Assembly: GCA_020974905.1 (NCBI GenBank)
Contig: CP087563.1
Location: forward strand, 2,542,001-2,606,000
DNA from: Planctomycetes bacterium syqfu
Lineage (GTDB): Bacteria > Planctomycetota > Phycisphaerae > Phycisphaerales > Phycisphaeraceae
Reading direction: 5' to 3'
Length of the DNA stretch: 64,000 nt
Shown: one piece after another, positions 1-64,000 of the stretch
Layout of the letters: each line of letters begins with the position of its first letter
Position numbering within the stretch: the stretch's first letter is position 1
The notes under the pieces: generated by a model
The model's input: only the letters and a program-made list of their open reading frames with translations
What the model was told of the DNA's origin: nothing
The model's database searches: none
Translations under genes and position numbers: made by a program

Positions 1-322
1 CATCAGTGACATTTCCACTGGCGCTACGGTAAACAATCGGTTTGCCCGGCTCTCCCGAATCCTCCTTTTGCAATACAAATGTTTGCGTTCGACGGTAAAC
101 GCCCTTTTCGATCAGCACGGTCACGCCACCATCAGGCAAGCCGGTCTTTCTCCTGAGCTGTCGTATTGCGTCCCTGGCTCCTTCAAGCGTTCGTAATGGC
201 GTTTCTTTTTTGCCATCATTAAAATCATGACCGGAAATGGAGACATAAATAGACTCACCTGCGCGACTGATTGATGGACATAGAAATCCTGTAACGAACA
301 GTAGAAAAAATACAGCACACAT
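1..322 (-). CDS. Secreted right-handed beta-helix protein, N-terminal part (cut by window edge)
   Basis: The frame runs off the left edge, leaving about 107 N-terminal residues. The first in-frame ATG (322-320) follows an in-frame TAA. Residues 1-21 form a signal peptide with a hydrophobic core (AVFFLLFVTGFLC), so the protein is exported. The mature start (YVSISGHDFNDGKKETPLRT, then a segment with LEGARDAIRQL and GGVTVLIEKGVY) matches the entry region of parallel beta-helix proteins of the pectate-lyase or polysaccharide-lyase fold. There the pattern is V-S-x-x-G-x-D-x-N-x-G-x-x-x-x-P-x-x-T-L-x-x-A-R-D. The catalytic part lies outside the window, so activity cannot be assigned. No clear Shine-Dalgarno precedes the ATG. 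Another 98-residue frame overlaps but lacks these features. Confidence 0.75.
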   Translation of the reverse strand, partial: MCAVFFLLFVTGFLCPSISRAGESIYVSISGHDFNDGKKETPLRTLEGARDAIRQLRRKTGLPDGGVTVLIEKGVYRRTQTFVLQKEDSGEPGKPIVYRSASGNVTD

Positions 323-525
323 ACGGCCTGTATATTTTTCACTTCTATCATCCAAACAGCTATCAGACAAAGTACAAATCCTTTATTCTGTATAAAGTCC
401 ATGTTACTAACATACAAAGTAATAATGCATGATATTCACCAGACACTCTGCCTATTGATACAAAAAACCAAGCGTTCATTGAAATCGAAAAGTCCGATGC
501 ACACCAACAACTTCCACACTGGTCT

Positions 526-1599
526 TTAACCGCCTGCGATTAAACTGGGCTCGACCATCAAAGTGGTCCGGGGTGCACTACGGTGGTTGATCCGCCACAG
601 GATTTGTTCAGCCGCTTTGATTCCTATGTCGTGCGCCATCACATCGATTTCCGCAGGCCGTGGATAAAGATTGGACACAACACGTTGTTCGTTGTTGCAG
701 GACACCACTTCCAGATCGACACCCGGTCGAATCCCACGCTTGAGCAGATGCTGATAAACGGCAGTGACAATGGTGTCCGAATCGACCATCAATCCTGTCG
801 GCCGGACTTTCATATCAAGCATCTGGTCGATGACCTGGGCGAGTTTGTCGTGATTGACCTGGTGAACTTGATCGGTCATTTCCATGATCTGGTCATCCAT
901 CAACAATGTTGCTTTGCAGTCATGCTCCTCAAGGAATTGGCCAAAGGCTTTACCACGCTCAAGCATCGCCCCATTATTTCTGCCGATATAGACGCAGTGC
1001 CGATGTTGTTTCTGGAGAAGGTATTGGCCGGCAAGACGCGCCACGGTGACATGGTTGACGAGAATTTGATCAAACCATTGGCTGGGCGTGTCGTTGGTTC
1101 CCATCACTTTGACGCAGGGATATTCCCACGCCGCTTTGACGACACTATCCGAATGCGAATCCAACCCTAGCAGGATCATGCCATCAAAACTGTATTTGGA
1201 AACCGTATTCAAAAAGCGATCGGCCTTGGCGACGCCGATCAGGATCAGCGTCAAGCCTTTTTTCTGTAACGATTCTTCAATGCCTGCCATCACATCCGTA
1301 TAGACCGAGTTACTGAGCAATGAGCGATGCCGCTTGAGCATGCACAGTGCGATGCGGTTGGTTCGGCGTACGCGGCCCTGTGGCAATGACTCGGGACTCT
1401 GCTTTTTGAAAGGATACCCCAACTCCAGCATTACACTTCGAACGCGTTGAGCCGTCTTCACCGAGACACTGGGCTTTTCATTGACCACCAAAGATACCGT
1501 GGCCAAGGACACCCCGGCCTTTTCAGCGACATGTTTGATGGAAACTTCTTTTGCCAAAACACCATTCCTCTTTCGTCGAAGCCCCGGTTCATTGCCCAA
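526..1599 (-). CDS. LacI-family transcriptional regulator
   Basis: The N-terminal HTH of the LacI family is clear at about residues 20-41 (IKHVAEKAGVSLATVSLVVN), followed by the hinge region and a periplasmic-binding-protein-like effector domain to the C-terminus. A TTG at 1557 preceded by AGAGGA gives a more typical start (LAKEVSIKHVAEKAG); the longer ATG start at 1599 adds 14 basic residues. It is divergent from the ABC transporter operon starting at 1758, across a very AT-rich gap. It therefore probably represses that operon and responds to a sugar released by, or imported for, the GH20-like enzyme at its end. The family assignment is secure; the effector is unknown. Confidence 0.9.
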   Translation of the reverse strand: MGNEPGLRRKRNGVLAKEVSIKHVAEKAGVSLATVSLVVNEKPSVSVKTAQRVRSVMLELGYPFKKQSPESLPQGRVRRTNRIALCMLKRHRSLLSNSVYTDVMAGIEESLQKKGLTLILIGVAKADRFLNTVSKYSFDGMILLGLDSHSDSVVKAAWEYPCVKVMGTNDTPSQWFDQILVNHVTVARLAGQYLLQKQHRHCVYIGRNNGAMLERGKAFGQFLEEHDCKATLLMDDQIMEMTDQVHQVNHDKLAQVIDQMLDMKVRPTGLMVDSDTIVTAVYQHLLKRGIRPGVDLEVVSCNNEQRVVSNLYPRPAEIDVMAHDIGIKAAEQILWRINHRSAPRTTLMVEPSLIAGG

Positions 1600-1648
1600 T
1601 CATAGAAGACTCGAATCGCAAGTCAATATTTTTTAAATTTTAAATTAC

Positions 1649-1661
1649 TAAAATTATTTTA
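1649..1661. promoter_or_regulatory. AT-rich palindrome in the LacI/ABC divergent promoter region
   Basis: TAAAATTATTTTA is a perfect palindrome (TAAAAT, central T, ATTTTA) within a 60-bp A/T tract between the divergent regulator and transporter genes. It is a candidate operator or promoter core. LacI operators usually carry a central CG, which is absent, so the link to the LacI gene is weak. Confidence 0.3.
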
Positions 1662-1757
1662 CAATTACTTTAAAATTTGTATCTTACAAAATATTTGATT
1701 TTTAAAATTTACTTTATACAATCCACCACAGACTCGTTTCGAACACGGATTACCTTC

Positions 1758-2918
1758 ATGCCCAACCCCGCTTCAACATCTTTGCCAATCACAAACGACG
1801 CAAAAAAAGCGAACGCGGGCACCCTCAGCCAGCGTCAACTCATCTGCATGAACTTTTCCAAGCACAGGCTGGCGGTGATTTGTCTGTATGTGCTGGGACT
1901 GATGTATCTGCTAGCAATCTTTGCTGAGTTCTTTGCACCGTACACGCCCAATCACAAGATTCTGACCGATGCCTATGCCCCGCCGCAGCCGATCCTTTGG
2001 AACTGGCGGGAGGGTTTGCATACGCATCTGCTGCACCGGCAACTGGATCCGATGACGTTGGCCCGTACATACAGCATCGAGCCGGATGCAACGGTGCCAC
2101 TTGGCTTTTTTGTAACCGGCCAGCCCTACAAGCTCTGCGGACTCATTCCGATGCAGCGACACTTCTTTGGTGTCGATCAACAAGCCTTTGCCAAACACGA
2201 TCCCGATGCAACGCTGGTGCCCACTTTTTTCCTGCTGGGATCGGACAAATACGGGCAGGACATTCTCACTCGGATTCTCTATGGTGCGCGTGTGTCGCTG
2301 TCTGTGGGCTTGGTGTCGATTGTGATGACGTTTATTCTGGGTGTCACCATCGGGGGTATTTCCGGGTACATGGGCGGTTGGATGGACACGGCGATTCAGC
2401 GATTGATCGAGATGATCAACGCGTTCCCCAAGCTGCCTCTGTGGCTGGCTGCGGGAGCGGCATTGCCCCAGGATTGGCCGCCGCTGAATGTGTATTTTGC
2501 GATCACGGTCGCATTGAGTTTGTTGGGCTGGACGGGGTTGGCGCGCGTGGTGCGTGGTAAATTCTTGAGCCTGCGTGAAGAAGACTACGCGGTAGCGGCA
2601 AGGTTGATGGGGGCAGGTCATTGCCGAATTATTTTCCGTCACCTGTTGCCGGGCTTTACCAGTCACATCATCATCGCGCTGACGATGAGTATTCCCGCGA
2701 TGATTCTGGGCGAGACCACATTAAGTTTTCTGGGACTGGGGCTCAGGCCGCCGTTGGTGAGTTGGGGCGTGATGCTTCAGGATTGCCTGAGCATGGAAGT
2801 GGTGGCCAACTACCCCTGGTTGATGTTACCTGCTGTGTTCATCGTGCTGGTGGTGTTGAGCTTCAACTTTGCGGGCGATGGTTTGCGTGATGCGGCTGAT
2901 CCCTACAGTTCACGATGA
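1758..2918 (+). CDS. Oligopeptide/oligosaccharide ABC transporter permease (DppC/OppC type)
   Basis: This is an inner-membrane permease of the Opp/Dpp class. The ATG at 1758 starts MPNPAST; upstream codons are possible but cover the AT-rich promoter. The first membrane segment (LAVICLYVLGLMYLLAIFAEFF) is followed by a periplasmic stretch of about 110 residues, longer than in typical DppC proteins. Five more membrane spans follow. The cytoplasmic EAA loop is seen as AARLMGAGHCRIIFRHLLPG, the ATPase contact. Its stop overlaps the next start (ATGA at 2915-2918), indicating translational coupling. The operon order is permease C, two ATPases, then a binding-protein/permease B fusion. A glycan oligomer is a likely substrate because a GH20-like gene closes the operon. 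Confidence 0.88.
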   Translation: MPNPASTSLPITNDAKKANAGTLSQRQLICMNFSKHRLAVICLYVLGLMYLLAIFAEFFAPYTPNHKILTDAYAPPQPILWNWREGLHTHLLHRQLDPMTLARTYSIEPDATVPLGFFVTGQPYKLCGLIPMQRHFFGVDQQAFAKHDPDATLVPTFFLLGSDKYGQDILTRILYGARVSLSVGLVSIVMTFILGVTIGGISGYMGGWMDTAIQRLIEMINAFPKLPLWLAAGAALPQDWPPLNVYFAITVALSLLGWTGLARVVRGKFLSLREEDYAVAARLMGAGHCRIIFRHLLPGFTSHIIIALTMSIPAMILGETTLSFLGLGLRPPLVSWGVMLQDCLSMEVVANYPWLMLPAVFIVLVVLSFNFAGDGLRDAADPYSSR

Positions 2919-3985
2919 CGAGGTGTGACTTGAATGAAACGATGACACAACTGCCCCAAGACAATGCCACGAATCAGGAAACCAGCCCGGTGCTATCGGT
3001 ACGCGACCTGCAAGTCCACTTCAAGACGCATGAAGGTTTGATCCGCGCGGTCAATGGTGTGAGTTTCGACGTGCCACGCGGTAGCATCGTCGGACTGGTT
3101 GGCGAATCGGGTTGCGGTAAAAGTGTGACGGCCTATTCGATTCTGCGTCTGATTCAAAAGCCAGGTTTCATTGCTGGCGGGAAAATTCTGTTTCACCCGC
3201 AGGAGCAATCATCGTTTGACATCTGCCAACTCAGCGAAAAATCACGTCAACTTTTTGAAATGCGTGGCGGACTGGCAAGCATGATTTTTCAGGAACCGAT
3301 GACTGCTTTGTCGCCGGTTCACACGGTGGGCAATCAGATCACCGAAGCGATCATGCTCCATAAAGATGTCACGTATCAACAAGCTCGACAAATGGCCATC
3401 GACATGTTGAGTAAAGTCGGCATTCCCGGCCCCCAACGACGCATTGATCAATACACGTTTGAACTTTCCGGGGGGATGCGTCAACGGGTGATGATTGCCA
3501 TGGCACTGGTCTGCCGACCGCAACTGCTCATTGCAGACGAACCGACGACGGCGTTGGACGTCACCATTCAGGCCCAAATCATGCGGCTGATCAAAGACCT
3601 TCAAGCCGAGATGGGCACCAGTACCATTCTGATCACACATGACCTGGGCGTCGTCGGGCAGATGTGCGATCACGTGGTGGTCATGTATCTTGGCCGTGTC
3701 GTCGAATCAGGTCCGGTGCGCCAGATCATTCATCACCCGCGCCATCCGTATACGCAGGGTTTGTTGGCATCACTACCGAGCCTTGCCATGGAACACGCGC
3801 AATTGCCATCGATTGCCGGCAGTGTCCCGAACCTGACCGACATCCCGCGGGGCTGCCCGTTTCACCCGCGATGTCCTCATGCCAAAGAAGGTGCCTGCGA
3901 TGTCGGCAAGCCCCCTGAATTGGTGACGTTGCTCAACGGCCAATGTGCAGCATGCGTCCGAGTAAACGAGATTGAACATGAGTGA
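2915..3985 (+). CDS. ABC transporter ATP-binding protein (OppD/DppD type)
   Basis: This is the first of two ATPases that power the transporter. Walker A is GESGCGKS at about residues 63-70, the signature motif is LSGGMRQR, and Walker B is LLIADEPTTALDV. The D-loop and switch histidine follow (ILITHDLGVVG). A C-terminal Opp/Dpp extension contains GCPFHPRCPHAKEGAC, the cysteine-rich segment typical of this subfamily. The start overlaps the stop of the upstream permease by four bases. The length of 356 residues is normal for OppD-like proteins (about 330-350). Confidence 0.92.
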   Translation: MTRCDLNETMTQLPQDNATNQETSPVLSVRDLQVHFKTHEGLIRAVNGVSFDVPRGSIVGLVGESGCGKSVTAYSILRLIQKPGFIAGGKILFHPQEQSSFDICQLSEKSRQLFEMRGGLASMIFQEPMTALSPVHTVGNQITEAIMLHKDVTYQQARQMAIDMLSKVGIPGPQRRIDQYTFELSGGMRQRVMIAMALVCRPQLLIADEPTTALDVTIQAQIMRLIKDLQAEMGTSTILITHDLGVVGQMCDHVVVMYLGRVVESGPVRQIIHHPRHPYTQGLLASLPSLAMEHAQLPSIAGSVPNLTDIPRGCPFHPRCPHAKEGACDVGKPPELVTLLNGQCAACVRVNEIEHE

Positions 3986-5042
3986 CCAAACCGCACAACC
4001 CATTTTGTCCGTGCACGATCTATGCAAGCATTTTCCGATCTATTCGCAGGGATTGCTCAAGCGTCAGACCGGCAATGTCAAGGCGGTCGACCACGTGAGC
4101 TTTGATTTGACGCAGGGCAAAACGCTGGGCATCGTCGGCGAGTCAGGCTGTGGCAAAACCACCACGGGACGCGCGATCCTGCGAGCCATCAACCCAACCA
4201 GCGGGCAGGTCCACTTCCGACACGACGGCCAAATGGTCGACCTGGCCGGATTGTCCAACAAGCAACTCAAACCCCTGCGTCGACAGATGCAGATGATTTT
4301 TCAGGATCCCTTTGCGTCGCTTAACCCGCGCATGACCGTCGGCGCCCTGGTTCGCGAACCCCTGGACATCTACCACATCGGCACGATGAAACAGCGCACC
4401 GAAAAGGTCAAACAAATACTCGCCCGTGTCGGCATTCGTCCGGAATACAGCACGCGTTACCCGCATGCTTTTTCCGGTGGACAACGGCAGCGCATCGTTA
4501 TCGCCCGGGCCTTGATTCTCCAACCGGCGTTGATCATTGCTGATGAAGCCGTTTCCGCGCTGGATGTCTCGGTACAGGCACAGGTGATCAACCTGTTGGC
4601 CGAACTCAAGGAAGAGCTGAACCTGACAATGATTTTCATCGCTCACGATTTAAGCGTTGTCAAGCACATCTGCGATGAAGTGGCGGTCATGTATGCCGGT
4701 CGTATCGTGGAAAAAGCACCAACGCAACAACTCTTTGCGGCACCGCATCATCCCTACACACAGACCCTTCTCAGCGCCGTCCCCAATCCTGATCCGGATG
4801 TGCCGATGAATTTGGGCGTCACTGGCGAAGTGGCGGACGTGGGCAACCTTCCCAATGGCTGTGCATTTCACCCACGTTGCGAACACTGTGAAGCGATCTG
4901 CAAACAGACTATCCCGGCGCAACGGCATACCGACAACCAACGACTCATTGCCTGTCATCTCAAACCAACCCTTGACGAGCAATCGCACAGGGAACATGAA
5001 AACGAAACTGCAAACGGAATTCAAGTGATCAATCAACCATGA
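3978..5042 (+). CDS. ABC transporter ATP-binding protein (OppF/DppF type)
   Basis: This is the second ATPase of the transporter. Walker A is GESGCGKTT, the signature is FSGGQRQR, and Walker B is LIIADEAVSALDVS. Here the usual ADEP has become ADEA, a mild change just after the catalytic glutamate. The C-terminal oligopeptide extension with GCAFHPRCEHCEAIC is present. I use the ATG at 3978 (MSDQTAQP), which overlaps the preceding stop by eight bases; a TTG six bases earlier is less likely. The stop overlaps the next gene's ATG (ATGA, 5039-5042), so the whole operon appears translationally coupled. Confidence 0.92.
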   Translation: MSDQTAQPILSVHDLCKHFPIYSQGLLKRQTGNVKAVDHVSFDLTQGKTLGIVGESGCGKTTTGRAILRAINPTSGQVHFRHDGQMVDLAGLSNKQLKPLRRQMQMIFQDPFASLNPRMTVGALVREPLDIYHIGTMKQRTEKVKQILARVGIRPEYSTRYPHAFSGGQRQRIVIARALILQPALIIADEAVSALDVSVQAQVINLLAELKEELNLTMIFIAHDLSVVKHICDEVAVMYAGRIVEKAPTQQLFAAPHHPYTQTLLSAVPNPDPDVPMNLGVTGEVADVGNLPNGCAFHPRCEHCEAICKQTIPAQRHTDNQRLIACHLKPTLDEQSHREHENETANGIQVINQP

Positions 5043-8000
5043 AAAAGTCCATTCACATTCTGATTCGCAGCCTCGTCGTCGCAGCCGGATGCCTGTTGAT
5101 TTTGATCGGTGCAGCCCAATTCCTGGCGCCTTCCCTATCCCGGACGCCGCAAAAAATCGATATCAATCAACGCCAGACTGCCGACGCCATGCGTGATCCA
5201 CAGATTGATCTGGATCACCCGTTGGTGCTGTATAAACAGGTGGATTACGCGCAAGGCAAGCTCGCAACATGGTTCCCAAAAGGCGAATCTTCCCTACTCA
5301 AGAAGCTGGTCGAGCAAAGTAAACTTCCACCGGTCGAGCATCGCGTCGGCCCGGAACCGGCGGTCTTCAAATCCATTGACGACACAGGACAATACGGCGG
5401 ATCGTGGCTGCGCGTCGCAACGTCGACAAGCCAGATTGACGGATTCCTGAACTACACCATTCGCGGTTCGGCACTGGTACGCTATTCGCCCAATGGTTAC
5501 CCCATCGTCCCGGGGTTGGCAAAATCCTATGACGTCAACGATGACAACACGGTCTTCACCTTTCACCTGCGAAAAGGCGTCCGCTGGTCCGACGGCCAAC
5601 CGTTCACGGCTGACGATATCCTTTTCTGGTGGCAATACTGGGCTCAATGGGAAGATTCACAAACCCACGACAAAATCGGTTACATCCCCGAAACCATGAA
5701 AGTCAAAGGCCTCGTCGGTGATGTGCGAAAAATCGATGATTACACGATTCAATACAGCTTCCCAAAAACCAATGCCATCTTTCTGGAATACATGGCCTCG
5801 GCAAGAGGTGTGCTCTACACCGCGCTGCCTGCCCATTACCTGAAGCAGTATCATCCCGCTTTTGCCGACCGACTGTTCCTTGAGCAGATTAAAGCCCAAC
5901 ATCAACTGGCAACGGACAAAGCGGTGTTCGACTGGGCTGCGAATCTCAACAATCCCCTGCGTCCCTCGCTGGCACCGTGGATCATGCGAACCCAACGCAG
6001 CAACGGCCCCTACACCCTGGTGCGCAATCCCTATTACTGGGCTGTCGACGAACAAGGCAATCAACTGCCATACCTGGATCGGGTTGTTTTCCAGATCAAA
6101 AATGCCGGTGTGGAGAACTTGGCATTGAGCAATGGCGAAGTGACTTTTCAAAAAGCCAAATTTGCGGATTACACGCTGCTGATGTCTCAGCGTGACAAAG
6201 GTCAATACGATGTACTGCACTGGTATCCTTCGCGTCGCAGCGATCTGACTGTTTACCCCAACATCAATCGCAAGATCGATCCCGGCGATCCACACACGCA
6301 ATGGAAGCACGAGATTCTCAATGACGTTCGTTTTCGCAAAGCCCTTTCACTGGCCATCCGACGGCAACGAATCATTGATGCCGAGTGGGCAGGCGTAGGG
6401 CATCCATCGCAAATCGAGCCGGGCCCCGCATCGGTGTATCACAACCCCGAGCTGGCCGAGAGCTTCATTGCATATGACCCGACGCAAGCCGATCGACTGC
6501 TCGACGACATGGGCTTGACTCAACGGGATCACGAAGGCTACCGCACTTTTGCCAACGGGGATCGGATGACTTTCATCATGATCACCGGCTCAAGCCAGTC
6601 CACCACCCGTGCCTGTCAATTCATTCTCGAAGACTGGCAGAAGGTGGGCGTTCGTGCGTTACTCTCAGAAAAACCGGGACGTTTGTACCAGATCGAAAAA
6701 TTCGGTCGGACCGCGGACCTGCTTGTGGGCAGTGACAATTCCTCACACAACCCATTGACGGGAGGCATCTTTTTCCCGGACAATCGCCACTGTTCCTATG
6801 CCAGTGCGTTCGGTGCCTGGTATCACGATGGCGGGATGCTGGGCCAGGCCGATGACAAACTGGCACCGCCACCTGACCATCCGCTGCGTCGAATCATGCA
6901 GTTGTTTGACAAGGCTAGCACCATTGCCAACCCTGTCGAGCGAAGTAATGTTTTCAAGCCAGCCCTGGATCTCTTTGCCCAAAATGTCTATGCGATTTCC
7001 ATCGCCACGCCGCCGCCTGCGGTTTATGTGCGCAAGACTGATCTGAAAAATGCACCACCGATGGCCATCGCCAGTTTCATTGACTATCGCACGCCCAACA
7101 ATGCCGTGCCGGAAATGTGGTACCTGCAACAAACCAATCAGAACGAAGCGGACCGTGCTGCCATCATCGACGAGATCGATCATGTCACGCTCGACAAAAT
7201 CGACCTTGCGCAAAGTGTTGCTTCCGTGACACCCGCCGGCCATTGGCTGCACCGACTCATTAAGGGTTGCGCCCTGTTGATCGGACTTGGCCTGCTCGTG
7301 CTTGTGGGGATTCGCCACCCCTTTGTCATTCGCCGACTGCTGATCATGATTCCCACTTTGGCGATCATCTCCGTCATTGTTTTTATCATGATTCAATTAC
7401 CGCCGGGTGACTACCTGGAAACGCGAATCAGCCAACTTCAAGACAGCGGCCAGAGTGTCTCTCACCAGGAAATCGCCCAACTTCGCCAACGCTTTCACCT
7501 GGACGATCCCCCAATCATTCGCTACTTCAAATGGATGGGACTGACTTATTTCAGTACGTTCAGCGACGCGGACAAAGGACTGCTCCAAGGCAACCTGGGT
7601 CTTTCCATGTCGGAGAACAAACCCGTCAACGACATCGTAGGCGACCGCATTCTCCTGACCATCCTCATCTCGATCGGCACCATTTTTCTCACATGGGCCT
7701 TGGCTTTACCCATCGGCATCTATTCTGCCGTCAAGCAATATTCCATCGGCGACTACCTGCTGACCCTCCTGGGTTTCATCGGCATGTGCGTCCCGCAATT
7801 CCTTCTGGCACTGGTCACCATCTACCTGGCTGGACGCTACCTTAACATCCATGTCAGCGGCCTGTTCTCCGTCGAGTATGCCCTGGCTCCTCACTGGACA
7901 TGGGGCAAAGTCGTCGACCTGCTCAAACACATCTGGGTGCCCATCCTCGTCCTGGGCGTCGGCGGTACCGCGGGCATGATCCGCATCATGCGTGCCAACC

Positions 8001-8344
8001 TGCTTGATGAATTGAAAAAGCCCTACGTCACCACCGCGCGCGCCAAAGGCCTGGGGCCCATCAAACTTCTGGTAAAATATCCCGTCCGAATCGCGATGAA
8101 TCCCTTTATTTCAGGCATCGGCAGCATCTTCCCGCACCTGATCTCCGGCGGAGCAATCGTGGCCATGGTCTTGAGCCTGCCCACCGTCGGCCCGATGATG
8201 ATCCAGGCTGTGATGATCGAAGACACCCAGTTGGCCGGCTCCATGCTCATGGTCCTGAGCCTGCTGGCTGTGGCTGGTGTCCTCGTCAGTGACCTGCTAC
8301 TCATCGCGGTCGATCCAAGAATCCGCATCGGAGGCAAAGGCTAA
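5039..8344 (+). CDS. Fusion of solute-binding protein (SBP family 5) and DppB/OppB-type permease
   Basis: One continuous 1101-residue frame holds two usually separate transporter parts. Residues 9-30 are an N-terminal hydrophobic segment (signal or anchor). Residues ~95-620 are an extracellular solute-binding family 5 domain; GVRWSDGQPFTADDILFWWQ is the classic motif. Residues ~735-757 are a membrane segment (ALLIGLGLLVLVGI). From ~758 the protein is a DppB-like permease, starting RRLLIMIPTLAIISVIVFIM and including the loop typified by RQRFHLDDPPIIRYFKWMG. Its EAA loop is near residues 997-1026 (TTARAKGLGPIKLLVKYPVR). The first permease and both ATPases lie directly upstream, so this gene completes the transporter. 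The binding domain would be tethered to the outer face of the membrane. A missed stop between two genes is unlikely because the frame is open throughout. Confidence 0.88.
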   Translation: MKKSIHILIRSLVVAAGCLLILIGAAQFLAPSLSRTPQKIDINQRQTADAMRDPQIDLDHPLVLYKQVDYAQGKLATWFPKGESSLLKKLVEQSKLPPVEHRVGPEPAVFKSIDDTGQYGGSWLRVATSTSQIDGFLNYTIRGSALVRYSPNGYPIVPGLAKSYDVNDDNTVFTFHLRKGVRWSDGQPFTADDILFWWQYWAQWEDSQTHDKIGYIPETMKVKGLVGDVRKIDDYTIQYSFPKTNAIFLEYMASARGVLYTALPAHYLKQYHPAFADRLFLEQIKAQHQLATDKAVFDWAANLNNPLRPSLAPWIMRTQRSNGPYTLVRNPYYWAVDEQGNQLPYLDRVVFQIKNAGVENLALSNGEVTFQKAKFADYTLLMSQRDKGQYDVLHWYPSRRSDLTVYPNINRKIDPGDPHTQWKHEILNDVRFRKALSLAIRRQRIIDAEWAGVGHPSQIEPGPASVYHNPELAESFIAYDPTQADRLLDDMGLTQRDHEGYRTFANGDRMTFIMITGSSQSTTRACQFILEDWQKVGVRALLSEKPGRLYQIEKFGRTADLLVGSDNSSHNPLTGGIFFPDNRHCSYASAFGAWYHDGGMLGQADDKLAPPPDHPLRRIMQLFDKASTIANPVERSNVFKPALDLFAQNVYAISIATPPPAVYVRKTDLKNAPPMAIASFIDYRTPNNAVPEMWYLQQTNQNEADRAAIIDEIDHVTLDKIDLAQSVASVTPAGHWLHRLIKGCALLIGLGLLVLVGIRHPFVIRRLLIMIPTLAIISVIVFIMIQLPPGDYLETRISQLQDSGQSVSHQEIAQLRQRFHLDDPPIIRYFKWMGLTYFSTFSDADKGLLQGNLGLSMSENKPVNDIVGDRILLTILISIGTIFLTWALALPIGIYSAVKQYSIGDYLLTLLGFIGMCVPQFLLALVTIYLAGRYLNIHVSGLFSVEYALAPHWTWGKVVDLLKHIWVPILVLGVGGTAGMIRIMRANLLDELKKPYVTTARAKGLGPIKLLVKYPVRIAMNPFISGIGSIFPHLISGGAIVAMVLSLPTVGPMMIQAVMIEDTQLAGSMLMVLSLLAVAGVLVSDLLLIAVDPRIRIGGKG

Positions 8345-8349
8345 AACCC

Positions 8350-9861
8350 ATGACAAACCCTCTCGAAAACCTGTGGCCACCGCCCCAACATGTCACCCTC
8401 GGCAACCGTTTTCAAACGCCGGATGTCATTCAATGGGAACAACTCCCCAACATACCGTCCTGCCATGACGATGACATGCTTTTTGACATACACAAAAAAA
8501 ACACAGTCTCACCCATGACCGCATCATGGCACATTGTCCCGGGCAGTACGAAACCTCAGGGATACGAATTAAGCATTCACCCTCAGGCCATCCGCATCAC
8601 AGCCAATGATTCAATCGGCCTATCCTACGCGATGCAAACCTTACATCAGCTCCTGGCACACTTTCAAAAGTGGGGACACTGGGCTCATGTCGAAATCGCC
8701 GACCATCCCAACTACACCCAGCGCAGCGTCATGCTCGATCTTGGACGCAGCACGTTTAACATGCCCACCCTCAAACGGGTCGTGCGTTTGTTACATCGCC
8801 TCAAACTCAACCAACTGCATCTGCACCTGTACGACGATGAACTCTGTGGCCTGCGATTCGAAAACCTTCCCTTCGGCAGTGAAAATCCTTTTGCCCTGTC
8901 TCTCCACGAGCTGTCCCAATTGATCCAGTATGCACAGGCCCATCATGTCCAGATTGCGCCCGAACTCGAAGGCTGGGGCCATGTCGGTTCACTGACGTAT
9001 CACCGTCCGGATCTGGACGGCGGATCGGGCATGTACAACGGTTCGTCGTTTCTGATCGGTTCGAAAATGTTTGCGTTGATGCATCAACTGGTGCAACAGG
9101 TCGCTGCCATCCTCCCACGCCAAGCCGTCATTCACATGGGCCTCGACGAAGCACGCTGGTATCCCGATCCGAACCTGCCAGACACATTCGGCCCATCGGA
9201 CATGATCGAGAAATACCATCAGATGCTTAAGGAAATCGGGCAGACGCAAGACAAACAATTCACGATGCGCCTCTGGGCGGATCATGCAGGACATCATGTT
9301 CCTGATCACCTGCTGGATCAGGTGATTGTCGAACCCTGGCAATACTGGGCCAACCGCAAGACGGACATCGAGGAGAAGGTTCACGGTTATAGTCATACGC
9401 CGCGTTGCCGATGGATGGCTGGCGCGGGAACGAGCCTGGCCCAACATCGCGGGTCCTATCTTGCCACGCGTCACTGGTGTCAAACTGCGATTGACAGCCC
9501 CAACGTCCAAGGCATCAACATGACACTCTGGGGAACAAACGACCTGGAAAGTCGGTTTGTCAGCCTGTTTGCAGGTGCCGGTTTTTCATGGAATGCCCAT
9601 CCGACTTTGCCATGGGCCGACACGGATGACAGCGAGGATTTTGATCGCCACCTGTTCCCGATCCTACACGAATGGCGTGGCCTGTATCCTGATGTGCATC
9701 CTCAACAACTCATAGCAGATCGGGGGCCACTGGTTCATCAAGGTCTCTACCTGTACGGTCCACAACATGGCCAACCCGTCGCCCCGACCGTCCTGCGAGC
9801 CCAAACCACCAGCGGTCATGATTTTCTGGCGGAAGGTCAAAATGCAACACTCGAATCATAA
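8350..9861 (+). CDS. GH20-like beta-N-acetylhexosaminidase, probably C-terminally altered
   Basis: The first ~110 residues resemble the alpha/beta domain that precedes GH20 barrels. The barrel follows with SVMLDLGRSTFNMPTLKRVV, LNQLHLHLYDDE and APELEGWGHVGS. The family's catalytic Asp-Glu pair appears as HMGLDEARW, D266-E267. There is no signal peptide, so it should act in the cytoplasm on imported oligosaccharides. It starts six bases after the transporter stop. At 503 residues it is short for such proteins. Its last 25 bases overlap the convergent recombinase gene of the integrated element, so the original C-terminus may have been lost on integration. The exact substrate (chitobiose, N-glycan or another HexNAc) is not visible. 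Confidence 0.8.
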   Translation: MTNPLENLWPPPQHVTLGNRFQTPDVIQWEQLPNIPSCHDDDMLFDIHKKNTVSPMTASWHIVPGSTKPQGYELSIHPQAIRITANDSIGLSYAMQTLHQLLAHFQKWGHWAHVEIADHPNYTQRSVMLDLGRSTFNMPTLKRVVRLLHRLKLNQLHLHLYDDELCGLRFENLPFGSENPFALSLHELSQLIQYAQAHHVQIAPELEGWGHVGSLTYHRPDLDGGSGMYNGSSFLIGSKMFALMHQLVQQVAAILPRQAVIHMGLDEARWYPDPNLPDTFGPSDMIEKYHQMLKEIGQTQDKQFTMRLWADHAGHHVPDHLLDQVIVEPWQYWANRKTDIEEKVHGYSHTPRCRWMAGAGTSLAQHRGSYLATRHWCQTAIDSPNVQGINMTLWGTNDLESRFVSLFAGAGFSWNAHPTLPWADTDDSEDFDRHLFPILHEWRGLYPDVHPQQLIADRGPLVHQGLYLYGPQHGQPVAPTVLRAQTTSGHDFLAEGQNATLES

Positions 9862-11249
9862 GGCGGCAGCGCATTAACCGCCCCATTGACGTCCAGCAAA
9901 GCAGGATCGGTATAGAAGTTAGTGGTGAGTTCGATCCGGCTATGCCGCATGGCGGCTTGAGCGACGCGGGGATGGACACCGGCTACGGCCAGGTGGGTGC
10001 CAAAGGTGGTGCGGAGGGCGTGGATGTCGACGACCCGGCCACGCGCGTCATTTTTGGAGATTCCCGCGGACTGACAGTCGGCGTCGAAGACGCGGATGCC
10101 GGGTGGGTTATCGAACAAGAGTGTTTTGTAGCCCTGTTTGTGACGATGTTCCAAGTGCTGCTTGATCTTCTCAACCACATCGGCACGCAGTGGCAATCGG
10201 CTTTCCTTACCGCTCTTGGACTGGTTAGCGTAGAGTTCAAAGTACGGCGCGGGCTTGGCATCCAGGAACAACTGGCCAAGCGTCAGGCTGCGCAGTTCCT
10301 TGTGGCGCAGGCCTGTGGAGACGGCCATCAGGTAAAACAACGCGCGTTCCAGGCCTAAGCGTTCGAGTTTCTTGATGTTGGGTTGCTTGAGTTTGGATAG
10401 GCCGCGTTCGTAACAAATGTCCAGATTCTGCTGTGTGATGGATTCGTATTTCCAGGTTTGACGGCCTTTGCGTTTGGACTTGGGGATTTCAATTTTGCCT
10501 CGACCCCACTCGGCGATGGGACGCAGCGTGGTCGCGTGGAGAAGGTTGCCGACTTCCTCAATCGTCAGGGCTCTGCGGATGTGGCGGCGGTCACTGGCAC
10601 GATCTGCTTTCTGCACCATCGACAGCGGGTTGGCGACGATGCGTTATTCTCTGACAAGCCAGTTGCAAAAGGCATGCATTGAGATGACGTATTCGTTGCG
10701 CGTGGCAGCAGCCATGTCTTTGTCTTCAGCTTTGCTCAGCCAACGATTCATGGCATCGCTGGTGATATCGGCCAGTTTCTTGATCTTCAAATCATGAATC
10801 AGGATATTGAGCCGACTCTTAACGTTCTTGCGGTAGTTGTCCGACACCTTCCGTCCACGGACACGCTTGATTTTGAGATGTTCCAGATACTTTTCGATGT
10901 GATCGGTGATGGCTGCCTTGCTGTGTTCAGCGACTTCGATCTCCTGCGGCGTAATGAAGCCGGCACGAATCTTTTCCTGTTCAGACAGGACATCGGAGAG
11001 CACGCGCTGGGCTGCCTGCTCATCGCGGCAACCAGTAGAGATGCGTTTGTCGTTGCCAACATGATCGGTATATCTGGCGTACCAGACTTCCGAAACGTAC
11101 ATCATGCGTTTGCCGTCTTCGGCCAAGGGTGCGGTTTTGATCCTTCCGTGTTTAGTTCGCCATTGGACAGTGGGTTTGCCACGCCGGGTCACGATTTCCG
11201 CACCGTCGGGCATGGGGATCGGGTAGGTTTTCTTATACAGGTTGGCCAT
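9837..11249 (-). pseudogene. Tyrosine recombinase/phage integrase interrupted by an in-frame TAA
   Basis: Two frames in the same register make one ~470-residue integrase. The N-terminal part (11249-10644) has the SAM-like core-binding domain (ITDHIEKYLEHLKIKRVRGR). It ends CNWLVRE and a TAA at 10646-10644. The frame continues directly as RIVANPLSMVQKADR, the usual linker, with no frameshift. The catalytic part (10619-9837) has the first Arg in TGLRHKELRSL, the HxxR box in HALRTTFGTHLA and the nucleophile in NFYTD. A single base change would explain the stop. It lies at the left end of the integrated element and converges on the GH20-like gene. It is probably inactive unless the stop is read through or is a sequencing error. 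Confidence 0.88.
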
Positions 11250-11371
11250 GGTTTACTTCAGTTGCCTTTCACGTAGGTGTCGTTGTGGTGACACATTGAG
11301 CCTCATGTTCGCTCTATTTACAAGGCCAAGGGGCGAGATTTTATGCTTATTTTTCAGGGGTTTTCCCAGTT

Positions 11372-11608
11372 TTACTTCCGGGTGCGGACTGGTGGGCAAC
11401 CGGCATTGATCCACTTTTCAATGATGTTGCGATTCCAGCGAACCAGCATGCCCAAACGTACGGGGGGTGGCATGCGCTTGGTGTCGCAGAGACGATAGAC
11501 ATGACGCGAACTGCAATTGAGCATGCTGGCGACTTGATCGACGGTCAGCATGACAGAGGACGGTTTGGCATCAGCGGACGAGTCAATAACGGTGGTTTGG
11601 GTGATCAA
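11372..11608 (-). CDS. AlpA/excisionase-like helix-turn-helix protein
   Basis: This is a 78-residue protein with a MerR-like winged HTH of the HTH_17/excisionase type (LTVDQVASMLNCSSRHVYRL, then a wing with PPPVRLGMLVRW). Such proteins bind DNA at attachment sites or regulate the recombinase of integrative elements, and this gene lies immediately upstream of the integrase in the same direction. The TTG start is supported by AAGGAG about six bases upstream. The gap to the integrase (11250-11371) shows no gene. Confidence 0.85.
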   Translation of the reverse strand: MITQTTVIDSSADAKPSSVMLTVDQVASMLNCSSRHVYRLCDTKRMPPPVRLGMLVRWNRNIIEKWINAGCPPVRTRK

Positions 11609-11643
11609 GAACGGCTCCTTCTATATAGATACGGTTGACAGAT

Positions 11644-12000
11644 TCACAGGGCTTGCAGCAACCATCGCCACCAGACGCGCGGCAGGCCTGCCCATCCGGC
11701 ACGATTCATGGTGGCCATACGAGACTTGCAACTGGTGCATGGGCGCACCAAGCCGAAAGTGGTGACCTGGATGAACATGGACAGCCATGTACCGGGCGGC
11801 AGAATGCGACTGGGCTTTGGCGCGGACACATCGGCCCACTTACCCAAAGGGCACTTGGATGAAGGCGTGCTGGTGTGGGACTTGAGATCGGTGCCGTCGA
11901 CGGCACAGGTACATTTGCGATCCGGATGAGACAGGCAGGCGACTGCGTGTTCGCATTGACGACAGATCGATCGGCGCGTGGTAATGAAGTCGGTGGGCAT
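11644..12000 (-). CDS. Cysteine-containing element-encoded hypothetical protein
   Basis: This 118-residue frame starts at an ATG preceded by AGGAGA. It has paired cysteines near the N-terminus (CRQCEHAVACLSHPDRKCTC) and a later CTSCKSR, which suggests small metal-binding knuckles. It ends in a tryptophan-rich tail (GLPRVWWRWLLQAL). From memory, proteins with this layout occur in planctomycete prophage-like elements, but I cannot name a family or function. Its position between the excisionase-like gene and the cysteine-rich protein fits an element module. Confidence 0.6.
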   Translation of the reverse strand: MPTDFITTRRSICRQCEHAVACLSHPDRKCTCAVDGTDLKSHTSTPSSKCPLGKWADVSAPKPSRILPPGTWLSMFIQVTTFGLVRPCTSCKSRMATMNRAGWAGLPRVWWRWLLQAL

Positions 12001-12009
12001 GATCTTCTC

Positions 12010-12777
12010 CTAGATTCCGGGTGTTGGGTCTACGCATGATCCGTCGCCATTTGAGTCGCCGACGATGCAGTTGCCTTCTTCGTCCATGCAACTGGTTTCA
12101 TCGAGGACTTCGATTTGCAGTTGGACGCGAGCAGGATTGTCGTAGATGTTCCAGATGTTGGTACAGATGCTGTGATTGTGTAGTTCATCACTGAGGATAG
12201 ATGCGCTGCGGCAACTTCTGGGGGCAGATGGAATACATGCCGCGAAGATGCAACCGCAGGTGTCTTCCGAATCCTCGTTGGCATAGCCATCAACCGTGAC
12301 GTACCAGCGCGTCGTGCCATCGCCATCGCAGCCTGCGAGTACCATCGCGTTGACGTAACTGCCACAAGTTGCACCGTCAGGGACGATGCCATAGCCTTGC
12401 CAACGCGGGCCGGTGATGGTGTCGCTTTCGCAGTTGGGTTGTGGGTGGCCACCGATCATGCCGGAGTGACCGCAGCCTGGACAGTATGGCGGATTCCATG
12501 CACCGCAACTGAATGGAATCTCGATGGTGTTGCCCATGAAGGCAGGATCGGTGCAGCAACAACGTTCGTGGGTGTTGCCGTAGTCGATCAGTTGCCATGT
12601 GATTCGGATGCGAGACTGGTTGGTGAAGCAGCAAGGGCCACATGCACACGCATTGGCCGGCACCGGTTCCTGACCGCAGCATTTACCGCAGATCATGAAC
12701 AAACCCTCGTCCGTAAGGCCAAACTCTCCTGTCTCAACCTTTCGGGGGTCAAGATCGAATTCGCCGTTACTCCCCAT
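12010..12777 (-). CDS. Cysteine-rich element/prophage hypothetical protein
   Basis: This protein of about 255 residues is extremely rich in cysteine (ICGKCCGQEPVPANACACG, RCCCTDPAF, PPYCPGCGHSG). The ATG at 12777 has GGAGG nine bases upstream; a GTG six bases earlier is too close to the Shine-Dalgarno. It overlaps the tail of the upstream gene by 11 bases, so the two are probably coupled. The acidic C-terminal tail (DSNGDGSCVDPTPGI) and the many Cys pairs suggest a metal- or disulfide-stabilised structural protein, perhaps of a virion. No domain is recognised. Confidence 0.6.
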   Translation of the reverse strand: MGSNGEFDLDPRKVETGEFGLTDEGLFMICGKCCGQEPVPANACACGPCCFTNQSRIRITWQLIDYGNTHERCCCTDPAFMGNTIEIPFSCGAWNPPYCPGCGHSGMIGGHPQPNCESDTITGPRWQGYGIVPDGATCGSYVNAMVLAGCDGDGTTRWYVTVDGYANEDSEDTCGCIFAACIPSAPRSCRSASILSDELHNHSICTNIWNIYDNPARVQLQIEVLDETSCMDEEGNCIVGDSNGDGSCVDPTPGI

Positions 12778-13417
12778 CGTCACATACCTCCACAGCTAAG
12801 GTTTCGTTTGCGTCATACAGGATGAATTCACGTGACCCGTCATAGGGATTGGTGACGTAATAACCGGTGCCGATGACGCCATCACCGGTGGTGGGTGCGG
12901 TGATGAGTTTGCCTGCTGCGGGACGTTGTTTAAGCGGCGTCATTTCTTCACCGAGAATTGTGCCATCTTCCTCTTCGTCATAGGCGTCGATGGTTTTGAC
13001 GAAGTAGGTGCGATCACATTGTGTCGTTGCATCGCCATCGGTGCTACCACCATCCTGCCAGACTTTGCAGGGAATGAGCGTGGTGGTATCGACCAGGCTG
13101 GGGACACCGAGCTTGACGATGGCCCAACACGGTTCACCGATGGGGGCATCGGGTTGGCTCCATAGAATCTGCGTACTGCCGGTGGCAGACGATGCCATAA
13201 TTGCTGGGAAGCCGACCGGCGCTTTGGCAAATTGGTGTGTTTCATCGGTGATGATGATGCGAACCTGGCAGACACCCTGGATCATCGCACGGCCAACTTG
13301 CCCAGCGCGAATCGGTTCAAGCAGGATGGCATGTTTATCCATTGCCACATGCGTGTCCAGTTCGGGGAACACTCCACTGAAGACGATCTGATCGACGAAG
13401 CTGCCTTCCAGGTCCAT
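12767..13417 (-). CDS. Prophage-type hypothetical protein, probably N-terminally truncated
   Basis: This 216-residue acidic protein has a repetitive beta-rich pattern: IRAGQVGRAMIQGVCQVRII, then an ILW segment and CWAIVKLGVPS. I have seen similar patterns in planctomycete prophage structural proteins, where a longer N-terminus precedes this part. The ATG at 13417 starts only 12 bases after the preceding broken frame's stop. The first residues (MDLEGSFVDQIV) do not look like a normal leader, so the 5' end may be a deletion product. No enzyme motif is seen. Confidence 0.5.
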   Translation of the reverse strand: MDLEGSFVDQIVFSGVFPELDTHVAMDKHAILLEPIRAGQVGRAMIQGVCQVRIIITDETHQFAKAPVGFPAIMASSATGSTQILWSQPDAPIGEPCWAIVKLGVPSLVDTTTLIPCKVWQDGGSTDGDATTQCDRTYFVKTIDAYDEEEDGTILGEEMTPLKQRPAAGKLITAPTTGDGVIGTGYYVTNPYDGSREFILYDANETLAVEVCDDGE

Positions 13418-13429
13418 GATGGTTTGCGG

Positions 13430-13934
13430 TTAGTGAACCGAGTCTTCGATGCCGAGGATGAAGTAACGCCAACAATCCATGGGCGAATCGTTCTTCACCC
13501 AGATCACCCCACCTTGCCCCCGGCCCCCGGAAGCACTGGCAGATTGCATGGATTGTTCGAGTTTTTGGCGTGGCTTGATGAGCTTGCTGAAAATCCTGTG
13601 CTGCATCAATGAATGCGTTGTAGGTGTTGGCCGGGATCACCAAGGGATCGCCGGTACTGGGATTGATCGGGCCACCCAAAGCGAACTGCGATTCATACGC
13701 ATCGCGGCCTTCGAGAATTCGGCAGTGCGTCGCGCGACCAATGAGCATGGCTGTGGTTTCTTCACGCTCCATCAGCCCCAATTGCTTCTTGCGGTACAAC
13801 CACGGGCAGTTCATGAAATCGATGAGTTGATGGCTTGACAGGTAACGTGATGCCTGAGCGTGATACTCGTCTGCGGGTTCCGTCCCCAGCACGTCCAGGT
13901 CGATGGTCAGTTCCGGTTCTTCAATCTGCGTCAA
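13430..13934 (-). pseudogene. PD-(D/E)XK nuclease-like N-terminus fused out of frame to another phage gene's tail
   Basis: From a TTG at 13934 (GGAGG five bases upstream) the frame encodes LTQIEEPELTIDLDVLG and then a segment typical of the PDDEXK-like domain of phage RecB/exonuclease VIII-type proteins. Markers are SSHQLIDFMNCPWLYRKKQ, then TAMLIGRATHCRILEGRD and LVIPANTYNAF. Near 13600 this reading loses sense. A different frame takes over (KLEQSMQSASASGG, then GGVIWVKNDSPMDCWRYF) and stops at 13432-13430. The second part resembles the end of a packaging or terminase-type protein, but that is a guess. The simplest explanation is an internal deletion joining two genes, leaving both broken. 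Confidence 0.6.
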
Positions 13935-14098
13935 TTCGGCCTCCTTGAATATGGAGCGGGAAAAACTCCCGCCCTCATAGTTACTAGTTGCCGATAGGCC
14001 CAAATATCACGAGCGCTTTTTCCAAAAAAATGAAAAAAGGCAAAATCACATGTTTCGCACATGAGGATGGACCGGGGCCATGTTCACCTGTCTATCCT

Positions 14099-14137
14099 CA
14101 CATGTGCCCGGTCCAGGCTAATGTCCGGGCACATGTG
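14099..14137. promoter_or_regulatory. 13-bp perfect inverted repeat in the element's divergent spacer
   Basis: CACATGTGCCCGG (14099-14111) and CCGGGCACATGTG (14125-14137) are perfect inverted copies separated by 13 bases. They lie in the ~300-bp gene-free stretch (13935-14242) between the minus-strand nuclease fragment and the plus-strand sigma-like remnant. No T-run follows, so a terminator is unlikely; a repressor operator or recombinase site is more plausible. Elsewhere in the spacer I see a short GC hairpin at about 13950-13971 and related CACATG words near 14048-14063. Confidence 0.5.
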
Positions 14138-14242
14138 TTCGGCATCGCACAGGTCCATTCGTACATACAACCCGACAGTCCTCCGTCATGATCGTGACTT
14201 GCCGCATGGATGCGGTGCAGAAAACAGTCATGGAGGACACGC

Positions 14243-14446
14243 ATGTCGAACAAACACGCCAATGAAATTTTTCGTCAGTATTCAGGAGCATTGGAACCTT
14301 GGCAGATCAAGTTAGCCTTTGGGCGGATCAGAAGATTCAAACTGCCACCGCACACATGGGACGACGTGATGCAGGGCTTGGCGATCATCACACAGTTCAA
14401 AGCGCGTGGCATAGACAGCCAGAATACCACCAGTAAAAGGGCGTAA
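14243..14446 (+). pseudogene. Sigma-70-like element protein, N-terminal remnant
   Basis: The ATG at 14243 has a good Shine-Dalgarno (GGAGG, 14233-14237). The 67 residues include RQYSGALEPWQIKLAFGRI and then LPPHTWDDVMQGLAII. This resembles the start of small phage/element sigma-70 region 2 proteins, in which a W-x-D-V/L-x-Q segment follows two helices. The reading stops after about 55 meaningful residues and ends with an unrelated tail (NTTSKRA). Its 3' part overlaps the antisense tail of the response-regulator frame. It is probably truncated by the same deletion that altered that gene. Confidence 0.45.
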
Positions 14447-14884
14447 TGGTTTAACGATGGGTGTTGATACAGTAAGAAGTGATCTGCTTCGTGACTTCTT
14501 CAACGCTTGCCGTATGACATACAGCAACGTGCGGCCTGTCGTCGAGAACGGCTTGGAGATACTGCCGTCGATTCCCAGTTCGTGCAACTCACCCATCAAC
14601 TTAACACACTGTTGATGTTGAGCAGTCATCAATACCACAGGCACGCGCGTCTTTGCGCGAGTCTGCTTGAGTAAGTTGACCCCGTAATCTGGTGAATCAC
14701 TACCACCAGGTCGGGACGGGATTTCCAGGTCAAGTAGGATCAGGTCGTATTCGTGAATAACCAGTAGCTCATTGGCTTCCTGCTGGTTCGTCGCCCAGTC
14801 GCTGGCACATCCCAGCGATGCAAGGCAATCATCAATTGTTTTAGTTTTAATCTGCTTATCATCTTCAACGACAAGAATACGCAT
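14312..14884 (-). CDS. Response-regulator receiver protein with aberrant C-terminus
   Basis: Residues 1-~130 are a REC phosphoacceptor domain: MRILVVEDD with the acidic pair, YDLILLDLEIPSRPGG with the phosphorylatable Asp, VPVVLMTAQ with the conserved Thr, and SISKPFS with the conserved Lys. The longer-than-usual loop after the Asp is typical of response regulators I associate with planctomycete mobile elements. I prefer the ATG at 14884 over a GTG 24 bases upstream. After about residue 140 the sequence (RFELCDDRQALHHVV) is the reverse complement of the sigma-like remnant, so the natural end has probably been replaced. No output domain is visible. Confidence 0.75.
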   Translation of the reverse strand: MRILVVEDDKQIKTKTIDDCLASLGCASDWATNQQEANELLVIHEYDLILLDLEIPSRPGGSDSPDYGVNLLKQTRAKTRVPVVLMTAQHQQCVKLMGELHELGIDGSISKPFSTTGRTLLYVIRQALKKSRSRSLLTVSTPIVKPLRPFTGGILAVYATRFELCDDRQALHHVVPCVRWQFESSDPPKG

Positions 14885-15014
14885 TCGTCGTGTGCCCTTT
14901 CCGCTCACGTATTGGAAGGGTGATCATATTTTCGTCCCGGAAATGAGACGGAACCACCATGAGCTAAAACTAATTCGTCAGGCTATTCCCCCAGCCTGAA
15001 CTTTGTTACTTAAA

Positions 15015-15073
15015 CCGATAGGAACCTTGTGAAGTGAAGATAGCTTTTGCAAACTTTCATCTCCACCTATCGG
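15015..15073. repeat. Short inverted repeat near the right edge of the integrated element
   Basis: CCGATAGG (15015-15022) and CCTATCGG (15066-15073) are inverted copies, extended imperfectly by GTTAC and GTAAC on the outside. They lie in the ~277-bp gene-free gap (14885-15161) between the response regulator and the first glycan cassette. This could be a terminator-like fold or an element end. No matching copy was found at the integrase end near 9.84 kb. Confidence 0.35.
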
Positions 15074-15161
15074 TAACAACAATGTGGGCCTTCGACTCAT
15101 CGATAATTGCCTTTAAATCGATGTGTTATATTCAACCACATTCAAACATGGAAAATGATTT

Positions 15162-16685
15162 TTAAATCATTCCGTCTGCCGAAGCCCTTTTTAAGGAATA
15201 GACTAAACACAAATCAACCATGGCACGTCCTTGAGATCCTAGCTCAACAACCATCTCTTCTGAAACAGGATACGCTACACGGGTCACGACCTGTCTTCCA
15301 TCGTTAACAAATAACTCCAGAACGGATTTGTCATAGAAAAGATGTAGTTTCAAACGTGTAGGGTCCGGAGCATAAACGCGTGGTATTAAAGTTCCGTTTA
15401 TATTAAGACATGTGCCATCGTACAGAATCAATACTGCTGACATATTCTTTTGTGGATGACATATCGACAATGAAAAACAACTGCTATCTGTCAACTTCAT
15501 ATCCAGAAGTAACTCTAAGGTATCGCCAGCGAAATTGGGTACCAATCGTTTTTCGTTTTCCAACAAGCAAGGTTCTAACTGATACTGCTCACCTTGCAAC
15601 TTCTGAACTTCCTTAGCAGGTCTTTGTCTGAGCCGACCAGTCTGGTCAAGCGATAACTCTCTAGGCAGTGACATGCAGCCGTTCCATCCTTTGGACTCAA
15701 ATGCACCAACCCAACCAAACATGATGACTCGGTCATCTGGCGTCGTCAAAAGGTTGGTTGCGTAAAACCCCCGGCTTTGACTATAAGCCTCTGGAGCACC
15801 ATATTTACAGACCAGGACTCCATCGCTTATGTGATAGCTACTGTAATCCCCAAAAGGATCACGCTGCAAATCCAATCCATATGCATAATCGAGAACACCT
15901 GACAACCCGTTCATATCAAAACGGATCTGATCCGAATCAAAATCACCAACCTGATAAGTCATGGGATATGTTGAACGAATCATGACCCATTTGTCATGCA
16001 ATTTGACAAAGTTTGGGCACTCACCGTAGACACCGTCAATGCGGCCAACAACTCGCCATTGCTTAAGCATCGAGTCCGTAGCCTGCATAACCATACCGTT
16101 TGATTCTTTAAAAATAGCAAATGTCTTACCGGCATCATGAAATACAAACATGTCGGTCCAACCACCAGCAATATCCTCGGGTATACCGCTTTGCCCTGGG
16201 ATTAAGCCAACATCCTGGGTTTTCCATGTTCGTAATTCAGAGTCTAACGGTAAGGCACAACGCTGTTGACGAGGAGGCTTAACACCGTCTTTGGGAATCG
16301 GCGTATGGCCGTAAAACAAGACAGGCAGACCATCCCCCCGACACACTGCAGAACCACTGACACATTGCAGACAGTCAGTATCTTCACTGGGAGCAATCGC
16401 GATGGGCAAATGCTCCCAATGAATCATATCCCTGCTTCTGGCATGCCCCCAGCACGCATAAACCTTTGACCAATTTAAGCATTGATCATCAAAAGGATTG
16501 AACTGATAAAATATATGATAATAACCGTCATGGTAGATCGCAGCACAGATGTCATTCATCCACTGAGCCGGTGCTGTGAAATGGCAGACTGGTCGAGCAG
16601 AGTCTTGACTCGCAATCGGATAAGCCCCAAGCACTGACTTATTTGCAAAAGCTATTGTATCCGCAGAGGTTTTCCCAATCGACAT
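15162..16685 (-). CDS. GH32-family beta-fructosidase-like enzyme (cytoplasmic)
   Basis: This 507-residue five-bladed propeller plus C-terminal beta-sandwich enzyme is of the levanase/invertase family. Diagnostic motifs are QWMND at residues 41-45 with D45 as nucleophile, WTDMF with D178 as transition-state stabiliser, ECPNF with E222 as acid/base, and CMSLPRELSL near the propeller end. The usual WMNDPNG reads WMNDICA here, so substrate handling near the nucleophile may differ. No signal peptide is seen, so it should cleave imported fructo-oligosaccharides. It is the last gene of a minus-strand operon behind a secreted enzyme, a pseudopilin and a GntR regulator. Confidence 0.88.
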   Translation of the reverse strand: MSIGKTSADTIAFANKSVLGAYPIASQDSARPVCHFTAPAQWMNDICAAIYHDGYYHIFYQFNPFDDQCLNWSKVYACWGHARSRDMIHWEHLPIAIAPSEDTDCLQCVSGSAVCRGDGLPVLFYGHTPIPKDGVKPPRQQRCALPLDSELRTWKTQDVGLIPGQSGIPEDIAGGWTDMFVFHDAGKTFAIFKESNGMVMQATDSMLKQWRVVGRIDGVYGECPNFVKLHDKWVMIRSTYPMTYQVGDFDSDQIRFDMNGLSGVLDYAYGLDLQRDPFGDYSSYHISDGVLVCKYGAPEAYSQSRGFYATNLLTTPDDRVIMFGWVGAFESKGWNGCMSLPRELSLDQTGRLRQRPAKEVQKLQGEQYQLEPCLLENEKRLVPNFAGDTLELLLDMKLTDSSCFSLSICHPQKNMSAVLILYDGTCLNINGTLIPRVYAPDPTRLKLHLFYDKSVLELFVNDGRQVVTRVAYPVSEEMVVELGSQGRAMVDLCLVYSLKRASADGMI

Positions 16686-16734
16686 GACAATTTCTCACTC
16701 ATCAAACGCTGTTAAGTCAATCTATTTTATTGTA

Positions 16735-18849
16735 TTACCTGGTCCAAAACTGAACCATTCCTGCAGATCCAAACTCAGGAAGATCAACTGTAACATCATT
16801 CTTACGGTGTTTAACTGGCAGGTCAATGACAACTTCAGGATTCAAAACGCATGTATATGTTGCACGAATAAGATTCGAAGCTTCAGGAACGGACACAGTC
16901 ACTTTCACATTGGTATGTATTTCAACCGGGGGATTCAATACACTGTCATCACGGTCAAACAAATAGACGGTGTAGTGCCCATCATCATATTCAAAGATAT
17001 TGCCGTATAGTGGCTCTTCGATCTTTAAAGGTCGAGGTGTAAACACCCATCTCTTTCCAGCCATTGCTTCAAACAGTGGCCGATATGACGCAAAGGATTT
17101 TTCGCGCTCCTTACCTGGCCCCTTCATCGGTATCATCGAATCGATAAAACCGCCATACTGGAGTGCGTATTTATAATGCCTTTCAATGTCCCTGGGATTG
17201 GGAGGATCATTATCTTTACGCCATTGGGCTAACATGTATACAAATGGCTTATCAAGACACATAAATGATACCTGAGGCACACCGGGGTCTTTTTCAGGGA
17301 TTGTCCAGCCGGGTATCTCGGCGATCAAGGCATCACAGTAGCGTGAAATTTCCGGGAATTTTGGACCATTCGCCCATGTCCCTTTACCAGCAGGCTCCCA
17401 GACTGATGTTGCAAGATGACGTTGTATCCGCTCAATACCAATCGCATCATAATATGCTTTTTTGCCATTGATTACCGTCACACCATCGGAATGATTCCGG
17501 TCGTAAACACCATAACCATTGGCCATATCAATAAAGTAGCCGTCACAATCCGGAACACGTTCGAGCAATTTCTCCGCCTGATCGGTCATGTAATTTGCCC
17601 ACGGTTTGCCTGGTTCCATATGCATGATGTACATATTGTCGTTACCAAGGCTTTCTCCACCAACTTTACCGCGCCCCATGCGATTTTCGCTATTGATGAA
17701 AATCTGATCTCCAAACCGATCCTTAATCCCCGGCATATTCCGGCTACCATCGATATAGTTAAAATAAATAAAACTTCCTACACCATGATCTCGCATACGA
17801 CTAACTGTGTCGTTGATCTGGTTATATGTTGTTTGACGAATTGGATCATTCTTAAACTGTTCAAGCCTCTCCTTCTCAAGCATCAGAATGGTCCATGGTG
17901 TATCATCATCAACATCTGGCGCATATAGACCATAGTATGGGTTATAGAACATAATCTCACAATTTGTGATCATCATGTTATCCACCATACTGTTTAGCTG
18001 CTTTTCTGAGAATCCCAGAAAATACCACGCACACAAAAAATTACCTTCATGAGAACGAATGGCTTTATTCGCTGTTGTGAAATAAGGTCGATAATGTTTG
18101 TAAATCAAACCCATCCCCGGTCGCCAATCGCCGACATGCCCAAACAAATCAACACTGACATTTGCATCAATTCCATCCCCGGCTCCAATAAACTGGTTAC
18201 GAAATACAACACTTCGTGATGGCTTATTCTTATCATAGTCGATCGATAACAGAGGACGCATAACACCAAACGAAGCATTGAGAGTCAGACCAACGTCCTT
18301 CTGTTCATCTAAAATCGATGTCATTGGAAACTCGCCAATATAGTCAGCCCGATACCTAAGCTTGGGATAACCATCTGGATTGAGCTTGTTCGTATTAAAT
18401 GCACGGCGGTAATTCACATACAGATTTTCAAAAACAAACCTGACATCCAACCCTGTCAAGATCTCAGTCGGATTTTTGATACTTGCAGCCCACGTCACCA
18501 TTTCTTTCTTGATTGAGAAAATCAAATTAACTTTCCAATCCTTCTTTCCTAAAACTTCATAGGTAAAGTGATGCTGATCCAACTGCTTCTTGAATTCACT
18601 ATGAACTAGTTTGCCAAGCCGCAATTCTGTCACCTCCTCACCAGGCATATCGGTTTGTATCTCCAACCTAGCACCATTACACATTTCAATGAATTTGCCA
18701 GCTTGGTTTTTGACATAGATATTCAAAACTTTACCATGCTCTGCATCAAACCCCATATTGACATTACTGTTTTTGATCTGCACAATACTGCCAGCTGAAA
18801 CATATGGACAGAGCCACAGAACAACCAATAAAAACAAATACTTTTTCAT
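16735..18849 (-). CDS. Large secreted glycoside-hydrolase-like protein, family unassigned
   Basis: This is a 704-residue protein with a clear signal peptide (MKKYLFLLVVLWLCPYVSAG). The N-terminal ~280 residues look like a beta-sandwich (repeated short strands, FGVMRPLLSIDYDKN). The central part looks like a TIM barrel, with strand-like FIYFNYIDGS and CDGYFIDMANGYGVYD, the second carrying an acidic pair where clan-D enzymes such as GH31/GH36 place a catalytic Asp. The C-terminus is a small beta domain (YTVYLFDRDDSVLNPPVEIH). The layout suggests an exported glycosidase that opens the polymer later handled by GH32 and GH130. It follows the pseudopilin by 35 bases. The family is not certain. Confidence 0.6.
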   Translation of the reverse strand: MKKYLFLLVVLWLCPYVSAGSIVQIKNSNVNMGFDAEHGKVLNIYVKNQAGKFIEMCNGARLEIQTDMPGEEVTELRLGKLVHSEFKKQLDQHHFTYEVLGKKDWKVNLIFSIKKEMVTWAASIKNPTEILTGLDVRFVFENLYVNYRRAFNTNKLNPDGYPKLRYRADYIGEFPMTSILDEQKDVGLTLNASFGVMRPLLSIDYDKNKPSRSVVFRNQFIGAGDGIDANVSVDLFGHVGDWRPGMGLIYKHYRPYFTTANKAIRSHEGNFLCAWYFLGFSEKQLNSMVDNMMITNCEIMFYNPYYGLYAPDVDDDTPWTILMLEKERLEQFKNDPIRQTTYNQINDTVSRMRDHGVGSFIYFNYIDGSRNMPGIKDRFGDQIFINSENRMGRGKVGGESLGNDNMYIMHMEPGKPWANYMTDQAEKLLERVPDCDGYFIDMANGYGVYDRNHSDGVTVINGKKAYYDAIGIERIQRHLATSVWEPAGKGTWANGPKFPEISRYCDALIAEIPGWTIPEKDPGVPQVSFMCLDKPFVYMLAQWRKDNDPPNPRDIERHYKYALQYGGFIDSMIPMKGPGKEREKSFASYRPLFEAMAGKRWVFTPRPLKIEEPLYGNIFEYDDGHYTVYLFDRDDSVLNPPVEIHTNVKVTVSVPEASNLIRATYTCVLNPEVVIDLPVKHRKNDVTVDLPEFGSAGMVQFWTR

Positions 18850-18884
18850 TATTATCTTCCGTAAAACAAGAATATTGTCTATAT

Positions 18885-19535
18885 TCAGTCAAGACCTTCG
18901 CCCGCAATGAATGCCCAGTTGGCATCATAAATACCTGCCCCATAGTGATTGGTCATTTGCCAAACCTGTACATGGCTATCACCATACAAAGCATTCAGTG
19001 ATATAAACGGGAACGTTGCATATGTAGCTGAGCCAAGTGGCAAATTGCGATGATGCCAATCAAAATTCTCATGGATGATTGGCGTGATTATCGGATTTCG
19101 CAAACTCGACTGACGCAAATTGGACTCGCGTGCCAAGTAATATCTGAACCTGTAACTAACAAACTGATAGTTTTTATTGGCGTAGTTACCTCTGACAACC
19201 TTGTTGGTGTTTGTGTCTTTAGGACAATAGAAAATATCAGGATTGTCATCATCTCTAGATATACGACTTGGCCACGAACCCCATTGACGTGCACGATAAT
19301 CCTCATTAGTCGTAATGCCACTATGATGCAATAGAGGGGCTGGGTAAAATTCTTTATTTTCGTTGCAGTAAATTTCAACCTTAACACCAATCTGCTTGAG
19401 TTTAACCATACATTTCACTCTAGTCGCAGATTCTCTGGCAGATGCCAATGCTGGCAGTAAAATTGCAATCAAAAGAGACACAATTGATATTACAACCAGC
19501 AGTTCAATTAGCGTAAATGCTTTCTTCTTATTCAT
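18885..19535 (-). CDS. Prepilin-like protein (pseudopilin) of cassette 1
   Basis: This 216-residue protein starts [20 protein letters not shown]. It has a short basic leader, the prepilin-peptidase cleavage context before Phe, the conserved Glu at mature position 5 and a ~20-residue hydrophobic helix (SLLIAILLPALASARE). A strong Shine-Dalgarno (GGAGG) precedes the ATG. The C-terminal end (SLNALYGDSHVQVWQ) corresponds to the H-X9-D(G) motif of the other five copies, but the His is not obvious and DG is DS. Pseudopilins assemble on inner-membrane platforms of type II secretion or type IV pilus systems; the local role is unknown. It sits between its regulator and the secreted enzyme, as in all later cassettes. 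Confidence 0.9.
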   Translation of the reverse strand: MNKKKAFTLIELLVVISIVSLLIAILLPALASARESATRVKCMVKLKQIGVKVEIYCNENKEFYPAPLLHHSGITTNEDYRARQWGSWPSRISRDDDNPDIFYCPKDTNTNKVVRGNYANKNYQFVSYRFRYYLARESNLRQSSLRNPIITPIIHENFDWHHRNLPLGSATYATFPFISLNALYGDSHVQVWQMTNHYGAGIYDANWAFIAGEGLD

Positions 19536-19687
19536 ATCCTTACCTCCTATAACCCAAACTATCCCAATAGTTCAAGCCAATAGACAACCTTACAACAACA
19601 TGTCTAACACATTGCTTCATATTTGCCACACTTAACAACACAATTACTTATGTTCTACCGTTGAATCTCATCCTATTTCAAAAGAAA

Positions 19688-20809
19688 TCAGAGAGCACCA
19701 ACAATCTTTTTTCCATTCTTTTGCATCACTGTTGACTCACGCACAATCAACTCTGGCGCGATGACGGCCATTCTTTCCTGCACATCAATACCCTTGATCA
19801 ACTGAACAACCATACGGATCGCAGCCTCGGCAATGCTGACATCTGGCTGAAATACCGTCGTCAGGCTTGGCATCAGTAGACTTGCATAGGGCGCATCGTC
19901 AAAACCTGCAATAGCAATATCAGCGGGTATATCAATGCCTTTCTGCCTGCAAGCATCATATGCAGCCCTTGCAAAATGATCGTTTTCAGCAAATAGAGCT
20001 GTATACTGACCACCGGACTGATTTAGAAATGCATCAATCTTGTCAATGGCATACTGCATGTCATAATCAGCATTACCCACCGCGACGATGCGGCTTTCCA
20101 GATTCGATTGAGCCAGTGCCTTTTCATAGCCTGCTTGCCGATCATCAGATGCACTGGATGCAACGCCACGCAAGTATGCAATATTTTGATGACCGGCTTT
20201 GATCAAATGCGATGTGACCTCGTAGCCACCTTTTTGGTTATCAGCAATGACATAAGGCGTTTGCAACATTGGCAAGTAACGATCGATCAGCACAAAAGGC
20301 ATTTTCTCTGCCATAAGCTTGGCACAACTCACAAGCGTCTGTGAAGAATCACCTGAAACGGGAGACAGCAAGATGCCTGCAACATCGCGATCCAACAACA
20401 TCTCAATGGATTCTGTTTCTTTCTTGGGCTGGTTAGCTGATTGCTTGACAACAAGTGAATATCCCATTTCCCTGGCTAGCCGTTCAATGGCACCAAGAAC
20501 ACGACCGTTGTGATAATCAGCCGTGGCAGGAATAACCACACCAAGCAGTTGATTTGACTGCGCATCCGCACGACGTGACTTTTGCTGTTGAGCAACAAAC
20601 GAGCCCACCCCCTGCTTGGTCACAATCAGCTTTTGTTTTGCCAACTCCAGCAATGATCTACGAACTGTAATCGTACTGACTTGCCAGGTCTCACAAAGCT
20701 CTTTTTCAGAAGGCAATTTATCATCGATTTGCAGCTGGCCGCTTTGGATCTGCCCCGCAATCCCTTCGGCAATTTGTAAATATCGTGGTTTGTGAGTTGT
20801 TTCAGCCAT
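19688..20809 (-). CDS. GntR-type wHTH regulator with LacI-like sugar-binding domain
   Basis: Residues ~5-75 are a GntR winged helix (YLQIAEGIAGQIQSG, then KLPSEKELCETWQVSTITVR). Residues ~85-370 are a periplasmic-binding-protein-like effector domain (LLGVVIPATADYHNGRVLGA, then ALFAENDHFARAAYDA and IAGFDDAPYASLL). This is the AraR-like architecture that senses sugars. It is transcribed toward the pseudopilin and enzymes of cassette 1 and diverges from the GH130 gene, with a perfect 16-bp palindrome in the shared promoter region. It likely represses both directions until a released sugar binds. Confidence 0.92.
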   Translation of the reverse strand: MAETTHKPRYLQIAEGIAGQIQSGQLQIDDKLPSEKELCETWQVSTITVRRSLLELAKQKLIVTKQGVGSFVAQQQKSRRADAQSNQLLGVVIPATADYHNGRVLGAIERLAREMGYSLVVKQSANQPKKETESIEMLLDRDVAGILLSPVSGDSSQTLVSCAKLMAEKMPFVLIDRYLPMLQTPYVIADNQKGGYEVTSHLIKAGHQNIAYLRGVASSASDDRQAGYEKALAQSNLESRIVAVGNADYDMQYAIDKIDAFLNQSGGQYTALFAENDHFARAAYDACRQKGIDIPADIAIAGFDDAPYASLLMPSLTTVFQPDVSIAEAAIRMVVQLIKGIDVQERMAVIAPELIVRESTVMQKNGKKIVGAL

Positions 20810-20896
20810 ATAGCACCTTTACGAAAATAATATACTCCGTATAATAATTGTCAACAAATACACAGGATTTTACCCAAAATATTTCAAAACAGCGAT

Positions 20897-20912
20897 ACTT
20901 ATTATAATAAGT
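20897..20912. promoter_or_regulatory. Perfect 16-bp palindrome, candidate operator of the cassette 1 regulator
   Basis: ACTTATTATAATAAGT is self-complementary and lies in the divergent gap between the GntR regulator and the GH130 gene, 39 bases before the GH130 ATG. A looser related inverted pair (ATAC, then GTAT, within AATAATATACTCCGTATAAT) lies nearer the regulator at about 20827-20846. GntR proteins bind such dyads as dimers. The link to this regulator is by position only. Confidence 0.55.
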
Positions 20913-20950
20913 AATACCAGAATACCGCATCCTTCCATGGACACTTAATT

Positions 20951-22174
20951 ATGACACATCTTATCCAAGACACTCCCCACGCTGCCCTTAAACCTGTAGC
21001 CACCTCCCCATGGGTCAACACCATGGTCCTGAATCCTGCGATAGTGCGATTGCCTGGTTCAGATCGGATTCACATGCTATTTAGAGCGACCGGGGCAGGC
21101 ACGGATTTATACAGCGTTGGAAAGGTTGATCCGTATCCCATCTTCCTAGGCTATGCATTCAGTGATGATGAAGGCCAAACCTGGCAAGCAGATTTCTCGC
21201 GTCCAGCATTGGCTCCCCAACTTGCAAGTGAGCCAGAAGACTTGTGGATCACCAATGCCAATGGCGAGCGAGTCATCAATTATGCCAACGGCTGTATTGA
21301 AGATCCCAGACTTACTTTGATTGATGACAAGTTGTATCTGACGGCTGCCTGCCGCATGTTCCCACCCGGCCCGTACTGGGAGAATGATCAGCCATTACAA
21401 TGCACACCGTCATGGGCATTGACCGCTCACGAAACCTTTGGTGATGCAGCGACACAAAACCTCACGGTCAATGTTCTCTTTGAGGTCGATACACAAAAAT
21501 TGGCCCAACAAGATTACGATCATTGTTTTAGCTATGTTGGGCCGCTGACAGATCCCAATCGTGGAGACAACCGCGATGCGTTTCTCTTTCCCGAGAAACT
21601 GATGATCAACGGGCAATCCATGTATGTTTGTGTCCATCGCCCGCGCAACCCCTGGCATTACCCCGGTGGCAAACCTGGCCAATCACCAGCGATTTACCTA
21701 GCAGCGGCTCAAATATTTGAGGATCTGTCCAGTGATCAAGCTTTGCATATCCCACTTGCTCAAGGACTCCTCTTATGGGAAGGCAACCGTGTGGGTGGCA
21801 GCTTCCCGCCGATTCGTATTGCTGACGACCAATGGCTTCTGCCCTATCACGGCAAACAGAATGATGAAATCGGCTATACGCAGTCGTTCATGATTCTTGA
21901 GCAGGATCAAGACGGTTGGCCAAAACTCAAACATCGTTGCCCGGATCGCTTGCTCTATGCCACACAAGAGTGGCAACACTCCGATCGCTTTACCATCCCC
22001 TGCATCTTCACCTGTGGTGGTGTGATCACCAAAAACCAGCAGTTACTCATGAGCTACGGCGCAGCAGACCAAGTCATAAGTACCGCCAAAGTAGATCTCA
22101 ACGCACTCGTCAAACACATTCAACACTTTGATCAGCATGGGCAGAGCATCACCATGTGCAACACACTGCCATAA
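20951..22174 (+). CDS. GH130-like glycoside phosphorylase/hydrolase
   Basis: This 407-residue five-bladed propeller protein has no signal peptide. Family 130 hallmarks are NPAIVRLPGSDRIHMLFRA near the start, EDPRLTLIDDKLYLTAAC with the DPR triad region, RDAFLFPEKL, LPYHGKQ (phosphate-binding region in phosphorylases) and YGAADQVI near the C-terminus. GH130 enzymes mostly act on beta-mannosides, phosphorolytically or hydrolytically. Because FPEK and the YHG histidine are kept, a phosphorylase is possible. It diverges from the regulator and is the only plus-strand gene of cassette 1. Repeat copy A begins about 60 bases after its stop. Confidence 0.85.
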   Translation: MTHLIQDTPHAALKPVATSPWVNTMVLNPAIVRLPGSDRIHMLFRATGAGTDLYSVGKVDPYPIFLGYAFSDDEGQTWQADFSRPALAPQLASEPEDLWITNANGERVINYANGCIEDPRLTLIDDKLYLTAACRMFPPGPYWENDQPLQCTPSWALTAHETFGDAATQNLTVNVLFEVDTQKLAQQDYDHCFSYVGPLTDPNRGDNRDAFLFPEKLMINGQSMYVCVHRPRNPWHYPGGKPGQSPAIYLAAAQIFEDLSSDQALHIPLAQGLLLWEGNRVGGSFPPIRIADDQWLLPYHGKQNDEIGYTQSFMILEQDQDGWPKLKHRCPDRLLYATQEWQHSDRFTIPCIFTCGGVITKNQQLLMSYGAADQVISTAKVDLNALVKHIQHFDQHGQSITMCNTLP

Positions 22175-22235
22175 CCATCGACACATGTACGTTGAAAACC
22201 AGCGATAGCTAAAGACAGCTCATAGGATTACCAGA

Positions 22236-22470
22236 GCCAAATTCTGTGCCATAAAAACCGCCCGGTGCCAGAAATGGTGCCAAACGTCAGTCTGGGATAG
22301 GCGTTTGCTGTCAAGAATTGACAAAAGAAGACGGCCTCGAAAACCAACACAAATCTCCCTAACTCTCGCCCCGTGCGAAAAATAAACAACGGCTGACATT
22401 TGCTGTCAGTCGTCGTTAAAGAGCGGATGAGCGGATGAACGGACTCGAACCGTCGACACAATCACGTTGG
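22236..22470 (-). repeat. Cassette-border repeat, copy A
   Basis: This is a full-length but divergent copy. Reading the minus strand from the right: a tRNA-like 3' end with the T-loop GGTTCGAGTCC, an acceptor 3' strand resembling CACCCGC (here CATCCGC, with GAGCGGAT duplicated at 22422-22437), the hairpin at 22386-22416, a conserved spacer (CGGGGCGAGAGTTAGGG), a second small dyad (TTGACA/TGTCAA) and three GGCAC-type boxes toward 22240. It separates cassette 1 from cassette 2. The last codons and stop of the GH29 gene lie inside its right edge. Confidence 0.85.
22386..22416 (-). terminator. Hairpin of repeat copy A
   Basis: A stem of up to 13 bp with loop GCAAA, followed on the minus strand by TTTATTTTT, matches an intrinsic terminator for the GH29-lyase operon, whose stop is 46 bases upstream. 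The stem carries mismatches relative to other copies, so it may be weaker. Confidence 0.6.
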
Positions 22471-23757
22471 TAGAGCAGCTTCGACAACTGCTGCCTGGCC
22501 ATACAACCACGAAGCGTGGTCAATTTCATTGATGAGTGCGGGTTCTCGTTCAAAATCAAGCTGAATAACGCACATATCTGGATCAGCTGGAACCATTGGT
22601 AGACGACCGAGAACAATCCGACCATTGGATTTTTCGTTGATGTCTAATGATTGGCCAGTGGTTAAAAGTGTTGCTTTGATGGGGCGTGTCTCAAACAGGG
22701 GCAAAACCATTTCAGGCGCTGTCCAGCGATTGACATGAAGATATAGTGTGTTCCCTTTTTTTGTACAGGAACACTGGTTATAGAAAGTTTTTGAGAGTTC
22801 AAAACGTTCTGACCCATAAATAGCTTGTCCATGTATCTTAAGCCAATCTCCCATTCTCCGGAGTAATGCTGCATCTTCATCAACAATCCGACCTTGACCA
22901 TCGGGCCCAATGTTTAATAGATAATTACCTTCAGAGGAAGCAGCCATACTTAAATTTCGAATAAGCTGCGATGCCGTTTTACGCATGGGATTATGCCTGG
23001 AATAGCCCCACGCTGCTTCATCACCAATGGTCATGCATGACTCCCAGCCCCGCCCCGATTCGCTGGCTATGATCTGTTGCTCTGGTGTATCTAGGTCAGC
23101 AGGAATCTCCAGCCGATTGTTGACCAGAATATGCGGTTGGAGTTGATAGATTCGTTTGAGTAATTTTTTTGATTGCCAGAATTCTGCCATATCATACTTT
23201 TTGCGGCCGACGTCAATCCATGAACCATCAAACCAGAGTAAATCGATTTTGCCATACTCCGTCAACAGTTCTTCGACCATGGCATGCAAATCATTCACTA
23301 CTTTTGCTGCTGACTCCGGGTATAGTTCAGGTTCCCAGTAACCGGGCTCGCGCCAATCCTTGTTTGACAGGTATAAACCCACACGCAATCCATGTGCACG
23401 ACATGCCTGTACATATTCCCGGACAAAGTCTCTGCCTGCTGCAGTTTGTATTGAATTAAAGTCAGTTACATTGGTATCCCACAGACAGAACCCGTCATGA
23501 TGCCGTGTTGTTAAAACCGCGTACTTCATGCCAGCTTCAACAGCCAATCGAGCAACCGCATCCGCATCAAAGGCTTCACCTGTGAATTGATCCGCAAGCA
23601 GACGGTATTCATCCACGGGGATGCGTTCATGAAACATCACCCATTCACCACGCTCCAATAATGAATAAAGCCCCCAGTGGATAAATAAACCAAAGCGTGC
23701 TTGGTGGAACCATTGGATACGTTGTTGGTAACTAATCTTGGACATATTCATACTCAT
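22462..23757 (-). CDS. GH29 alpha-L-fucosidase (cytoplasmic)
   Basis: This 431-residue retaining fucosidase has the family's RFGLFIHWGLYSLL at the start, KYAVLTTRHHDGFCLW, and the nucleophile in LLWFDGSW (D177). NYLLNIGPDGQGRI marks the barrel end, followed by a beta-sandwich. There is no signal peptide, so it removes terminal fucose from imported oligosaccharides. It overlaps the upstream lyase gene by four bases (ATGA). The final codons CCA-ACG-TGA are shared with the tRNA-like edge of repeat copy A, so the repeat supplies the stop and the natural C-terminus may have been reshaped there. Confidence 0.95.
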   Translation of the reverse strand: MSMNMSKISYQQRIQWFHQARFGLFIHWGLYSLLERGEWVMFHERIPVDEYRLLADQFTGEAFDADAVARLAVEAGMKYAVLTTRHHDGFCLWDTNVTDFNSIQTAAGRDFVREYVQACRAHGLRVGLYLSNKDWREPGYWEPELYPESAAKVVNDLHAMVEELLTEYGKIDLLWFDGSWIDVGRKKYDMAEFWQSKKLLKRIYQLQPHILVNNRLEIPADLDTPEQQIIASESGRGWESCMTIGDEAAWGYSRHNPMRKTASQLIRNLSMAASSEGNYLLNIGPDGQGRIVDEDAALLRRMGDWLKIHGQAIYGSERFELSKTFYNQCSCTKKGNTLYLHVNRWTAPEMVLPLFETRPIKATLLTTGQSLDINEKSNGRIVLGRLPMVPADPDMCVIQLDFEREPALINEIDHASWLYGQAAVVEAALPT

Positions 23758-25901
23758 TGATTATCACAAGTAGAAGAAGATTCGATTGAATAAGTCGGCG
23801 TGCAGGATTGTCCTTGCGATATGGCCTTGTGATCCGACTCATTGATCGTTAATACATCTATGCCATTGGTTGTGTTGATTTGAAGCACGTGCTTGTCAAT
23901 CCCATCTTGATTGACGGTTTGAACATGCTGGACATAGGCGTTTTGACTTGATGGGTGCGCATCGATCACGGTGACCATGGCAAGGTCTTTGCCAGTTGCT
24001 GTAAAACACACACCATGGAGATGCTGCATTGCCATCCCGTCACCAATCTCCGGTCCCCCTGAAAAGTGATGCTTACCTTGTCCATGCCAAAGGTTGACCT
24101 GATTGGGAGATGGCGTATCGACACCCATGAAAAACAGATGTGCATGAGCATTTGGCGATTCGAAAGTCAATCGACCGGTGTTTAACAAATCGTGTTGTTC
24201 CAATCGACGGACCGTTGGCAACGGGCGATGCGTATGAAAAAGACGCTTGGTTCTCAGTGTCTGTTCCTGTACGGCCAATCTCGGACCCATACCCACAGGC
24301 TTACCGAAACTGTGATAAAGCCATTGGTATTGATGTTCGTTTTCGTCCAGAGACCACATGGTATCTCGGATAATCCAGTACCGTCGATCGACAAAGAGAA
24401 TGGTTCGTCGCATACGCGCGATGCCAGGAAAACATTCGGGGTGTCGCGTACACCAGTAACCAATTTCGGTCGCGGGGTCATGGAAGATTTCACGGCTTGG
24501 TAAATCTCCAAGACCACTGACTGCGGAGATCACCTGCAAGCGGTCATCGTGATTCATGTTTGCATAGAGACACTTGCCGGTGCATTGTTCCTGGTCCTGA
24601 TTGTCGACCAGCACCACGTTTTTATCGTGCGAGCGTTCACTGATCAATGGGTCGCAGATGATCGGTTCATCATTGCATGTCAATTCAAAATTGAGCTTAT
24701 CAAGTCCCCCGCCGTGCGATGATCCCTGAAATCCGTAGCGGAAATACATGCTGTTGGCATCGGCTTGCCATGAACTGCGCATGATGGAGACGCCTGCATG
24801 CTCTAAATGTGAATCCTTGTATTGTGGCTCCCGAGCATTATCCGGCTTGCGATAGCTGTAGAACTCCGCACCTTGAGGCCAATGACGGAACATGGGAACC
24901 CAAGGGCCTTCGTGCATACGATTGATGGCCCACCCCAATTCGGGCACGTTGTATTGCAGATAACCAAAGCAGGTGGTATCCCAGTGATTCACACGATCTT
25001 TCATGGTCCAAAGCCGGAGTTTACTGCCGGGGATCAAGCGATGCGGCCAACCTTCAAAAGCCGTTTTGAAACTCACGCCATCTTCGATATGTTCAAAGAA
25101 ATCTTTGCCTTCGACATTGCGAATAATCCTTGCAGCATAGTGCATCGCCGTAATCGCAGCTTCGGAGTAGGGACCGATTTCATAGTGACAGCCGTCATCA
25201 AGGATGGTTGAAATCAGACGTGGCATAAAGCCAACCGATCGCCTGCGTGTTGCCTGACCGCGTAAGTCATCTTCATCAAACAAGGACGAAAGATACGAAC
25301 CGCCGCATAACCATGCTGCACGGTTATTATCCATCTTTCGCATTTCCTGATGCAGCACACAAAGCTGGTGGAACTGAGCCATCATGGTTTCAAATTCAAC
25401 CGCGACATCCTCATCCAAATAGCCTTTGCCATAGATCACATCATAGAGATGCGCACAGCTAAACCAGAGCATCGGATCTTTGATATGGTTTTCTGAGAGT
25501 CCGCCCCAATTCTCACCGATGACCACATGGTCTGCATGCATCCCACACATTTTCTCGCGCCAGAGACTGGATCGAGAATGATAGTAGCGAATGATCTCCT
25601 TGAGAAAGCTTGCGATAAGTCGGCCGGTGTGATCGTCTTGATCCACGGTGTGACACATGGCTGCCTTGAGCGCGAGCATGTTGTCACCTTTATGGAAATC
25701 AAAGATGAAGTTGGAGAATCCAGTCAGGTTGATCGATTCGTAGGAATCAAGCAGGGTCAATTCGTCATAGGCTGCCAACTCCGTTCGATAGCGGTCGAGT
25801 TTTTGCTTCCAGAATGGCTGTTGGGCATTTTCCTGCAAACGGGGAAAATCGTCTGCGGTCATCCAAACGCAAGGATGTTTTATTTTTTGCCAGAGACTCA
25901 T
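23754..25901 (-). CDS. Heparinase II/III-like polysaccharide lyase family protein (cytoplasmic)
   Basis: This 715-residue protein has an N-terminal (alpha/alpha) toroid; repeated helices include MLALKAAMCHTVDQDDHTGR, and NNRAAWLCGG follows. The central and C-terminal beta-sandwich part is typical of heparinase II/III proteins. The motif SSHGGGLDKLNFEL corresponds to the family's H-x-H/G-x-D-x-L-x-F segment, and HAGVSIMRSSW precedes it. No signal peptide is seen, so it acts on imported oligouronides or is periplasmic by another route. Together with GH29 it suggests a substrate carrying both fucose and uronic acid. The uronate specificity cannot be read from sequence. Confidence 0.75.
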   Translation of the reverse strand: MSLWQKIKHPCVWMTADDFPRLQENAQQPFWKQKLDRYRTELAAYDELTLLDSYESINLTGFSNFIFDFHKGDNMLALKAAMCHTVDQDDHTGRLIASFLKEIIRYYHSRSSLWREKMCGMHADHVVIGENWGGLSENHIKDPMLWFSCAHLYDVIYGKGYLDEDVAVEFETMMAQFHQLCVLHQEMRKMDNNRAAWLCGGSYLSSLFDEDDLRGQATRRRSVGFMPRLISTILDDGCHYEIGPYSEAAITAMHYAARIIRNVEGKDFFEHIEDGVSFKTAFEGWPHRLIPGSKLRLWTMKDRVNHWDTTCFGYLQYNVPELGWAINRMHEGPWVPMFRHWPQGAEFYSYRKPDNAREPQYKDSHLEHAGVSIMRSSWQADANSMYFRYGFQGSSHGGGLDKLNFELTCNDEPIICDPLISERSHDKNVVLVDNQDQEQCTGKCLYANMNHDDRLQVISAVSGLGDLPSREIFHDPATEIGYWCTRHPECFPGIARMRRTILFVDRRYWIIRDTMWSLDENEHQYQWLYHSFGKPVGMGPRLAVQEQTLRTKRLFHTHRPLPTVRRLEQHDLLNTGRLTFESPNAHAHLFFMGVDTPSPNQVNLWHGQGKHHFSGGPEIGDGMAMQHLHGVCFTATGKDLAMVTVIDAHPSSQNAYVQHVQTVNQDGIDKHVLQINTTNGIDVLTINESDHKAISQGQSCTPTYSIESSSTCDNQ

Positions 25902-25925
25902 GGCTTGTTGTGATCCTGATGATGA

Positions 25926-28900
25926 TTATTGAATTTGTGTCACACCAAAAACCGCGACATTGATTGTCTTGCGATTTCCCGATTTAAGTATCAAAGCCTT
26001 GATATTTTTATCTGGATGCGGATTCTCCCATTGATAGGCAGAGATATTAAATAGGTATGTCTTGCCGATCGTCCCGTAGAGAACCGGCTTGGAGAACGTT
26101 GCAGGATAGCGATCATCCCAGGATGTAATATGCTTACGAAACGCCAGCGGAAGCTTAGCGGTGGTCCCATCTTCATATTCCAGAACATAGGTTGCAGGAA
26201 TAGCCGACGCATACTGCTTATCGATCTGTGGCATGGTATCGCGTAATGGCTGCTCGGTTGTGGCATGGAGGAAGACCAGGCTTTTTGCTTTTCCTCTTAC
26301 GTCAATCCGCACGTCATTACCAGTGTTGCCACCTTCCAAAAACACCGCTGCCGGTTGACCTTCAACAGTGAAAGGTTGAAGGGTCGCACCTAATGGTCCC
26401 TGCGTACCCGATGATAATTCTTCGGGCAAAATATCACCGGGTAATGACAATGCCTTGGCCAGCGCTTTACCATAGACAACGTTTTGGGGTGATTGCAATG
26501 GAACGAACTGTACGGATGACAATGGCTTACCATGCTCATACGCAGCCACCTGGTAAAGACGCGTCGGCAACACCGGCAACTGATCCAATTCATTGGCACA
26601 CTGCGGTGACCAGGACAGGTAAGCACCAAGCGGGATCACCATAGCCAACTCTGCTGGAATTTTTTCCACAGCAACATCGGTCCAGGAAGTCCCCACGTAG
26701 CCCAGCGAATTGTACGCACCCGCGACATCTGCAAGACCTGCGACATTCTCAATCGACCACCATGGTGCAGCAACGGTTGGGAAGCCTTCGCGCTGAAACA
26801 TGCCGATGGATGAGTATCCGCCGATGGGTTCATACTTCCAGTCATGCATCACAACGTCTTTGGGTAAACGTGCTCGGAGTTTATCAACATCACCATGAAA
26901 GTGCTGACCATGATGATCGCCATCCAGGCAGTCCGCCCACATCCACATGCGGACGCCACGCTTTTTCAAATGCTCATTCGTCCGCGTGACCACCCGTGCC
27001 ATCCAGTCGACATCTTTTAATCCCAGTTTCTTGGAAGCTTCATCAGCAACGAGGTCATCAAAGAAAATCTCGTCCAATGCCAAGTGAACGTTATCCACTT
27101 TCAAAGTATCAATCACTTCATCAAGCAGATCAAAGACCAATTCATATGCTTCTTCATTGGCAGAACTCAGGTTCTTATTCGGTCGCCATGCAAGGTTGGC
27201 ACCGCGGTCCAAATCCGGACGCACACCCAAGTGTCGATACTCAGGTTTGTTTGCAATGTATCCAACACGAGACCACATCCCGCAAGCAGGCAACGGCATC
27301 ATCCCCAAGGCCCGGATCGTGTCGGCTGCACGAACCCACTGTTCTTTGGTCGTCGTGCTCCCACCAATATTCGGATGGGATTCAAAGGGGAACATGGTGT
27401 CATTGCCAAGTCCCATCAACTCGAACATCACCACGTTGTATCGCAATAAAAACAGGATGCGTGCCTGCTCCAGTAAATCGTCCGGTGAATTTCGTGCTGT
27501 TGGCCCCATCATCCAGCCGCGGAGTTTCATTGCAGGTGCATCGATGATGTGTCCTGCTTGAATATGATCACGACCATTGGCTTTGGCACCATCACAGAGC
27601 AGGGTCAACGTCGCCAACGCTCGCATCACCGCAGCATGTGTCCGGCCGACGATACTCGCCCCATCCTTTGTGAGCTTCAGTGAGAATGCTTCGTCACTGG
27701 CTAATAATTTCTGTTGTGAATCGGAGAGTTGGTTTTTGACTGGTGCCGTTGGATCACCAAGCGTGCAATCCAGAGTCCAGTTGATAGCCGGATCGATTCC
27801 CATGAGTCCCGGCTCGATGATTTGTCTCGCCAGGTCTGCGACTTCGACGCCCGTTGTTTTCCAACTTAGTTTCCCGGGCAATGTCAGATTGTCCTTGGAC
27901 CAGATGGCAATGACGGGTTTGCCGGAGATAAGTTGCGCCGGATCAATGTATTGTTCAGTAAAACGAGGCACCGTCGGAACAGCCTCTGCAAGATGTCCGG
28001 CAGGCGGTTGCCATTGCAATGGCAGGACATTGAATTGTTCGGGAACGTGAAGTGTTTTACCAGCCAAAGGTGTCCAGGAAGAATAAGGTGTTTGGGTATC
28101 CTGTGGACGATGACGGGCGAAGTTGGCATAGATGAGTAAATTTCCATTTTCATCTTTGGATGCCTGGGAATTCTGCGTGAGCGTGCCGATGGGAATACGC
28201 ACTTCAACCGACCAGCCATCCTCCCGGCGGTCAACGGCCCATTTCCATTTAAGCATATCACCCGCTGCTTTGGACTGCGGATGATCATGCCAGGCTTTGG
28301 GGCGGGGACCAAAGGCAAGATTGCAATTGACCACGCGCTGGGCCGCAGCATTGACGATGAACTGAACCATACTTTCACGGTTGACCGAAATAAATGTTTC
28401 GACGCAATCATCGCGACTGACAGCAAGGGTGCCGGAATTTTGCACCTCGTCACGTATCCCCTTCATATTCGGTTCATCCAGGAGATAGGCAACCCACAAG
28501 TCATCACCATGTGTGGCTAGCAGGACTTTGGTGTTGGGCTGGGCGATTTGCTCTGGTTTTCCGAAGACTTTAAAAAGTTCCGACTCGTAGGCATATTTCC
28601 AGAAATACTCATCAACCTTGCCATCTAATTGAGGCGCAATGATATCCAGATCAGGCACGACAATACTCTGCGATGAAGTCGGCTCAACCGTCTTGAGTTT
28701 CACATCATCAACCCACGCCGTTGAGTCATCACCATGAACAGCGAAACTGATACGAATTCGGGCAAGGTTGGGAATTGTTGGTATACGAACCGTACGCTCC
28801 TGCCAACCGGAGGGCGCGGCTGTAACGATTTCTGCTTGACTATCCGAACCATCGAGCCATTTATTGTCTGTGGTTTGGAACGATATCCAGCACAGCCCAC

Positions 28901-29258
28901 GTCCTTTGCCCTGTACTTTCATGCGGTAGTTGATTTCCATGGGGACAGGATCAGCAATCACCACATCCTGACTGGCGCGCATAAAATACTTTGAAGACTT
29001 GCGGCTGATTTTTAAAGCACCACTTTCGGTAGTAACGTCGCCATCGCCGTCAGGCCCTGTGTTTTGATATTTCCAATGCTCAATACCTGATGCAAAATCA
29101 CCATTGACCACTTGGGGTGTTTGACCCATTGCTGGGGCAACGTTCAGCACAAAGAACAAAAATACGAACAGAGACAGCATTGTTCCGATTGGACGATTCT
29201 TTAAAAACGTACTGTTAATCACTTTTACGTTTGGATTGCTCACGACAATTAAATCCAT
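25926..29258 (-). CDS. Giant secreted GH20-like enzyme with N-terminal carbohydrate-binding domains
   Basis: About 1110 residues. I use the ATG at 29258; a GTG 30 bases earlier is possible. The signal peptide core is LSLFVFLFFVLNVAPAMG, with a long n-region. Domains in order: a jelly-roll CBM (~50-185, NGDFASGIEHWKYQN), a CBM9-like family domain (~200-390, PQLDGKVDEYFWKYAY), an alpha/beta domain of GH20 type (~430-560), and a TIM barrel (~565-870). The barrel has LRGWMMGPTARN and an Asp-Glu pair in LALDEIFFDD, matching the GH20 catalytic pair. A C-terminal beta region follows. It probably releases HexNAc-like or related sugars outside the cytoplasm. It lies 25 bases upstream of the lyase gene in the cassette 2 operon. 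Confidence 0.75.
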   Translation of the reverse strand: MDLIVVSNPNVKVINSTFLKNRPIGTMLSLFVFLFFVLNVAPAMGQTPQVVNGDFASGIEHWKYQNTGPDGDGDVTTESGALKISRKSSKYFMRASQDVVIADPVPMEINYRMKVQGKGRGLCWISFQTTDNKWLDGSDSQAEIVTAAPSGWQERTVRIPTIPNLARIRISFAVHGDDSTAWVDDVKLKTVEPTSSQSIVVPDLDIIAPQLDGKVDEYFWKYAYESELFKVFGKPEQIAQPNTKVLLATHGDDLWVAYLLDEPNMKGIRDEVQNSGTLAVSRDDCVETFISVNRESMVQFIVNAAAQRVVNCNLAFGPRPKAWHDHPQSKAAGDMLKWKWAVDRREDGWSVEVRIPIGTLTQNSQASKDENGNLLIYANFARHRPQDTQTPYSSWTPLAGKTLHVPEQFNVLPLQWQPPAGHLAEAVPTVPRFTEQYIDPAQLISGKPVIAIWSKDNLTLPGKLSWKTTGVEVADLARQIIEPGLMGIDPAINWTLDCTLGDPTAPVKNQLSDSQQKLLASDEAFSLKLTKDGASIVGRTHAAVMRALATLTLLCDGAKANGRDHIQAGHIIDAPAMKLRGWMMGPTARNSPDDLLEQARILFLLRYNVVMFELMGLGNDTMFPFESHPNIGGSTTTKEQWVRAADTIRALGMMPLPACGMWSRVGYIANKPEYRHLGVRPDLDRGANLAWRPNKNLSSANEEAYELVFDLLDEVIDTLKVDNVHLALDEIFFDDLVADEASKKLGLKDVDWMARVVTRTNEHLKKRGVRMWMWADCLDGDHHGQHFHGDVDKLRARLPKDVVMHDWKYEPIGGYSSIGMFQREGFPTVAAPWWSIENVAGLADVAGAYNSLGYVGTSWTDVAVEKIPAELAMVIPLGAYLSWSPQCANELDQLPVLPTRLYQVAAYEHGKPLSSVQFVPLQSPQNVVYGKALAKALSLPGDILPEELSSGTQGPLGATLQPFTVEGQPAAVFLEGGNTGNDVRIDVRGKAKSLVFLHATTEQPLRDTMPQIDKQYASAIPATYVLEYEDGTTAKLPLAFRKHITSWDDRYPATFSKPVLYGTIGKTYLFNISAYQWENPHPDKNIKALILKSGNRKTINVAVFGVTQIQ

Positions 29259-29419
29259 ATTAAACCAGCCTATAAGTATGGTAAACACGATGATTGTTTG
29301 TTGACGAAGGAGAAAGTGTGTTGGACATCAATACAAAATTTTGCTGTACTGTATCCATAAAGCCTGGCAATAAGCCAATCCGGGGATATCTGAAAATCAT
29401 TGCGGCTTTCAGTTGATCA

Positions 29420-30178
29420 TTAATTTCCTGGAACCCATGTAAAGTAACCAAACTGAGATCCCGCGGGATAGGTTGAAACATGCCCGTCTGCAATTAAGAA
29501 ATTAGCAGCATTGTTATGCCGATAGGCAGCCTGGTCATTACCGGATTGTGTGTTGGTCGAATTGGGATATGAAATCGCACCGACACTACTAAACGACCAA
29601 CCATAAAGCGCAACATAATCAACCAGATAGCCATCGAACATTAAGACAGAATCAGTACGCGTATCATCCAATCGCTTGGCTTTGGTTTTAAGGTCGCCTT
29701 GATCGTTGTCACGGGGCGTGGGAACCATTCCACCGTAGGGTTGGCTGACGTTATACAAAGCAGGATTGGACGTCACACCTGCAACATGATAGGAAGTTTT
29801 ATATGTTATTCCGGCAGTACTGAACGTCCTGGTATCCGGGCAGAGAAAAAGACCTGAAATGGTCGGACGATATACTTCCTCACCGGGTAGATAATACTGC
29901 TGATAAAGATTGACCCAATAACTCACTGAACTGCCGGACCCGACGGTGGGCATGTAATTCTTAAAATCACCCGCGTACATGTAAGTGACCTGACCGATCT
30001 GGCGGATCGCAGTACTGCATGCCGTCGCACGGGCACTGGCACGGGCTTTACCTAATGCAGGTAATAGAATGGAAATCAATAGACTGATAATCGAGATGAC
30101 CACCAGCAATTCAATCAAAGTAAAACCGGCAGACTTTGAACATGATGTCGGCTCAAACTGTGAAAAAGGTTTATTCAT
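29420..30178 (-). CDS. Prepilin-like protein (pseudopilin) with H-X9-DG motif, cassette 2
   Basis: 252 residues. The leader ends KSAG before [20 protein letters not shown], with Glu5 of the mature form present. The globular part ends with H221-X9-D231-G ([18 protein letters not shown]), the processing-associated H-X9-DG signature known from planctomycete and lentisphaeral pseudopilins. The Shine-Dalgarno is AGGAAA. It is the first gene of the minus-strand operon, divergent from a GntR regulator across two palindromic operators, so it is probably strongly substrate-regulated. Confidence 0.93.
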
Positions 30179-30265
30179 CGCAATTTCCTACTCATTCTAA
30201 CAAAGCTGATTGCAACAAACCTCTGAAAAAAATGAGGCAAATTGTGCAGCTTTCGTTTATCATAC

Positions 30266-30283
30266 AACCTTATCAGTAAGGTT
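30266..30283. promoter_or_regulatory. Operator candidate 1 of cassette 2
   Basis: AACCTTA-TCAG-TAAGGTT is a perfect inverted repeat with 7-bp arms. It shares the half-site CCTTA/TAAGG with the next palindrome and sits in the divergent promoter between the pseudopilin and the GntR gene. Confidence 0.7.
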
Positions 30284-30291
30284 TACACGCC

Positions 30292-30307
30292 ACCTTACTA
30301 GTAAGGT
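30292..30307. promoter_or_regulatory. Operator candidate 2 of cassette 2
   Basis: ACCTTACTAGTAAGGT is a perfect 16-bp palindrome, 31 bases before the regulator's ATG. It repeats the CCTTA/TAAGG half-site of operator 1. The two centres are about 25 bp apart, allowing two dimers on nearly the same face of the helix. Confidence 0.7.
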
Positions 30308-30337
30308 TATGACATTCAGACATAAAGTCAAGTAAAA

Positions 30338-31396
30338 ATGATTCAAACTGACAGCAAAAAACCAAAGTTTCACCAAATTCAGGATTGGATACTCCAACGC
30401 ATCCATGAAGGCACCTGGGAGCCAGGTCAGGCCATTGACAGTGTCCCCAAGCTCTCGCGGACGCTGGGCGTGAGTATCGCAACGGTCTCCCGGGCGATTG
30501 AAGGGCTGGTTGCCCGTGGGATTCTCGTCACCCAATTTGGTTCAGGCACCTTTGTCTCAACCAGTGCACTGCGCAAGAAAATTCTTTGGATTACCGGTTC
30601 GAGCATTTCAGAAGGTGACATCAGCCCGTACTTTATTCAGAGCTACGACATCGGCAGCAAAATTCTCCACCAATACAACATGGACACGGATTCACTCTGG
30701 ATTGGCCGCAAGGAACACCCGACGGATTTTCAACATTTATCCAGCGGGGAAATCCTCAAGTCCTACAGCGGTGTCGTGCTTTCAGCTTGTGATCCTGAAC
30801 ACCCGGTTCGTCACATGCTTGAAAAATACGATATTCCCAAACTCGACTTGATACTCGACCCGCACTGTGTCGCCAAGCAGCAGATCAACAAGCAATGCAA
30901 CAAGCTACTTTTGGATTGGGAGAAAAAGTCCTGTCACGCAATTGTATTTAGGTATCACGATTCTGCGCTCACCAAGCGTGCAGGCTGTTTGGATATTGTG
31001 TTACCTGAATTGGACAGTGCAAGGGCCTTTGAAATGTTCGGCTTCGACACCACGTGGAAGATTCTGAGCAAAGATCATGCCCCCAGTCATTGGCTTTTTA
31101 CCGATGACATCGTTGCTCGTGGCGCAACACGTGCCATCCTGACCCATGCGGTTCAAAACAGAAACAAAGCAGATACCTTGCCCAAAGTCGTCGTCGTATG
31201 CAGTCAAAACACAACCATCTGGCATGGTTTTCCAGTGGATTACATATTATTTGACAATGCAAAGATTGTTGAAAGTGCAATCCTGCCATTCGTTGGCAAA
31301 CTCACCGGCAAACACATCAACCAACAACAAGCACAGACAGTTGTCCATTATGTCAAATGGAATGACAAGCGATTATTGCTACCTGCACATCAGTAG
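30338..31396 (+). CDS. GntR-type regulator of cassette 2
   Basis: 352 residues. Residues 8-75 are a GntR winged helix (FHQIQDWILQRIHEGTWEPG, then RTLGVSIATVSRAIEGLVAR). The rest (ISEGDISPYFIQSYDIGSKI, then WLFTDDIVARGATRAIL) resembles a divergent periplasmic-binding-type effector domain, with weaker motifs than the other regulators. It is divergent from the pseudopilin-lyase-fucosidase operon and likely autoregulates through the two palindromes in the gap. The effector is unknown. Confidence 0.85.
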   Translation: MIQTDSKKPKFHQIQDWILQRIHEGTWEPGQAIDSVPKLSRTLGVSIATVSRAIEGLVARGILVTQFGSGTFVSTSALRKKILWITGSSISEGDISPYFIQSYDIGSKILHQYNMDTDSLWIGRKEHPTDFQHLSSGEILKSYSGVVLSACDPEHPVRHMLEKYDIPKLDLILDPHCVAKQQINKQCNKLLLDWEKKSCHAIVFRYHDSALTKRAGCLDIVLPELDSARAFEMFGFDTTWKILSKDHAPSHWLFTDDIVARGATRAILTHAVQNRNKADTLPKVVVVCSQNTTIWHGFPVDYILFDNAKIVESAILPFVGKLTGKHINQQQAQTVVHYVKWNDKRLLLPAHQ

Positions 31397-31507
31397 TCAT
31401 TCCAGCAATTCTATGATTCGATGCATGGTTGGTCCTCAAGTCGATGCCAAAGAGGATACATTGCCAATTTCACGGTTATCACGAGTAAAGTCTACGGTGA
31501 TTGGCCA

Positions 31508-31692
31508 GTGCCGAATTAGGTGCCAAGAAAACCGCCCCGGTGCCAGAAATGGTACCAAACGTCAGTCTGGGATAGGCGTTTGCTGTCAATTGTTGACTAT
31601 AGAACCACGCCGCACAAAAATAAACAACGGCTGACATTTACTGCCAGCCGTTGTCAAAGAGCGGGTGAACGGACTCAAACCGTCGACAATCA
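31508..31692 (-). repeat. Cassette-border repeat, copy B
   Basis: The copy has four GTGCC/GTACC boxes at its left end (plus-strand view), the conserved GTCAGTCTGGGATAGGCG segment, a shortened middle that lacks the CGGGGCGAGAGTT block, the hairpin at 31624-31654 and the tRNA-like T-arm. The T-loop is changed (TTTGAGT instead of TTCGAGT), so it could not be a functional tRNA. It separates cassettes 2 and 3. Confidence 0.85.
31624..31654 (-). terminator. Hairpin of repeat copy B
   Basis: A 13-bp stem with a 5-base loop, followed on the minus strand by TTTATTTTT. The one change from the consensus stem gives a G-U pair if transcribed from the minus strand but an A-C mismatch on the plus strand. 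This favours minus-strand function as terminator of the sulfatase operon about 410 bases upstream. Confidence 0.6.
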
Positions 31693-31694
31693 AA

Positions 31695-31835
31695 ATGCTG
31701 CGAGACATTATGGAAGCGACACTGGCTGAGGGAACGACCGAGATTCAACCAACGACTTCACGTGACATTCAACAACGTCAATCAATACCAAGTACTCAAT
31801 CACCAAACACAATAGAAGGTATGGCATGCAATTGA
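31695..31835 (+). CDS. Small open frame of 46 codons beside repeat B (doubtful)
   Basis: The ATG at 31695 begins directly after repeat B and reads MLRDIMEATLAEGTTEIQ, then polar residues to a TGA. The start looks amphipathic and protein-like, but there is no Shine-Dalgarno and no recognised family. It could be the displaced tail of a mobile-element gene carried with the repeat. Confidence 0.25.
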   Translation: MLRDIMEATLAEGTTEIQPTTSRDIQQRQSIPSTQSPNTIEGMACN

Positions 31836-32067
31836 TCCTTATAACAAGCATCACGCCTGTGTTCATCATTGTCGTTTCATAACGATACCAATCTTCTCAG
31901 CGATCAAAATCAATATGCCCCCCTTCAGCGTAGAAACCGATCAAAAAAAGTACAGACTCAAAACAAAGAGAAACAACACGGTCCATGCATCGTGATTGAC
32001 CATTGCACCGCTAGTACTTCTGACGTATAAGTCATTGAATACTAAAACAAGATATCGTTGGAAAGTT
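31836..32067. other. Gene-free spacer between repeat B and the sulfatase operon end
   Basis: I see no gene, RNA or clear terminator here. The stretch is AT-rich and lies downstream of the minus-strand sulfatase gene. Confidence 0.5.
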
Positions 32068-33438
32068 TCACATTAGAATCGGCAGATTCTTGAGCATGTC
32101 ATCATAGCGATTCAAATGCATCTGCAATGCCTTGACCAACGATTGTGTAATCTGCTCGTAACCTGCCTTACCGTATAGATTGTTGATTTCCCATGGATCG
32201 TTCTGCAAATCAAAAAGCTGCACCATATTCGTTCCTTCAAACTGCGAATCGGCTTGCTCTTGTTTGTAATAACGTATGAGCTTATACCGGTTGTCACGAA
32301 CACTTCGCTGCATATGAAGATACAGGCAAAACAGGTGCGATCGCATTAATTGATGACCTGCCATCACCGGCGTCATGTCGCAAGCGGTAACCGTATCCGA
32401 TAATTCGATTCCCAGAAGTGACATCAGTGTCGGATACAAATCTGGTGTCTGCGTAAGCTGATTTGTGCAAATCCCAGCGGGTACACCTGGCCCTCGAATA
32501 ATCAGCGGGACACGCACGGAGTGTTCATACATATTCTGCTTACCCATAAGACCATGCTGCCCCACCGCAAGTCCATGATCAGCAGTATAGACGACAATGG
32601 TATTTTCCAACTCACCCCGTTTTTCCAACGCATCAAGTATCAACCCAATATGATGATCGTGATGACTGATCATCGCATAGTAGTCTGAAATGTGTTGCTT
32701 GATCTGGGCTTCATTGCGTGGGAATGAAGCCAGTGCTTCGTCACGAATTTGACTGTGGCCCTGGTCAAAGGGATGTTGTTGAAAATTCACAGGAAGCGGC
32801 ATCTCGTCAGCAGGATACATGTCATGATAAACCTGGGGTGCCTGACGTGGATCATGGGGCGAGGTGAAGGCAATATTCAAATAAAAGGGTTTTGCTTCGT
32901 TATAGCTGTTTAAAAAATCCAGCGCAGCATCTGTAAACAACTCGGTGGAGTGCTTTTCTTTGATATGTACGTTATTGATGTCATACTGACATTCAGGATG
33001 ATAGTCATATGCTGGCACGGCATAGTGATCGGACATACCGCCGAAGAAAAGCTCATCCCCATCACAAAAGGAACGATTGCACGAAGCATGATCATTGTGC
33101 CACTTACCGATCATATACGTGTGATAGCCTGCCTTACGCAAAGCCTGTCCCAATGTCACACGATCAGGATCAATGGTACGAGAATCCGTTGACTTTCGAC
33201 CTTGTTGATCATCGAATCGGGTCGCTTCATAAACACATGTACCGGTATGCAAAGCAGCGCGAGTGGGCATGCAAACCGCTGGACTGTAACTACCGGTATG
33301 CCAATTTTGCGTAAACGACATCCCCTCACGAACCAATCGATCGATATTGGGAGTTTTGACAGTCGGATCGCCATGAGCTGCAATTGCGTCAAAGCGATGA
33401 TCATCTGCCATCAGAATGAGAACATTAGGATATTCCAT
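32068..33438 (-). CDS. Sulfatase (formylglycine-dependent, arylsulfatase family)
   Basis: This protein of about 456 residues starts MEYPNVLILMADDHR, with the metal-binding Asp pair. The modification motif is C-x-P-x-R, seen as VCMPTRAALHTG, with the formylglycine Cys at about residue 56. Other family marks are YHTYMIGKWHND and NTIVVYTADHGLAVGQHG. There is no signal peptide, so it would desulfate imported oligosaccharides, needing a maturase outside the window. The ATG at 33438 is preferred over GTG 33441. It follows GH95 by about eight bases, pairing desulfation with defucosylation and pointing to a sulfated fucan. Confidence 0.93.
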   Translation of the reverse strand: MEYPNVLILMADDHRFDAIAAHGDPTVKTPNIDRLVREGMSFTQNWHTGSYSPAVCMPTRAALHTGTCVYEATRFDDQQGRKSTDSRTIDPDRVTLGQALRKAGYHTYMIGKWHNDHASCNRSFCDGDELFFGGMSDHYAVPAYDYHPECQYDINNVHIKEKHSTELFTDAALDFLNSYNEAKPFYLNIAFTSPHDPRQAPQVYHDMYPADEMPLPVNFQQHPFDQGHSQIRDEALASFPRNEAQIKQHISDYYAMISHHDHHIGLILDALEKRGELENTIVVYTADHGLAVGQHGLMGKQNMYEHSVRVPLIIRGPGVPAGICTNQLTQTPDLYPTLMSLLGIELSDTVTACDMTPVMAGHQLMRSHLFCLYLHMQRSVRDNRYKLIRYYKQEQADSQFEGTNMVQLFDLQNDPWEINNLYGKAGYEQITQSLVKALQMHLNRYDDMLKNLPILM

Positions 33439-33446
33439 CACGATTT

Positions 33447-35699
33447 CTACTTATTCAAGCCATCGATACAACAATCGCTCCATTGGCTCGTTTGCCCAGC
33501 GATGAGTTGTAATAAAACAGGTTCGGACCTGGCTACCATGATTTGAATTTCACAATCATGGTTCGCCGTAAACGCAGCATGGACCAACTTATTGTCCTGC
33601 CACTTCATATCAACTGTAATGCCCCATCTTGCCTGCAGGCCTGTGACTCCGCCTTGTTCCCATGCTTTGGGTAATGCTGGGAGCAGATGCAGGAAACCGG
33701 GGCGACTTTGGAGCAACATCTCTGCCATGGCTGCGGTGGCCCCGAAATTACCATCAATTTGAAATGGCGGGTGATCGTCAAGCAGGTTGGTGAGTGTCGA
33801 ATCACGCAGCAATTTCTGTAACATCGCATATGCTTTGTCGGGCATGTGAAGTCGCGCGAACAGGTTGATCAACCATGCAGCGGACCAACCGGTATGCCCA
33901 CCGCCATGTTCAAGCCTGGTTTCGATAGACCGGTAAGCGGCCTGAGCCAATTGAGGCGTCTTTAGCGGATCAATCTGCGAACCGGGATAGAGCGCCCAGA
34001 CGTGGGAGATATGTCGATGCCCCTGATGCATTTCATTGCAATCTTCCTGCCACTCCATCAAGCGACCATCTGTTGCAATTTGATCCGAAGGTAAACGTTT
34101 CAAAGCCTCGGCAATTTCATGTAACGCGCTATCATCCAATCCAAGTTGGGTGGCGGCTTCAAGCGTATGCGTGAAAAGCTCGCGAATAATCTGGCAGTCC
34201 ATGGCCGGTGCCATACACAACTTGCCTGTGCGACCATTGGGTAGACGATAAACATTTTCCGGCGAAACACTCGGACCACTGAGTAATACACCGTCGTCAT
34301 TGGGTATCAGATAGTCGACAAAAAAGAGCGATGCTTCAAGCATCAATGGATAGGCATGTGATTTCAAATAATCTGTATCACCTGTAAACAGAAAATGTTC
34401 CCACAGGTGATCACAAAGCCAAGCGCCCCCCACTGGCCAAAGTCCAACGCCGACAAGTCCGGAGGGCATGGCATGACCCCAGGGATCGGACATGTGATGC
34501 GCGACCCAGCCACGACATCCGTATTGGACTTCTGCTGTCTTGCGTCCCCGCTCTGCCAGACGCTGCATCCAATTGAGCAAGGGTTCCTGACATTCATGAA
34601 GATGACAGACACCAGCAGGCCAATAGTTCATCTGTAGATTGATGTTCAGATGGTAGTCGCTGTTCCATGGCGGTTGCAGAAGTGGATTCCAAATTCCCTG
34701 TAAATTAGCGGGAAGACTTTTCCCATCGGGATGCGGTGACGAACAACTCAATAACAGGTATCGCCCAAAGTCAAAATAGATCTTTTCCAAGCCGGGATCA
34801 GAATTGCCTTGCTGGACACGTTCCAATTGTTCATTGGTAGGCAGACTTTCCAACGCTGGCGATGTTGGAAGTTCCAAATGGACGCGATCAAACTTGGTAC
34901 GGTATGCTTGAATGTGATCTTCGACGATCTGTTGATATGACTGCTTGCTGATCCGATCCGATTCGGCCAAGGCATGTAATTGAAAATCATCACGTTGATA
35001 GTCCGTGCTGCATGTCAGAATAAGCGTTGCAGCATTGGCATCACGGACAACAAGCGAAGAACCCTGGCCAGAGACATGACCGGACTCAACCGCCAGCATT
35101 GCTACCGCGGCGAATTGCGTTCCAGATTGTCCCGCACGCCCAGAAAGTAACAGCCGATTGTTATCAATGAGATGCGTTTGAGCATCGGTAACCCGACTCA
35201 TCTCCAATACAAAGCCGAGAGTTCCCGGCCCCTGTGTCTCCCATCTGTATACCAGTATGTTTTCATGGAAACTTGTAAAAGCTTTGCGTGTGTAGCGTGT
35301 GTGACCGGACTGATATTCTGAATGTATGATCGCTGTGTTTAAGTCCAACTTACGGATGTAACTTGATAGCGTTTTGCAAGCATCGGGGTAGGTATGAATC
35401 TTGATAGCGCCCAACGGTTGATAGGGTTGAACAACGCGTGGGTTACCCATCTGTGTTGACTGCGCGAGATATTCCGCTTCGTCAGGTTTCCCCTCAGCAA
35501 GTAGCTGCCTGATCCTGCCCAATGCATCTCTAGCAGCAGGATTGGGTTGATGCATATCGGATCGAGCCCATATGCTTTCTTCGTTTAACTCCAAAAGTTC
35601 ACAGTCCACGCCACCGAAGACCATTGCCCCAAGACGCCCATTACCAATGGGCAACGCCTGATTCCAATTTGATGCAGGTTGACGATACCAGAGACTCAT
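33447..35699 (-). CDS. GH95 alpha-L-fucosidase (or alpha-L-galactosidase)
   Basis: About 750 residues from the ATG at 35699 ([20 protein letters not shown], the typical GH95 start); an in-frame start at 35762 would add 21 odd residues. Family motifs are [18 protein letters not shown], and [15 protein letters not shown] in the (alpha/alpha)6 barrel. [16 protein letters not shown] and [17 protein letters not shown] lie toward the end. These inverting enzymes cleave terminal alpha-1,2-fucose or alpha-L-galactose. There is no signal peptide. It is co-transcribed with the sulfatase and downstream of the giant secreted protein. Confidence 0.92.
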
Positions 35700-35788
35700 G
35701 GCATTGACTTGCGAATCAATCTGAGAAGATTTCATTTCCAGTGTTCCCAACCCTGACATCACATCGGCACGTCATCCATACAGTCATG

Positions 35789-38700
35789 TCATTTAAACAG
35801 ATCGACACTCGTACCCGGTTGCAGGTTCACTGGTGTTGATGAAACTTCAAACAGGTCCCATCCCTGAGATACTTTGGGCACTGTTGTGATCGGCTGATCA
35901 GTTGGGTTATGCAGTGTCACCTGCCATGAGTCAGGCGTGGGATTACTGATTGATATCTTGATGTCAGGTTGATCGCAGACAACAGGATGCCCAATAAAGT
36001 AGGTACGAGTTGCGTCACATGGCAGCGTAGCATATGCGGTATCTTCAAGCATCGGCAGCGGACGCCAATTGGGCGTGGGCAGACTCCGATCGATGAGCCA
36101 GGTCTCCCATTGCGGTTGAAGGTTGGCAATACGCGTAGGCAGATAGCTCTCCAGATCAAGCTCAGAAACCGAGAGTTCGACACTTGTCTGGCTTGGATTG
36201 ATTTGCAGCGAATGACCATCGGAATGAATTTGCCCCCGCTGGATCCTTAGCGATGCAAGATCAGAAGCCATGAATTGGAAATAGCGATCAAAGACTTCAG
36301 GTGACGTGCCAGACGGCGCACCGAGATAACCGAACTTGGTATGAATCGCCGCATCCATGGCAATGGTGCTGTTTATCGTCTGGTGTCCAAATTCAATGGT
36401 CCTACCTTTGCCCGTAATCACATATTCAAGATCGTCATCAAGGCTGATCAGCGACACCCAACCGCCTTCACCTTTGATGGTGATATACGCACCTTTCGAG
36501 AAGTGGCCTGTGCGTGGTAATTGTGAATCACCTGCTTCAAAGTGTTGACCTTCTGCGTTGATAAACGTGGTAAATGCTGTGGTCAGGAAACGGATGGCTA
36601 ATTTGGCATCGGTATCAACCGTTATGCGCTGACGTGTCTTTAAATCCATTTCATACCAGCCGGCACGCAGTCCGTCTGGCCATGAATTAAACATCGTATG
36701 CATACCCCCACCTTCAAGAAATGGGTTGGGCGCAACCGGACTCCACCAGCCCCATGTGTTACCTCTGGCAGATGGGTCTGTGGCAATGTAGTTGAGTGTA
36801 CCGCCCCCAATCAGAACATCCGGGCTGCCTAGCACTGGCATGGGTTTGGTATTCACACTTCGAATATCGGGATATCCGGGCGTGTCAATTTGCGGATAAA
36901 ACGCAAAGGTGGGTGTCGCTTTGCCGATAGGTGCACCATCAGCCGGAAGCGTGGGGTAATTACGCGTCAGTGATGTGGCAGGTTCAACATTGCCCGTCCA
37001 CCAACCGTTGCTGTGGGTCACCGAAGTCCCGCTGGGTCTGACCTGATGCTTCATATCATCTGCAGTGCGTTGCCGGCCGTAGGCAAGGTAGTTGTTGCGA
37101 TCCGAACAAATAAATTCCATCCATAGCGCATTGGCATGCCGAAGCGCCATGCTGATCGCTTCTTTGCCATTAACATCGGTGACGATGAGCATCGGATCGA
37201 ACTGCTGATTGGCTTTGAACTCGATGGATTGGTTGAAGCGTTTGGCACCATTGGGGAGGAATCGATAGATCGTCTTACCCATCGAGAGCACACGAATTTC
37301 TTTAAGGCCGACATCACTGGCCACATCCAAATAAGCGGGTGTCCGCCAGAGATCAGGACGATACCATTCACCGCGCGGCTCGACGACAAAGTTCTTGCCT
37401 TCCCATTTGAGAATACTCGGGCCCTGGGTGACATACTGGTAATGACCGGGCCACCAGATATGTTTGCTGACGAGATTGGCAAACGTCTTGGGCGGCATCG
37501 CACCGACAGTTCGCCACTTGCTTGCAAGCGCCGTTGACAACTCATCCACCGAGTCCATCAGGTTAAGTGTCACCGGCAAAACACCATTACGCGTGCTGTT
37601 CATGCGAATCAAATCATCGTGATAGTTGTCAATCACCTTGCCATGTTCGGTGGCATAGAGTGCAAAGGCGCAATGGAATTTGTCCTCCCAAAACGGCATG
37701 CGTTCCTGACTTCGATTGAAGTAGCCCATAATGCCTTTGTGTTTGTTCTGGGTGTAGATGTACTGAAACAGAAACTGTGACCGCCGAACTTTTTTCGGAT
37801 CACCGAGATTGTTAAACGCATCGCCGTTTTCCGTAAGGACTCTTGGTTCGGGGAAGACGGTCTGATCGCCATAGAGGTAGATTTGGTTTTGACCATACGC
37901 ATCCTTGCCACGCAATCCGGGGCATGCCCAGAATTCGTCATTCGTCGCAGCAGCACAATCGGCTTTGAGTGCATCAAAGGCAGCTTGGTTGGTCGACTCC
38001 AATGGATCAAGAAACACGATCCCATCAAGTCCGGCAGCCTTGGCAGCTTCAACCCATTGCTTGACGGTGTTGGCGCCCCCTGCATGATTGGAGCGCGCGC
38101 CGATGATCAGATTGGTCTGCTTGACTGGCTCAGTCGGATCCGGTGTTTTGTAGTCTGACCAATCCAACAACTCACGCTTGGGCCAAGTCTTTTTGGGAGG
38201 ATTGAGCACCTGCTCTGGCGTGGATTTACCTCCAAGTCCCTTGGCCAAGGACGGCTGGGCAAGATGTCTGAAAGTGTTGGAGATCACCGCAATCCAATCA
38301 CTGTCGGGGCCAAGAATGGCACGCACGGGTGGACAGTTGACCGGCGGTGCAAAGAACCATGCAGGCGGAAAACCAAAGGCTGCCAAACGCCCTGCTCCAA
38401 CTTCCCGAACCGCTAAAATCGTGGGCGACTTGACGGTTTCTTTGGGGACAAATGGTAAGGCGTGTGGCAGTTTCTCTTCTTTATAAGGTTCGGCCTGCGT
38501 GGTCGGCGATCCCTTGACAATCGCTGTCCATGTGTCATCGGTCTGGACACAAGTCATCGGCACGGTTGCCAGGTAGTTTTGTGGCCCAAGCAGATACACC
38601 TGCTTAGCGTTGTTGTTAAATGGTGAGGCGATTGCAGCGGTCGGCATCAGATAGCATCGCATCGATTTGATACGTTGACTTTCATCGGTTTCAACCACAC

Positions 38701-39109
38701 GAGCTACAGGAAGCCTTGCACCGTATTGAGCGAGAAAATCCTGGCGGGCAAGCCAATCTTCTTCCTGAGTTCCTGAAATGGATTTGCCATGATAACGACT
38801 TGCCTGCAGGACCATCACCCCACCGCCCCGTGCAAGAAAGTCATGCAGCGCATCGCGGATTGCAGGCGTTTCATAGCCTTTATTCAAGACGACGACGTTG
38901 TAGTCACCGGACTTGAGCAGTTGGGGAACATCCTGGGGATTGCCACGATGCACGCCGATTCCCTGGGCTGTTAATGGCCGTGTGACATCAGCGTTGTGTG
39001 TCGGGAATGTGAATAAGACAGATGGGATTGTTTGCTCCGCCTTGCATGTTAATGCGAGAAAGACCGTGCACAAACAAATGATCACGCGGGAATACGGGTT
39101 AATATGCAT
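35789..39109 (-). CDS. Giant secreted protein of unknown function, cassette 3
   Basis: About 1106 residues. The ATG at 39109 overlaps the pseudopilin stop by 11 bases and begins a signal peptide ([20 protein letters not shown]). Residues ~35-300 look like a flavodoxin/ThuA-type alpha/beta domain ([20 protein letters not shown], then [14 protein letters not shown]). Residues ~310-520 have a PHP- or barrel-like pattern ([20 protein letters not shown], then [10 protein letters not shown]). The rest is beta-rich, with repeated sandwich-like segments and a closing Ig-like stretch. It occupies the place of the secreted CAZyme in the cassette plan, so a role on sulfated fucan is inferred. I recognise no catalytic motif with certainty. 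Confidence 0.6.
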
Positions 39110-39788
39110 ACTGAAAAGTGTCCGTACTGGAATTGCCGATATTGCTGTATTCGGGAACGACTTTGACAACGCCATCAGCCATCAATGCATTGGTATGATC
39201 ACCATGGCGCGGATAACGCGGGTAAAACGGCCGGGTCGATGTCACATCGTTTTCCCAGCGAAAAGTTGAAAAATCGATGTGCTCGTAACGATGCCGACGT
39301 CCTTCGCCGATGAGGATGACTTTCTCCGGCGGATTCTTAATATCCAAAGAGGTCTTGACCCGATTTAATTGACCAATTTCAAACATGCCCCAAATCCCGC
39401 AATAGTCTCGCGTCCCATCTGAACCATCCGTCCAGCTTGGATTGAACTTGGTGTAAAAATCCGGCGTGTGACTGGGACAGGTAAACACCGTTGGACTACC
39501 AAGCTTGGGTTGAGGCAGTACGCCCTGAAGCACCATCATTCGCGCCCATGACATGTTGACATTGGGTGCCTTCATGGTTTGCGGGAACATGTCTTCGTTT
39601 TCATCCTGATAGACCTGCATGGCCAAGCCGATCTGCTTGAGATTGGACATGCATACGATGTTCCGCGAAGCGTTTCGTGCACCGGCAAGAGCGGGTAAAA
39701 GCACAGAGATTAAGAGTGACACAATCGAGATGACAACCAACAACTCGATTAACGTGAACCCCCTTTTCAAGGCGTGATAAGTCATCAT
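39099..39788 (-). CDS. Prepilin-like protein (pseudopilin) with H-X9-DG motif, cassette 3
   Basis: 229 residues. The leader [10 protein letters not shown] precedes [20 protein letters not shown] with Glu5 of the mature form. The C-terminal signature is H195-X9-D205-G ([19 protein letters not shown]). The Shine-Dalgarno is AGGAG. It lies 12 bases after the regulator's stop and overlaps the giant secreted gene, so expression of the three should be tightly linked. Confidence 0.93.
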
Positions 39789-39800
39789 ATTGGCTCCTGG

Positions 39801-40895
39801 TTAGCGAGAAGCAGTCGGCTCAAGACTCGGTGAAACCCATTGGCGGATCGATGACTGCCTGGGCCTGGAGACATGCTCAATGGCTTGCTGAAAAATCGCT
39901 CGACGGTCAAAGGTGCATGTGTCACCGGCAATATAAAATTGAGATTCCGATACGGTGACTTCCACACCAATGACGCGTGTGCGATGTTTGACGTTTCGTT
40001 GCGTCACGGCTTCACGAATCCGTTGAGCACGCTTTAATCCTGGGACAACAAATCCAACCGGCCCGGTGATGCTTTGCGCCAAATCATCCAGACGCTGCCC
40101 ATAGTCCGATTGATTGCCAGGGACAATACGAAAAAAATTGCCCGCAGCCGAGTCCTGTTTAATACCAATCAACGGACGCTTCGCAAGGCCTTGATCAACC
40201 AACGTTTCTTCAACACCAAGTCGAGTCAGTTGATAACCCGGACCATCTTCAGGCATGCCCACATAAATGATTCGACGAAACCCATCAAGCAGAAGTGATG
40301 TCGTTGCAGCACGGCCTGCTCTTGTATAGTCAGGCATGAGAAAATCCTGATCCGGCTCTTCAAGGCGATAAGGTTCGGTGTGCAGAACGCGCGTGCCGTT
40401 GTCAACCAACTCCATCAGCAATTCATCGTGATGAGGTAATGTCGGCGTGCATGCAGCGAGTAACGCCTGGTGACGCTGTTGTTTGACACGCTCAAGAAAC
40501 AGACGCTCGATCTCGCTGTCATATTTCGTGGCATCCTGAGCGTAAATGCCAAGCGTGTAACCATGCGTTAATGCCAGTGATGTCAGACGCGCCAAATCGG
40601 GAACCGTCGCACCACACATGACTGAAATAATATTGGCAGTACCTTGAGCTTGATCAACCGGACAGACATGACTTCCCGACCCACGACGCGTTGAAACCCG
40701 GCCATCTTCGACCAGGCGCATCATGGCTTTACGCAATGTCCCACGGTTGACTTTAAATCGCTCACACAGATCACGCTCAGAAGGCAATCGGGAGTGTGCA
40801 GCCAGCGAACCGGTCTGAATGTCGGAGAGAATGGCCTGGTACACACGGTCTGCCATGGGGCCCAGTTTGGTGCTGTCGCTCAGATCTGCTTGCAT
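39801..40895 (-). CDS. GntR-type regulator with sugar-binding-like domain, cassette 3
   Basis: About 364 residues from the ATG at 40895 (MQADLSDSTKLG, with AAGGTGAT upstream). A longer in-frame start would extend through the operator region and is rejected. The winged helix is at ~10-75 (ADRVYQAILSDIQTGSLAAH, then CERFKVNRGTLRKAMMRLVE). An effector domain of periplasmic-binding type follows (AATTSLLLDGFRRIIYVGMP). It is first in the minus-strand operon and divergent from the 41111 enzyme, with a 30-bp palindrome between them. Confidence 0.88.
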   Translation of the reverse strand: MQADLSDSTKLGPMADRVYQAILSDIQTGSLAAHSRLPSERDLCERFKVNRGTLRKAMMRLVEDGRVSTRRGSGSHVCPVDQAQGTANIISVMCGATVPDLARLTSLALTHGYTLGIYAQDATKYDSEIERLFLERVKQQRHQALLAACTPTLPHHDELLMELVDNGTRVLHTEPYRLEEPDQDFLMPDYTRAGRAATTSLLLDGFRRIIYVGMPEDGPGYQLTRLGVEETLVDQGLAKRPLIGIKQDSAAGNFFRIVPGNQSDYGQRLDDLAQSITGPVGFVVPGLKRAQRIREAVTQRNVKHRTRVIGVEVTVSESQFYIAGDTCTFDRRAIFQQAIEHVSRPRQSSIRQWVSPSLEPTASR

Positions 40896-40970
40896 GTTGC
40901 TGATCACCTTCTTGTTCAAACTAGCATTAAATATTAGGCCCACAATGACAGAAGTCAAGAACAAAAAAAA

Positions 40971-41000
40971 CCAAAAATATTCCAATTGGTATATTTTTGG
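40971..41000. promoter_or_regulatory. Near-perfect 30-bp palindrome, candidate operator of cassette 3
   Basis: The arms CCAAAAATAT (40971-40980) and ATATTTTTGG (40991-41000) are exact inverted copies. The centre TCCAATTGGT contains the perfect palindrome CCAATTGG. Over 30 bases only one symmetric pair breaks the match. It lies between the divergent regulator and the 41111 gene and probably covers both promoters. Confidence 0.72.
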
Positions 41001-41110
41001 AACACGTTATAATGCAGACAATTTCCTCCTTCAACCGATTGATTCCGTCAGAACACGCACACACAATTAACAATAAACATCTATAAAATATCATCATACG
41101 GAGAAATGCA

Positions 41111-43144
41111 TTGTATAGCCCCCATCCTGAGATCAACGCACGGCGCCAAGCGTGGTATACCCATGTCCGCCAGAATATGCACCAAGTGGTTGAACCTGAT
41201 GGACGCGCACAAAGTGTCCTGTTTGCAGCCCCCTACCGCTCACCAGTTTGGATTCTGCCAGCGCTGTACACCGGCAGTGATACGGACATCAAGCTGGCCA
41301 ACGCCCTGGCAGCACGCTATCACAACGATGACCGGGGGCGTTGCCAATGCTTCAATATCTTTCAAACCAATCTCTTTGCACACTGTCTGCATCGCTTTGA
41401 CAAATTGCTCTCCGACGAGGCGCGCCAGGTCATGCACTGGCATGCTGATCTGATCTGCAATGATCCGCTCGCCTCACAACGTGCGGACTTCAAATTTCAA
41501 GGCGCCAATGACAACATGCCCATGATGGCGACCTACGGGATGATCTTTGCAGGCGAGTATTGCCAAAGCCAATCAACCATCGACCACGGCATATGGAACC
41601 TGGAACAACTGGCACGCCAACTCAGACGCAGCGCATGGCTTGGTGAATTCAACAGTTCAACCTACACCGCCATCACGCTCAGCGGTGCAGCCAAAATCGC
41701 TTCATTCTCACAGACACCCTACGCAAGGGAACTGGCCCAAAAAATCGAACACCGCATCTGGGTGGAGTTATTCGCCCATTTTCACCCCACAACATTCCTT
41801 CAGGCTGGTCCCCAATCACGTGCGTACATTGTGGATCGTTGCGGTGGGACACACAGTCTTCAAATGCTCTACTGGTTAGTACTCGGTGAAAACCTCTCTG
41901 GACGTGATCCAATCAAAACCTACTTTGACTGGGACGGCAAAGAGGTCACACACTTTGCAGGCAATGCTATGAAAAACGCCGCCGAATTTTGCGACTTGTT
42001 CGATGCAGACTTTCATCTTCCTGATCAAATCAAGGAGTGGATGGTCAATCGCCAATATCCTTTCACCGTTCAAGGACGTGCTGAATGTTTCAAAAACCCT
42101 ATGGAACAAGGGGCGGAATACCATACCTACACCTACATGCAGCCCGACTACACGCTTGGCACGGTCAACACTGCAATCACTGATAACATGCAGACACTTA
42201 ATCTTTATACAACTTACAAGCATGCAGACGAACCAACCAACTTCACCCAATCCGGTACGATTTTCCCGCAATATATGCGGAATAATGAAACCCTCGGCAT
42301 ACTCGAAACGTCACCAGACAAGTCAGCTACCGGTGAAAAGTTTTTGCCTGATCATGCGTGGTATCATGCGTATCAACACCAAAATCACGCGCTACTCACA
42401 GCGATTCCCGATCCAGGCATTTCAAGAAAACCCATCTCCAGCCTGAAACTTGGATTGATATTCCCCTGTCACTATCAAGGGATCAACCGCTACATCCTTG
42501 GCAAGCAAATCCGAAACAGCAATGAGCTTTCGTCGACACCAATCATCGAACCTATCTCCATTCACACAGGCAGTATTTACCTGCACGTCCAGCCTTTAAT
42601 CCTCGCACAGCTTTCCTGCGAAGCACGCATCCGCATGACTGATCATAACAAGCGTTATCAAGTCCTCGAACTGGTCACATACGAAGGCCCCAAACGTACC
42701 TTTACCCGCGAACAATTAAGCCTGCTCTGTACGGGTATGTATGTGAATATTGTTGAGAAAAATCAATTTAAAACGCTTGAGAAGTTTCACGAACATATGT
42801 CGGATATCAATGTTCTGGATTACTATTCAGTTGGTATCCGCAACATTCGTATCCAACATCACGATATCGATTTTGAGCTTGCCATCACCGCACATAACCT
42901 TGGCTTGCGCAACGCTTGTGTCAATGGTCAACCGATCGATACGCCGCTGATGTCTATTGACCAGTTGCAGATCGACCAACTCCCATTTATGGGCAAAGAC
43001 ATACCCCAAACCACCAAACCATTCCCATGGTCCGATTCAATGTCCAACCATCCAGCCAATTGGCCCTGGATGATCGGATCAGATGGCAACAACGCAGCGC
43101 CAAACTATCAAACCTACACAGCAATACCCGGACTTTTTGATTAA
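41111..43144 (+). CDS. Unassigned cytoplasmic enzyme, probably (alpha/alpha)-toroid, cassette 3
   Basis: 677 residues from a TTG at 41111, with GGAG seven bases upstream; an overlapping ATG at 41106 is in another frame and leads to a shadow. No signal peptide. The first ~350 residues are helical with toroid-like repeats (NIFQTNLFAHCLHRFDKLLS, then EFNSSTYTAITLSGAAKIA and GGTHSLQMLYWLVLGENLSG). The rest is beta-rich (RMTDHNKRYQVLELVTYEGP). The layout recalls polysaccharide lyases or GH88/GH105-like toroids, but I cannot assign a family. Divergent placement from the regulator resembles GH130 in cassette 1, so it likely finishes the imported oligosaccharide. Confidence 0.6.
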   Translation: MYSPHPEINARRQAWYTHVRQNMHQVVEPDGRAQSVLFAAPYRSPVWILPALYTGSDTDIKLANALAARYHNDDRGRCQCFNIFQTNLFAHCLHRFDKLLSDEARQVMHWHADLICNDPLASQRADFKFQGANDNMPMMATYGMIFAGEYCQSQSTIDHGIWNLEQLARQLRRSAWLGEFNSSTYTAITLSGAAKIASFSQTPYARELAQKIEHRIWVELFAHFHPTTFLQAGPQSRAYIVDRCGGTHSLQMLYWLVLGENLSGRDPIKTYFDWDGKEVTHFAGNAMKNAAEFCDLFDADFHLPDQIKEWMVNRQYPFTVQGRAECFKNPMEQGAEYHTYTYMQPDYTLGTVNTAITDNMQTLNLYTTYKHADEPTNFTQSGTIFPQYMRNNETLGILETSPDKSATGEKFLPDHAWYHAYQHQNHALLTAIPDPGISRKPISSLKLGLIFPCHYQGINRYILGKQIRNSNELSSTPIIEPISIHTGSIYLHVQPLILAQLSCEARIRMTDHNKRYQVLELVTYEGPKRTFTREQLSLLCTGMYVNIVEKNQFKTLEKFHEHMSDINVLDYYSVGIRNIRIQHHDIDFELAITAHNLGLRNACVNGQPIDTPLMSIDQLQIDQLPFMGKDIPQTTKPFPWSDSMSNHPANWPWMIGSDGNNAAPNYQTYTAIPGLFD

Positions 43145-43248
43145 ACAGAATTTGACGTGCTGATGACTTGTCACAACAGTATGAAATTGGAAACAATCTT
43201 TAATAAACACCTGATCCCAAAATCACGCCAATGAGCCCAAGTCAATAC

Positions 43249-43468
43249 CAGTGCCGAATTCGGTGCCAAGAAAACCGCCCCGGGCCAGAAATGGTGCAAA
43301 ATGTCAGTCCGGGTTGCTGTCAAGAATTGACAAAAAGAACACGCCCAGAAAACAAACCCAATTTGCCCTAACTCTCGCCCTACGCGCCAAATAAACAACG
43401 GCTGACATTTGCTGTCAGCCGTTGTCAAAGAGCGGGTGAACGGACTCGAACCGTCGACAATCACGTTG
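43249..43468 (-). repeat. Cassette-border repeat, copy C
   Basis: One of the best-preserved copies. It begins (plus-strand view) with the near-palindrome GTGCCGAATTCGGTGCC and two further degenerate boxes. It continues through the AACTCTCGCCC block and the perfect hairpin (43395-43425), and ends with an intact tRNA-like 3' part at 43430-43467. On the minus strand that part has T-stem GACGG/CCGTT, loop TTCGAGT and acceptor strand CACCCGC-T, which fits a glycine tRNA starting GCGGGTG. No 5' tRNA half is present beside it. It separates cassette 3 from the radical SAM island. Confidence 0.9.
43395..43425 (-). terminator. Hairpin of repeat copy C
   Basis: A perfect 13-bp stem (ACAACGGCTGACA and its complement) with loop GCAAA, followed on the minus strand by TTTATTT. 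It lies about 315 bases downstream of the radical SAM stop. Confidence 0.65.
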
Positions 43469-43740
43469 GCAACGGGGCGCGACAGTTCGTATCAATCGAA
43501 TAAAACGATAGTTATGTAATTTCGGGGTTATGAGTACCGAATTTGGTGACATGGTAACAAATTTACGTAAAACATAGTGCACAAAAGCTTTGCAAGCAAT
43601 ATCGCACGATGTCGTTTTAACCTGGTTTGGCCCAAAGGCCACGACGTTTGGCCGCGTTGCGTTCGAGCAAATGAAGTGGCTAAGATGATTGCTCTGTTCC
43701 TAAAAGCCAAACTCGTACACGTCGAATCTTCATGCTAGTA
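43469..43740. other. Spacer between repeat C and the radical SAM gene
   Basis: No gene is supported. Short overlapping minus-strand frames look like translated non-coding sequence. A box ACCGAATTTGGT near 43537-43548 resembles the GTGCCGAATTCGG boxes of the border repeat, so a more decayed copy may extend here. Confidence 0.4.
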
Positions 43741-44697
43741 TCACCACAAAGTAGCTTGATTAGCAGGCCGCTTTGCTGCTTTGGCAGTTACCGTTAGGTT
43801 GGTCAAGTGACATTTACTACTGGTCAGGTCTTCATTCTTGCAACCACAGATATTGAGTGTCAGATCATGTTGTTGGGCGATGTGCCGAATACGCTCCAGT
43901 TGCGTCTCGCGTATCTTGGCAGGTAACGACAACGCGGAACTGCTACTTCCACAGATTGCAGATCGCTTAGCTTGTTCGAAAGGCTCAAAAATCCGATTGA
44001 GTAAATCCGGATCGGCGATATTGCGTTTGAATGAACCGGCAATGGCAGGACGCAGAAATAGATAACTGGCAGAAACATGGCGAACACCACAAGCTGCTAT
44101 ACGTGCAAACAAGCGATCCAGATCATCATCATGATCCGTCACACCATGAATCAGTGGGTCAGCTCTCAACGATGTTGTCACGCCAATACGAACTAGTTGC
44201 CCAAGTGTTTTCAAGCGATCATTTGCCGATGCGGTATTGGGTTCGATGACATCATTAAGTGCATCGTCCAATGTACACAGCCCCACCTGGCCTGCAACTA
44301 ATTCTGGTTGCTTGGCAAATAGTTCAAGAAACATTTCTGGAACCGAACCCTTGGTGACAAACTGGATTCCAATCCCCCGTTCCAGCAATAACTCCATCAC
44401 CTGATAAGCCTGATCCAATACTTCCTTGACCGGCATAAACGCATCCGATGACGGACTGAAATAAACAGCCAGCGGCTTATTGCGTTTGCGATCCAACTCA
44501 CGTGCGATCAATTGTGCAGTGTTTTGATAGACCCGAACCGTGCTTTGTCCTGGATACTGTGAATAGCCCCGAATGTAGCAATAGATGCAATCGTGAACGC
44601 AGCCCGTCGTCAGATTGACCGTCGGCAAATAGGACAAGCAACGCAAACTCGACGGCGTCAATGCTTTTGATTTCCGATCAACCAACTCAACTTTCAC
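43741..44697 (-). CDS. Radical SAM protein of the spore-photoproduct-lyase-like type
   Basis: 318 residues. The 4Fe-4S motif C33-x3-C37-x2-C40 is clear (TTGCVHDCIYCYIRGY). It is followed by a partial barrel with VYFSPSSDAFMPVKEVLDQA, IQFVTKGSVPEM and VTTSLRADPLIHGV. The C-terminus carries C284, C286 and C296 (ICGCKNEDLTSSKCHL), likely ligands of a second cluster. The pattern matches SplB-related proteins of unknown substrate found widely in bacteria. It lies in an island between repeats C and D with a broken methyltransferase gene, unlike the glycan cassettes around it. Confidence 0.85.
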   Translation of the reverse strand: MKVELVDRKSKALTPSSLRCLSYLPTVNLTTGCVHDCIYCYIRGYSQYPGQSTVRVYQNTAQLIARELDRKRNKPLAVYFSPSSDAFMPVKEVLDQAYQVMELLLERGIGIQFVTKGSVPEMFLELFAKQPELVAGQVGLCTLDDALNDVIEPNTASANDRLKTLGQLVRIGVTTSLRADPLIHGVTDHDDDLDRLFARIAACGVRHVSASYLFLRPAIAGSFKRNIADPDLLNRIFEPFEQAKRSAICGSSSSALSLPAKIRETQLERIRHIAQQHDLTLNICGCKNEDLTSSKCHLTNLTVTAKAAKRPANQATLW

Positions 44698-44741
44698 GAT
44701 GTCCCCCTGCTGATATGCCGGAATTAGCTTTCAATATGCTA

Positions 44742-46372
44742 CTACCCAAATCGCTTCCCGGGAAGGAGATTTTGACTTTCTTTTCCTGACAAACAAAGCA
44801 AATTGGTCCCAGGCATATGCTTTCTGTTAGTTGCATCCGAGGCAGCTACATTTGAAAGCTTCAACTCTTTTAAATGCCTGTGCAGAACACCGGGTGTCAA
44901 ATCAATATCTTCAATGACAACCAACCGACTCAACTCGCACATAACAGACAACGCACCCGGAGAGTCTTGGCTATCAGTCAGCAATAATGCCTTTGAATTC
45001 AACCGGCGTACTGGGAAATAGATCGTCTTATTATCAGAAAGTCCGTTCCAATCCTGACGCCAGATCACATCGACAGCTCGAAAATAATCTGAAAGTGACA
45101 ACAACTGAAACGTCGATCCTCTATGGAGTTTTATCTTTGAGTTAGATACAATCAAATGTGTCGATCCTGTACCTTCGGGCGCAAGACATACATCGGGCAA
45201 ATAGGCTTGGCCAAGCCAATCAGATTGACTTAAGGTGCCTTGAGAAAGTCGATTAATCTGATACCAATCATCAACACTCCCAATCGAAAACTCACTCAAA
45301 TTGTCGAACAATCGACAGCACAGAATAATGTCAACATAACCAGAACGCCCCATCTTCTGCATTGACCGAAGCCATTGCCTCCAATCACTACGTTGGCAGT
45401 GAATTCCAGAAACAAGACGCAGTAATTGTTTGTTCTTCAAAAACCGACGTGTATTGTGTGGCTGAAGATCAACCAAAGTCCAATCGATTTTATTCTGACA
45501 AAAATATCTGGATTATTTTCAGTTAACCTTTCAAAAATCCTTTGCGACAATGATCCGCTACCTCCACCCAGATCGACAAATGAAAATACAGTTCTCAAGC
45601 AAGGCTCAAAACCATTATTAATCAATGGTTCAATTGCATAATCGGAAATACACTTTGCTCGACTTTTCGATCTAGGATCAAACTTTCTGGTTAATGCAGA
45701 AGAGAATTTCTGAATACACCGAAATGATCCCGCCCTGTGGTCCAAAGCAGCCGCTGGATAAACAAATAAAGATATTTTTCTTTTCACGTCAATTGAATAC
45801 TGACGATAATGATAAAATACATCAATAAAATCCAAACTAAAATCTACGCTCCGACAAGCCGTCAACAAAGGTAAAAATTTAGGATCATCATAAACTTGTG
45901 GACAACGAATTTTCGACAGCAAGTAAATGGGATTTCTTACGTTTGATGTAACAGCAGCACAACTCTCAAAAGTAGCCCCCTCGTGCAGAACTGTGGACTC
46001 CATGCTCAACATTTTTCCTAATACCGTTTGAAATACTTTATTCTGCGGTAGTAACGAATGCACTTTTTTTAATAAAAGGAAATATGAATAGCAATAGTCC
46101 TGTGCCAGTGGCAAATCAAAGCATGATTTTATATATTTGCTTTGGTATCGTTCTAACTGGTGAAGCAATTTGATCTGATCAGGTGCAAACGCATAAATCT
46201 CAGGCTTCCAGTATTGTTCCCACGAACATACCTGAAAACTCAATCGCTTATTGGGAAGTATATCGATTGTTCGTAGTAATTTTTCACTTTGCAGTACTTC
46301 AGAGATAGCTGCTTGATTTTCTTTTTGCAATGAACTCTGACACACTTGCATTGATATGGTACTTGCAGGCAT
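44742..46372 (-). pseudogene. SAM-dependent methyltransferase-like gene, split by a frameshift
   Basis: Two overlapping frames form one ~540-residue protein. The first (46372-45437) ends in a class I methyltransferase motif I (FVDLGGGSGSLSQRIFER) followed by NNPDIFV. The match then jumps frame near 45490 to IDWTLVDLQPHNTRRFLKN, the usual second and third strands, and continues in the second frame (SGYVDIILCCRLFDNLSEFS) to 44742. A one-base indel explains the break; it may be genuine decay or a sequencing error. The N-terminal 260 residues are helical and unrecognised. The gene is more AT-rich than its neighbours, suggesting a different origin. It is 44 bases upstream of the radical SAM gene, so the pair may have worked together. 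Confidence 0.6.
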
Positions 46373-46513
46373 TTTCTGCTCCTAATTCATAACACCGTAC
46401 AAATACCTTGCAGTCAACCTGCGATGAATTAGTCTCAGAATTTTCGTCCCTTCTTTCACAACCAACTATCTGGGACCAGCTACAATTTCCTCCTTTAACC
46501 GTGGAGGATGATC

Positions 46514-47017
46514 ATGCCTTGGTTCAACAATACAGCTTATCTGAAGATGGTCGATTCCATGGCAATCATCATCGCTCAGTCCTATCAGCTTGCACGCAGT
46601 CGACTGGCATCTGCAAGTTCGCCTGTCATGCGCGCGGTGATACAGCGTGACCAGCTTTTCTCCCAAATTCAATGGCTCAAACGCGAACTCGAAATTCTGC
46701 GCCAGCAACGCGCGGACTGCCCGGCCAACAAGCGACCAGAGTTTTCACCCGGACAAAGGTGGTCATTCTGCAATTGATGAGACAGAGGAATTGGAGTGCC
46801 CCAGTTGCTGCCAGACGTTTCGTTGTGCATCCCAACACGATCCGCAAATGGATCAGAGCCATCGACGGACAAGAAGGTTCCAAGTCGCTTCTGCCTCAGA
46901 TTTCCTGGAACCGCATGGATGATGCGGTTCGTTGGGCAGTACATGAACTACGTCAGTTATGTCCCGATCCTGAAATGGGCACGAGAACCATCGCAACAAT
47001 CCGCTGCGCCGCTACAA
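46514..47017 (+). mobile_element. Truncated, frameshifted transposase (integrase-core type)
   Basis: The ATG at 46514 has GGAGG six bases upstream. The first frame (MPWFNNTAYLKMVDSMAIII, then LFSQIQWLKRELEILRQQ) gives a coiled coil typical of these transposases. Near 46757 the match shifts frame to VVILQLMRQRNWSAPVAARR and HPNTIRKWIRAIDG, a helix-turn-helix. It continues to AVHELRQLCPDPEMGTRTIA and then stops matching where repeat D begins. The DDE catalytic core is absent. It resembles planctomycete IS481/IS3-like integrase-core proteins. The element is dead and is cut exactly at the repeat. Confidence 0.65.
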
Positions 47018-47154
47018 TTGCTGACAAAAGAACTACACCCCAGAAACCAAAACGAATCCCCCTAACTCTCGCCCCGTGCGCAAAATAAACATCGGCTGAC
47101 ATTTGCTGTCAGCCGATGTCAAAGAGCGGGTGAACGGACTGAACCGTCGACAAT
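47018..47154 (-). repeat. Cassette-border repeat, copy D (5'-truncated)
   Basis: Only the hairpin-side two thirds remain: the GACAAAAGAA word, the CCCTAACTCTCGCCCCGTGC block, the hairpin (47089-47119) and the tRNA-like part (47124-47154). The GTGCC boxes are missing and replaced by the transposase remnant. The T-loop has lost one base (ACTGAACC instead of ACTCGAACC). The hairpin shows a compensating base-pair change. It separates the radical SAM island from cassette 4. Confidence 0.85.
47089..47119 (-). terminator. Hairpin of repeat copy D, with a compensatory change
   Basis: The stem is ACATCGGCTGACA with its exact complement TGTCAGCCGATGT. Both arms differ from the other copies at the paired position (A-T swapped to T-A), which keeps 13 perfect pairs. 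It lies about 143 bases after the GH63-like stop on the minus strand and is followed by TTTATTTT. Confidence 0.7.
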
Positions 47155-47261
47155 CTGGCTAATATCCTTCTGAGCCAATTTCAAGCAAGTTTACCGTTGC
47201 CCCTCAAGCACTTCCTACAACCGCGCTTAACTTTGCCGCCAGCTCAACAATTTCTCCTCGA

Positions 47262-48482
47262 CTACGTCAATTCATCAAACCGTCTAGCCATGGCTAGCAT
47301 TGGATTGTGCCCAAGATAATCTGAGCAAGGGCTGTTAAATGGGGAGGTTGGCTTACGTGCAAGAGACAGAGGAGATTGGCCATGCGGGTGATAAAACTCC
47401 CAAATGGTGCCGGTCAAATCGAACTGCCGGGCGGTCTGATCCAATGCGGCCTCCAGTAGTTGTACGGCAGCATGATCCTGCTGATAACGTTGGCAAGCCA
47501 AGGCCGCCCAGTAAGTGATACTGTTCCATGCCGGACCTCGCCACATTCGCATGGTGTAATGTTGATCACAGATTGCCAAAGATGTAATGGGATGCTGAGC
47601 AAAAAAGTGCTCAGGATTTAACAAGTGCTCGTGGATCACTGACATGGCTTGATCATGCGTGGCAGCGCCGACGACCAGAGGCCAGATCCCTTCATGTGAA
47701 AGACATCGTATTTTCGGATCGTTGACCGACCAACTGTCATGGAAGAATCCGGTTTGATGGCTGAATAGTTGATTTTGAATCAGGTCGCGCAATCGCTCGG
47801 CCTGCTGCTGATGTGATATTGCCTCATGTCCCAGTTGGGTCGCCCATCTGGATGCGGTTTCGTAGAGCAGATACAGGTGTGATGTCGCATCAATACATGC
47901 CATCGGCTCAGCAGGCAAATGGATAAATCGCACACCGTCATCAATGCCACTTTCCCATGTCTTGTTGACAATATCCTGATAGTAAAACCCACCATCAATC
48001 GCTTGGCGATATTTTTCAAACCATTGAATCTGACGTTGGAGAACAGCATAACTCTGCTGTAAAAATTCCGGGCCTGCTTGTCCAAGCACCTGATCCACCG
48101 CATAGACCCACACTGGCGGATGACCGGCATGAGGATCCCAGACGCGCGACGTACCGTTAAGCCACAGCGAACCGGGAATCATGCCATTGTCCTGTTGATT
48201 GGCAAAGTAATTTAAAAGCTGATGGCATGCATGCTCGGGTTCAGATGGCATGACATCCAAGACGGCATGAATCAAATCCCAATGCCCGAATGCTGGCCCA
48301 TAGCAATAACCTGGCCCAATCTCTTCCCATGGGTATTCAAGCCATTGACAAGGCGGATGAATGCAGCGTTCATGGAGTTTAGCGACATATTCAAGCATCG
48401 GCCGCCAACTCGGCTTGCCAAGTGTCAAAGTTTCATCGCAGAGTGCCTGTAGTAAATACGTCTTTTCTGAAACTGGCATCAC
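47262..48482 (-). CDS. GH63/GH37-like (clan GH-G) glucosidase
   Basis: 406 residues of an (alpha/alpha)6 toroid. Clan marks are YCYGPAFGHWDLIHAVLD near the start, NKTWESGIDDGVRF (the acid region), and RMWRGPAWNSITYWAALACQ, the W-R-G-P-x-W-x-x-x-x-Y-W motif shared by trehalases, GH63 glucosidases and mannosylglycerate hydrolases. There is no signal peptide. It overlaps the GH10 gene by four bases, so it may trim xylan- or glucan-derived oligosaccharides carrying alpha-linked glucose or mannose. The exact sugar is not readable. Confidence 0.82.
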   Translation of the reverse strand: MMPVSEKTYLLQALCDETLTLGKPSWRPMLEYVAKLHERCIHPPCQWLEYPWEEIGPGYCYGPAFGHWDLIHAVLDVMPSEPEHACHQLLNYFANQQDNGMIPGSLWLNGTSRVWDPHAGHPPVWVYAVDQVLGQAGPEFLQQSYAVLQRQIQWFEKYRQAIDGGFYYQDIVNKTWESGIDDGVRFIHLPAEPMACIDATSHLYLLYETASRWATQLGHEAISHQQQAERLRDLIQNQLFSHQTGFFHDSWSVNDPKIRCLSHEGIWPLVVGAATHDQAMSVIHEHLLNPEHFFAQHPITSLAICDQHYTMRMWRGPAWNSITYWAALACQRYQQDHAAVQLLEAALDQTARQFDLTGTIWEFYHPHGQSPLSLARKPTSPFNSPCSDYLGHNPMLAMARRFDELT

Positions 48483-50314
48483 TGATTATCCTTAAGACGC
48501 AGTTCAAGCACTGCACCGGCATCACCGAGTTTAAAAATTTGCTTAATGCGTTGCCCGTTGTGTGTCGCTGTAACCTGGTAGTCACCTTTGAACCCACGTG
48601 TCTTGATTTGCCCATCGGTACCAGTCATCAGTTCTTTGTCCGTCCACCATTGCCTTAATACCAGTTCTTCATAGACGCGTCCGTTGGGTTTGATGCGCCA
48701 GTGTTTGTCGAACAGGGACGCCTGTTTGTAATACATCTGTCCTTCCCAGAATCCCCAAAACGTGACTGCATTGATCGCGGGATGACTGAAAAAAACGGTC
48801 AGGGCATCGCGTGTGTAATCAGCCTGGAGAGTTTGATCCATCACATTGACGGTGAATTCAGTGACCTGGATTTTAAGTTGATGGGCTGCCAACTGATCGA
48901 GCACTTTGAGCAAACGAGTTGGTGGCGTGAGTTGCGAGCCGAAATGTCCCTGCATACCCATACCATCAAGCGGAGCGTTCTGGAGTTTGAGTTTTGAAAA
49001 CAATTGCTCGTAATAGTCGATCCGTGGCTGATCATTGCCCCCTGCAGCGATAAGGCGATTGTCATTGAGATAAGTCTGAGCCTGGGGATCAGCCTGCTTG
49101 GTTGCCTTGAGCCATTGGGCAACGGCTGTATCACCGATGAGTGTTTGCATCTGGTCACCAAGGTACAATTCATTGACCACATCGTAACAGGACACCTTGC
49201 CGGCATAAGCTCCAACCTGGTTTTGAATATGTGCCAGAAGATATTCCTGTAAAGTCTGAGGGTTGTTATCAAAGCGTTGTTTTATCGAATCGTCATACCG
49301 GTGCCATTCCGGCCAGACAAGGGTATGTCCACGAATCATGATGTCATGGTCGGCCAGCCACTGGACACTGCGATCTGCCAGGTCGCGATAGCGGGGTGTA
49401 TGCCAGTATTTGGGTTTCATCGCTCCTTCGAGTGATGCCATATTAAAGAGCTTGAGAAATGTCTGTTTATATCTGCTGTGATCCGGTTCATCGGTGATTT
49501 CCCACAGCCTGGCACTGTTGAGGACACTGCCAAAACCAAAGGCATGTCGGAGCATCTGCACATGGACCTGGACATCGGGGATGACTTTACCATGCGTGTC
49601 GACCACTTTGATTTGCAGGTCGGCTTTGCGATGTTGTTCGATGCGCTTTTGTGCTTCGTCACGCCATGGCGCATCAGGCTCGCGTCCCAGATAGGTAATT
49701 TGTGTGCTGGGTAATTCTTCGAGCTTTACGGCGTTGTCGAATCGCAACACCTGCAAATCGGCAATTTCAACAACCTGTGGTGCAAAGCCAAAGTTCAATG
49801 CCACGTTCATATCGCCGGCGGATTGTGTCTTTGGGACCTTGGACAAATCCACGCGAAACGGGATATAAAATGCAGTCCAATCCGACCCGACACTGGCTAC
49901 AAACTTGACGGACAGCTGGCGAGGAGGATGAGCCTGGCGAAATTGAAACTTAACCTGTGCTTCACCGCTGTCAGCTTGTGGCTCAATTGCGCGAGCATAG
50001 AAGGTGGCAAGCATGACCTGGCCGTGCTCAACCGTCTGCCGGGTTGGCAAAAGAATCTGCACACGCCAGTCACTGCTTGGACGCTTGATCGTCCTCACGC
50101 GCACCGCTTTGCCAAAGGGCTGACCTTGCACATCGACAATCGTCATTTGCCCATCACCGCGAGCCGGCCCGTTACTCATTTTTAAACCAGTAAGCCAATC
50201 TGCTTCCAAGATATTATGGCTGGCAGGCAAGTTGCCCTGGGACGTTGCACCCAAAGCTGAAAGGCTGAGAAGTAAACTAAGTAATAAGGCAAAATAGAAT
50301 CGTTTGGTATTCAC
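48479..50314 (-). CDS. Secreted GH10 endo-beta-1,4-xylanase with N-terminal binding domain
   Basis: About 611 residues from a GTG at 50314 with AGGA upstream; an in-frame TTG 30 bases earlier is less likely. The signal peptide is RFYFALLLSLLLSLSALGATS. A jelly-roll CBM-like domain (~35-185) precedes the barrel. GH10 marks are FGFGSVLNSARLWE, IRGHTLVWPEWHRYDD, acid/base E382 in YDVVNELYLG and nucleophile E486 in IQVTEFTVNV. The two glutamates are 104 residues apart, as usual in GH10. A small beta domain follows. It cuts xylan outside the cell and heads the enzyme part of cassette 4. Confidence 0.93.
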   Translation of the reverse strand: MNTKRFYFALLLSLLLSLSALGATSQGNLPASHNILEADWLTGLKMSNGPARGDGQMTIVDVQGQPFGKAVRVRTIKRPSSDWRVQILLPTRQTVEHGQVMLATFYARAIEPQADSGEAQVKFQFRQAHPPRQLSVKFVASVGSDWTAFYIPFRVDLSKVPKTQSAGDMNVALNFGFAPQVVEIADLQVLRFDNAVKLEELPSTQITYLGREPDAPWRDEAQKRIEQHRKADLQIKVVDTHGKVIPDVQVHVQMLRHAFGFGSVLNSARLWEITDEPDHSRYKQTFLKLFNMASLEGAMKPKYWHTPRYRDLADRSVQWLADHDIMIRGHTLVWPEWHRYDDSIKQRFDNNPQTLQEYLLAHIQNQVGAYAGKVSCYDVVNELYLGDQMQTLIGDTAVAQWLKATKQADPQAQTYLNDNRLIAAGGNDQPRIDYYEQLFSKLKLQNAPLDGMGMQGHFGSQLTPPTRLLKVLDQLAAHQLKIQVTEFTVNVMDQTLQADYTRDALTVFFSHPAINAVTFWGFWEGQMYYKQASLFDKHWRIKPNGRVYEELVLRQWWTDKELMTGTDGQIKTRGFKGDYQVTATHNGQRIKQIFKLGDAGAVLELRLKDNQ

Positions 50315-50359
50315 GTCTTTTCCTGTCAATTGGTACATATTCAATGAAGCAATAAGCTA

Positions 50360-51136
50360 TTATTTTTCTTTGCGATAGTAATAGCGGACATCCCCGTCTC
50401 GGCCCTGGAACATGGTGTCGTGATCCATGGTGGAGCAATGCATATCCACCCAGAGAATATTCAAACCATCACTATGGCGATCGCTGACGTTATTGGGATA
50501 TTTATCCGGCAAGACCAGTTGTGAATAATGTGCTGCATAGGCCGTGTTGCCTGATTGCTTAACGCCCAGTGAATCACGGTCATCACCATCACCTAGCAGT
50601 GCAGTTAAAGTCGGTTTCAGAAATGTGTCACGTCGTTGACGCAATCGTTCCGGCCCGACAAGCGAACCATCCCCCCAGGTCGAACCCGTCTCCTGGTCGC
50701 CAGCATAGGAATAGTTCCAACCATAACCGCCTTCGGTGTAGCGCTCACGCTCGAATATCAAATCAAATGACGGGCAACGATACACACCCACGGTCAGTGT
50801 TAACGTGTATTGGTAATTGCGATTGTCATAATTCATGTACGATGAAATCTCATCGCGCCACTGCACGGGTTGATCCCAACTGGTTCCCGATTGATGAGAG
50901 CGTGGCAACCAGTCGTTAAAGTCTGAGGCATAAGCAGAACTGGCCACACCCAACTGACGCTGATTGGAAAGACAGGCCACTGTCCGTGAGGCGGCACGTG
51001 CTTTTTGTAATGCCGGAATCAAAATGGAAATAAGCAGCGAAATGATCGAAATCACAACCAACACTTCAATCAGAGTAAATGCCTTTGAAACACTTGGCAT
51101 GGACACACGTATAGCAAGCATCTGTCGATGTTTCAT
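50360..51136 (-). CDS. Prepilin-like protein (pseudopilin), cassette 4
   Basis: 258 residues with a long leader ([19 protein letters not shown]) before [20 protein letters not shown], keeping Glu5. The C-terminal signature is H221-X9-D231-M ([19 protein letters not shown]), a variant of H-X9-DG. The aromatic, basic tail YYYRKEK is unusual. It is 45 bases upstream of the xylanase start and downstream of the LacI gene. Confidence 0.92.
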
Positions 51137-51180
51137 ATCTTGATCCTATCTGTCACAATCGAGTCTATATTGCTGTCAAC

Positions 51181-52188
51181 TCAGCGCGTTCCGGTATCGG
51201 CTGGACCGGTGGATTGACGTATCTTCAATGTCACGGGCAAGACGACTGGCTCATACATGTCCGGCTGATCCTGCTCAACCATCTCCAATAACTGCTTAAC
51301 CGCATGATCGACCAATGACTGGCTGGGAATGTCCACGACCGTCAAGGGCGGGATGGTGTAGGCGGTCGCAGGTGGATTGTTGAAAGTGGCCACGCTCACA
51401 TCCTCAGGCACGCGAACCTGCCGCTGCCAACAGGCATGTAAAAATGCTGTAGCCAAAGCATCGTTGAACACCACCACTGCTGTGGGGCGAACCGGCAGAT
51501 TGAAAAAATCATCGAACCCTTCTTCAACCGAGCCTCGGATGACTTTGAAATCTTCTTTCCGGACACCTGCTGCAAGGCAGGTTTGTTTGAGCATCGATTC
51601 GCGCATCTGATAACTGTAGTGATTACGTTTGCCATGCGGCTGCATGAATGCGATGCGGCGATGTCCCTGGTCGAGCAGATATTCACCGAGCAACCGAGCC
51701 CCTTGCTGATCATCTGGTCGAGTCGATGCAAAGCCAGACACCGGATTGGTGTTGATCAGGACAGCTGGCAAGTTCGCCTGCTCCAATGCCTCCCGCACCT
51801 GAGGCAGGAGTTTATGCATCACCAGGCAACCATCAAAGCGGCGATCCAATAAGGCTTGAATGCTCCGTGGTGACCCGGCTGGGACATATTGCATTTCGTA
51901 ACCCCGCCCGTGCAATCGATCCGCGAGACGATGAATGATGTCCTGCCAGTGTGCAGACCCAAAAGGCATCGAGTTTTCGTGAAGCAGCCCAATCGTACAG
52001 GTGCTGCCTGAACGCAATGCCCTTGCGCGCCAGTTGGGGCGATATCCCAACTCATTTGCAATAAGACGGATACGATCAGCTCGCTCCCGTGCACTAGGCC
52101 AGGTTTCCTTGCCATCGTTACGGAGAATCCGCCGAACCGTTGCCTCAGAAACCCCTGCTTTTGCTGCAATGTCTTTAATGGTTGCCAT
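51181..52188 (-). CDS. LacI-family regulator of cassette 4
   Basis: 335 residues starting MATIKDIAAKAGVSEATVRR, a textbook LacI HTH. The hinge helix (NWRARALRSG) follows, then a ribose-binding-like effector domain (CTIGLLHENSMPFGS, then AVVVFNDALATAFLHA and VSVATFNNP). It is first in the operon, ahead of the pseudopilin and xylanase. A released xylo-oligosaccharide is a likely inducer (inference). Cassettes 2, 3 and 5 use GntR proteins in this position. Confidence 0.94.
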   Translation of the reverse strand: MATIKDIAAKAGVSEATVRRILRNDGKETWPSARERADRIRLIANELGYRPNWRARALRSGSTCTIGLLHENSMPFGSAHWQDIIHRLADRLHGRGYEMQYVPAGSPRSIQALLDRRFDGCLVMHKLLPQVREALEQANLPAVLINTNPVSGFASTRPDDQQGARLLGEYLLDQGHRRIAFMQPHGKRNHYSYQMRESMLKQTCLAAGVRKEDFKVIRGSVEEGFDDFFNLPVRPTAVVVFNDALATAFLHACWQRQVRVPEDVSVATFNNPPATAYTIPPLTVVDIPSQSLVDHAVKQLLEMVEQDQPDMYEPVVLPVTLKIRQSTGPADTGTR

Positions 52189-52209
52189 CGATCCGAACCC
52201 ATTTTAATC

Positions 52210-52235
52210 TCGTAATCAATTTAACTTCGTAATCA
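52210..52235. promoter_or_regulatory. Direct repeats TCGTAATCA upstream of the cassette 4 LacI gene
   Basis: TCGTAATCA occurs at 52210-52218 and 52227-52235, 17 bp apart, in the short promoter region before the LacI start. They could be half-sites or paired operators. The sequence is AT-rich and the case rests on repetition alone. Confidence 0.35.
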
Positions 52236-52320
52236 TAATAGAAGCCAGTTTCAAGATGTCAATCGAAAATTGTCCAAAGACGATATGAATACTGCATCAA
52301 CAGTCAATTCAACGTTTATT

Positions 52321-52513
52321 GAAGTGCCGAATCCGGTGCCAGAAAAACCGTCCCGGTGCCAGAAGTGGTGCCAAACGTCAGTCTGGGACAGGCGTTTGCT
52401 GTCAAGAATTGACAAAAGGAACACGCATCCAAAACGAGAGCAAATCGCCCTAACTCTCGCTCCGTGCGCCAAATAAACAACGGCTGACATTTGCTGTCAG
52501 CCGTTGTCAAAAG
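52321..52513 (-). repeat. Cassette-border repeat, copy E (tRNA part lost)
   Basis: This copy keeps the GTGCC boxes at its left, the CAGTCTGGGACAGGCG segment, the CCCTAACTCTCGC block and a perfect hairpin (52477-52507). It stops right after the hairpin at AAAGAG; the T-arm and acceptor sequence of the other copies are missing. It separates cassettes 4 and 5, ending 31 bases before the cassette 5 enzyme stop. Confidence 0.85.
52477..52507 (-). terminator. Hairpin of repeat copy E
   Basis: A perfect 13-bp stem with loop GCAAA followed by TTTATTT on the minus strand, only 38 bases after the stop of the cassette 5 secreted gene. This is the best-placed intrinsic terminator in the window. Confidence 0.72.
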
Positions 52514-52544
52514 AGTTCTAATTGATGTTATCTATCGTTTTTGA

Positions 52545-54470
52545 TTAATGATCAGATACACAAAGAATAACAACCTCACCAGCCTTCACCGGGCTCTTAT
52601 AAGCTGATCCTGCCCAGATACCTGGCGTTCCTGCAACAACCTTGACTTGATGATCTGAGAGCCCATGCAACTGTATAAATCCATCGTGTTTCTGTTCGGG
52701 CACTCCTGCCAGGATATATGTCTTACCCTCCAAAGTTCCATGACAGAACATCACATCGCCACTCACCGTCAACTGTCTGAGCCATTGTGGCTTGTCTTGC
52801 CCGGATACAAGTGCAGGCCCAACTTCAGCTAGAATACGTGTATTCTGGTAAAGGTTTTGCTTGATCAATTGCGTATCACCAGAATGCCACAAAAGCGTCG
52901 GCAGCCACCAGTAGAACATTCCCCTGGCACCGTAAATGACAGGCATAAATATCTCGTATCGCAACTCCTCCACCGACGGTACCGTTTCAGACTTGTAGTA
53001 TTTCTGGCCAAATACATGAAAAAGAATTTTCTGCCCCATCCGTGCACGTATTAACTTGGCGGAAACGGGTGTTTTCAAACCTGTCATCAACCCCTCGACG
53101 TGCGGGGCTATTTTCTGATGCGGTACGTCAAAGACGATCCATTGACGATCTGGATCCTTCTGCTTGATAATCTGCCGAGTCGATTCAAATAACGAGAAAG
53201 GTGTATGTCGCATGGAATACATTTCATCAGCTGTATAAAAAAGAACTGATGAATAGCCGCTCACATGTTCAATCCAATCCGTCAATTCGGCAGCCTGGTT
53301 TCTCTTCTCTGTAAAGCGTCTTGGCAAGCCCACCATCGCCTTGACACCCAAATCATCAAATCGCTTGAGCATTTCAAGTAGTTTCTCAAATTCACCAGTG
53401 CGACTTCGAAAGCCTTCAAATGAATAAGAGTGAACCGTGTTAAAGCCATTGTTCTTTAGTTCGTTTACAATCTCATCAGATGTCTTGACAGTCAGACCAT
53501 ACATACCAATCGGAAAGATTGGTACACCATCTTTATCTCGAAAAATTGCAGGCGCAGAAAAGTCAGCGTCTGATGCTCCAAACATTTCCTCTGTATATCT
53601 CTGAATATTCAAATCGGCATGGGCAACGACTGCCTGGTCGGCTTTGTCAACCAAAATCGCATACACTTTACTGTCGCCTGCAGGAAGTAAATTTGATGGG
53701 AACATCATTTTTCCATCGTGACATTCTCCTTCGACGACTTTTCCCTCCGGAGTATATAAACGAGCCACAATGTCGAGCCTGCTCCTCAGGCTTTCTGAAC
53801 AATCAATCTGATAAATAAAATTAATCGTCGGACTTGCAGGCTTTCCGACCAACAATTGATCGTCAGTCGTAACTGGCTGTATTTTAATTGAAGGCTGATA
53901 GTTTGCTAATTTTTCCGGATCAATGTCTGTCGGCTTTAACAACACGTCATCATAATCAATTCTCTTTGTTGATCTATTTTGGACATAAATTGCAGCTTTA
54001 CTCGTATCAGCCGATTTGGGAACCTGGAAATACTTTTTTTTCTTGCTCCATTGCATAACAGGCGGGTGATAGATCGAGCGATACAATGGGCCTGATCCTG
54101 TCAATAATATATCACCCGAAAAATCCGAGCTTGGTTCAGTGCGATACCTGAAACTCAGCTCATAGACTTTTCCCGGGACCAGATCAACTTCCTGGATCAG
54201 CCTAGCCTGAAGCAGAAAGTCAGGCTTGAGAAATTTGATGCTCAGGTAATCGTTGCCTTTCTCGTTTTTGATCAAAACCTCGGCTTTGGCGCCGGGCATC
54301 TGCACACTTCTGGTCCACCCCTCGGGAACACTTTTATTTTCGGAAATGTCAAAGCTGCCGTTAACAACGACACTTTCACCATAGGTCACTTCTGCTGCTG
54401 CAACATGCGCCGTCGCAGAATAAAAAGCCAATACGACAGCCACAACCTTTAACAACTGGCCCACATCCAT
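52545..54470 (-). CDS. Secreted TIM-barrel glycoside-hydrolase-like protein, cassette 5
   Basis: 641 residues. The signal peptide is LLKVVAVVLAFYSATAHVAAA. A jelly-roll binding domain (~30-185, VVVNGSFDISENKSVPEGW) and an Ig-like domain (~195-300) precede a TIM barrel (~315-560). The barrel has FPIGMYGLTVKTSDEIVNEL, NGFNTVHSYSFEG and SSVLFYTADEMY, with acidic residues where clan-A enzymes place the acid/base. ARGMFYWWLPTLLWHSGD lies near its end, followed by a small beta domain. A strong Shine-Dalgarno (AAGGAG) precedes the ATG. The GH family is not certain. It is the only enzyme of cassette 5. Confidence 0.65.
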   Translation of the reverse strand: MDVGQLLKVVAVVLAFYSATAHVAAAEVTYGESVVVNGSFDISENKSVPEGWTRSVQMPGAKAEVLIKNEKGNDYLSIKFLKPDFLLQARLIQEVDLVPGKVYELSFRYRTEPSSDFSGDILLTGSGPLYRSIYHPPVMQWSKKKKYFQVPKSADTSKAAIYVQNRSTKRIDYDDVLLKPTDIDPEKLANYQPSIKIQPVTTDDQLLVGKPASPTINFIYQIDCSESLRSRLDIVARLYTPEGKVVEGECHDGKMMFPSNLLPAGDSKVYAILVDKADQAVVAHADLNIQRYTEEMFGASDADFSAPAIFRDKDGVPIFPIGMYGLTVKTSDEIVNELKNNGFNTVHSYSFEGFRSRTGEFEKLLEMLKRFDDLGVKAMVGLPRRFTEKRNQAAELTDWIEHVSGYSSVLFYTADEMYSMRHTPFSLFESTRQIIKQKDPDRQWIVFDVPHQKIAPHVEGLMTGLKTPVSAKLIRARMGQKILFHVFGQKYYKSETVPSVEELRYEIFMPVIYGARGMFYWWLPTLLWHSGDTQLIKQNLYQNTRILAEVGPALVSGQDKPQWLRQLTVSGDVMFCHGTLEGKTYILAGVPEQKHDGFIQLHGLSDHQVKVVAGTPGIWAGSAYKSPVKAGEVVILCVSDH

Positions 54471-54513
54471 TCTCCTTCATATTCAAAGCACTACAGAAAT
54501 AACAGAACAACAC

Positions 54514-55137
54514 TCAGGGCAAAGCCCACACCCAATTACTTCCACCCTCTTCGGGCAGTCCACTTGCCTCAATACGTGGTGCTGTTTGGACGTGTGTATC
54601 CAGAAAGAGAACGTTGGTTCTACCGTTGTGTGGGAAATTGATATAAAATTGATTTTTAGCTATATAATAATTATGCCATGTCGAGGTACTTGAATACGAG
54701 GTCGCTTCACCAGCATTGACTACCATGCTATGAGAATGAACCAGAGCATCTATTTTAATCCGCGGTCCTGGATTCCATCCGGACGTAAATTTACGGCCAA
54801 ACTCTTGGTTCCACCCGTAATTGGCTGTATTGTTTCCAGCACCGGTCACGGCTACTGTGCATTTAAGACGGTTACGTAAGTCATCGACATAATCGGACAA
54901 CATTTCATACCAATAGGTCCCGGCATCATAGGCTGGTGGAACCCACCCATTATAATCGTTGATATAGGACGCGCCTGTTTGTCCAACCTGTCGAAGTGAT
55001 GCCGAACACTTGATTTGATTGGCAGCCATCCGGGCATTTTTCAATGCAGGAAGCAGTATTGAAATAAGCAAAGATATAATGGATATCACTACCAGAAGCT
55101 CAATCAATGTAAAGCCATTTTCCTTGTTCTTACTCAT
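54514..55137 (-). CDS. Prepilin-like protein (pseudopilin), cassette 5
   Basis: About 207 residues from the ATG at 55137 (MSKNKENG before [20 protein letters not shown], with TAAGGAAT upstream). An in-frame start 27 bases earlier would give an unusually long leader. The C-terminal signature is H170-X9-D180-T ([19 protein letters not shown]). It lies 30 bases after the regulator's stop and 43 bases before the enzyme start, forming a three-gene operon. Confidence 0.92.
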
Positions 55138-55167
55138 TGTTTTATTCCTTACAAATATTTTCACAGA

Positions 55168-56265
55168 TCAACTGATCTTTTGCGTGCTTTCTCTGACATG
55201 CAGTTCGACTGAAATGGATTCTGCCGGCCATGAATAGCATTCACCTGAATAGGCCGCCTTGATTTTCCCGTATATATTTTCAGCCAAATCGGTTCTAGAA
55301 ATGGCAACACTGGTCAGTGGGGGTTGCATATGTACACACCACTGCAAATCATCGGTCCCAATCACTGAGACGTCTTTGCCTACCTTCATGCCATGCTCAG
55401 ACAAAGCGCTGTAGACCCCACCAGCCACACTGTCATTAATCACAATCGCTGAAAAATCTTTACCACTTGCAATTAAATCACATGTCGCCTTGTAGCCATC
55501 TTCAATGGTGAATCCACCCCACCGAACCAGATCCGGGTCCACGGCCAGTCCCAACTCTGCCATACGCTTGTAAAAGAAGGTATAACGTTCATCGAAACAC
55601 TTGAGATAGTATTCTTTGCTATAACCATGCAAATGCGCAATGCGCTTGTGCCCCAACTCGACCAGATGATCAATCCAAGCATTGACTACCGCCTGGTTAT
55701 CAATATCCACACTATTTTCAAGACAGGTAGGCCAGTTGGGTGACATCAGCGTGTAGGGTATTTTTCGATCAATCAGGCACTTGGCCAATGCCACATCAAA
55801 CAGGTTGCATACCACCACCGCCTGTGGATTGGTGTGTTCAAGAAATTCAGAGAATGTGGCCGCATCCATGTCAGGTGGCAGGACTTGAACACGTGTGGTG
55901 ACACGGTCTTTGCCGGTCGCTTCGATGAGATAGTCCATTAACTCGCGGTAAAAGACCGAATCTGACACCTTGGCCATCGTGCCGAAAACAAACACATCGA
56001 TACAGGACAATTGTACTTTGTCGATGTGGTTTTGAGGCAGAATGTAAATCCCTTTACCTTTGACACTTTGGAGCTTGCCTTGTTGACGCAATTCACCAAT
56101 CGCCCGATCGATGGTGCTCTGACTGACCTCATACTTATCCATCAATACACGAACAGATGATAATTTCTCACCTGGACTGGCTTTACGAATCTGATCATTG
56201 AGATCATTGCAGATCTCCTGATACCTGAAATTGCTCCCCCGTTGCTCCAAAGTCCCCTTGGTCAT
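55168..56265 (-). CDS. GntR-type regulator with LacI-like effector domain, cassette 5
   Basis: 365 residues. The winged helix is at ~12-80 (YQEICNDLNDQIRKASPGEK, then DKYEVSQSTIDRAIGELRQQ). The effector domain follows (IDVFVFGTMAKVSDSVFYRE, then IVINDSVAGGVYSALSEHGM and SVIGTDDLQWCVHMQPPLTS). It is first of the operon and probably represses itself through the 18-bp palindrome upstream. The ligand is unknown. Confidence 0.92.
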   Translation of the reverse strand: MTKGTLEQRGSNFRYQEICNDLNDQIRKASPGEKLSSVRVLMDKYEVSQSTIDRAIGELRQQGKLQSVKGKGIYILPQNHIDKVQLSCIDVFVFGTMAKVSDSVFYRELMDYLIEATGKDRVTTRVQVLPPDMDAATFSEFLEHTNPQAVVVCNLFDVALAKCLIDRKIPYTLMSPNWPTCLENSVDIDNQAVVNAWIDHLVELGHKRIAHLHGYSKEYYLKCFDERYTFFYKRMAELGLAVDPDLVRWGGFTIEDGYKATCDLIASGKDFSAIVINDSVAGGVYSALSEHGMKVGKDVSVIGTDDLQWCVHMQPPLTSVAISRTDLAENIYGKIKAAYSGECYSWPAESISVELHVRESTQKIS

Positions 56266-56348
56266 ATGACTAAATCCTCACACCAGGAAACTGTATCGAT
56301 TCACAATACAATCACCATATTAGTTATAAATTAGCACACAAACGAACC

Positions 56349-56366
56349 GTATCGCATATGCGATAC
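56349..56366. promoter_or_regulatory. Perfect 18-bp palindrome, candidate operator of cassette 5
   Basis: GTATCGCATATGCGATAC is fully self-complementary and lies 84 bases upstream of the regulator start. A related looser pair (TGTATCG, then ATACA) lies nearer the gene at about 56291-56309. The half-site GTATCG recurs in both, which supports binding by one protein. Confidence 0.7.
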
Positions 56367-56551
56367 ACACATCCTATACTTAGCTAAATTAAAGTCAAGA
56401 ATATTCATTGCAACAATTAGAATTAGATAATATGGACACAAACCTGCTGCAAAACTGTAAAGCATTTGCATATCACTCCACCAGCAGGAGAATTACACCA
56501 TTAAATGCACAATAATAAAGCCTTCTCAGCTTCCTGAAAAAATCTCTTTTC

Positions 56552-56778
56552 AGTGTCAAAATCGGTACCAGAAACCCCACACAAGTGCCATAAATGACGC
56601 CAAACGTCAGTCCGGGGTAGGCGTTTGTTGTCAAGAACTGACAAAATAAACACGCCTAAGAGCAAAGCCAGAATCACCCTAACTCTCGCCCCGTGCGTAA
56701 AATAAACAACGGCTGACATTTCCTGTCAGCCGTTGTCAAAGAGCGGGTAAACGGACTCGAACCGTTGACAATCACGTT
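56552..56778 (-). repeat. Cassette-border repeat, copy F
   Basis: The right-most copy. Its boxes are degenerate (GGTACC, GTGCC, GACGCC). The CAAACGTCAGTCCGGGGTAG segment, the CCCTAACTCTCGCCCCGTGC block, the hairpin (56706-56736) and the tRNA-like end are well kept. The acceptor strand has one change relative to copy C (GGGTAA for GGGTGA on the plus strand), as does the edge of the T-stem. It separates cassettes 5 and 6. Confidence 0.87.
56706..56736 (-). terminator. Hairpin of repeat copy F
   Basis: A perfect 13-bp stem with loop GGAAA on the minus strand, followed by TTTATTTT. No minus-strand gene lies just upstream, so here it is not obviously needed as a terminator. This argues that the repeat is more than a terminator. 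Confidence 0.55.
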
Positions 56779-57415
56779 TATATCCTGCTGAACCAAACAC
56801 AATCAGGGCTACAGCTTGTCCATCCCACACTCCCCATATCCGTGTTCAGCACAATTGATTCTGCGACGAAGTCAATTTGTCGGCGGTCAATATCACCATG
56901 CACCGTCTTGTTGCGCAACCCCCGATCAAAATCCGTGTATTGACTGATTGATGCATGGAGATGCGAATGTTGCTGCGGGTTAAGTGTTCACTGAACAGAA
57001 TTAAGCGAAATCAGGCGCTTCAAGTGTGTCAAACCAGCGAAACAACCCTTAGGGACGCCACAAAGCCATCACAACAATCTGGTACGCCACAACACTTTTA
57101 AACCAATGTGTCAAAACTAATCTAACATTTTATTTTAGCTATTAACTAATTTATAATATTCATTTTATATTTTGAACCATTGGGTTTTTTTGTGTCTTAA
57201 TTGACCTTTATTAAAGTTTGCATAGGATAAAAGAGCACAATGGTCTATTTCTTGATTACAAGAATCAGAATTGTGTGGATTGATCGCCGGATGAGTATCC
57301 TTCGATCATTGCGTCAGCATAAACACAGCGGGTACCGCATGAATCTTGGGCAGGCAATTGCCAGTCCCACAATTATCCGGTGCCGATCGCTGGTTCTTAA
57401 AATAATCGACTTCAT
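56779..57415. other. Gene-poor spacer before cassette 6
   Basis: The left half (about 56810-56975) contains a ~60-codon minus-strand frame without an ATG (reading LRNKTVHGDIDRRQIDF) that could be a decayed gene tail. The right half (57110-57240) is a strong A/T tract and probably holds the cassette 6 promoter. I see no palindrome comparable to the other operators. Confidence 0.45.
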
Positions 57416-58519
57416 ATGACGACAACAACCAACACAAAACCCCAACGCCTCACGGATCGACTCAAGCAGGACATTCTCAATCGCAAGTTACGTCCTGGCG
57501 ATCCACTACCTTCGATCCGCGCTTTGATGAATCAGGATGAGGTCAGCAAAGGCACCGTCGTGCGTGCGTTGAAGTTGCTCTCGGAAAGTGGCTTGGTGGA
57601 ACACCATCCTTGCCGAGGTTATTTTGTCAGCAACAGCGAATCGGATCAGTTGGTTGATAATCGCGTCTCACAGATTGTGCTTGTTTCCCTGGCCTTGGAT
57701 CGTGATTTGATTCCGTACTACCAAGGCTTGTGCAATGCGGTCGGCTTTCAGACAGACATGCTGCCGGGAATTTATGGTTGCAATGCTCATGCGACTGCTT
57801 ACCCGGAAATGATCAGTCGTGTCCTGCGGATGCGTCCGGCGGGGATGGTGATCAATGTGGTACCTGAAGAAGTGGTCAAGCTCAACACGCAAGAGTTAGC
57901 CCAATCTGATGTGCCGATGGCATTTATCGGTTCAGGTTGCGAATCGGTACGGGTCGATCGCGTCCTCATGCCGATGGACATGACGGCACGCCGGATGGTG
58001 CAGTATGCCTTGGAAAAAGGCTACCGTGACTTTGGGATCCTTTCCCAATCGCCGTTTAACTCCGACCAGGCTGCTTGGGAACATTCGGTCTGTGACACCC
58101 TAGCTCAAGCCGGCCTAGCGATGCCATCTACCCAGATTATTCGCGCTCATGGCAATCATGGTTATGCGGAGAAGCCTGATCCGGTGATTGATATGCAACA
58201 GGCGGTCAGCCATGCTTTAGCCCAAGGTATTCGGCCACGTGTTCTGATTGCCAGCCATGATTACCCAGCGATTTCGGCTTTGCGTGCATTGCGTCAAGCC
58301 CATATCAGGGTGCCTGAGCAAGTCGCTGTGCTTTCATGCTTCAGCTGCTTTGGGTACGACCAGGAACCGGACTTGCCCCGACTCACAACGATTCATTCTC
58401 AGCGTGATCGCATGGGCGAAGTGGCAGGCCAATGTTTGTTACAACGAATCAAAAATCCAGAAATACAGGCATGTGTGCATCATATGCCGATTGAATTGGC
58501 TCTGGGCGAATCGGGTTGA
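57416..58519 (+). CDS. GntR-type regulator with LacI-like effector domain, cassette 6
   Basis: 367 residues. The winged helix is at ~8-75 (TDRLKQDILNRKLRPGDPLP, then LMNQDEVSKGTVVRALKLLS). The effector domain follows (AGMVINVVPEEVVKLNTQEL, then RVLIASHDYPAISALRALRQ and VAVLSCFSCFGYDQEP). It reads in the same direction as the pseudopilin and galactosidase that follow, giving the same plan as the other cassettes but on the plus strand. Confidence 0.92.
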   Translation: MTTTTNTKPQRLTDRLKQDILNRKLRPGDPLPSIRALMNQDEVSKGTVVRALKLLSESGLVEHHPCRGYFVSNSESDQLVDNRVSQIVLVSLALDRDLIPYYQGLCNAVGFQTDMLPGIYGCNAHATAYPEMISRVLRMRPAGMVINVVPEEVVKLNTQELAQSDVPMAFIGSGCESVRVDRVLMPMDMTARRMVQYALEKGYRDFGILSQSPFNSDQAAWEHSVCDTLAQAGLAMPSTQIIRAHGNHGYAEKPDPVIDMQQAVSHALAQGIRPRVLIASHDYPAISALRALRQAHIRVPEQVAVLSCFSCFGYDQEPDLPRLTTIHSQRDRMGEVAGQCLLQRIKNPEIQACVHHMPIELALGESG

Positions 58520-58587
58520 TGGATTCTTCCCCAAATCCGCCCCATATGTGTTAACCAATAATAGAATTTCTCAGGAAAGGTGTCATC

Positions 58588-59325
58588 ATGAAACACAGGA
58601 TTATCCCTCGCGCATTTACGCTCATCGAATTGCTTGTGGTTATCAGTATTATCTCGCTACTAATCTCCATTCTTCTGCCAGCACTTTCCAAAGCAAGAGA
58701 AGCCTCCCGTGCTTCGGCCTGCTTAAGCAATCTTAAACAGATCGGTTTGGCAACCATCGTCTATTCACAAACCTACAAAGATTACCTGCCCATTGGTTAT
58801 GACCAGGATCCCGCACGCCCCGGTGGCATGTGGACCTTCCCGATGTCATGGGATGAGTACCTTTGCGTGAATGGCGGGTTGGGACGTCCGATTTATCAAA
58901 CCAGTGACAAACCCCAGATTCTCATCTGCCCGCAAATTGGACATATGGACTCCCAGAATCCGCGTTGGGGACACTATGCAGTGAATCACGAGTTGTTTGG
59001 CTGGAAAAATGGTTCATCAAGCTGGGTCCGTCAGCCGGGAAAAATTACCGCCCCCGTGCAGGCGTCCCAAACGCTGATGATCACCGAGCGCGCTGATCAA
59101 GAAGAAGTCGACGGCGCATCACAATGGAACACCATGCTCGCATTCCGCGAGCCATACGGCACGACCACTTACCTTGCAGACCGACACCTTGATTCTGGCA
59201 ATGTGCTCTACTTCGATGGCCATGTCAAAGCCGTCAAAAAGCCGATGAAAAATCTCTGGCATGTGGCTGGTGGTGGTGTGCTCAATAACAACACCTATCG
59301 TCCACTTTGGTTTGGCACCCACTAA
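58588..59325 (+). CDS. Prepilin-like protein (pseudopilin) with H-X9-DG motif, cassette 6
   Basis: 245 residues. The leader MKHRIIPRA precedes [20 protein letters not shown] with Glu5. The C-terminal signature is H200-X9-D210-G ([19 protein letters not shown]). The Shine-Dalgarno AGGAAAGG supports the ATG at 58588. It follows the regulator by 68 bases and precedes the large enzyme by 66. Confidence 0.94.
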
Positions 59326-59391
59326 ACCATCGGCTTACAACAGATATTGCAAAACACATCTTATTTTTTTCTTCATCAGGTCTTTGAAGTC

Positions 59392-62300
59392 ATGAACACG
59401 ACTGGTCTATCTTTACGTCACTTTGTCGCGACTATGCTGGGATTGCTTGTCATCCAGGCAACGCTCTTCACACCCCACTTGCTCGCTCAACAACCCTCGA
59501 CCTTCACGGTGCGCAACGGCGATTTTGAACAAGGCCATTCCCATTGGTATTTTTCTGCTACCAACAAGGCAAAGGCCACTGCCACGGTCGATAAACGCGT
59601 TGCCCACGATGGGAAAATGAGCATCCGCCTGACAAACCAGACACCGAAAACGCCAAATGTCTTTGGGACGTTTTACCAGACGATTCACAACCTCAAACCC
59701 ATGACCGCCTATCAATTGACTTTCTGGTGTAAAGCCAACGATGTGAAACATGCCTGGGTCGGTGGCGGGGAAAAATGGGAAATCCGCAAGCAGCTACCCG
59801 AAGGAACCTATGACTGGAAACAGCTTACATTTGATTTTGCAACCGGAATTAATCAAAGGGATTTCACCCTTCGTTTCAATGTCGATGGCATGACTGACAG
59901 TCTTTGGATTGACACACTGGATATCAAGGCAGTCGGCTTGGGTAAGTTCAGTCTCACCAAGCCTCAGATCAGTCATGACATTCCTTCAAACCTGGCCTTT
60001 TACCCTGCATTTAAGGCTCAAACGACCAATTCACCCACGGTTCATTTACGTGATGCCACTGATCCTAGGTTCGGTGCAGACATTCAAGCAACCTGGGATG
60101 AAAAGGGATTGAATCTGACCCTTGGCGTTCTCGATCCCACCCGTGATGCCATTAAAGATGGGATCGGCATGTGGGCATCGGACAGCATCCAACTGGGATT
60201 GGAAACCCAACTGGATCAAGCTCAGGCATCCTACGGGACAACCAGTATGGAATTAGGCATCACAGTGGACGCCCACAATCAACTGCATCAATATGCCTGG
60301 CATCCCACCTCAGCTCTTGCAGGCTCTGTCCTACCGGGCAAGGGGCGCATGCATGATCAAGGCTATGACATCACGGTGACGATCCCCTGGTCATTGATGA
60401 ATCTGCCCCATGGCAAGCAGCCGGATATCTTGGGCTTGAACGTGGTGGTCAACGATGGCAACAACGGTTCACGCCGCTGTATCGCCTGGACAGAGGGCAT
60501 CACCAAAACCAAGAACCCCGCGCGTTTTGCCATTGTTCGATTGATGGATCAACATCAGACCCATGCACACGCCCTGGTGTTTAACGATGGCTCTAACCTG
60601 TCACTGGATGTCAAAAAAGACCTTGTTTCAGGGCATATTATCAAATACACCGCCCGCAAAAGTTCGCCTGTCAAAGCTCAATTGACCGCATGGATGTCCC
60701 AAAGCAATGTCCGGAAAATAATAGCGCCGGTGCATCTGCCGTCTCTTGAAGCAGGTCAATGCACAGCAATAGCCTTTGCCCTGCCTGCCAGTCAAATGCC
60801 CGGCCTGGGATCCGGTCAGCTCAATCTCAATGACATACAGCCCCATCAGAATCTAGCCCAAACCTTGCCACTGACGGTCAATGATTTTGACAATCATCTC
60901 AAGAGTCAATTTGAGACATTGACCCGAAAAATCAAACAACTCAATGATACGATTGCAGCACATCCCGAATTGGCCAAGGATGCGCAATTGAATCTTGGAC
61001 GTCATATCGCCGAGCGGTTTTCCCAACGTGTTGCACAAAACAAGCAATCGATCTCATGGAGTCTATTGCAGCTTGATGAGTCTATAACCGTACTTGACCA
61101 GACACTTGAGCGATTAGCGTTTTTGCAGCAACATTCGGACAAGCTTTTTACAATCAACGTCCCCACCGGAACGATCACGCATCGTGACGGGCTGCTCTGG
61201 TCGGAAGTCCAAGACAGGCAGCAACCGGTTTTCCTCTATGGTTATGGGCATTTTTCACAGGTCGTTAAAGATCTGCCTCACATGAACACGCTCGGGGCAA
61301 CGATCATTCAGCGTGAACGCGGCCCGCGTGACGCCGATGCGCAGGGCAATCTCAACGCCAATGCCATGAGCATCATCAAGACTCTGGACACCGCCCAGCA
61401 GAATCGAGTGAAGCTTGAACTGCTTTTATCGCCGCATTATTTCCCGGGATGGCCGGCTGAACAAGCGCCGGACGTGATGATCAAACCCACGCCTGATAAG
61501 TTTATCAAGTACAACATTGATCATCCTGTTGCCCGCAAAGCGATCGGCCAGTTTCTTGATCGCTTTGTGCCTGTGGTAGCCGACCACCCGAACCTGATGT
61601 CCCTGTGCCTGGCCAATGAGCCGGTCTATGCCTATTCAGGCAAGGACAAATACAGCCGCCCGGCCTTCACCGCATTTCTCAATGCCCGTTATCAAACAAT
61701 TGCCAAACTCAATACCTTATACGGCACCAATGCGGCGACCTTCGATCAAGTGCCGGTCCCCGAGGCCTGCGGTGACGACGCGCCGACACAAAAGCGTCTG
61801 GCATATTACGATTGGGTTCGTTTCAATCAGCATCACTTTGCTGACTGGATGCAATGGATGCATGACAAGGTCAAGAGCCATGCCAGCAGACCTTTGACGC
61901 ATATCAAGCAGATGGCCGACATCTATAATCGCAGTACCTTCCACCGTGGTACCGATCCTGAAATGATCAGCTTGATTACTGATCTGGCTGGCAATGACTG
62001 CTGGGCTTACCCGAGCCCCGGTGGGACATGGTGCTACAATTGGCAAACGGAACAGATCTGGTACGACCTGCTTCACTCCTTTGCTGGCCAGGCAGTCTTC
62101 AATTCCGAAAACCATTTCATTGTCGATAACTCACCAGCACAAAGCATCGACCCAAATCTGACCCATGCCGTGATGTGGCAAGGAATGCAACACCATGTGG
62201 CGGCAAGTACCCTGTGGGTCTGGGAAGAAGCCAAAGGTGTTGATGACCTTCAAGGCAGCATCTACTATCGCCCGGGCAACACCATGGGGGCTGGCCTGGC

Positions 62301-63006
62301 CATGATTCGGGCCAACCAATTTGCCGATGAGCTGGTTGCCATCAATCAAAACAAAGCCAAGGTCGCATTGCTTTACAGCTACCCTTCAATCTACTGGCAA
62401 CCCGATCATCCCAGCATGGTCACCAACCTCTACACCGCACTGACACTGCGCGGCCAACCGGTCACGTTTATCAGTGAAACCCAACTGGCAACCGGACAAC
62501 GCTCTTTGGCCAACAATCAGGTGCAACTACTTATTCTTCCCCATAGCACGCATATGACCGACAAGGCCTATGCAGGGCTTAAACAGTTCGTGGCCAACGG
62601 AGGCAAAGTGCTTGCGGTGGGGCAAGATTGCGGGGCTTACGACGACTACGGTCAATTGCGCTCCAGTCAATCGCAATGGCTGAAGATCATGCCTGAGCAC
62701 GCATCGGAAAAAATTGCTGACCAATTGGATGCCATTCTCAATCAATGTGATTTACAAGCCCCGGTGCTGATCAATGTCAAAACCAAACAACCCGTCTGGG
62801 GCGTAGAATATCGCGTCGTGCCGCAGGCAGACCGCGTGCTGATCACTCTGACCAACTTTAACAATTCTGACATGTTGGTGCGTTTGAATCTGCCTGGCGT
62901 AGACAGCGAAAAAGCTGTAGACCTGCTTGTCTCTGAAGCTGTGACGCTGGAGCAGATCAAGCTAGCGCCCGCACAGTCCAAACTGATTCAAGTGCCTGTA
63001 AAGTGA
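59392..63006 (+). CDS. Giant secreted GH42-like beta-galactosidase/agarase-type enzyme
   Basis: About 1204 residues from the ATG at 59392; an earlier in-frame ATG at 59347 adds 15 residues. The signal peptide is FVATMLGLLVIQATLFTPHLLAQ. Domains in order: a jelly-roll CBM (~30-185, FTVRNGDFEQGHSHWYF), a CBM9-like domain (~205-385), a linker, and a GH42-like barrel (~610-930). The barrel has acid/base E743 in LCLANEPVYAYSGK and a likely nucleophile E906 in VFNSENHFIVDN. A GATase-like domain follows (~990-1090, LLILPHSTHMTDKAYAGLKQ), then a beta domain. The order barrel, GATase-like, beta is typical of GH42. Substrate could be galactan, agar or another beta-galactoside. Confidence 0.82.
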   Translation: MNTTGLSLRHFVATMLGLLVIQATLFTPHLLAQQPSTFTVRNGDFEQGHSHWYFSATNKAKATATVDKRVAHDGKMSIRLTNQTPKTPNVFGTFYQTIHNLKPMTAYQLTFWCKANDVKHAWVGGGEKWEIRKQLPEGTYDWKQLTFDFATGINQRDFTLRFNVDGMTDSLWIDTLDIKAVGLGKFSLTKPQISHDIPSNLAFYPAFKAQTTNSPTVHLRDATDPRFGADIQATWDEKGLNLTLGVLDPTRDAIKDGIGMWASDSIQLGLETQLDQAQASYGTTSMELGITVDAHNQLHQYAWHPTSALAGSVLPGKGRMHDQGYDITVTIPWSLMNLPHGKQPDILGLNVVVNDGNNGSRRCIAWTEGITKTKNPARFAIVRLMDQHQTHAHALVFNDGSNLSLDVKKDLVSGHIIKYTARKSSPVKAQLTAWMSQSNVRKIIAPVHLPSLEAGQCTAIAFALPASQMPGLGSGQLNLNDIQPHQNLAQTLPLTVNDFDNHLKSQFETLTRKIKQLNDTIAAHPELAKDAQLNLGRHIAERFSQRVAQNKQSISWSLLQLDESITVLDQTLERLAFLQQHSDKLFTINVPTGTITHRDGLLWSEVQDRQQPVFLYGYGHFSQVVKDLPHMNTLGATIIQRERGPRDADAQGNLNANAMSIIKTLDTAQQNRVKLELLLSPHYFPGWPAEQAPDVMIKPTPDKFIKYNIDHPVARKAIGQFLDRFVPVVADHPNLMSLCLANEPVYAYSGKDKYSRPAFTAFLNARYQTIAKLNTLYGTNAATFDQVPVPEACGDDAPTQKRLAYYDWVRFNQHHFADWMQWMHDKVKSHASRPLTHIKQMADIYNRSTFHRGTDPEMISLITDLAGNDCWAYPSPGGTWCYNWQTEQIWYDLLHSFAGQAVFNSENHFIVDNSPAQSIDPNLTHAVMWQGMQHHVAASTLWVWEEAKGVDDLQGSIYYRPGNTMGAGLAMIRANQFADELVAINQNKAKVALLYSYPSIYWQPDHPSMVTNLYTALTLRGQPVTFISETQLATGQRSLANNQVQLLILPHSTHMTDKAYAGLKQFVANGGKVLAVGQDCGAYDDYGQLRSSQSQWLKIMPEHASEKIADQLDAILNQCDLQAPVLINVKTKQPVWGVEYRVVPQADRVLITLTNFNNSDMLVRLNLPGVDSEKAVDLLVSEAVTLEQIKLAPAQSKLIQVPVK

Positions 63007-63117
63007 GATTGCTTTTACGGTGATCTTTCGGTGTGTGATTATCAAAAGCATCAGTGATTGGCATTCCTGTTCACTGTGCAGGCTATCAAAATGTCTGCAC
63101 CCCACGGAGGATCTTTC

Positions 63118-64000
63118 ATGTCCATAATGATCAGACGCACACGCAAGATATTGGCCGCCCTTTTAAGCATTGCCTGCATCGGGCTTGGGTCGAAACCCGT
63201 TTTTTCCAATGATGTCGAAGCCGTTCGTGTCGATGCCTTTATCGATTCGATGGGAATCAACCTCCATCACATAGACAATGACGAACGGGACTGGGTAATC
63301 GAACTGGGCTTTCGGCATATTCGCGACAATTCCAATGCCTACCCTGGTAGTGACGATGAATCGGCCTTGACCGAATTGTACAACAGCTTTGGGATCAAAA
63401 CCGGATTCCCAGCAAGAACACAATGGACCATTGCCCAACAGGTCGCTTTTGCTCGAAATCCCTTTGTGGAATGGGTCGAAGGGATCAATGAGCCGGATGG
63501 GGCCAATCCTGCGGTGACCTATAATGGCCTGACGGACCAGGATTCAGGGCCAACGGATTTTGATGCGACGGTTGCGTTTCAAAATGATCTTTATGCTGCC
63601 TTCAAAGCCGATCCACAGACGGCATCGATGCCGGTGTTACCCTGCCCGATGGCCTACGTGAATCGCTGTCGTGACATCGCCAATCTTGCCTTTGATATCG
63701 GATCGATCCATTACTACCCCGGTGGCCGCCAGCCCATCGGTGGGCCGGGTGGACCAGTGCTTGAATCGGTGTTGAATGACGCGATGTGGCTTAAAAATCC
63801 ATCTGATCGTGATATGCCGCTGATGGTCACGGAAGTCGGCTACCACACCTACCTCAATCAACCGGGCCACCCGGGGATCAGCGAGCAAGCCTTTGGCAAG
63901 TATGTGCCACGTATTTTCGCTGAGTACTTCAAGCATGGCATCAAACGAACCTATCTCTACCAATTGCGCGATGATACTTATGTGCCTCAAAATCCCGTCA
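63118..64000 (+). CDS. Secreted clan-A glycoside hydrolase-like protein, C-terminus beyond window
   Basis: The ATG at 63118 has GGAGG eight bases upstream. About 294 residues are visible. The signal peptide is TRKILAALLSIACIGLGSKPVFS. The barrel shows DAFIDSMGINLHHIDND and a likely acid/base E125 in VEWVEGINEPDG. DIGSIHYYPGG follows, with a likely nucleophile E239 in PLMVTEVGYHTYL. The N-E-P and T-E-V-G pair is characteristic of clan GH-A. The specific family is not recognised. It follows the GH42-like gene by 111 bases on the same strand and extends cassette 6 past the window edge. Confidence 0.8.
   Translation, partial: MSIMIRRTRKILAALLSIACIGLGSKPVFSNDVEAVRVDAFIDSMGINLHHIDNDERDWVIELGFRHIRDNSNAYPGSDDESALTELYNSFGIKTGFPARTQWTIAQQVAFARNPFVEWVEGINEPDGANPAVTYNGLTDQDSGPTDFDATVAFQNDLYAAFKADPQTASMPVLPCPMAYVNRCRDIANLAFDIGSIHYYPGGRQPIGGPGGPVLESVLNDAMWLKNPSDRDMPLMVTEVGYHTYLNQPGHPGISEQAFGKYVPRIFAEYFKHGIKRTYLYQLRDDTYVPQNPV

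Follow-up and report, generated by a model that had tools for sequence, protein, structure and literature searches.

A hairpin repeated at prophage attachment sites in a Planctomycetes chromosome is very probably the terminator of a tRNA-Gly gene

Six copies of a repeat with a hairpin-forming sequence lie within a 64,000-nt stretch of the chromosome of Planctomycetes bacterium syqfu (the window; positions 2542001-2606000 of the single contig of 7,376,598 bases that makes up the genome). In one of them, copy D, both arms of the hairpin have changed in step. This raises the question of what the repeat is, and whether such a paired change indicates selection for an RNA structure. The features of the window are collected in Table 1.

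The copy D hairpin is an inverted repeat with 13/13 complementary positions (47089-47101 and 47107-47119: ACATCGGCTGACA, 5 nt, TGTCAGCCGATGT). Window copies at 43395, 52477 and 56706 read ACAACGG...CCGTTGT and are likewise paired at 13/13 positions. The sequence-only reading had described the change in copy D (ACATCGG for ACAACGG, CCGATGT for CCGTTGT) as one that retains all 13 pairs, and this is borne out. Its description of copy B (31624-31654) is also correct: pairing on the DNA is 12/13, and the sole change gives G-U on the minus strand and a mismatch on the plus strand. Absent from that reading was copy A (22375-22424), the stem of which contains one G-U and one uncompensated A.C. The minus-strand RNA of copy D folds at -24.2 kcal/mol (z -8.1; 0/200 shuffles are equally stable) and the usual hairpin sequence at -23.8 kcal/mol; with just one of its two changes, copy D folds at -19.9 or -19.5 kcal/mol.

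Table 1. Features of the window (window positions; names of attachment-site and terminator features follow the identification given as very probable in the text)
Feature	Positions	Strand	Remarks
Terminator hairpin, copy D	47089..47119	(-)	13 bp stem, loop GCAAA, A-U to U-A double change
T-tract (TTATTTT), immediately 3' of copy D hairpin	47082..47088	(-)	T-tract 0/144 changed across own copies
tRNA-Gly(GCC) 3' half, copy D (T and acceptor arms)	47124..47155	(-)	without one T-loop base
Attachment-site copy A	22236..22470	(-)	8-nt duplication within tRNA half; hairpin with one G-U and one A.C mismatch
Attachment-site copy B	31508..31692	(-)	one G-U (minus strand) in hairpin
Attachment-site copy C	43251..43480	(-)	hairpin and tRNA half both unchanged
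Attachment-site copy D	47015..47155	(-)	141 nt, 91.5% to tRNA copy; P' arm shortened by IS-like sequence
Attachment-site copy E	52324..52511	(-)	tRNA half gone, hairpin intact
Attachment-site copy F	56550..56778	(-)	loop GGAAA, intact stem, tRNA half with two changes
Broken integrase (one stop)	9858..11249	(-)	family of the array's intact integrases, 94% identical
Prophage backbone remnant	12010..14908	(-)	four ORFs common with other units
Cargo between copies D and E	47262..52188	(-)	MGH1-like glycoside hydrolase, GH10 protein, DUF1559/N-methyl protein, LacI regulator

The repeat is much longer than the hairpin, extending up to 168 nt in one comparison and about 233 nt in another. Read on the minus strand, the full repeat runs from the anticodon loop of tRNA-Gly(GCC) to the 3' end of the tRNA, through the terminator hairpin and its T-tract, and then through about 150 nt in which GGCACC motifs occur. 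Ahead of the hairpin are the T arm and acceptor arm, and the hairpin follows the tRNA 3' end.

A search of the whole genome with 91 nt around copy D gave 26 rows, of which 25 are on the plus strand within 2.491-3.218 Mb; these represent 24 places, as one copy is split into two rows. A piece at 2512116 consisting of the P' arm only is not counted as a copy. The resulting array of 24 copies (2.491-3.218 Mb) has a single orientation and an intact tRNA-Gly at one end. ARAGORN detects a single tRNA gene between 2480001 and 3260000 (780 kb): this tRNA-Gly(gcc), which lies at 3218192-3218265 on the minus strand, at the right-most copy. A perfect match to the tRNA from position 30 (anticodon stem) to its last or last-but-one base is found in nine other array copies, and some of the tRNA 3' half is retained in 23/24 copies. 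Full copies extend 188 nt beyond the tRNA end. A second full-length tRNA-like match (85%) is found at 0.35 Mb.

On the tRNA-ward side of 10 of the genome's own copies, and at nine places in same-genus loci, there is a conserved P arm of about 80 nt (search tolerance: at most six mismatches over 31 nt). It ends ...ACTTGCAACCCACAACACCCC directly before GTTGCCAACG of the anticodon stem-loop. GGCACC motifs are present both in this P arm and in the distal P' arm, and the layout of the arms is that expected of an attP recombined at the anticodon loop. We conclude that the repeat is very probably an attachment site whose hairpin serves the tRNA-Gly(GCC) gene as intrinsic terminator. Since related prophages lie between the copies of this attachment site, the hairpin would be a tRNA terminator re-supplied by every integrating phage.

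Within the window, Rfam gives no match at gathering score and ARAGORN no tRNA; we attribute this to the presence of just half a tRNA. A strict 40-nt attachment-site pattern has no match in IMG/VR. Integron attC sites were considered initially from the spacing and orientation of the copies, and were dropped when the repeat proved to be a tRNA end beside phage-type integrases. A dispersed regulatory RNA or REP-like element was ruled out by the joining of the tRNA 3' half to the hairpin.

One further copy of the repeat is located outside the array, on the minus strand at 6.425 Mb (6425270-6425508). Its core is GTTGCCATCG, no P arm was found on its tRNA-ward side, and it perhaps reflects integration at a secondary site. 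An IS-like HTH ORF adjoins copy D (window 46672-47088). The IS end seen there also adjoins an attachment-site copy in the same-genus genome G003 (contig C88, copy near 3109); 11 matches to this IS end were found, mostly away from attachment-site copies.

The array spans 727 kb as a stack of 23 units, which are 3.2-99 kb in size and have the 24 copies at their boundaries. Related prophages and what is left of them thus occupy about a tenth of the chromosome in a single stack and carry defence-type and sugar-degradation cargo. PF00589 is found at 28 places in the genome, and one array integrase used as query has 17 matches there. Intact integrases of about 470 aa are present in nine of the 23 units; eight of the nine were aligned (3119489 was left out) and are 92-95% identical to the first. 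A tenth array-type integrase, in the window, carries a stop. Five short integrase fragments are located within the array or immediately to its left; further away are a piece of 195 aa (3.36 Mb) and a 43% relative (3.78 Mb). The integrase is not beside the attachment-site end of its unit but 10,970 to 36,652 bases from the P-arm end.

Large units share a backbone of about 35 kb, while both ends of each are mostly private. Twenty backbone proteins (19 from unit 11, one from unit 13) were scanned against Pfam. Families found are integrase, minor tail protein, capsid, lambda-type portal, terminase nuclease, methylases, primase and helicase; 9/20 proteins have no family. There are 12 portals in the genome, seven of them in the array, in seven of the 23 units; units 18 and 19 and the small units have no portal match. 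The five portals outside the array (1.07, 3.35, 3.71, 5.71 and 5.79 Mb) are 91-94% identical to the array portal, and only the one at 3.35 Mb is near an array-type integrase piece (3.36 Mb).

Integrase C-terminal fragments occur at 2804514, 2823355 and 2980551, inside units 14 and 18; some large units may therefore be merged older elements. Two 6-kb units (2892406-2898452 and 2961488-2967532) are near-equal in length and have left attachment-site copies with a common unusual tRNA-ward flank, which suggests a segmental duplication inside the stack.

Private cargo was examined by Pfam scan of 40 proteins, chosen by size, from units 13, 19, 20, 21 and 22; many have no family. TIR and nSTAND proteins act in defence. 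On the integrase side, unit 22 encodes DruA, DruD and a PD-(D/E)XK protein; unit 21 encodes GmrSD, WYL, a type IIG restriction-methylase and a PLD/SNF2 helicase; unit 19 encodes TIR-nSTAND1 and patatin; unit 13 encodes nSTAND3 and a sulfatase; and unit 20 encodes RhuM and an AcrB-type efflux pump. The PADLOC scan covered ten proteins of units 20-22. The opposite side of units 13, 19, 20 and 22 contains sulfatases, GH42, GH32, BNR, CBM9, PhyH and regulators. All five units carry private cargo, which among them includes defence-type genes, sulfatases and glycoside hydrolases. In several units the defence-type genes sit between P arm and integrase, and the sulfatases and glycoside hydrolases are mostly at the opposite end.

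The stack very probably grew as follows. Temperate tailed phages of one family, equipped with a tyrosine integrase, would recombine at the anticodon loop of tRNA-Gly(GCC). The attP of each phage would carry a replacement for everything downstream, namely the tRNA 3' half, the terminator and the arm region. Integration would give the tRNA a new 3' end and terminator, and would push the previous phage with its own copy one place away; repeated rounds would produce the stack of 23 units. New phages probably enter at the tRNA end. The hairpin has the form of an intrinsic terminator, being G+C-rich and followed by a T-run downstream of a gene, and from its sequence and position it probably terminates transcription. 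Each copy would have been a working tRNA terminator right after its phage integrated, and the hairpin may be retained because a phage with a bad copy would harm tRNA-Gly expression.

The tRNA half should be perfect at integration, so its decay in a buried copy would measure the time since burial, and the repeat becomes a time-ordered record. A 29-nt tRNA stretch is perfect in 13/14 copies from 2.6395 Mb to the tRNA and in 2/10 copies further left (Fisher p = 0.0005, with a cut point that was chosen after the data were seen). In this count the lost half of copy E and the truncated copy at 2634308 are scored as not perfect. The fuzzy scan for the 29-nt stretch skipped copies with indels, the tRNA-half state of which was read from alignments; for copies 3012755 and 3215074 the tRNA-half counts include one terminal position beside a gap, and both are perfect over the 29-nt stretch. 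The sole exception on the right is copy 2716503, which is decayed though it lies among intact copies. All six window copies and the window's broken integrase fall in the old part of the array. Copy D sits in this decayed part; lacking one T-loop base, it is a dead duplicate and no longer a usable tRNA end. In an empty-site comparison, the flanks of the tRNA in the same-genus genome G002 map to 6.09 and 5.35 Mb of the genome, not to the two ends of the array.

A wider role for this arrangement is conceivable, though we consider it doubtful. By carrying the tRNA 3' half and terminator, attP would make integration cost-free however often it occurs. The site would then act as a prophage-sized integron with an open-ended stack, in which each phage adds genes of its own at its two ends (defence modules close to the integrase, genes for polysaccharide degradation opposite) and buried terminators insulate neighbouring units.

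Divergence from the consensus differs between parts of the repeat. In local alignments of the genome's own copies, 15/925 positions are changed in the tRNA half, 8/312 in the 5' stem arm, 5/310 in the 3' stem arm, 10/120 in the loop and 0/144 in the T-tract; in the flank, 224/1062 are changed over the next 48 nt, then 131/1055, then 96/1033. The stem is thus changed at 2% of positions, like the tRNA half, the loop at 8% and the flank at 21%, so that stem changes are about four times rarer than loop changes. These figures support a conserved structure in minus-strand RNA, which position and form would make a terminator.

Covariation was assessed in 41 hairpins, 23 from this genome and 18 from the three same-genus genomes (G001-G003), 26 of them distinct. 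Two own copies are excluded, 2491388, which has lost half of the hairpin, and 2609352, from which it is deleted; so are copies of relatives that are interrupted by contig ends or N (L074, L083, L087, L088 and the second copy of L075). Twenty-four stems are unchanged and 17 changed, and 97.3% of cells are paired. The sequence-only reading had named beforehand uncompensated stem changes as evidence against its claim; these are present, with at least one non-standard pair in 12/17 changed stems (eight at the outermost pair, four inside). Changes on both sides affect 2/13 pairs, one in copy D and one in the tRNA-Gly terminator of G002. This count is matched by 14/500 shuffles, a control that ignores relatedness, and by two of six slid structures (-3 and +1). 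The covariation score of 0.074 is reached by 2/500 shuffles and by no slid structure (highest 0.023). Among G-U pairs, 7 are on the minus strand and 2 on the plus strand (one-sided p = 0.09; indel copy L073 excluded); one change recurs in three of the seven, and these three may be non-independent. Direct covariation in these sequences appears weak.

The claim that the paired change and the G-U pair indicate selection for structure in minus-strand RNA is therefore sound in part. A conserved structure is indicated by the stem, the T-tract and the position after the tRNA; that the two facts cited for it show it is not supported, as covariation is thin and the lean in G-U pairs is not significant. 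The proposed covariation check points both ways: the score exceeds that of all six slid structures, and the number of both-side changes is one that some shuffled and slid controls also reach. Setting selection against simple duplication without function is a false choice here, because the copies, as attachment-site duplications, can be both duplicated and functional. Real as the compensatory change is, it is neither needed nor sufficient to show function. The case cautions against inferring selection on a given repeat copy from a compensatory change in its hairpin.

Of 61 genomes searched for the 233-nt repeat (this one and 60 relatives), 51 have a match. The full repeat recurs in two of the three same-genus genomes, G001 and G003, with at least 13 and 11 matches respectively, many of which continue past the hairpin; G002 has one match, which ends at the hairpin. 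Beyond the genus, coverage among the matches listed is at most the first 90 nt of the repeat.

An integrase at E 1e-60 or better is found in 23/301 genomes of the order, and the integrase search also matches Phycisphaeraceae bacterium NAT22 and Phycisphaerales bacterium UBA7800. Integrase context outside the genus was examined in eight of these 23 genomes (G008, G029, G033, G035, G039, G045, G057 and G065). A tRNA-Gly is located 0.2-0.4 kb from the integrase in G029 (tcc), G033 (tcc), G035 (gcc), G039 (ccc) and G065 (tcc), and 4-7 kb from it in G045 and G057; G008 has no tRNA-Gly in the 20 kb around its integrase. Given these short distances, the 11-37 kb in the present genome looks derived. 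G045 and G057, in which the integrase is 54-55% identical, each have three tRNA-Gly copies in one direction, and the intact tRNA-Gly(gcc) lies at one end of the row. A T-run follows the hairpin in three of the six copies (the lowest one of each genome and the middle one in G057). The hairpins of the other three, which include both copies beside the intact tRNA, lack a T-run; carrying a terminator in attP is thus not a general trait of this integrase group.

Alternative explanations differ in how much of the locus they cover. One concerns only the double change in copy D and leaves the attachment-site explanation untouched: a substitution in a single arm may have been copied across the inverted repeat by template switching, in one DNA event and without selection on RNA. 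This has a little under an even chance of being correct. According to an extract of PMC8794818, template switching can fix the pairing of existing stems and so produce compensatory changes. A change from A-U to U-A cannot go via G-U, and the broken tRNA half of copy D implies that selection on this copy has lapsed; both points favour template switching. It leaves unexplained, however, the conservation of the T-tract and tRNA half alongside the stem. Also against it is the G002 tRNA-Gly terminator, in which a further pair has changed on both sides (C-G to A-U), although that change could share a template-switch origin. If selection was responsible, the double change in copy D would date from the time when its phage was under selection, which is about equally likely. 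The inverted repeat might also owe its retention to recognition of the DNA by the integrase or an accessory protein, and not to a role as RNA. It does lie inside the attachment site, between core and P' arm, and TGACAGCAA is found in the P' arm too. We regard this as improbable: the hairpin also follows tRNA-Gly in G002, and the match there stops just beyond the hairpin, with no alignable P' arm; the minus-side T-tract is conserved; other arm-like motifs (GGCACC) occur in both P and P'; and single-side changes lean, though not significantly, to G-U on the minus strand.

The remaining two alternatives address the repeat or the stack as a whole. Near-identical backbones assemble poorly, and at least four G001 contigs (C4, C52, C79, C266) start inside the repeat, as would be expected if the stack were an assembly artefact of near-identical prophages. 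This is very unlikely, given that the large units are anchored by several kb of private cargo at both ends, that the genome is a single 7.38 Mb contig and that shorter stacks are present in G045 and G057. Less probable still is a free-standing dispersed RNA or palindromic element (REP-like, mobile terminator or small RNA) that spread by itself; many copies, a strong hairpin and the lack of an Rfam match at gathering score in the window would fit it, but the hairpins of the array copies seen are attached to tRNA-Gly sequence or attachment-site arms, and the copies have a single orientation and end at the tRNA.

As an attachment site, the repeat belongs to a known kind of system. The features of tRNA-gene prophages are present (a partial tRNA 3' repeat at the far end, an intact tRNA at the other, a tyrosine integrase and phage structural genes), as are those of tandem accretion (direct repeats, one orientation and a common integrase type). 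The locus is an unusually large, prophage-based variant of serial integration at an RNA gene; the mechanism is ordinary and the scale unusual, the differences being in prophage number, length and the terminator within the repeated block. The following comparisons draw on extracts of the papers cited. In Dehalococcoides, tandem genomic islands lie downstream of one RNA gene, ssrA; as here, each is bounded by a repeat of the RNA gene 3' end and niche genes are carried (PMC3146451). Those islands have a serine recombinase and a 20-bp repeat, with all repeats within 100 kb, and transfer is thought to rely on other systems (PMC3146451); here there are a tyrosine integrase, a repeat of about 233 nt that includes a terminator, a span of 727 kb and phage structural genes. 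In Mycobacterium abscessus, serial integrase-mediated insertion of temperate phages at one site, a tRNA-Thr gene, has been proposed for tandem prophages such as prophiT36-2 (PMC9934374), as it is proposed here. That case has two prophages and is deemed unusual by its authors (PMC9934374), whereas here nine units have intact integrases, seven of them with portals, among 23 units in all.

ICEs such as SXT/R391 and ICESt1 form tandem arrays by accretion; like the units here, elements with a common integrase and site stack up (PMC3218068). ICE arrays are conjugative and described as inherently unstable (PMC3218068), whereas the present stack is long and partly old. Prophage YA3 in tRNA-Ser has an attP that restores the tRNA 3' part (PMC7326022), and the attachment sites of Pf-5 prophages lie over the anticodon and T loops, again with the tRNA 3' part restored (PMC2647930). 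The shared block of YA3 is 64 bp and stops 1 bp past the tRNA (PMC7326022), whereas here it runs through terminator and arm. In contrast to tRNA-gene prophages such as YA3, the integrase here is 11-37 kb from the attachment-site end. Aquatic Methylophilaceae contain tRNA-bound additive islands and tycheposons, one island having recurring 20-bp tRNA-Lys ends and one a tyrosine recombinase with metabolic cargo (PMC10872708). Unlike these islands, the units here encode capsid, portal and terminase. A tycheposon would be expected to have no virion genes, and this classification was rejected since the proteins of units 11 and 13 include all three. In titles and abstract openings of the papers listed by searches on tandem prophages, attachment sites with terminators and Planctomycetota, a scope that most subscription papers fall outside, no such stack in Planctomycetota is apparent.

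Relatives of the phage genes are also found in virus collections. Portal relatives are encoded by 272 IMG/VR stretches; the best 14 of the 80 retained have 88-93% identity, and their neighbouring genes match the unit 20 backbone in order. In INPHARED the portal matches 363 records, all below 60% identity, eight of which are listed at 27-29%. The integrase has one partial match in IMG/VR and none in INPHARED.

The window also contains five 71-nt repeats, about 70% alike, at 19450, 30057, 39691, 51012 and 55046. The copy at 51012 is inside an N-methyl/DUF1559 gene; consequently, this repeat family is probably the signal region of a prepilin-like gene family.
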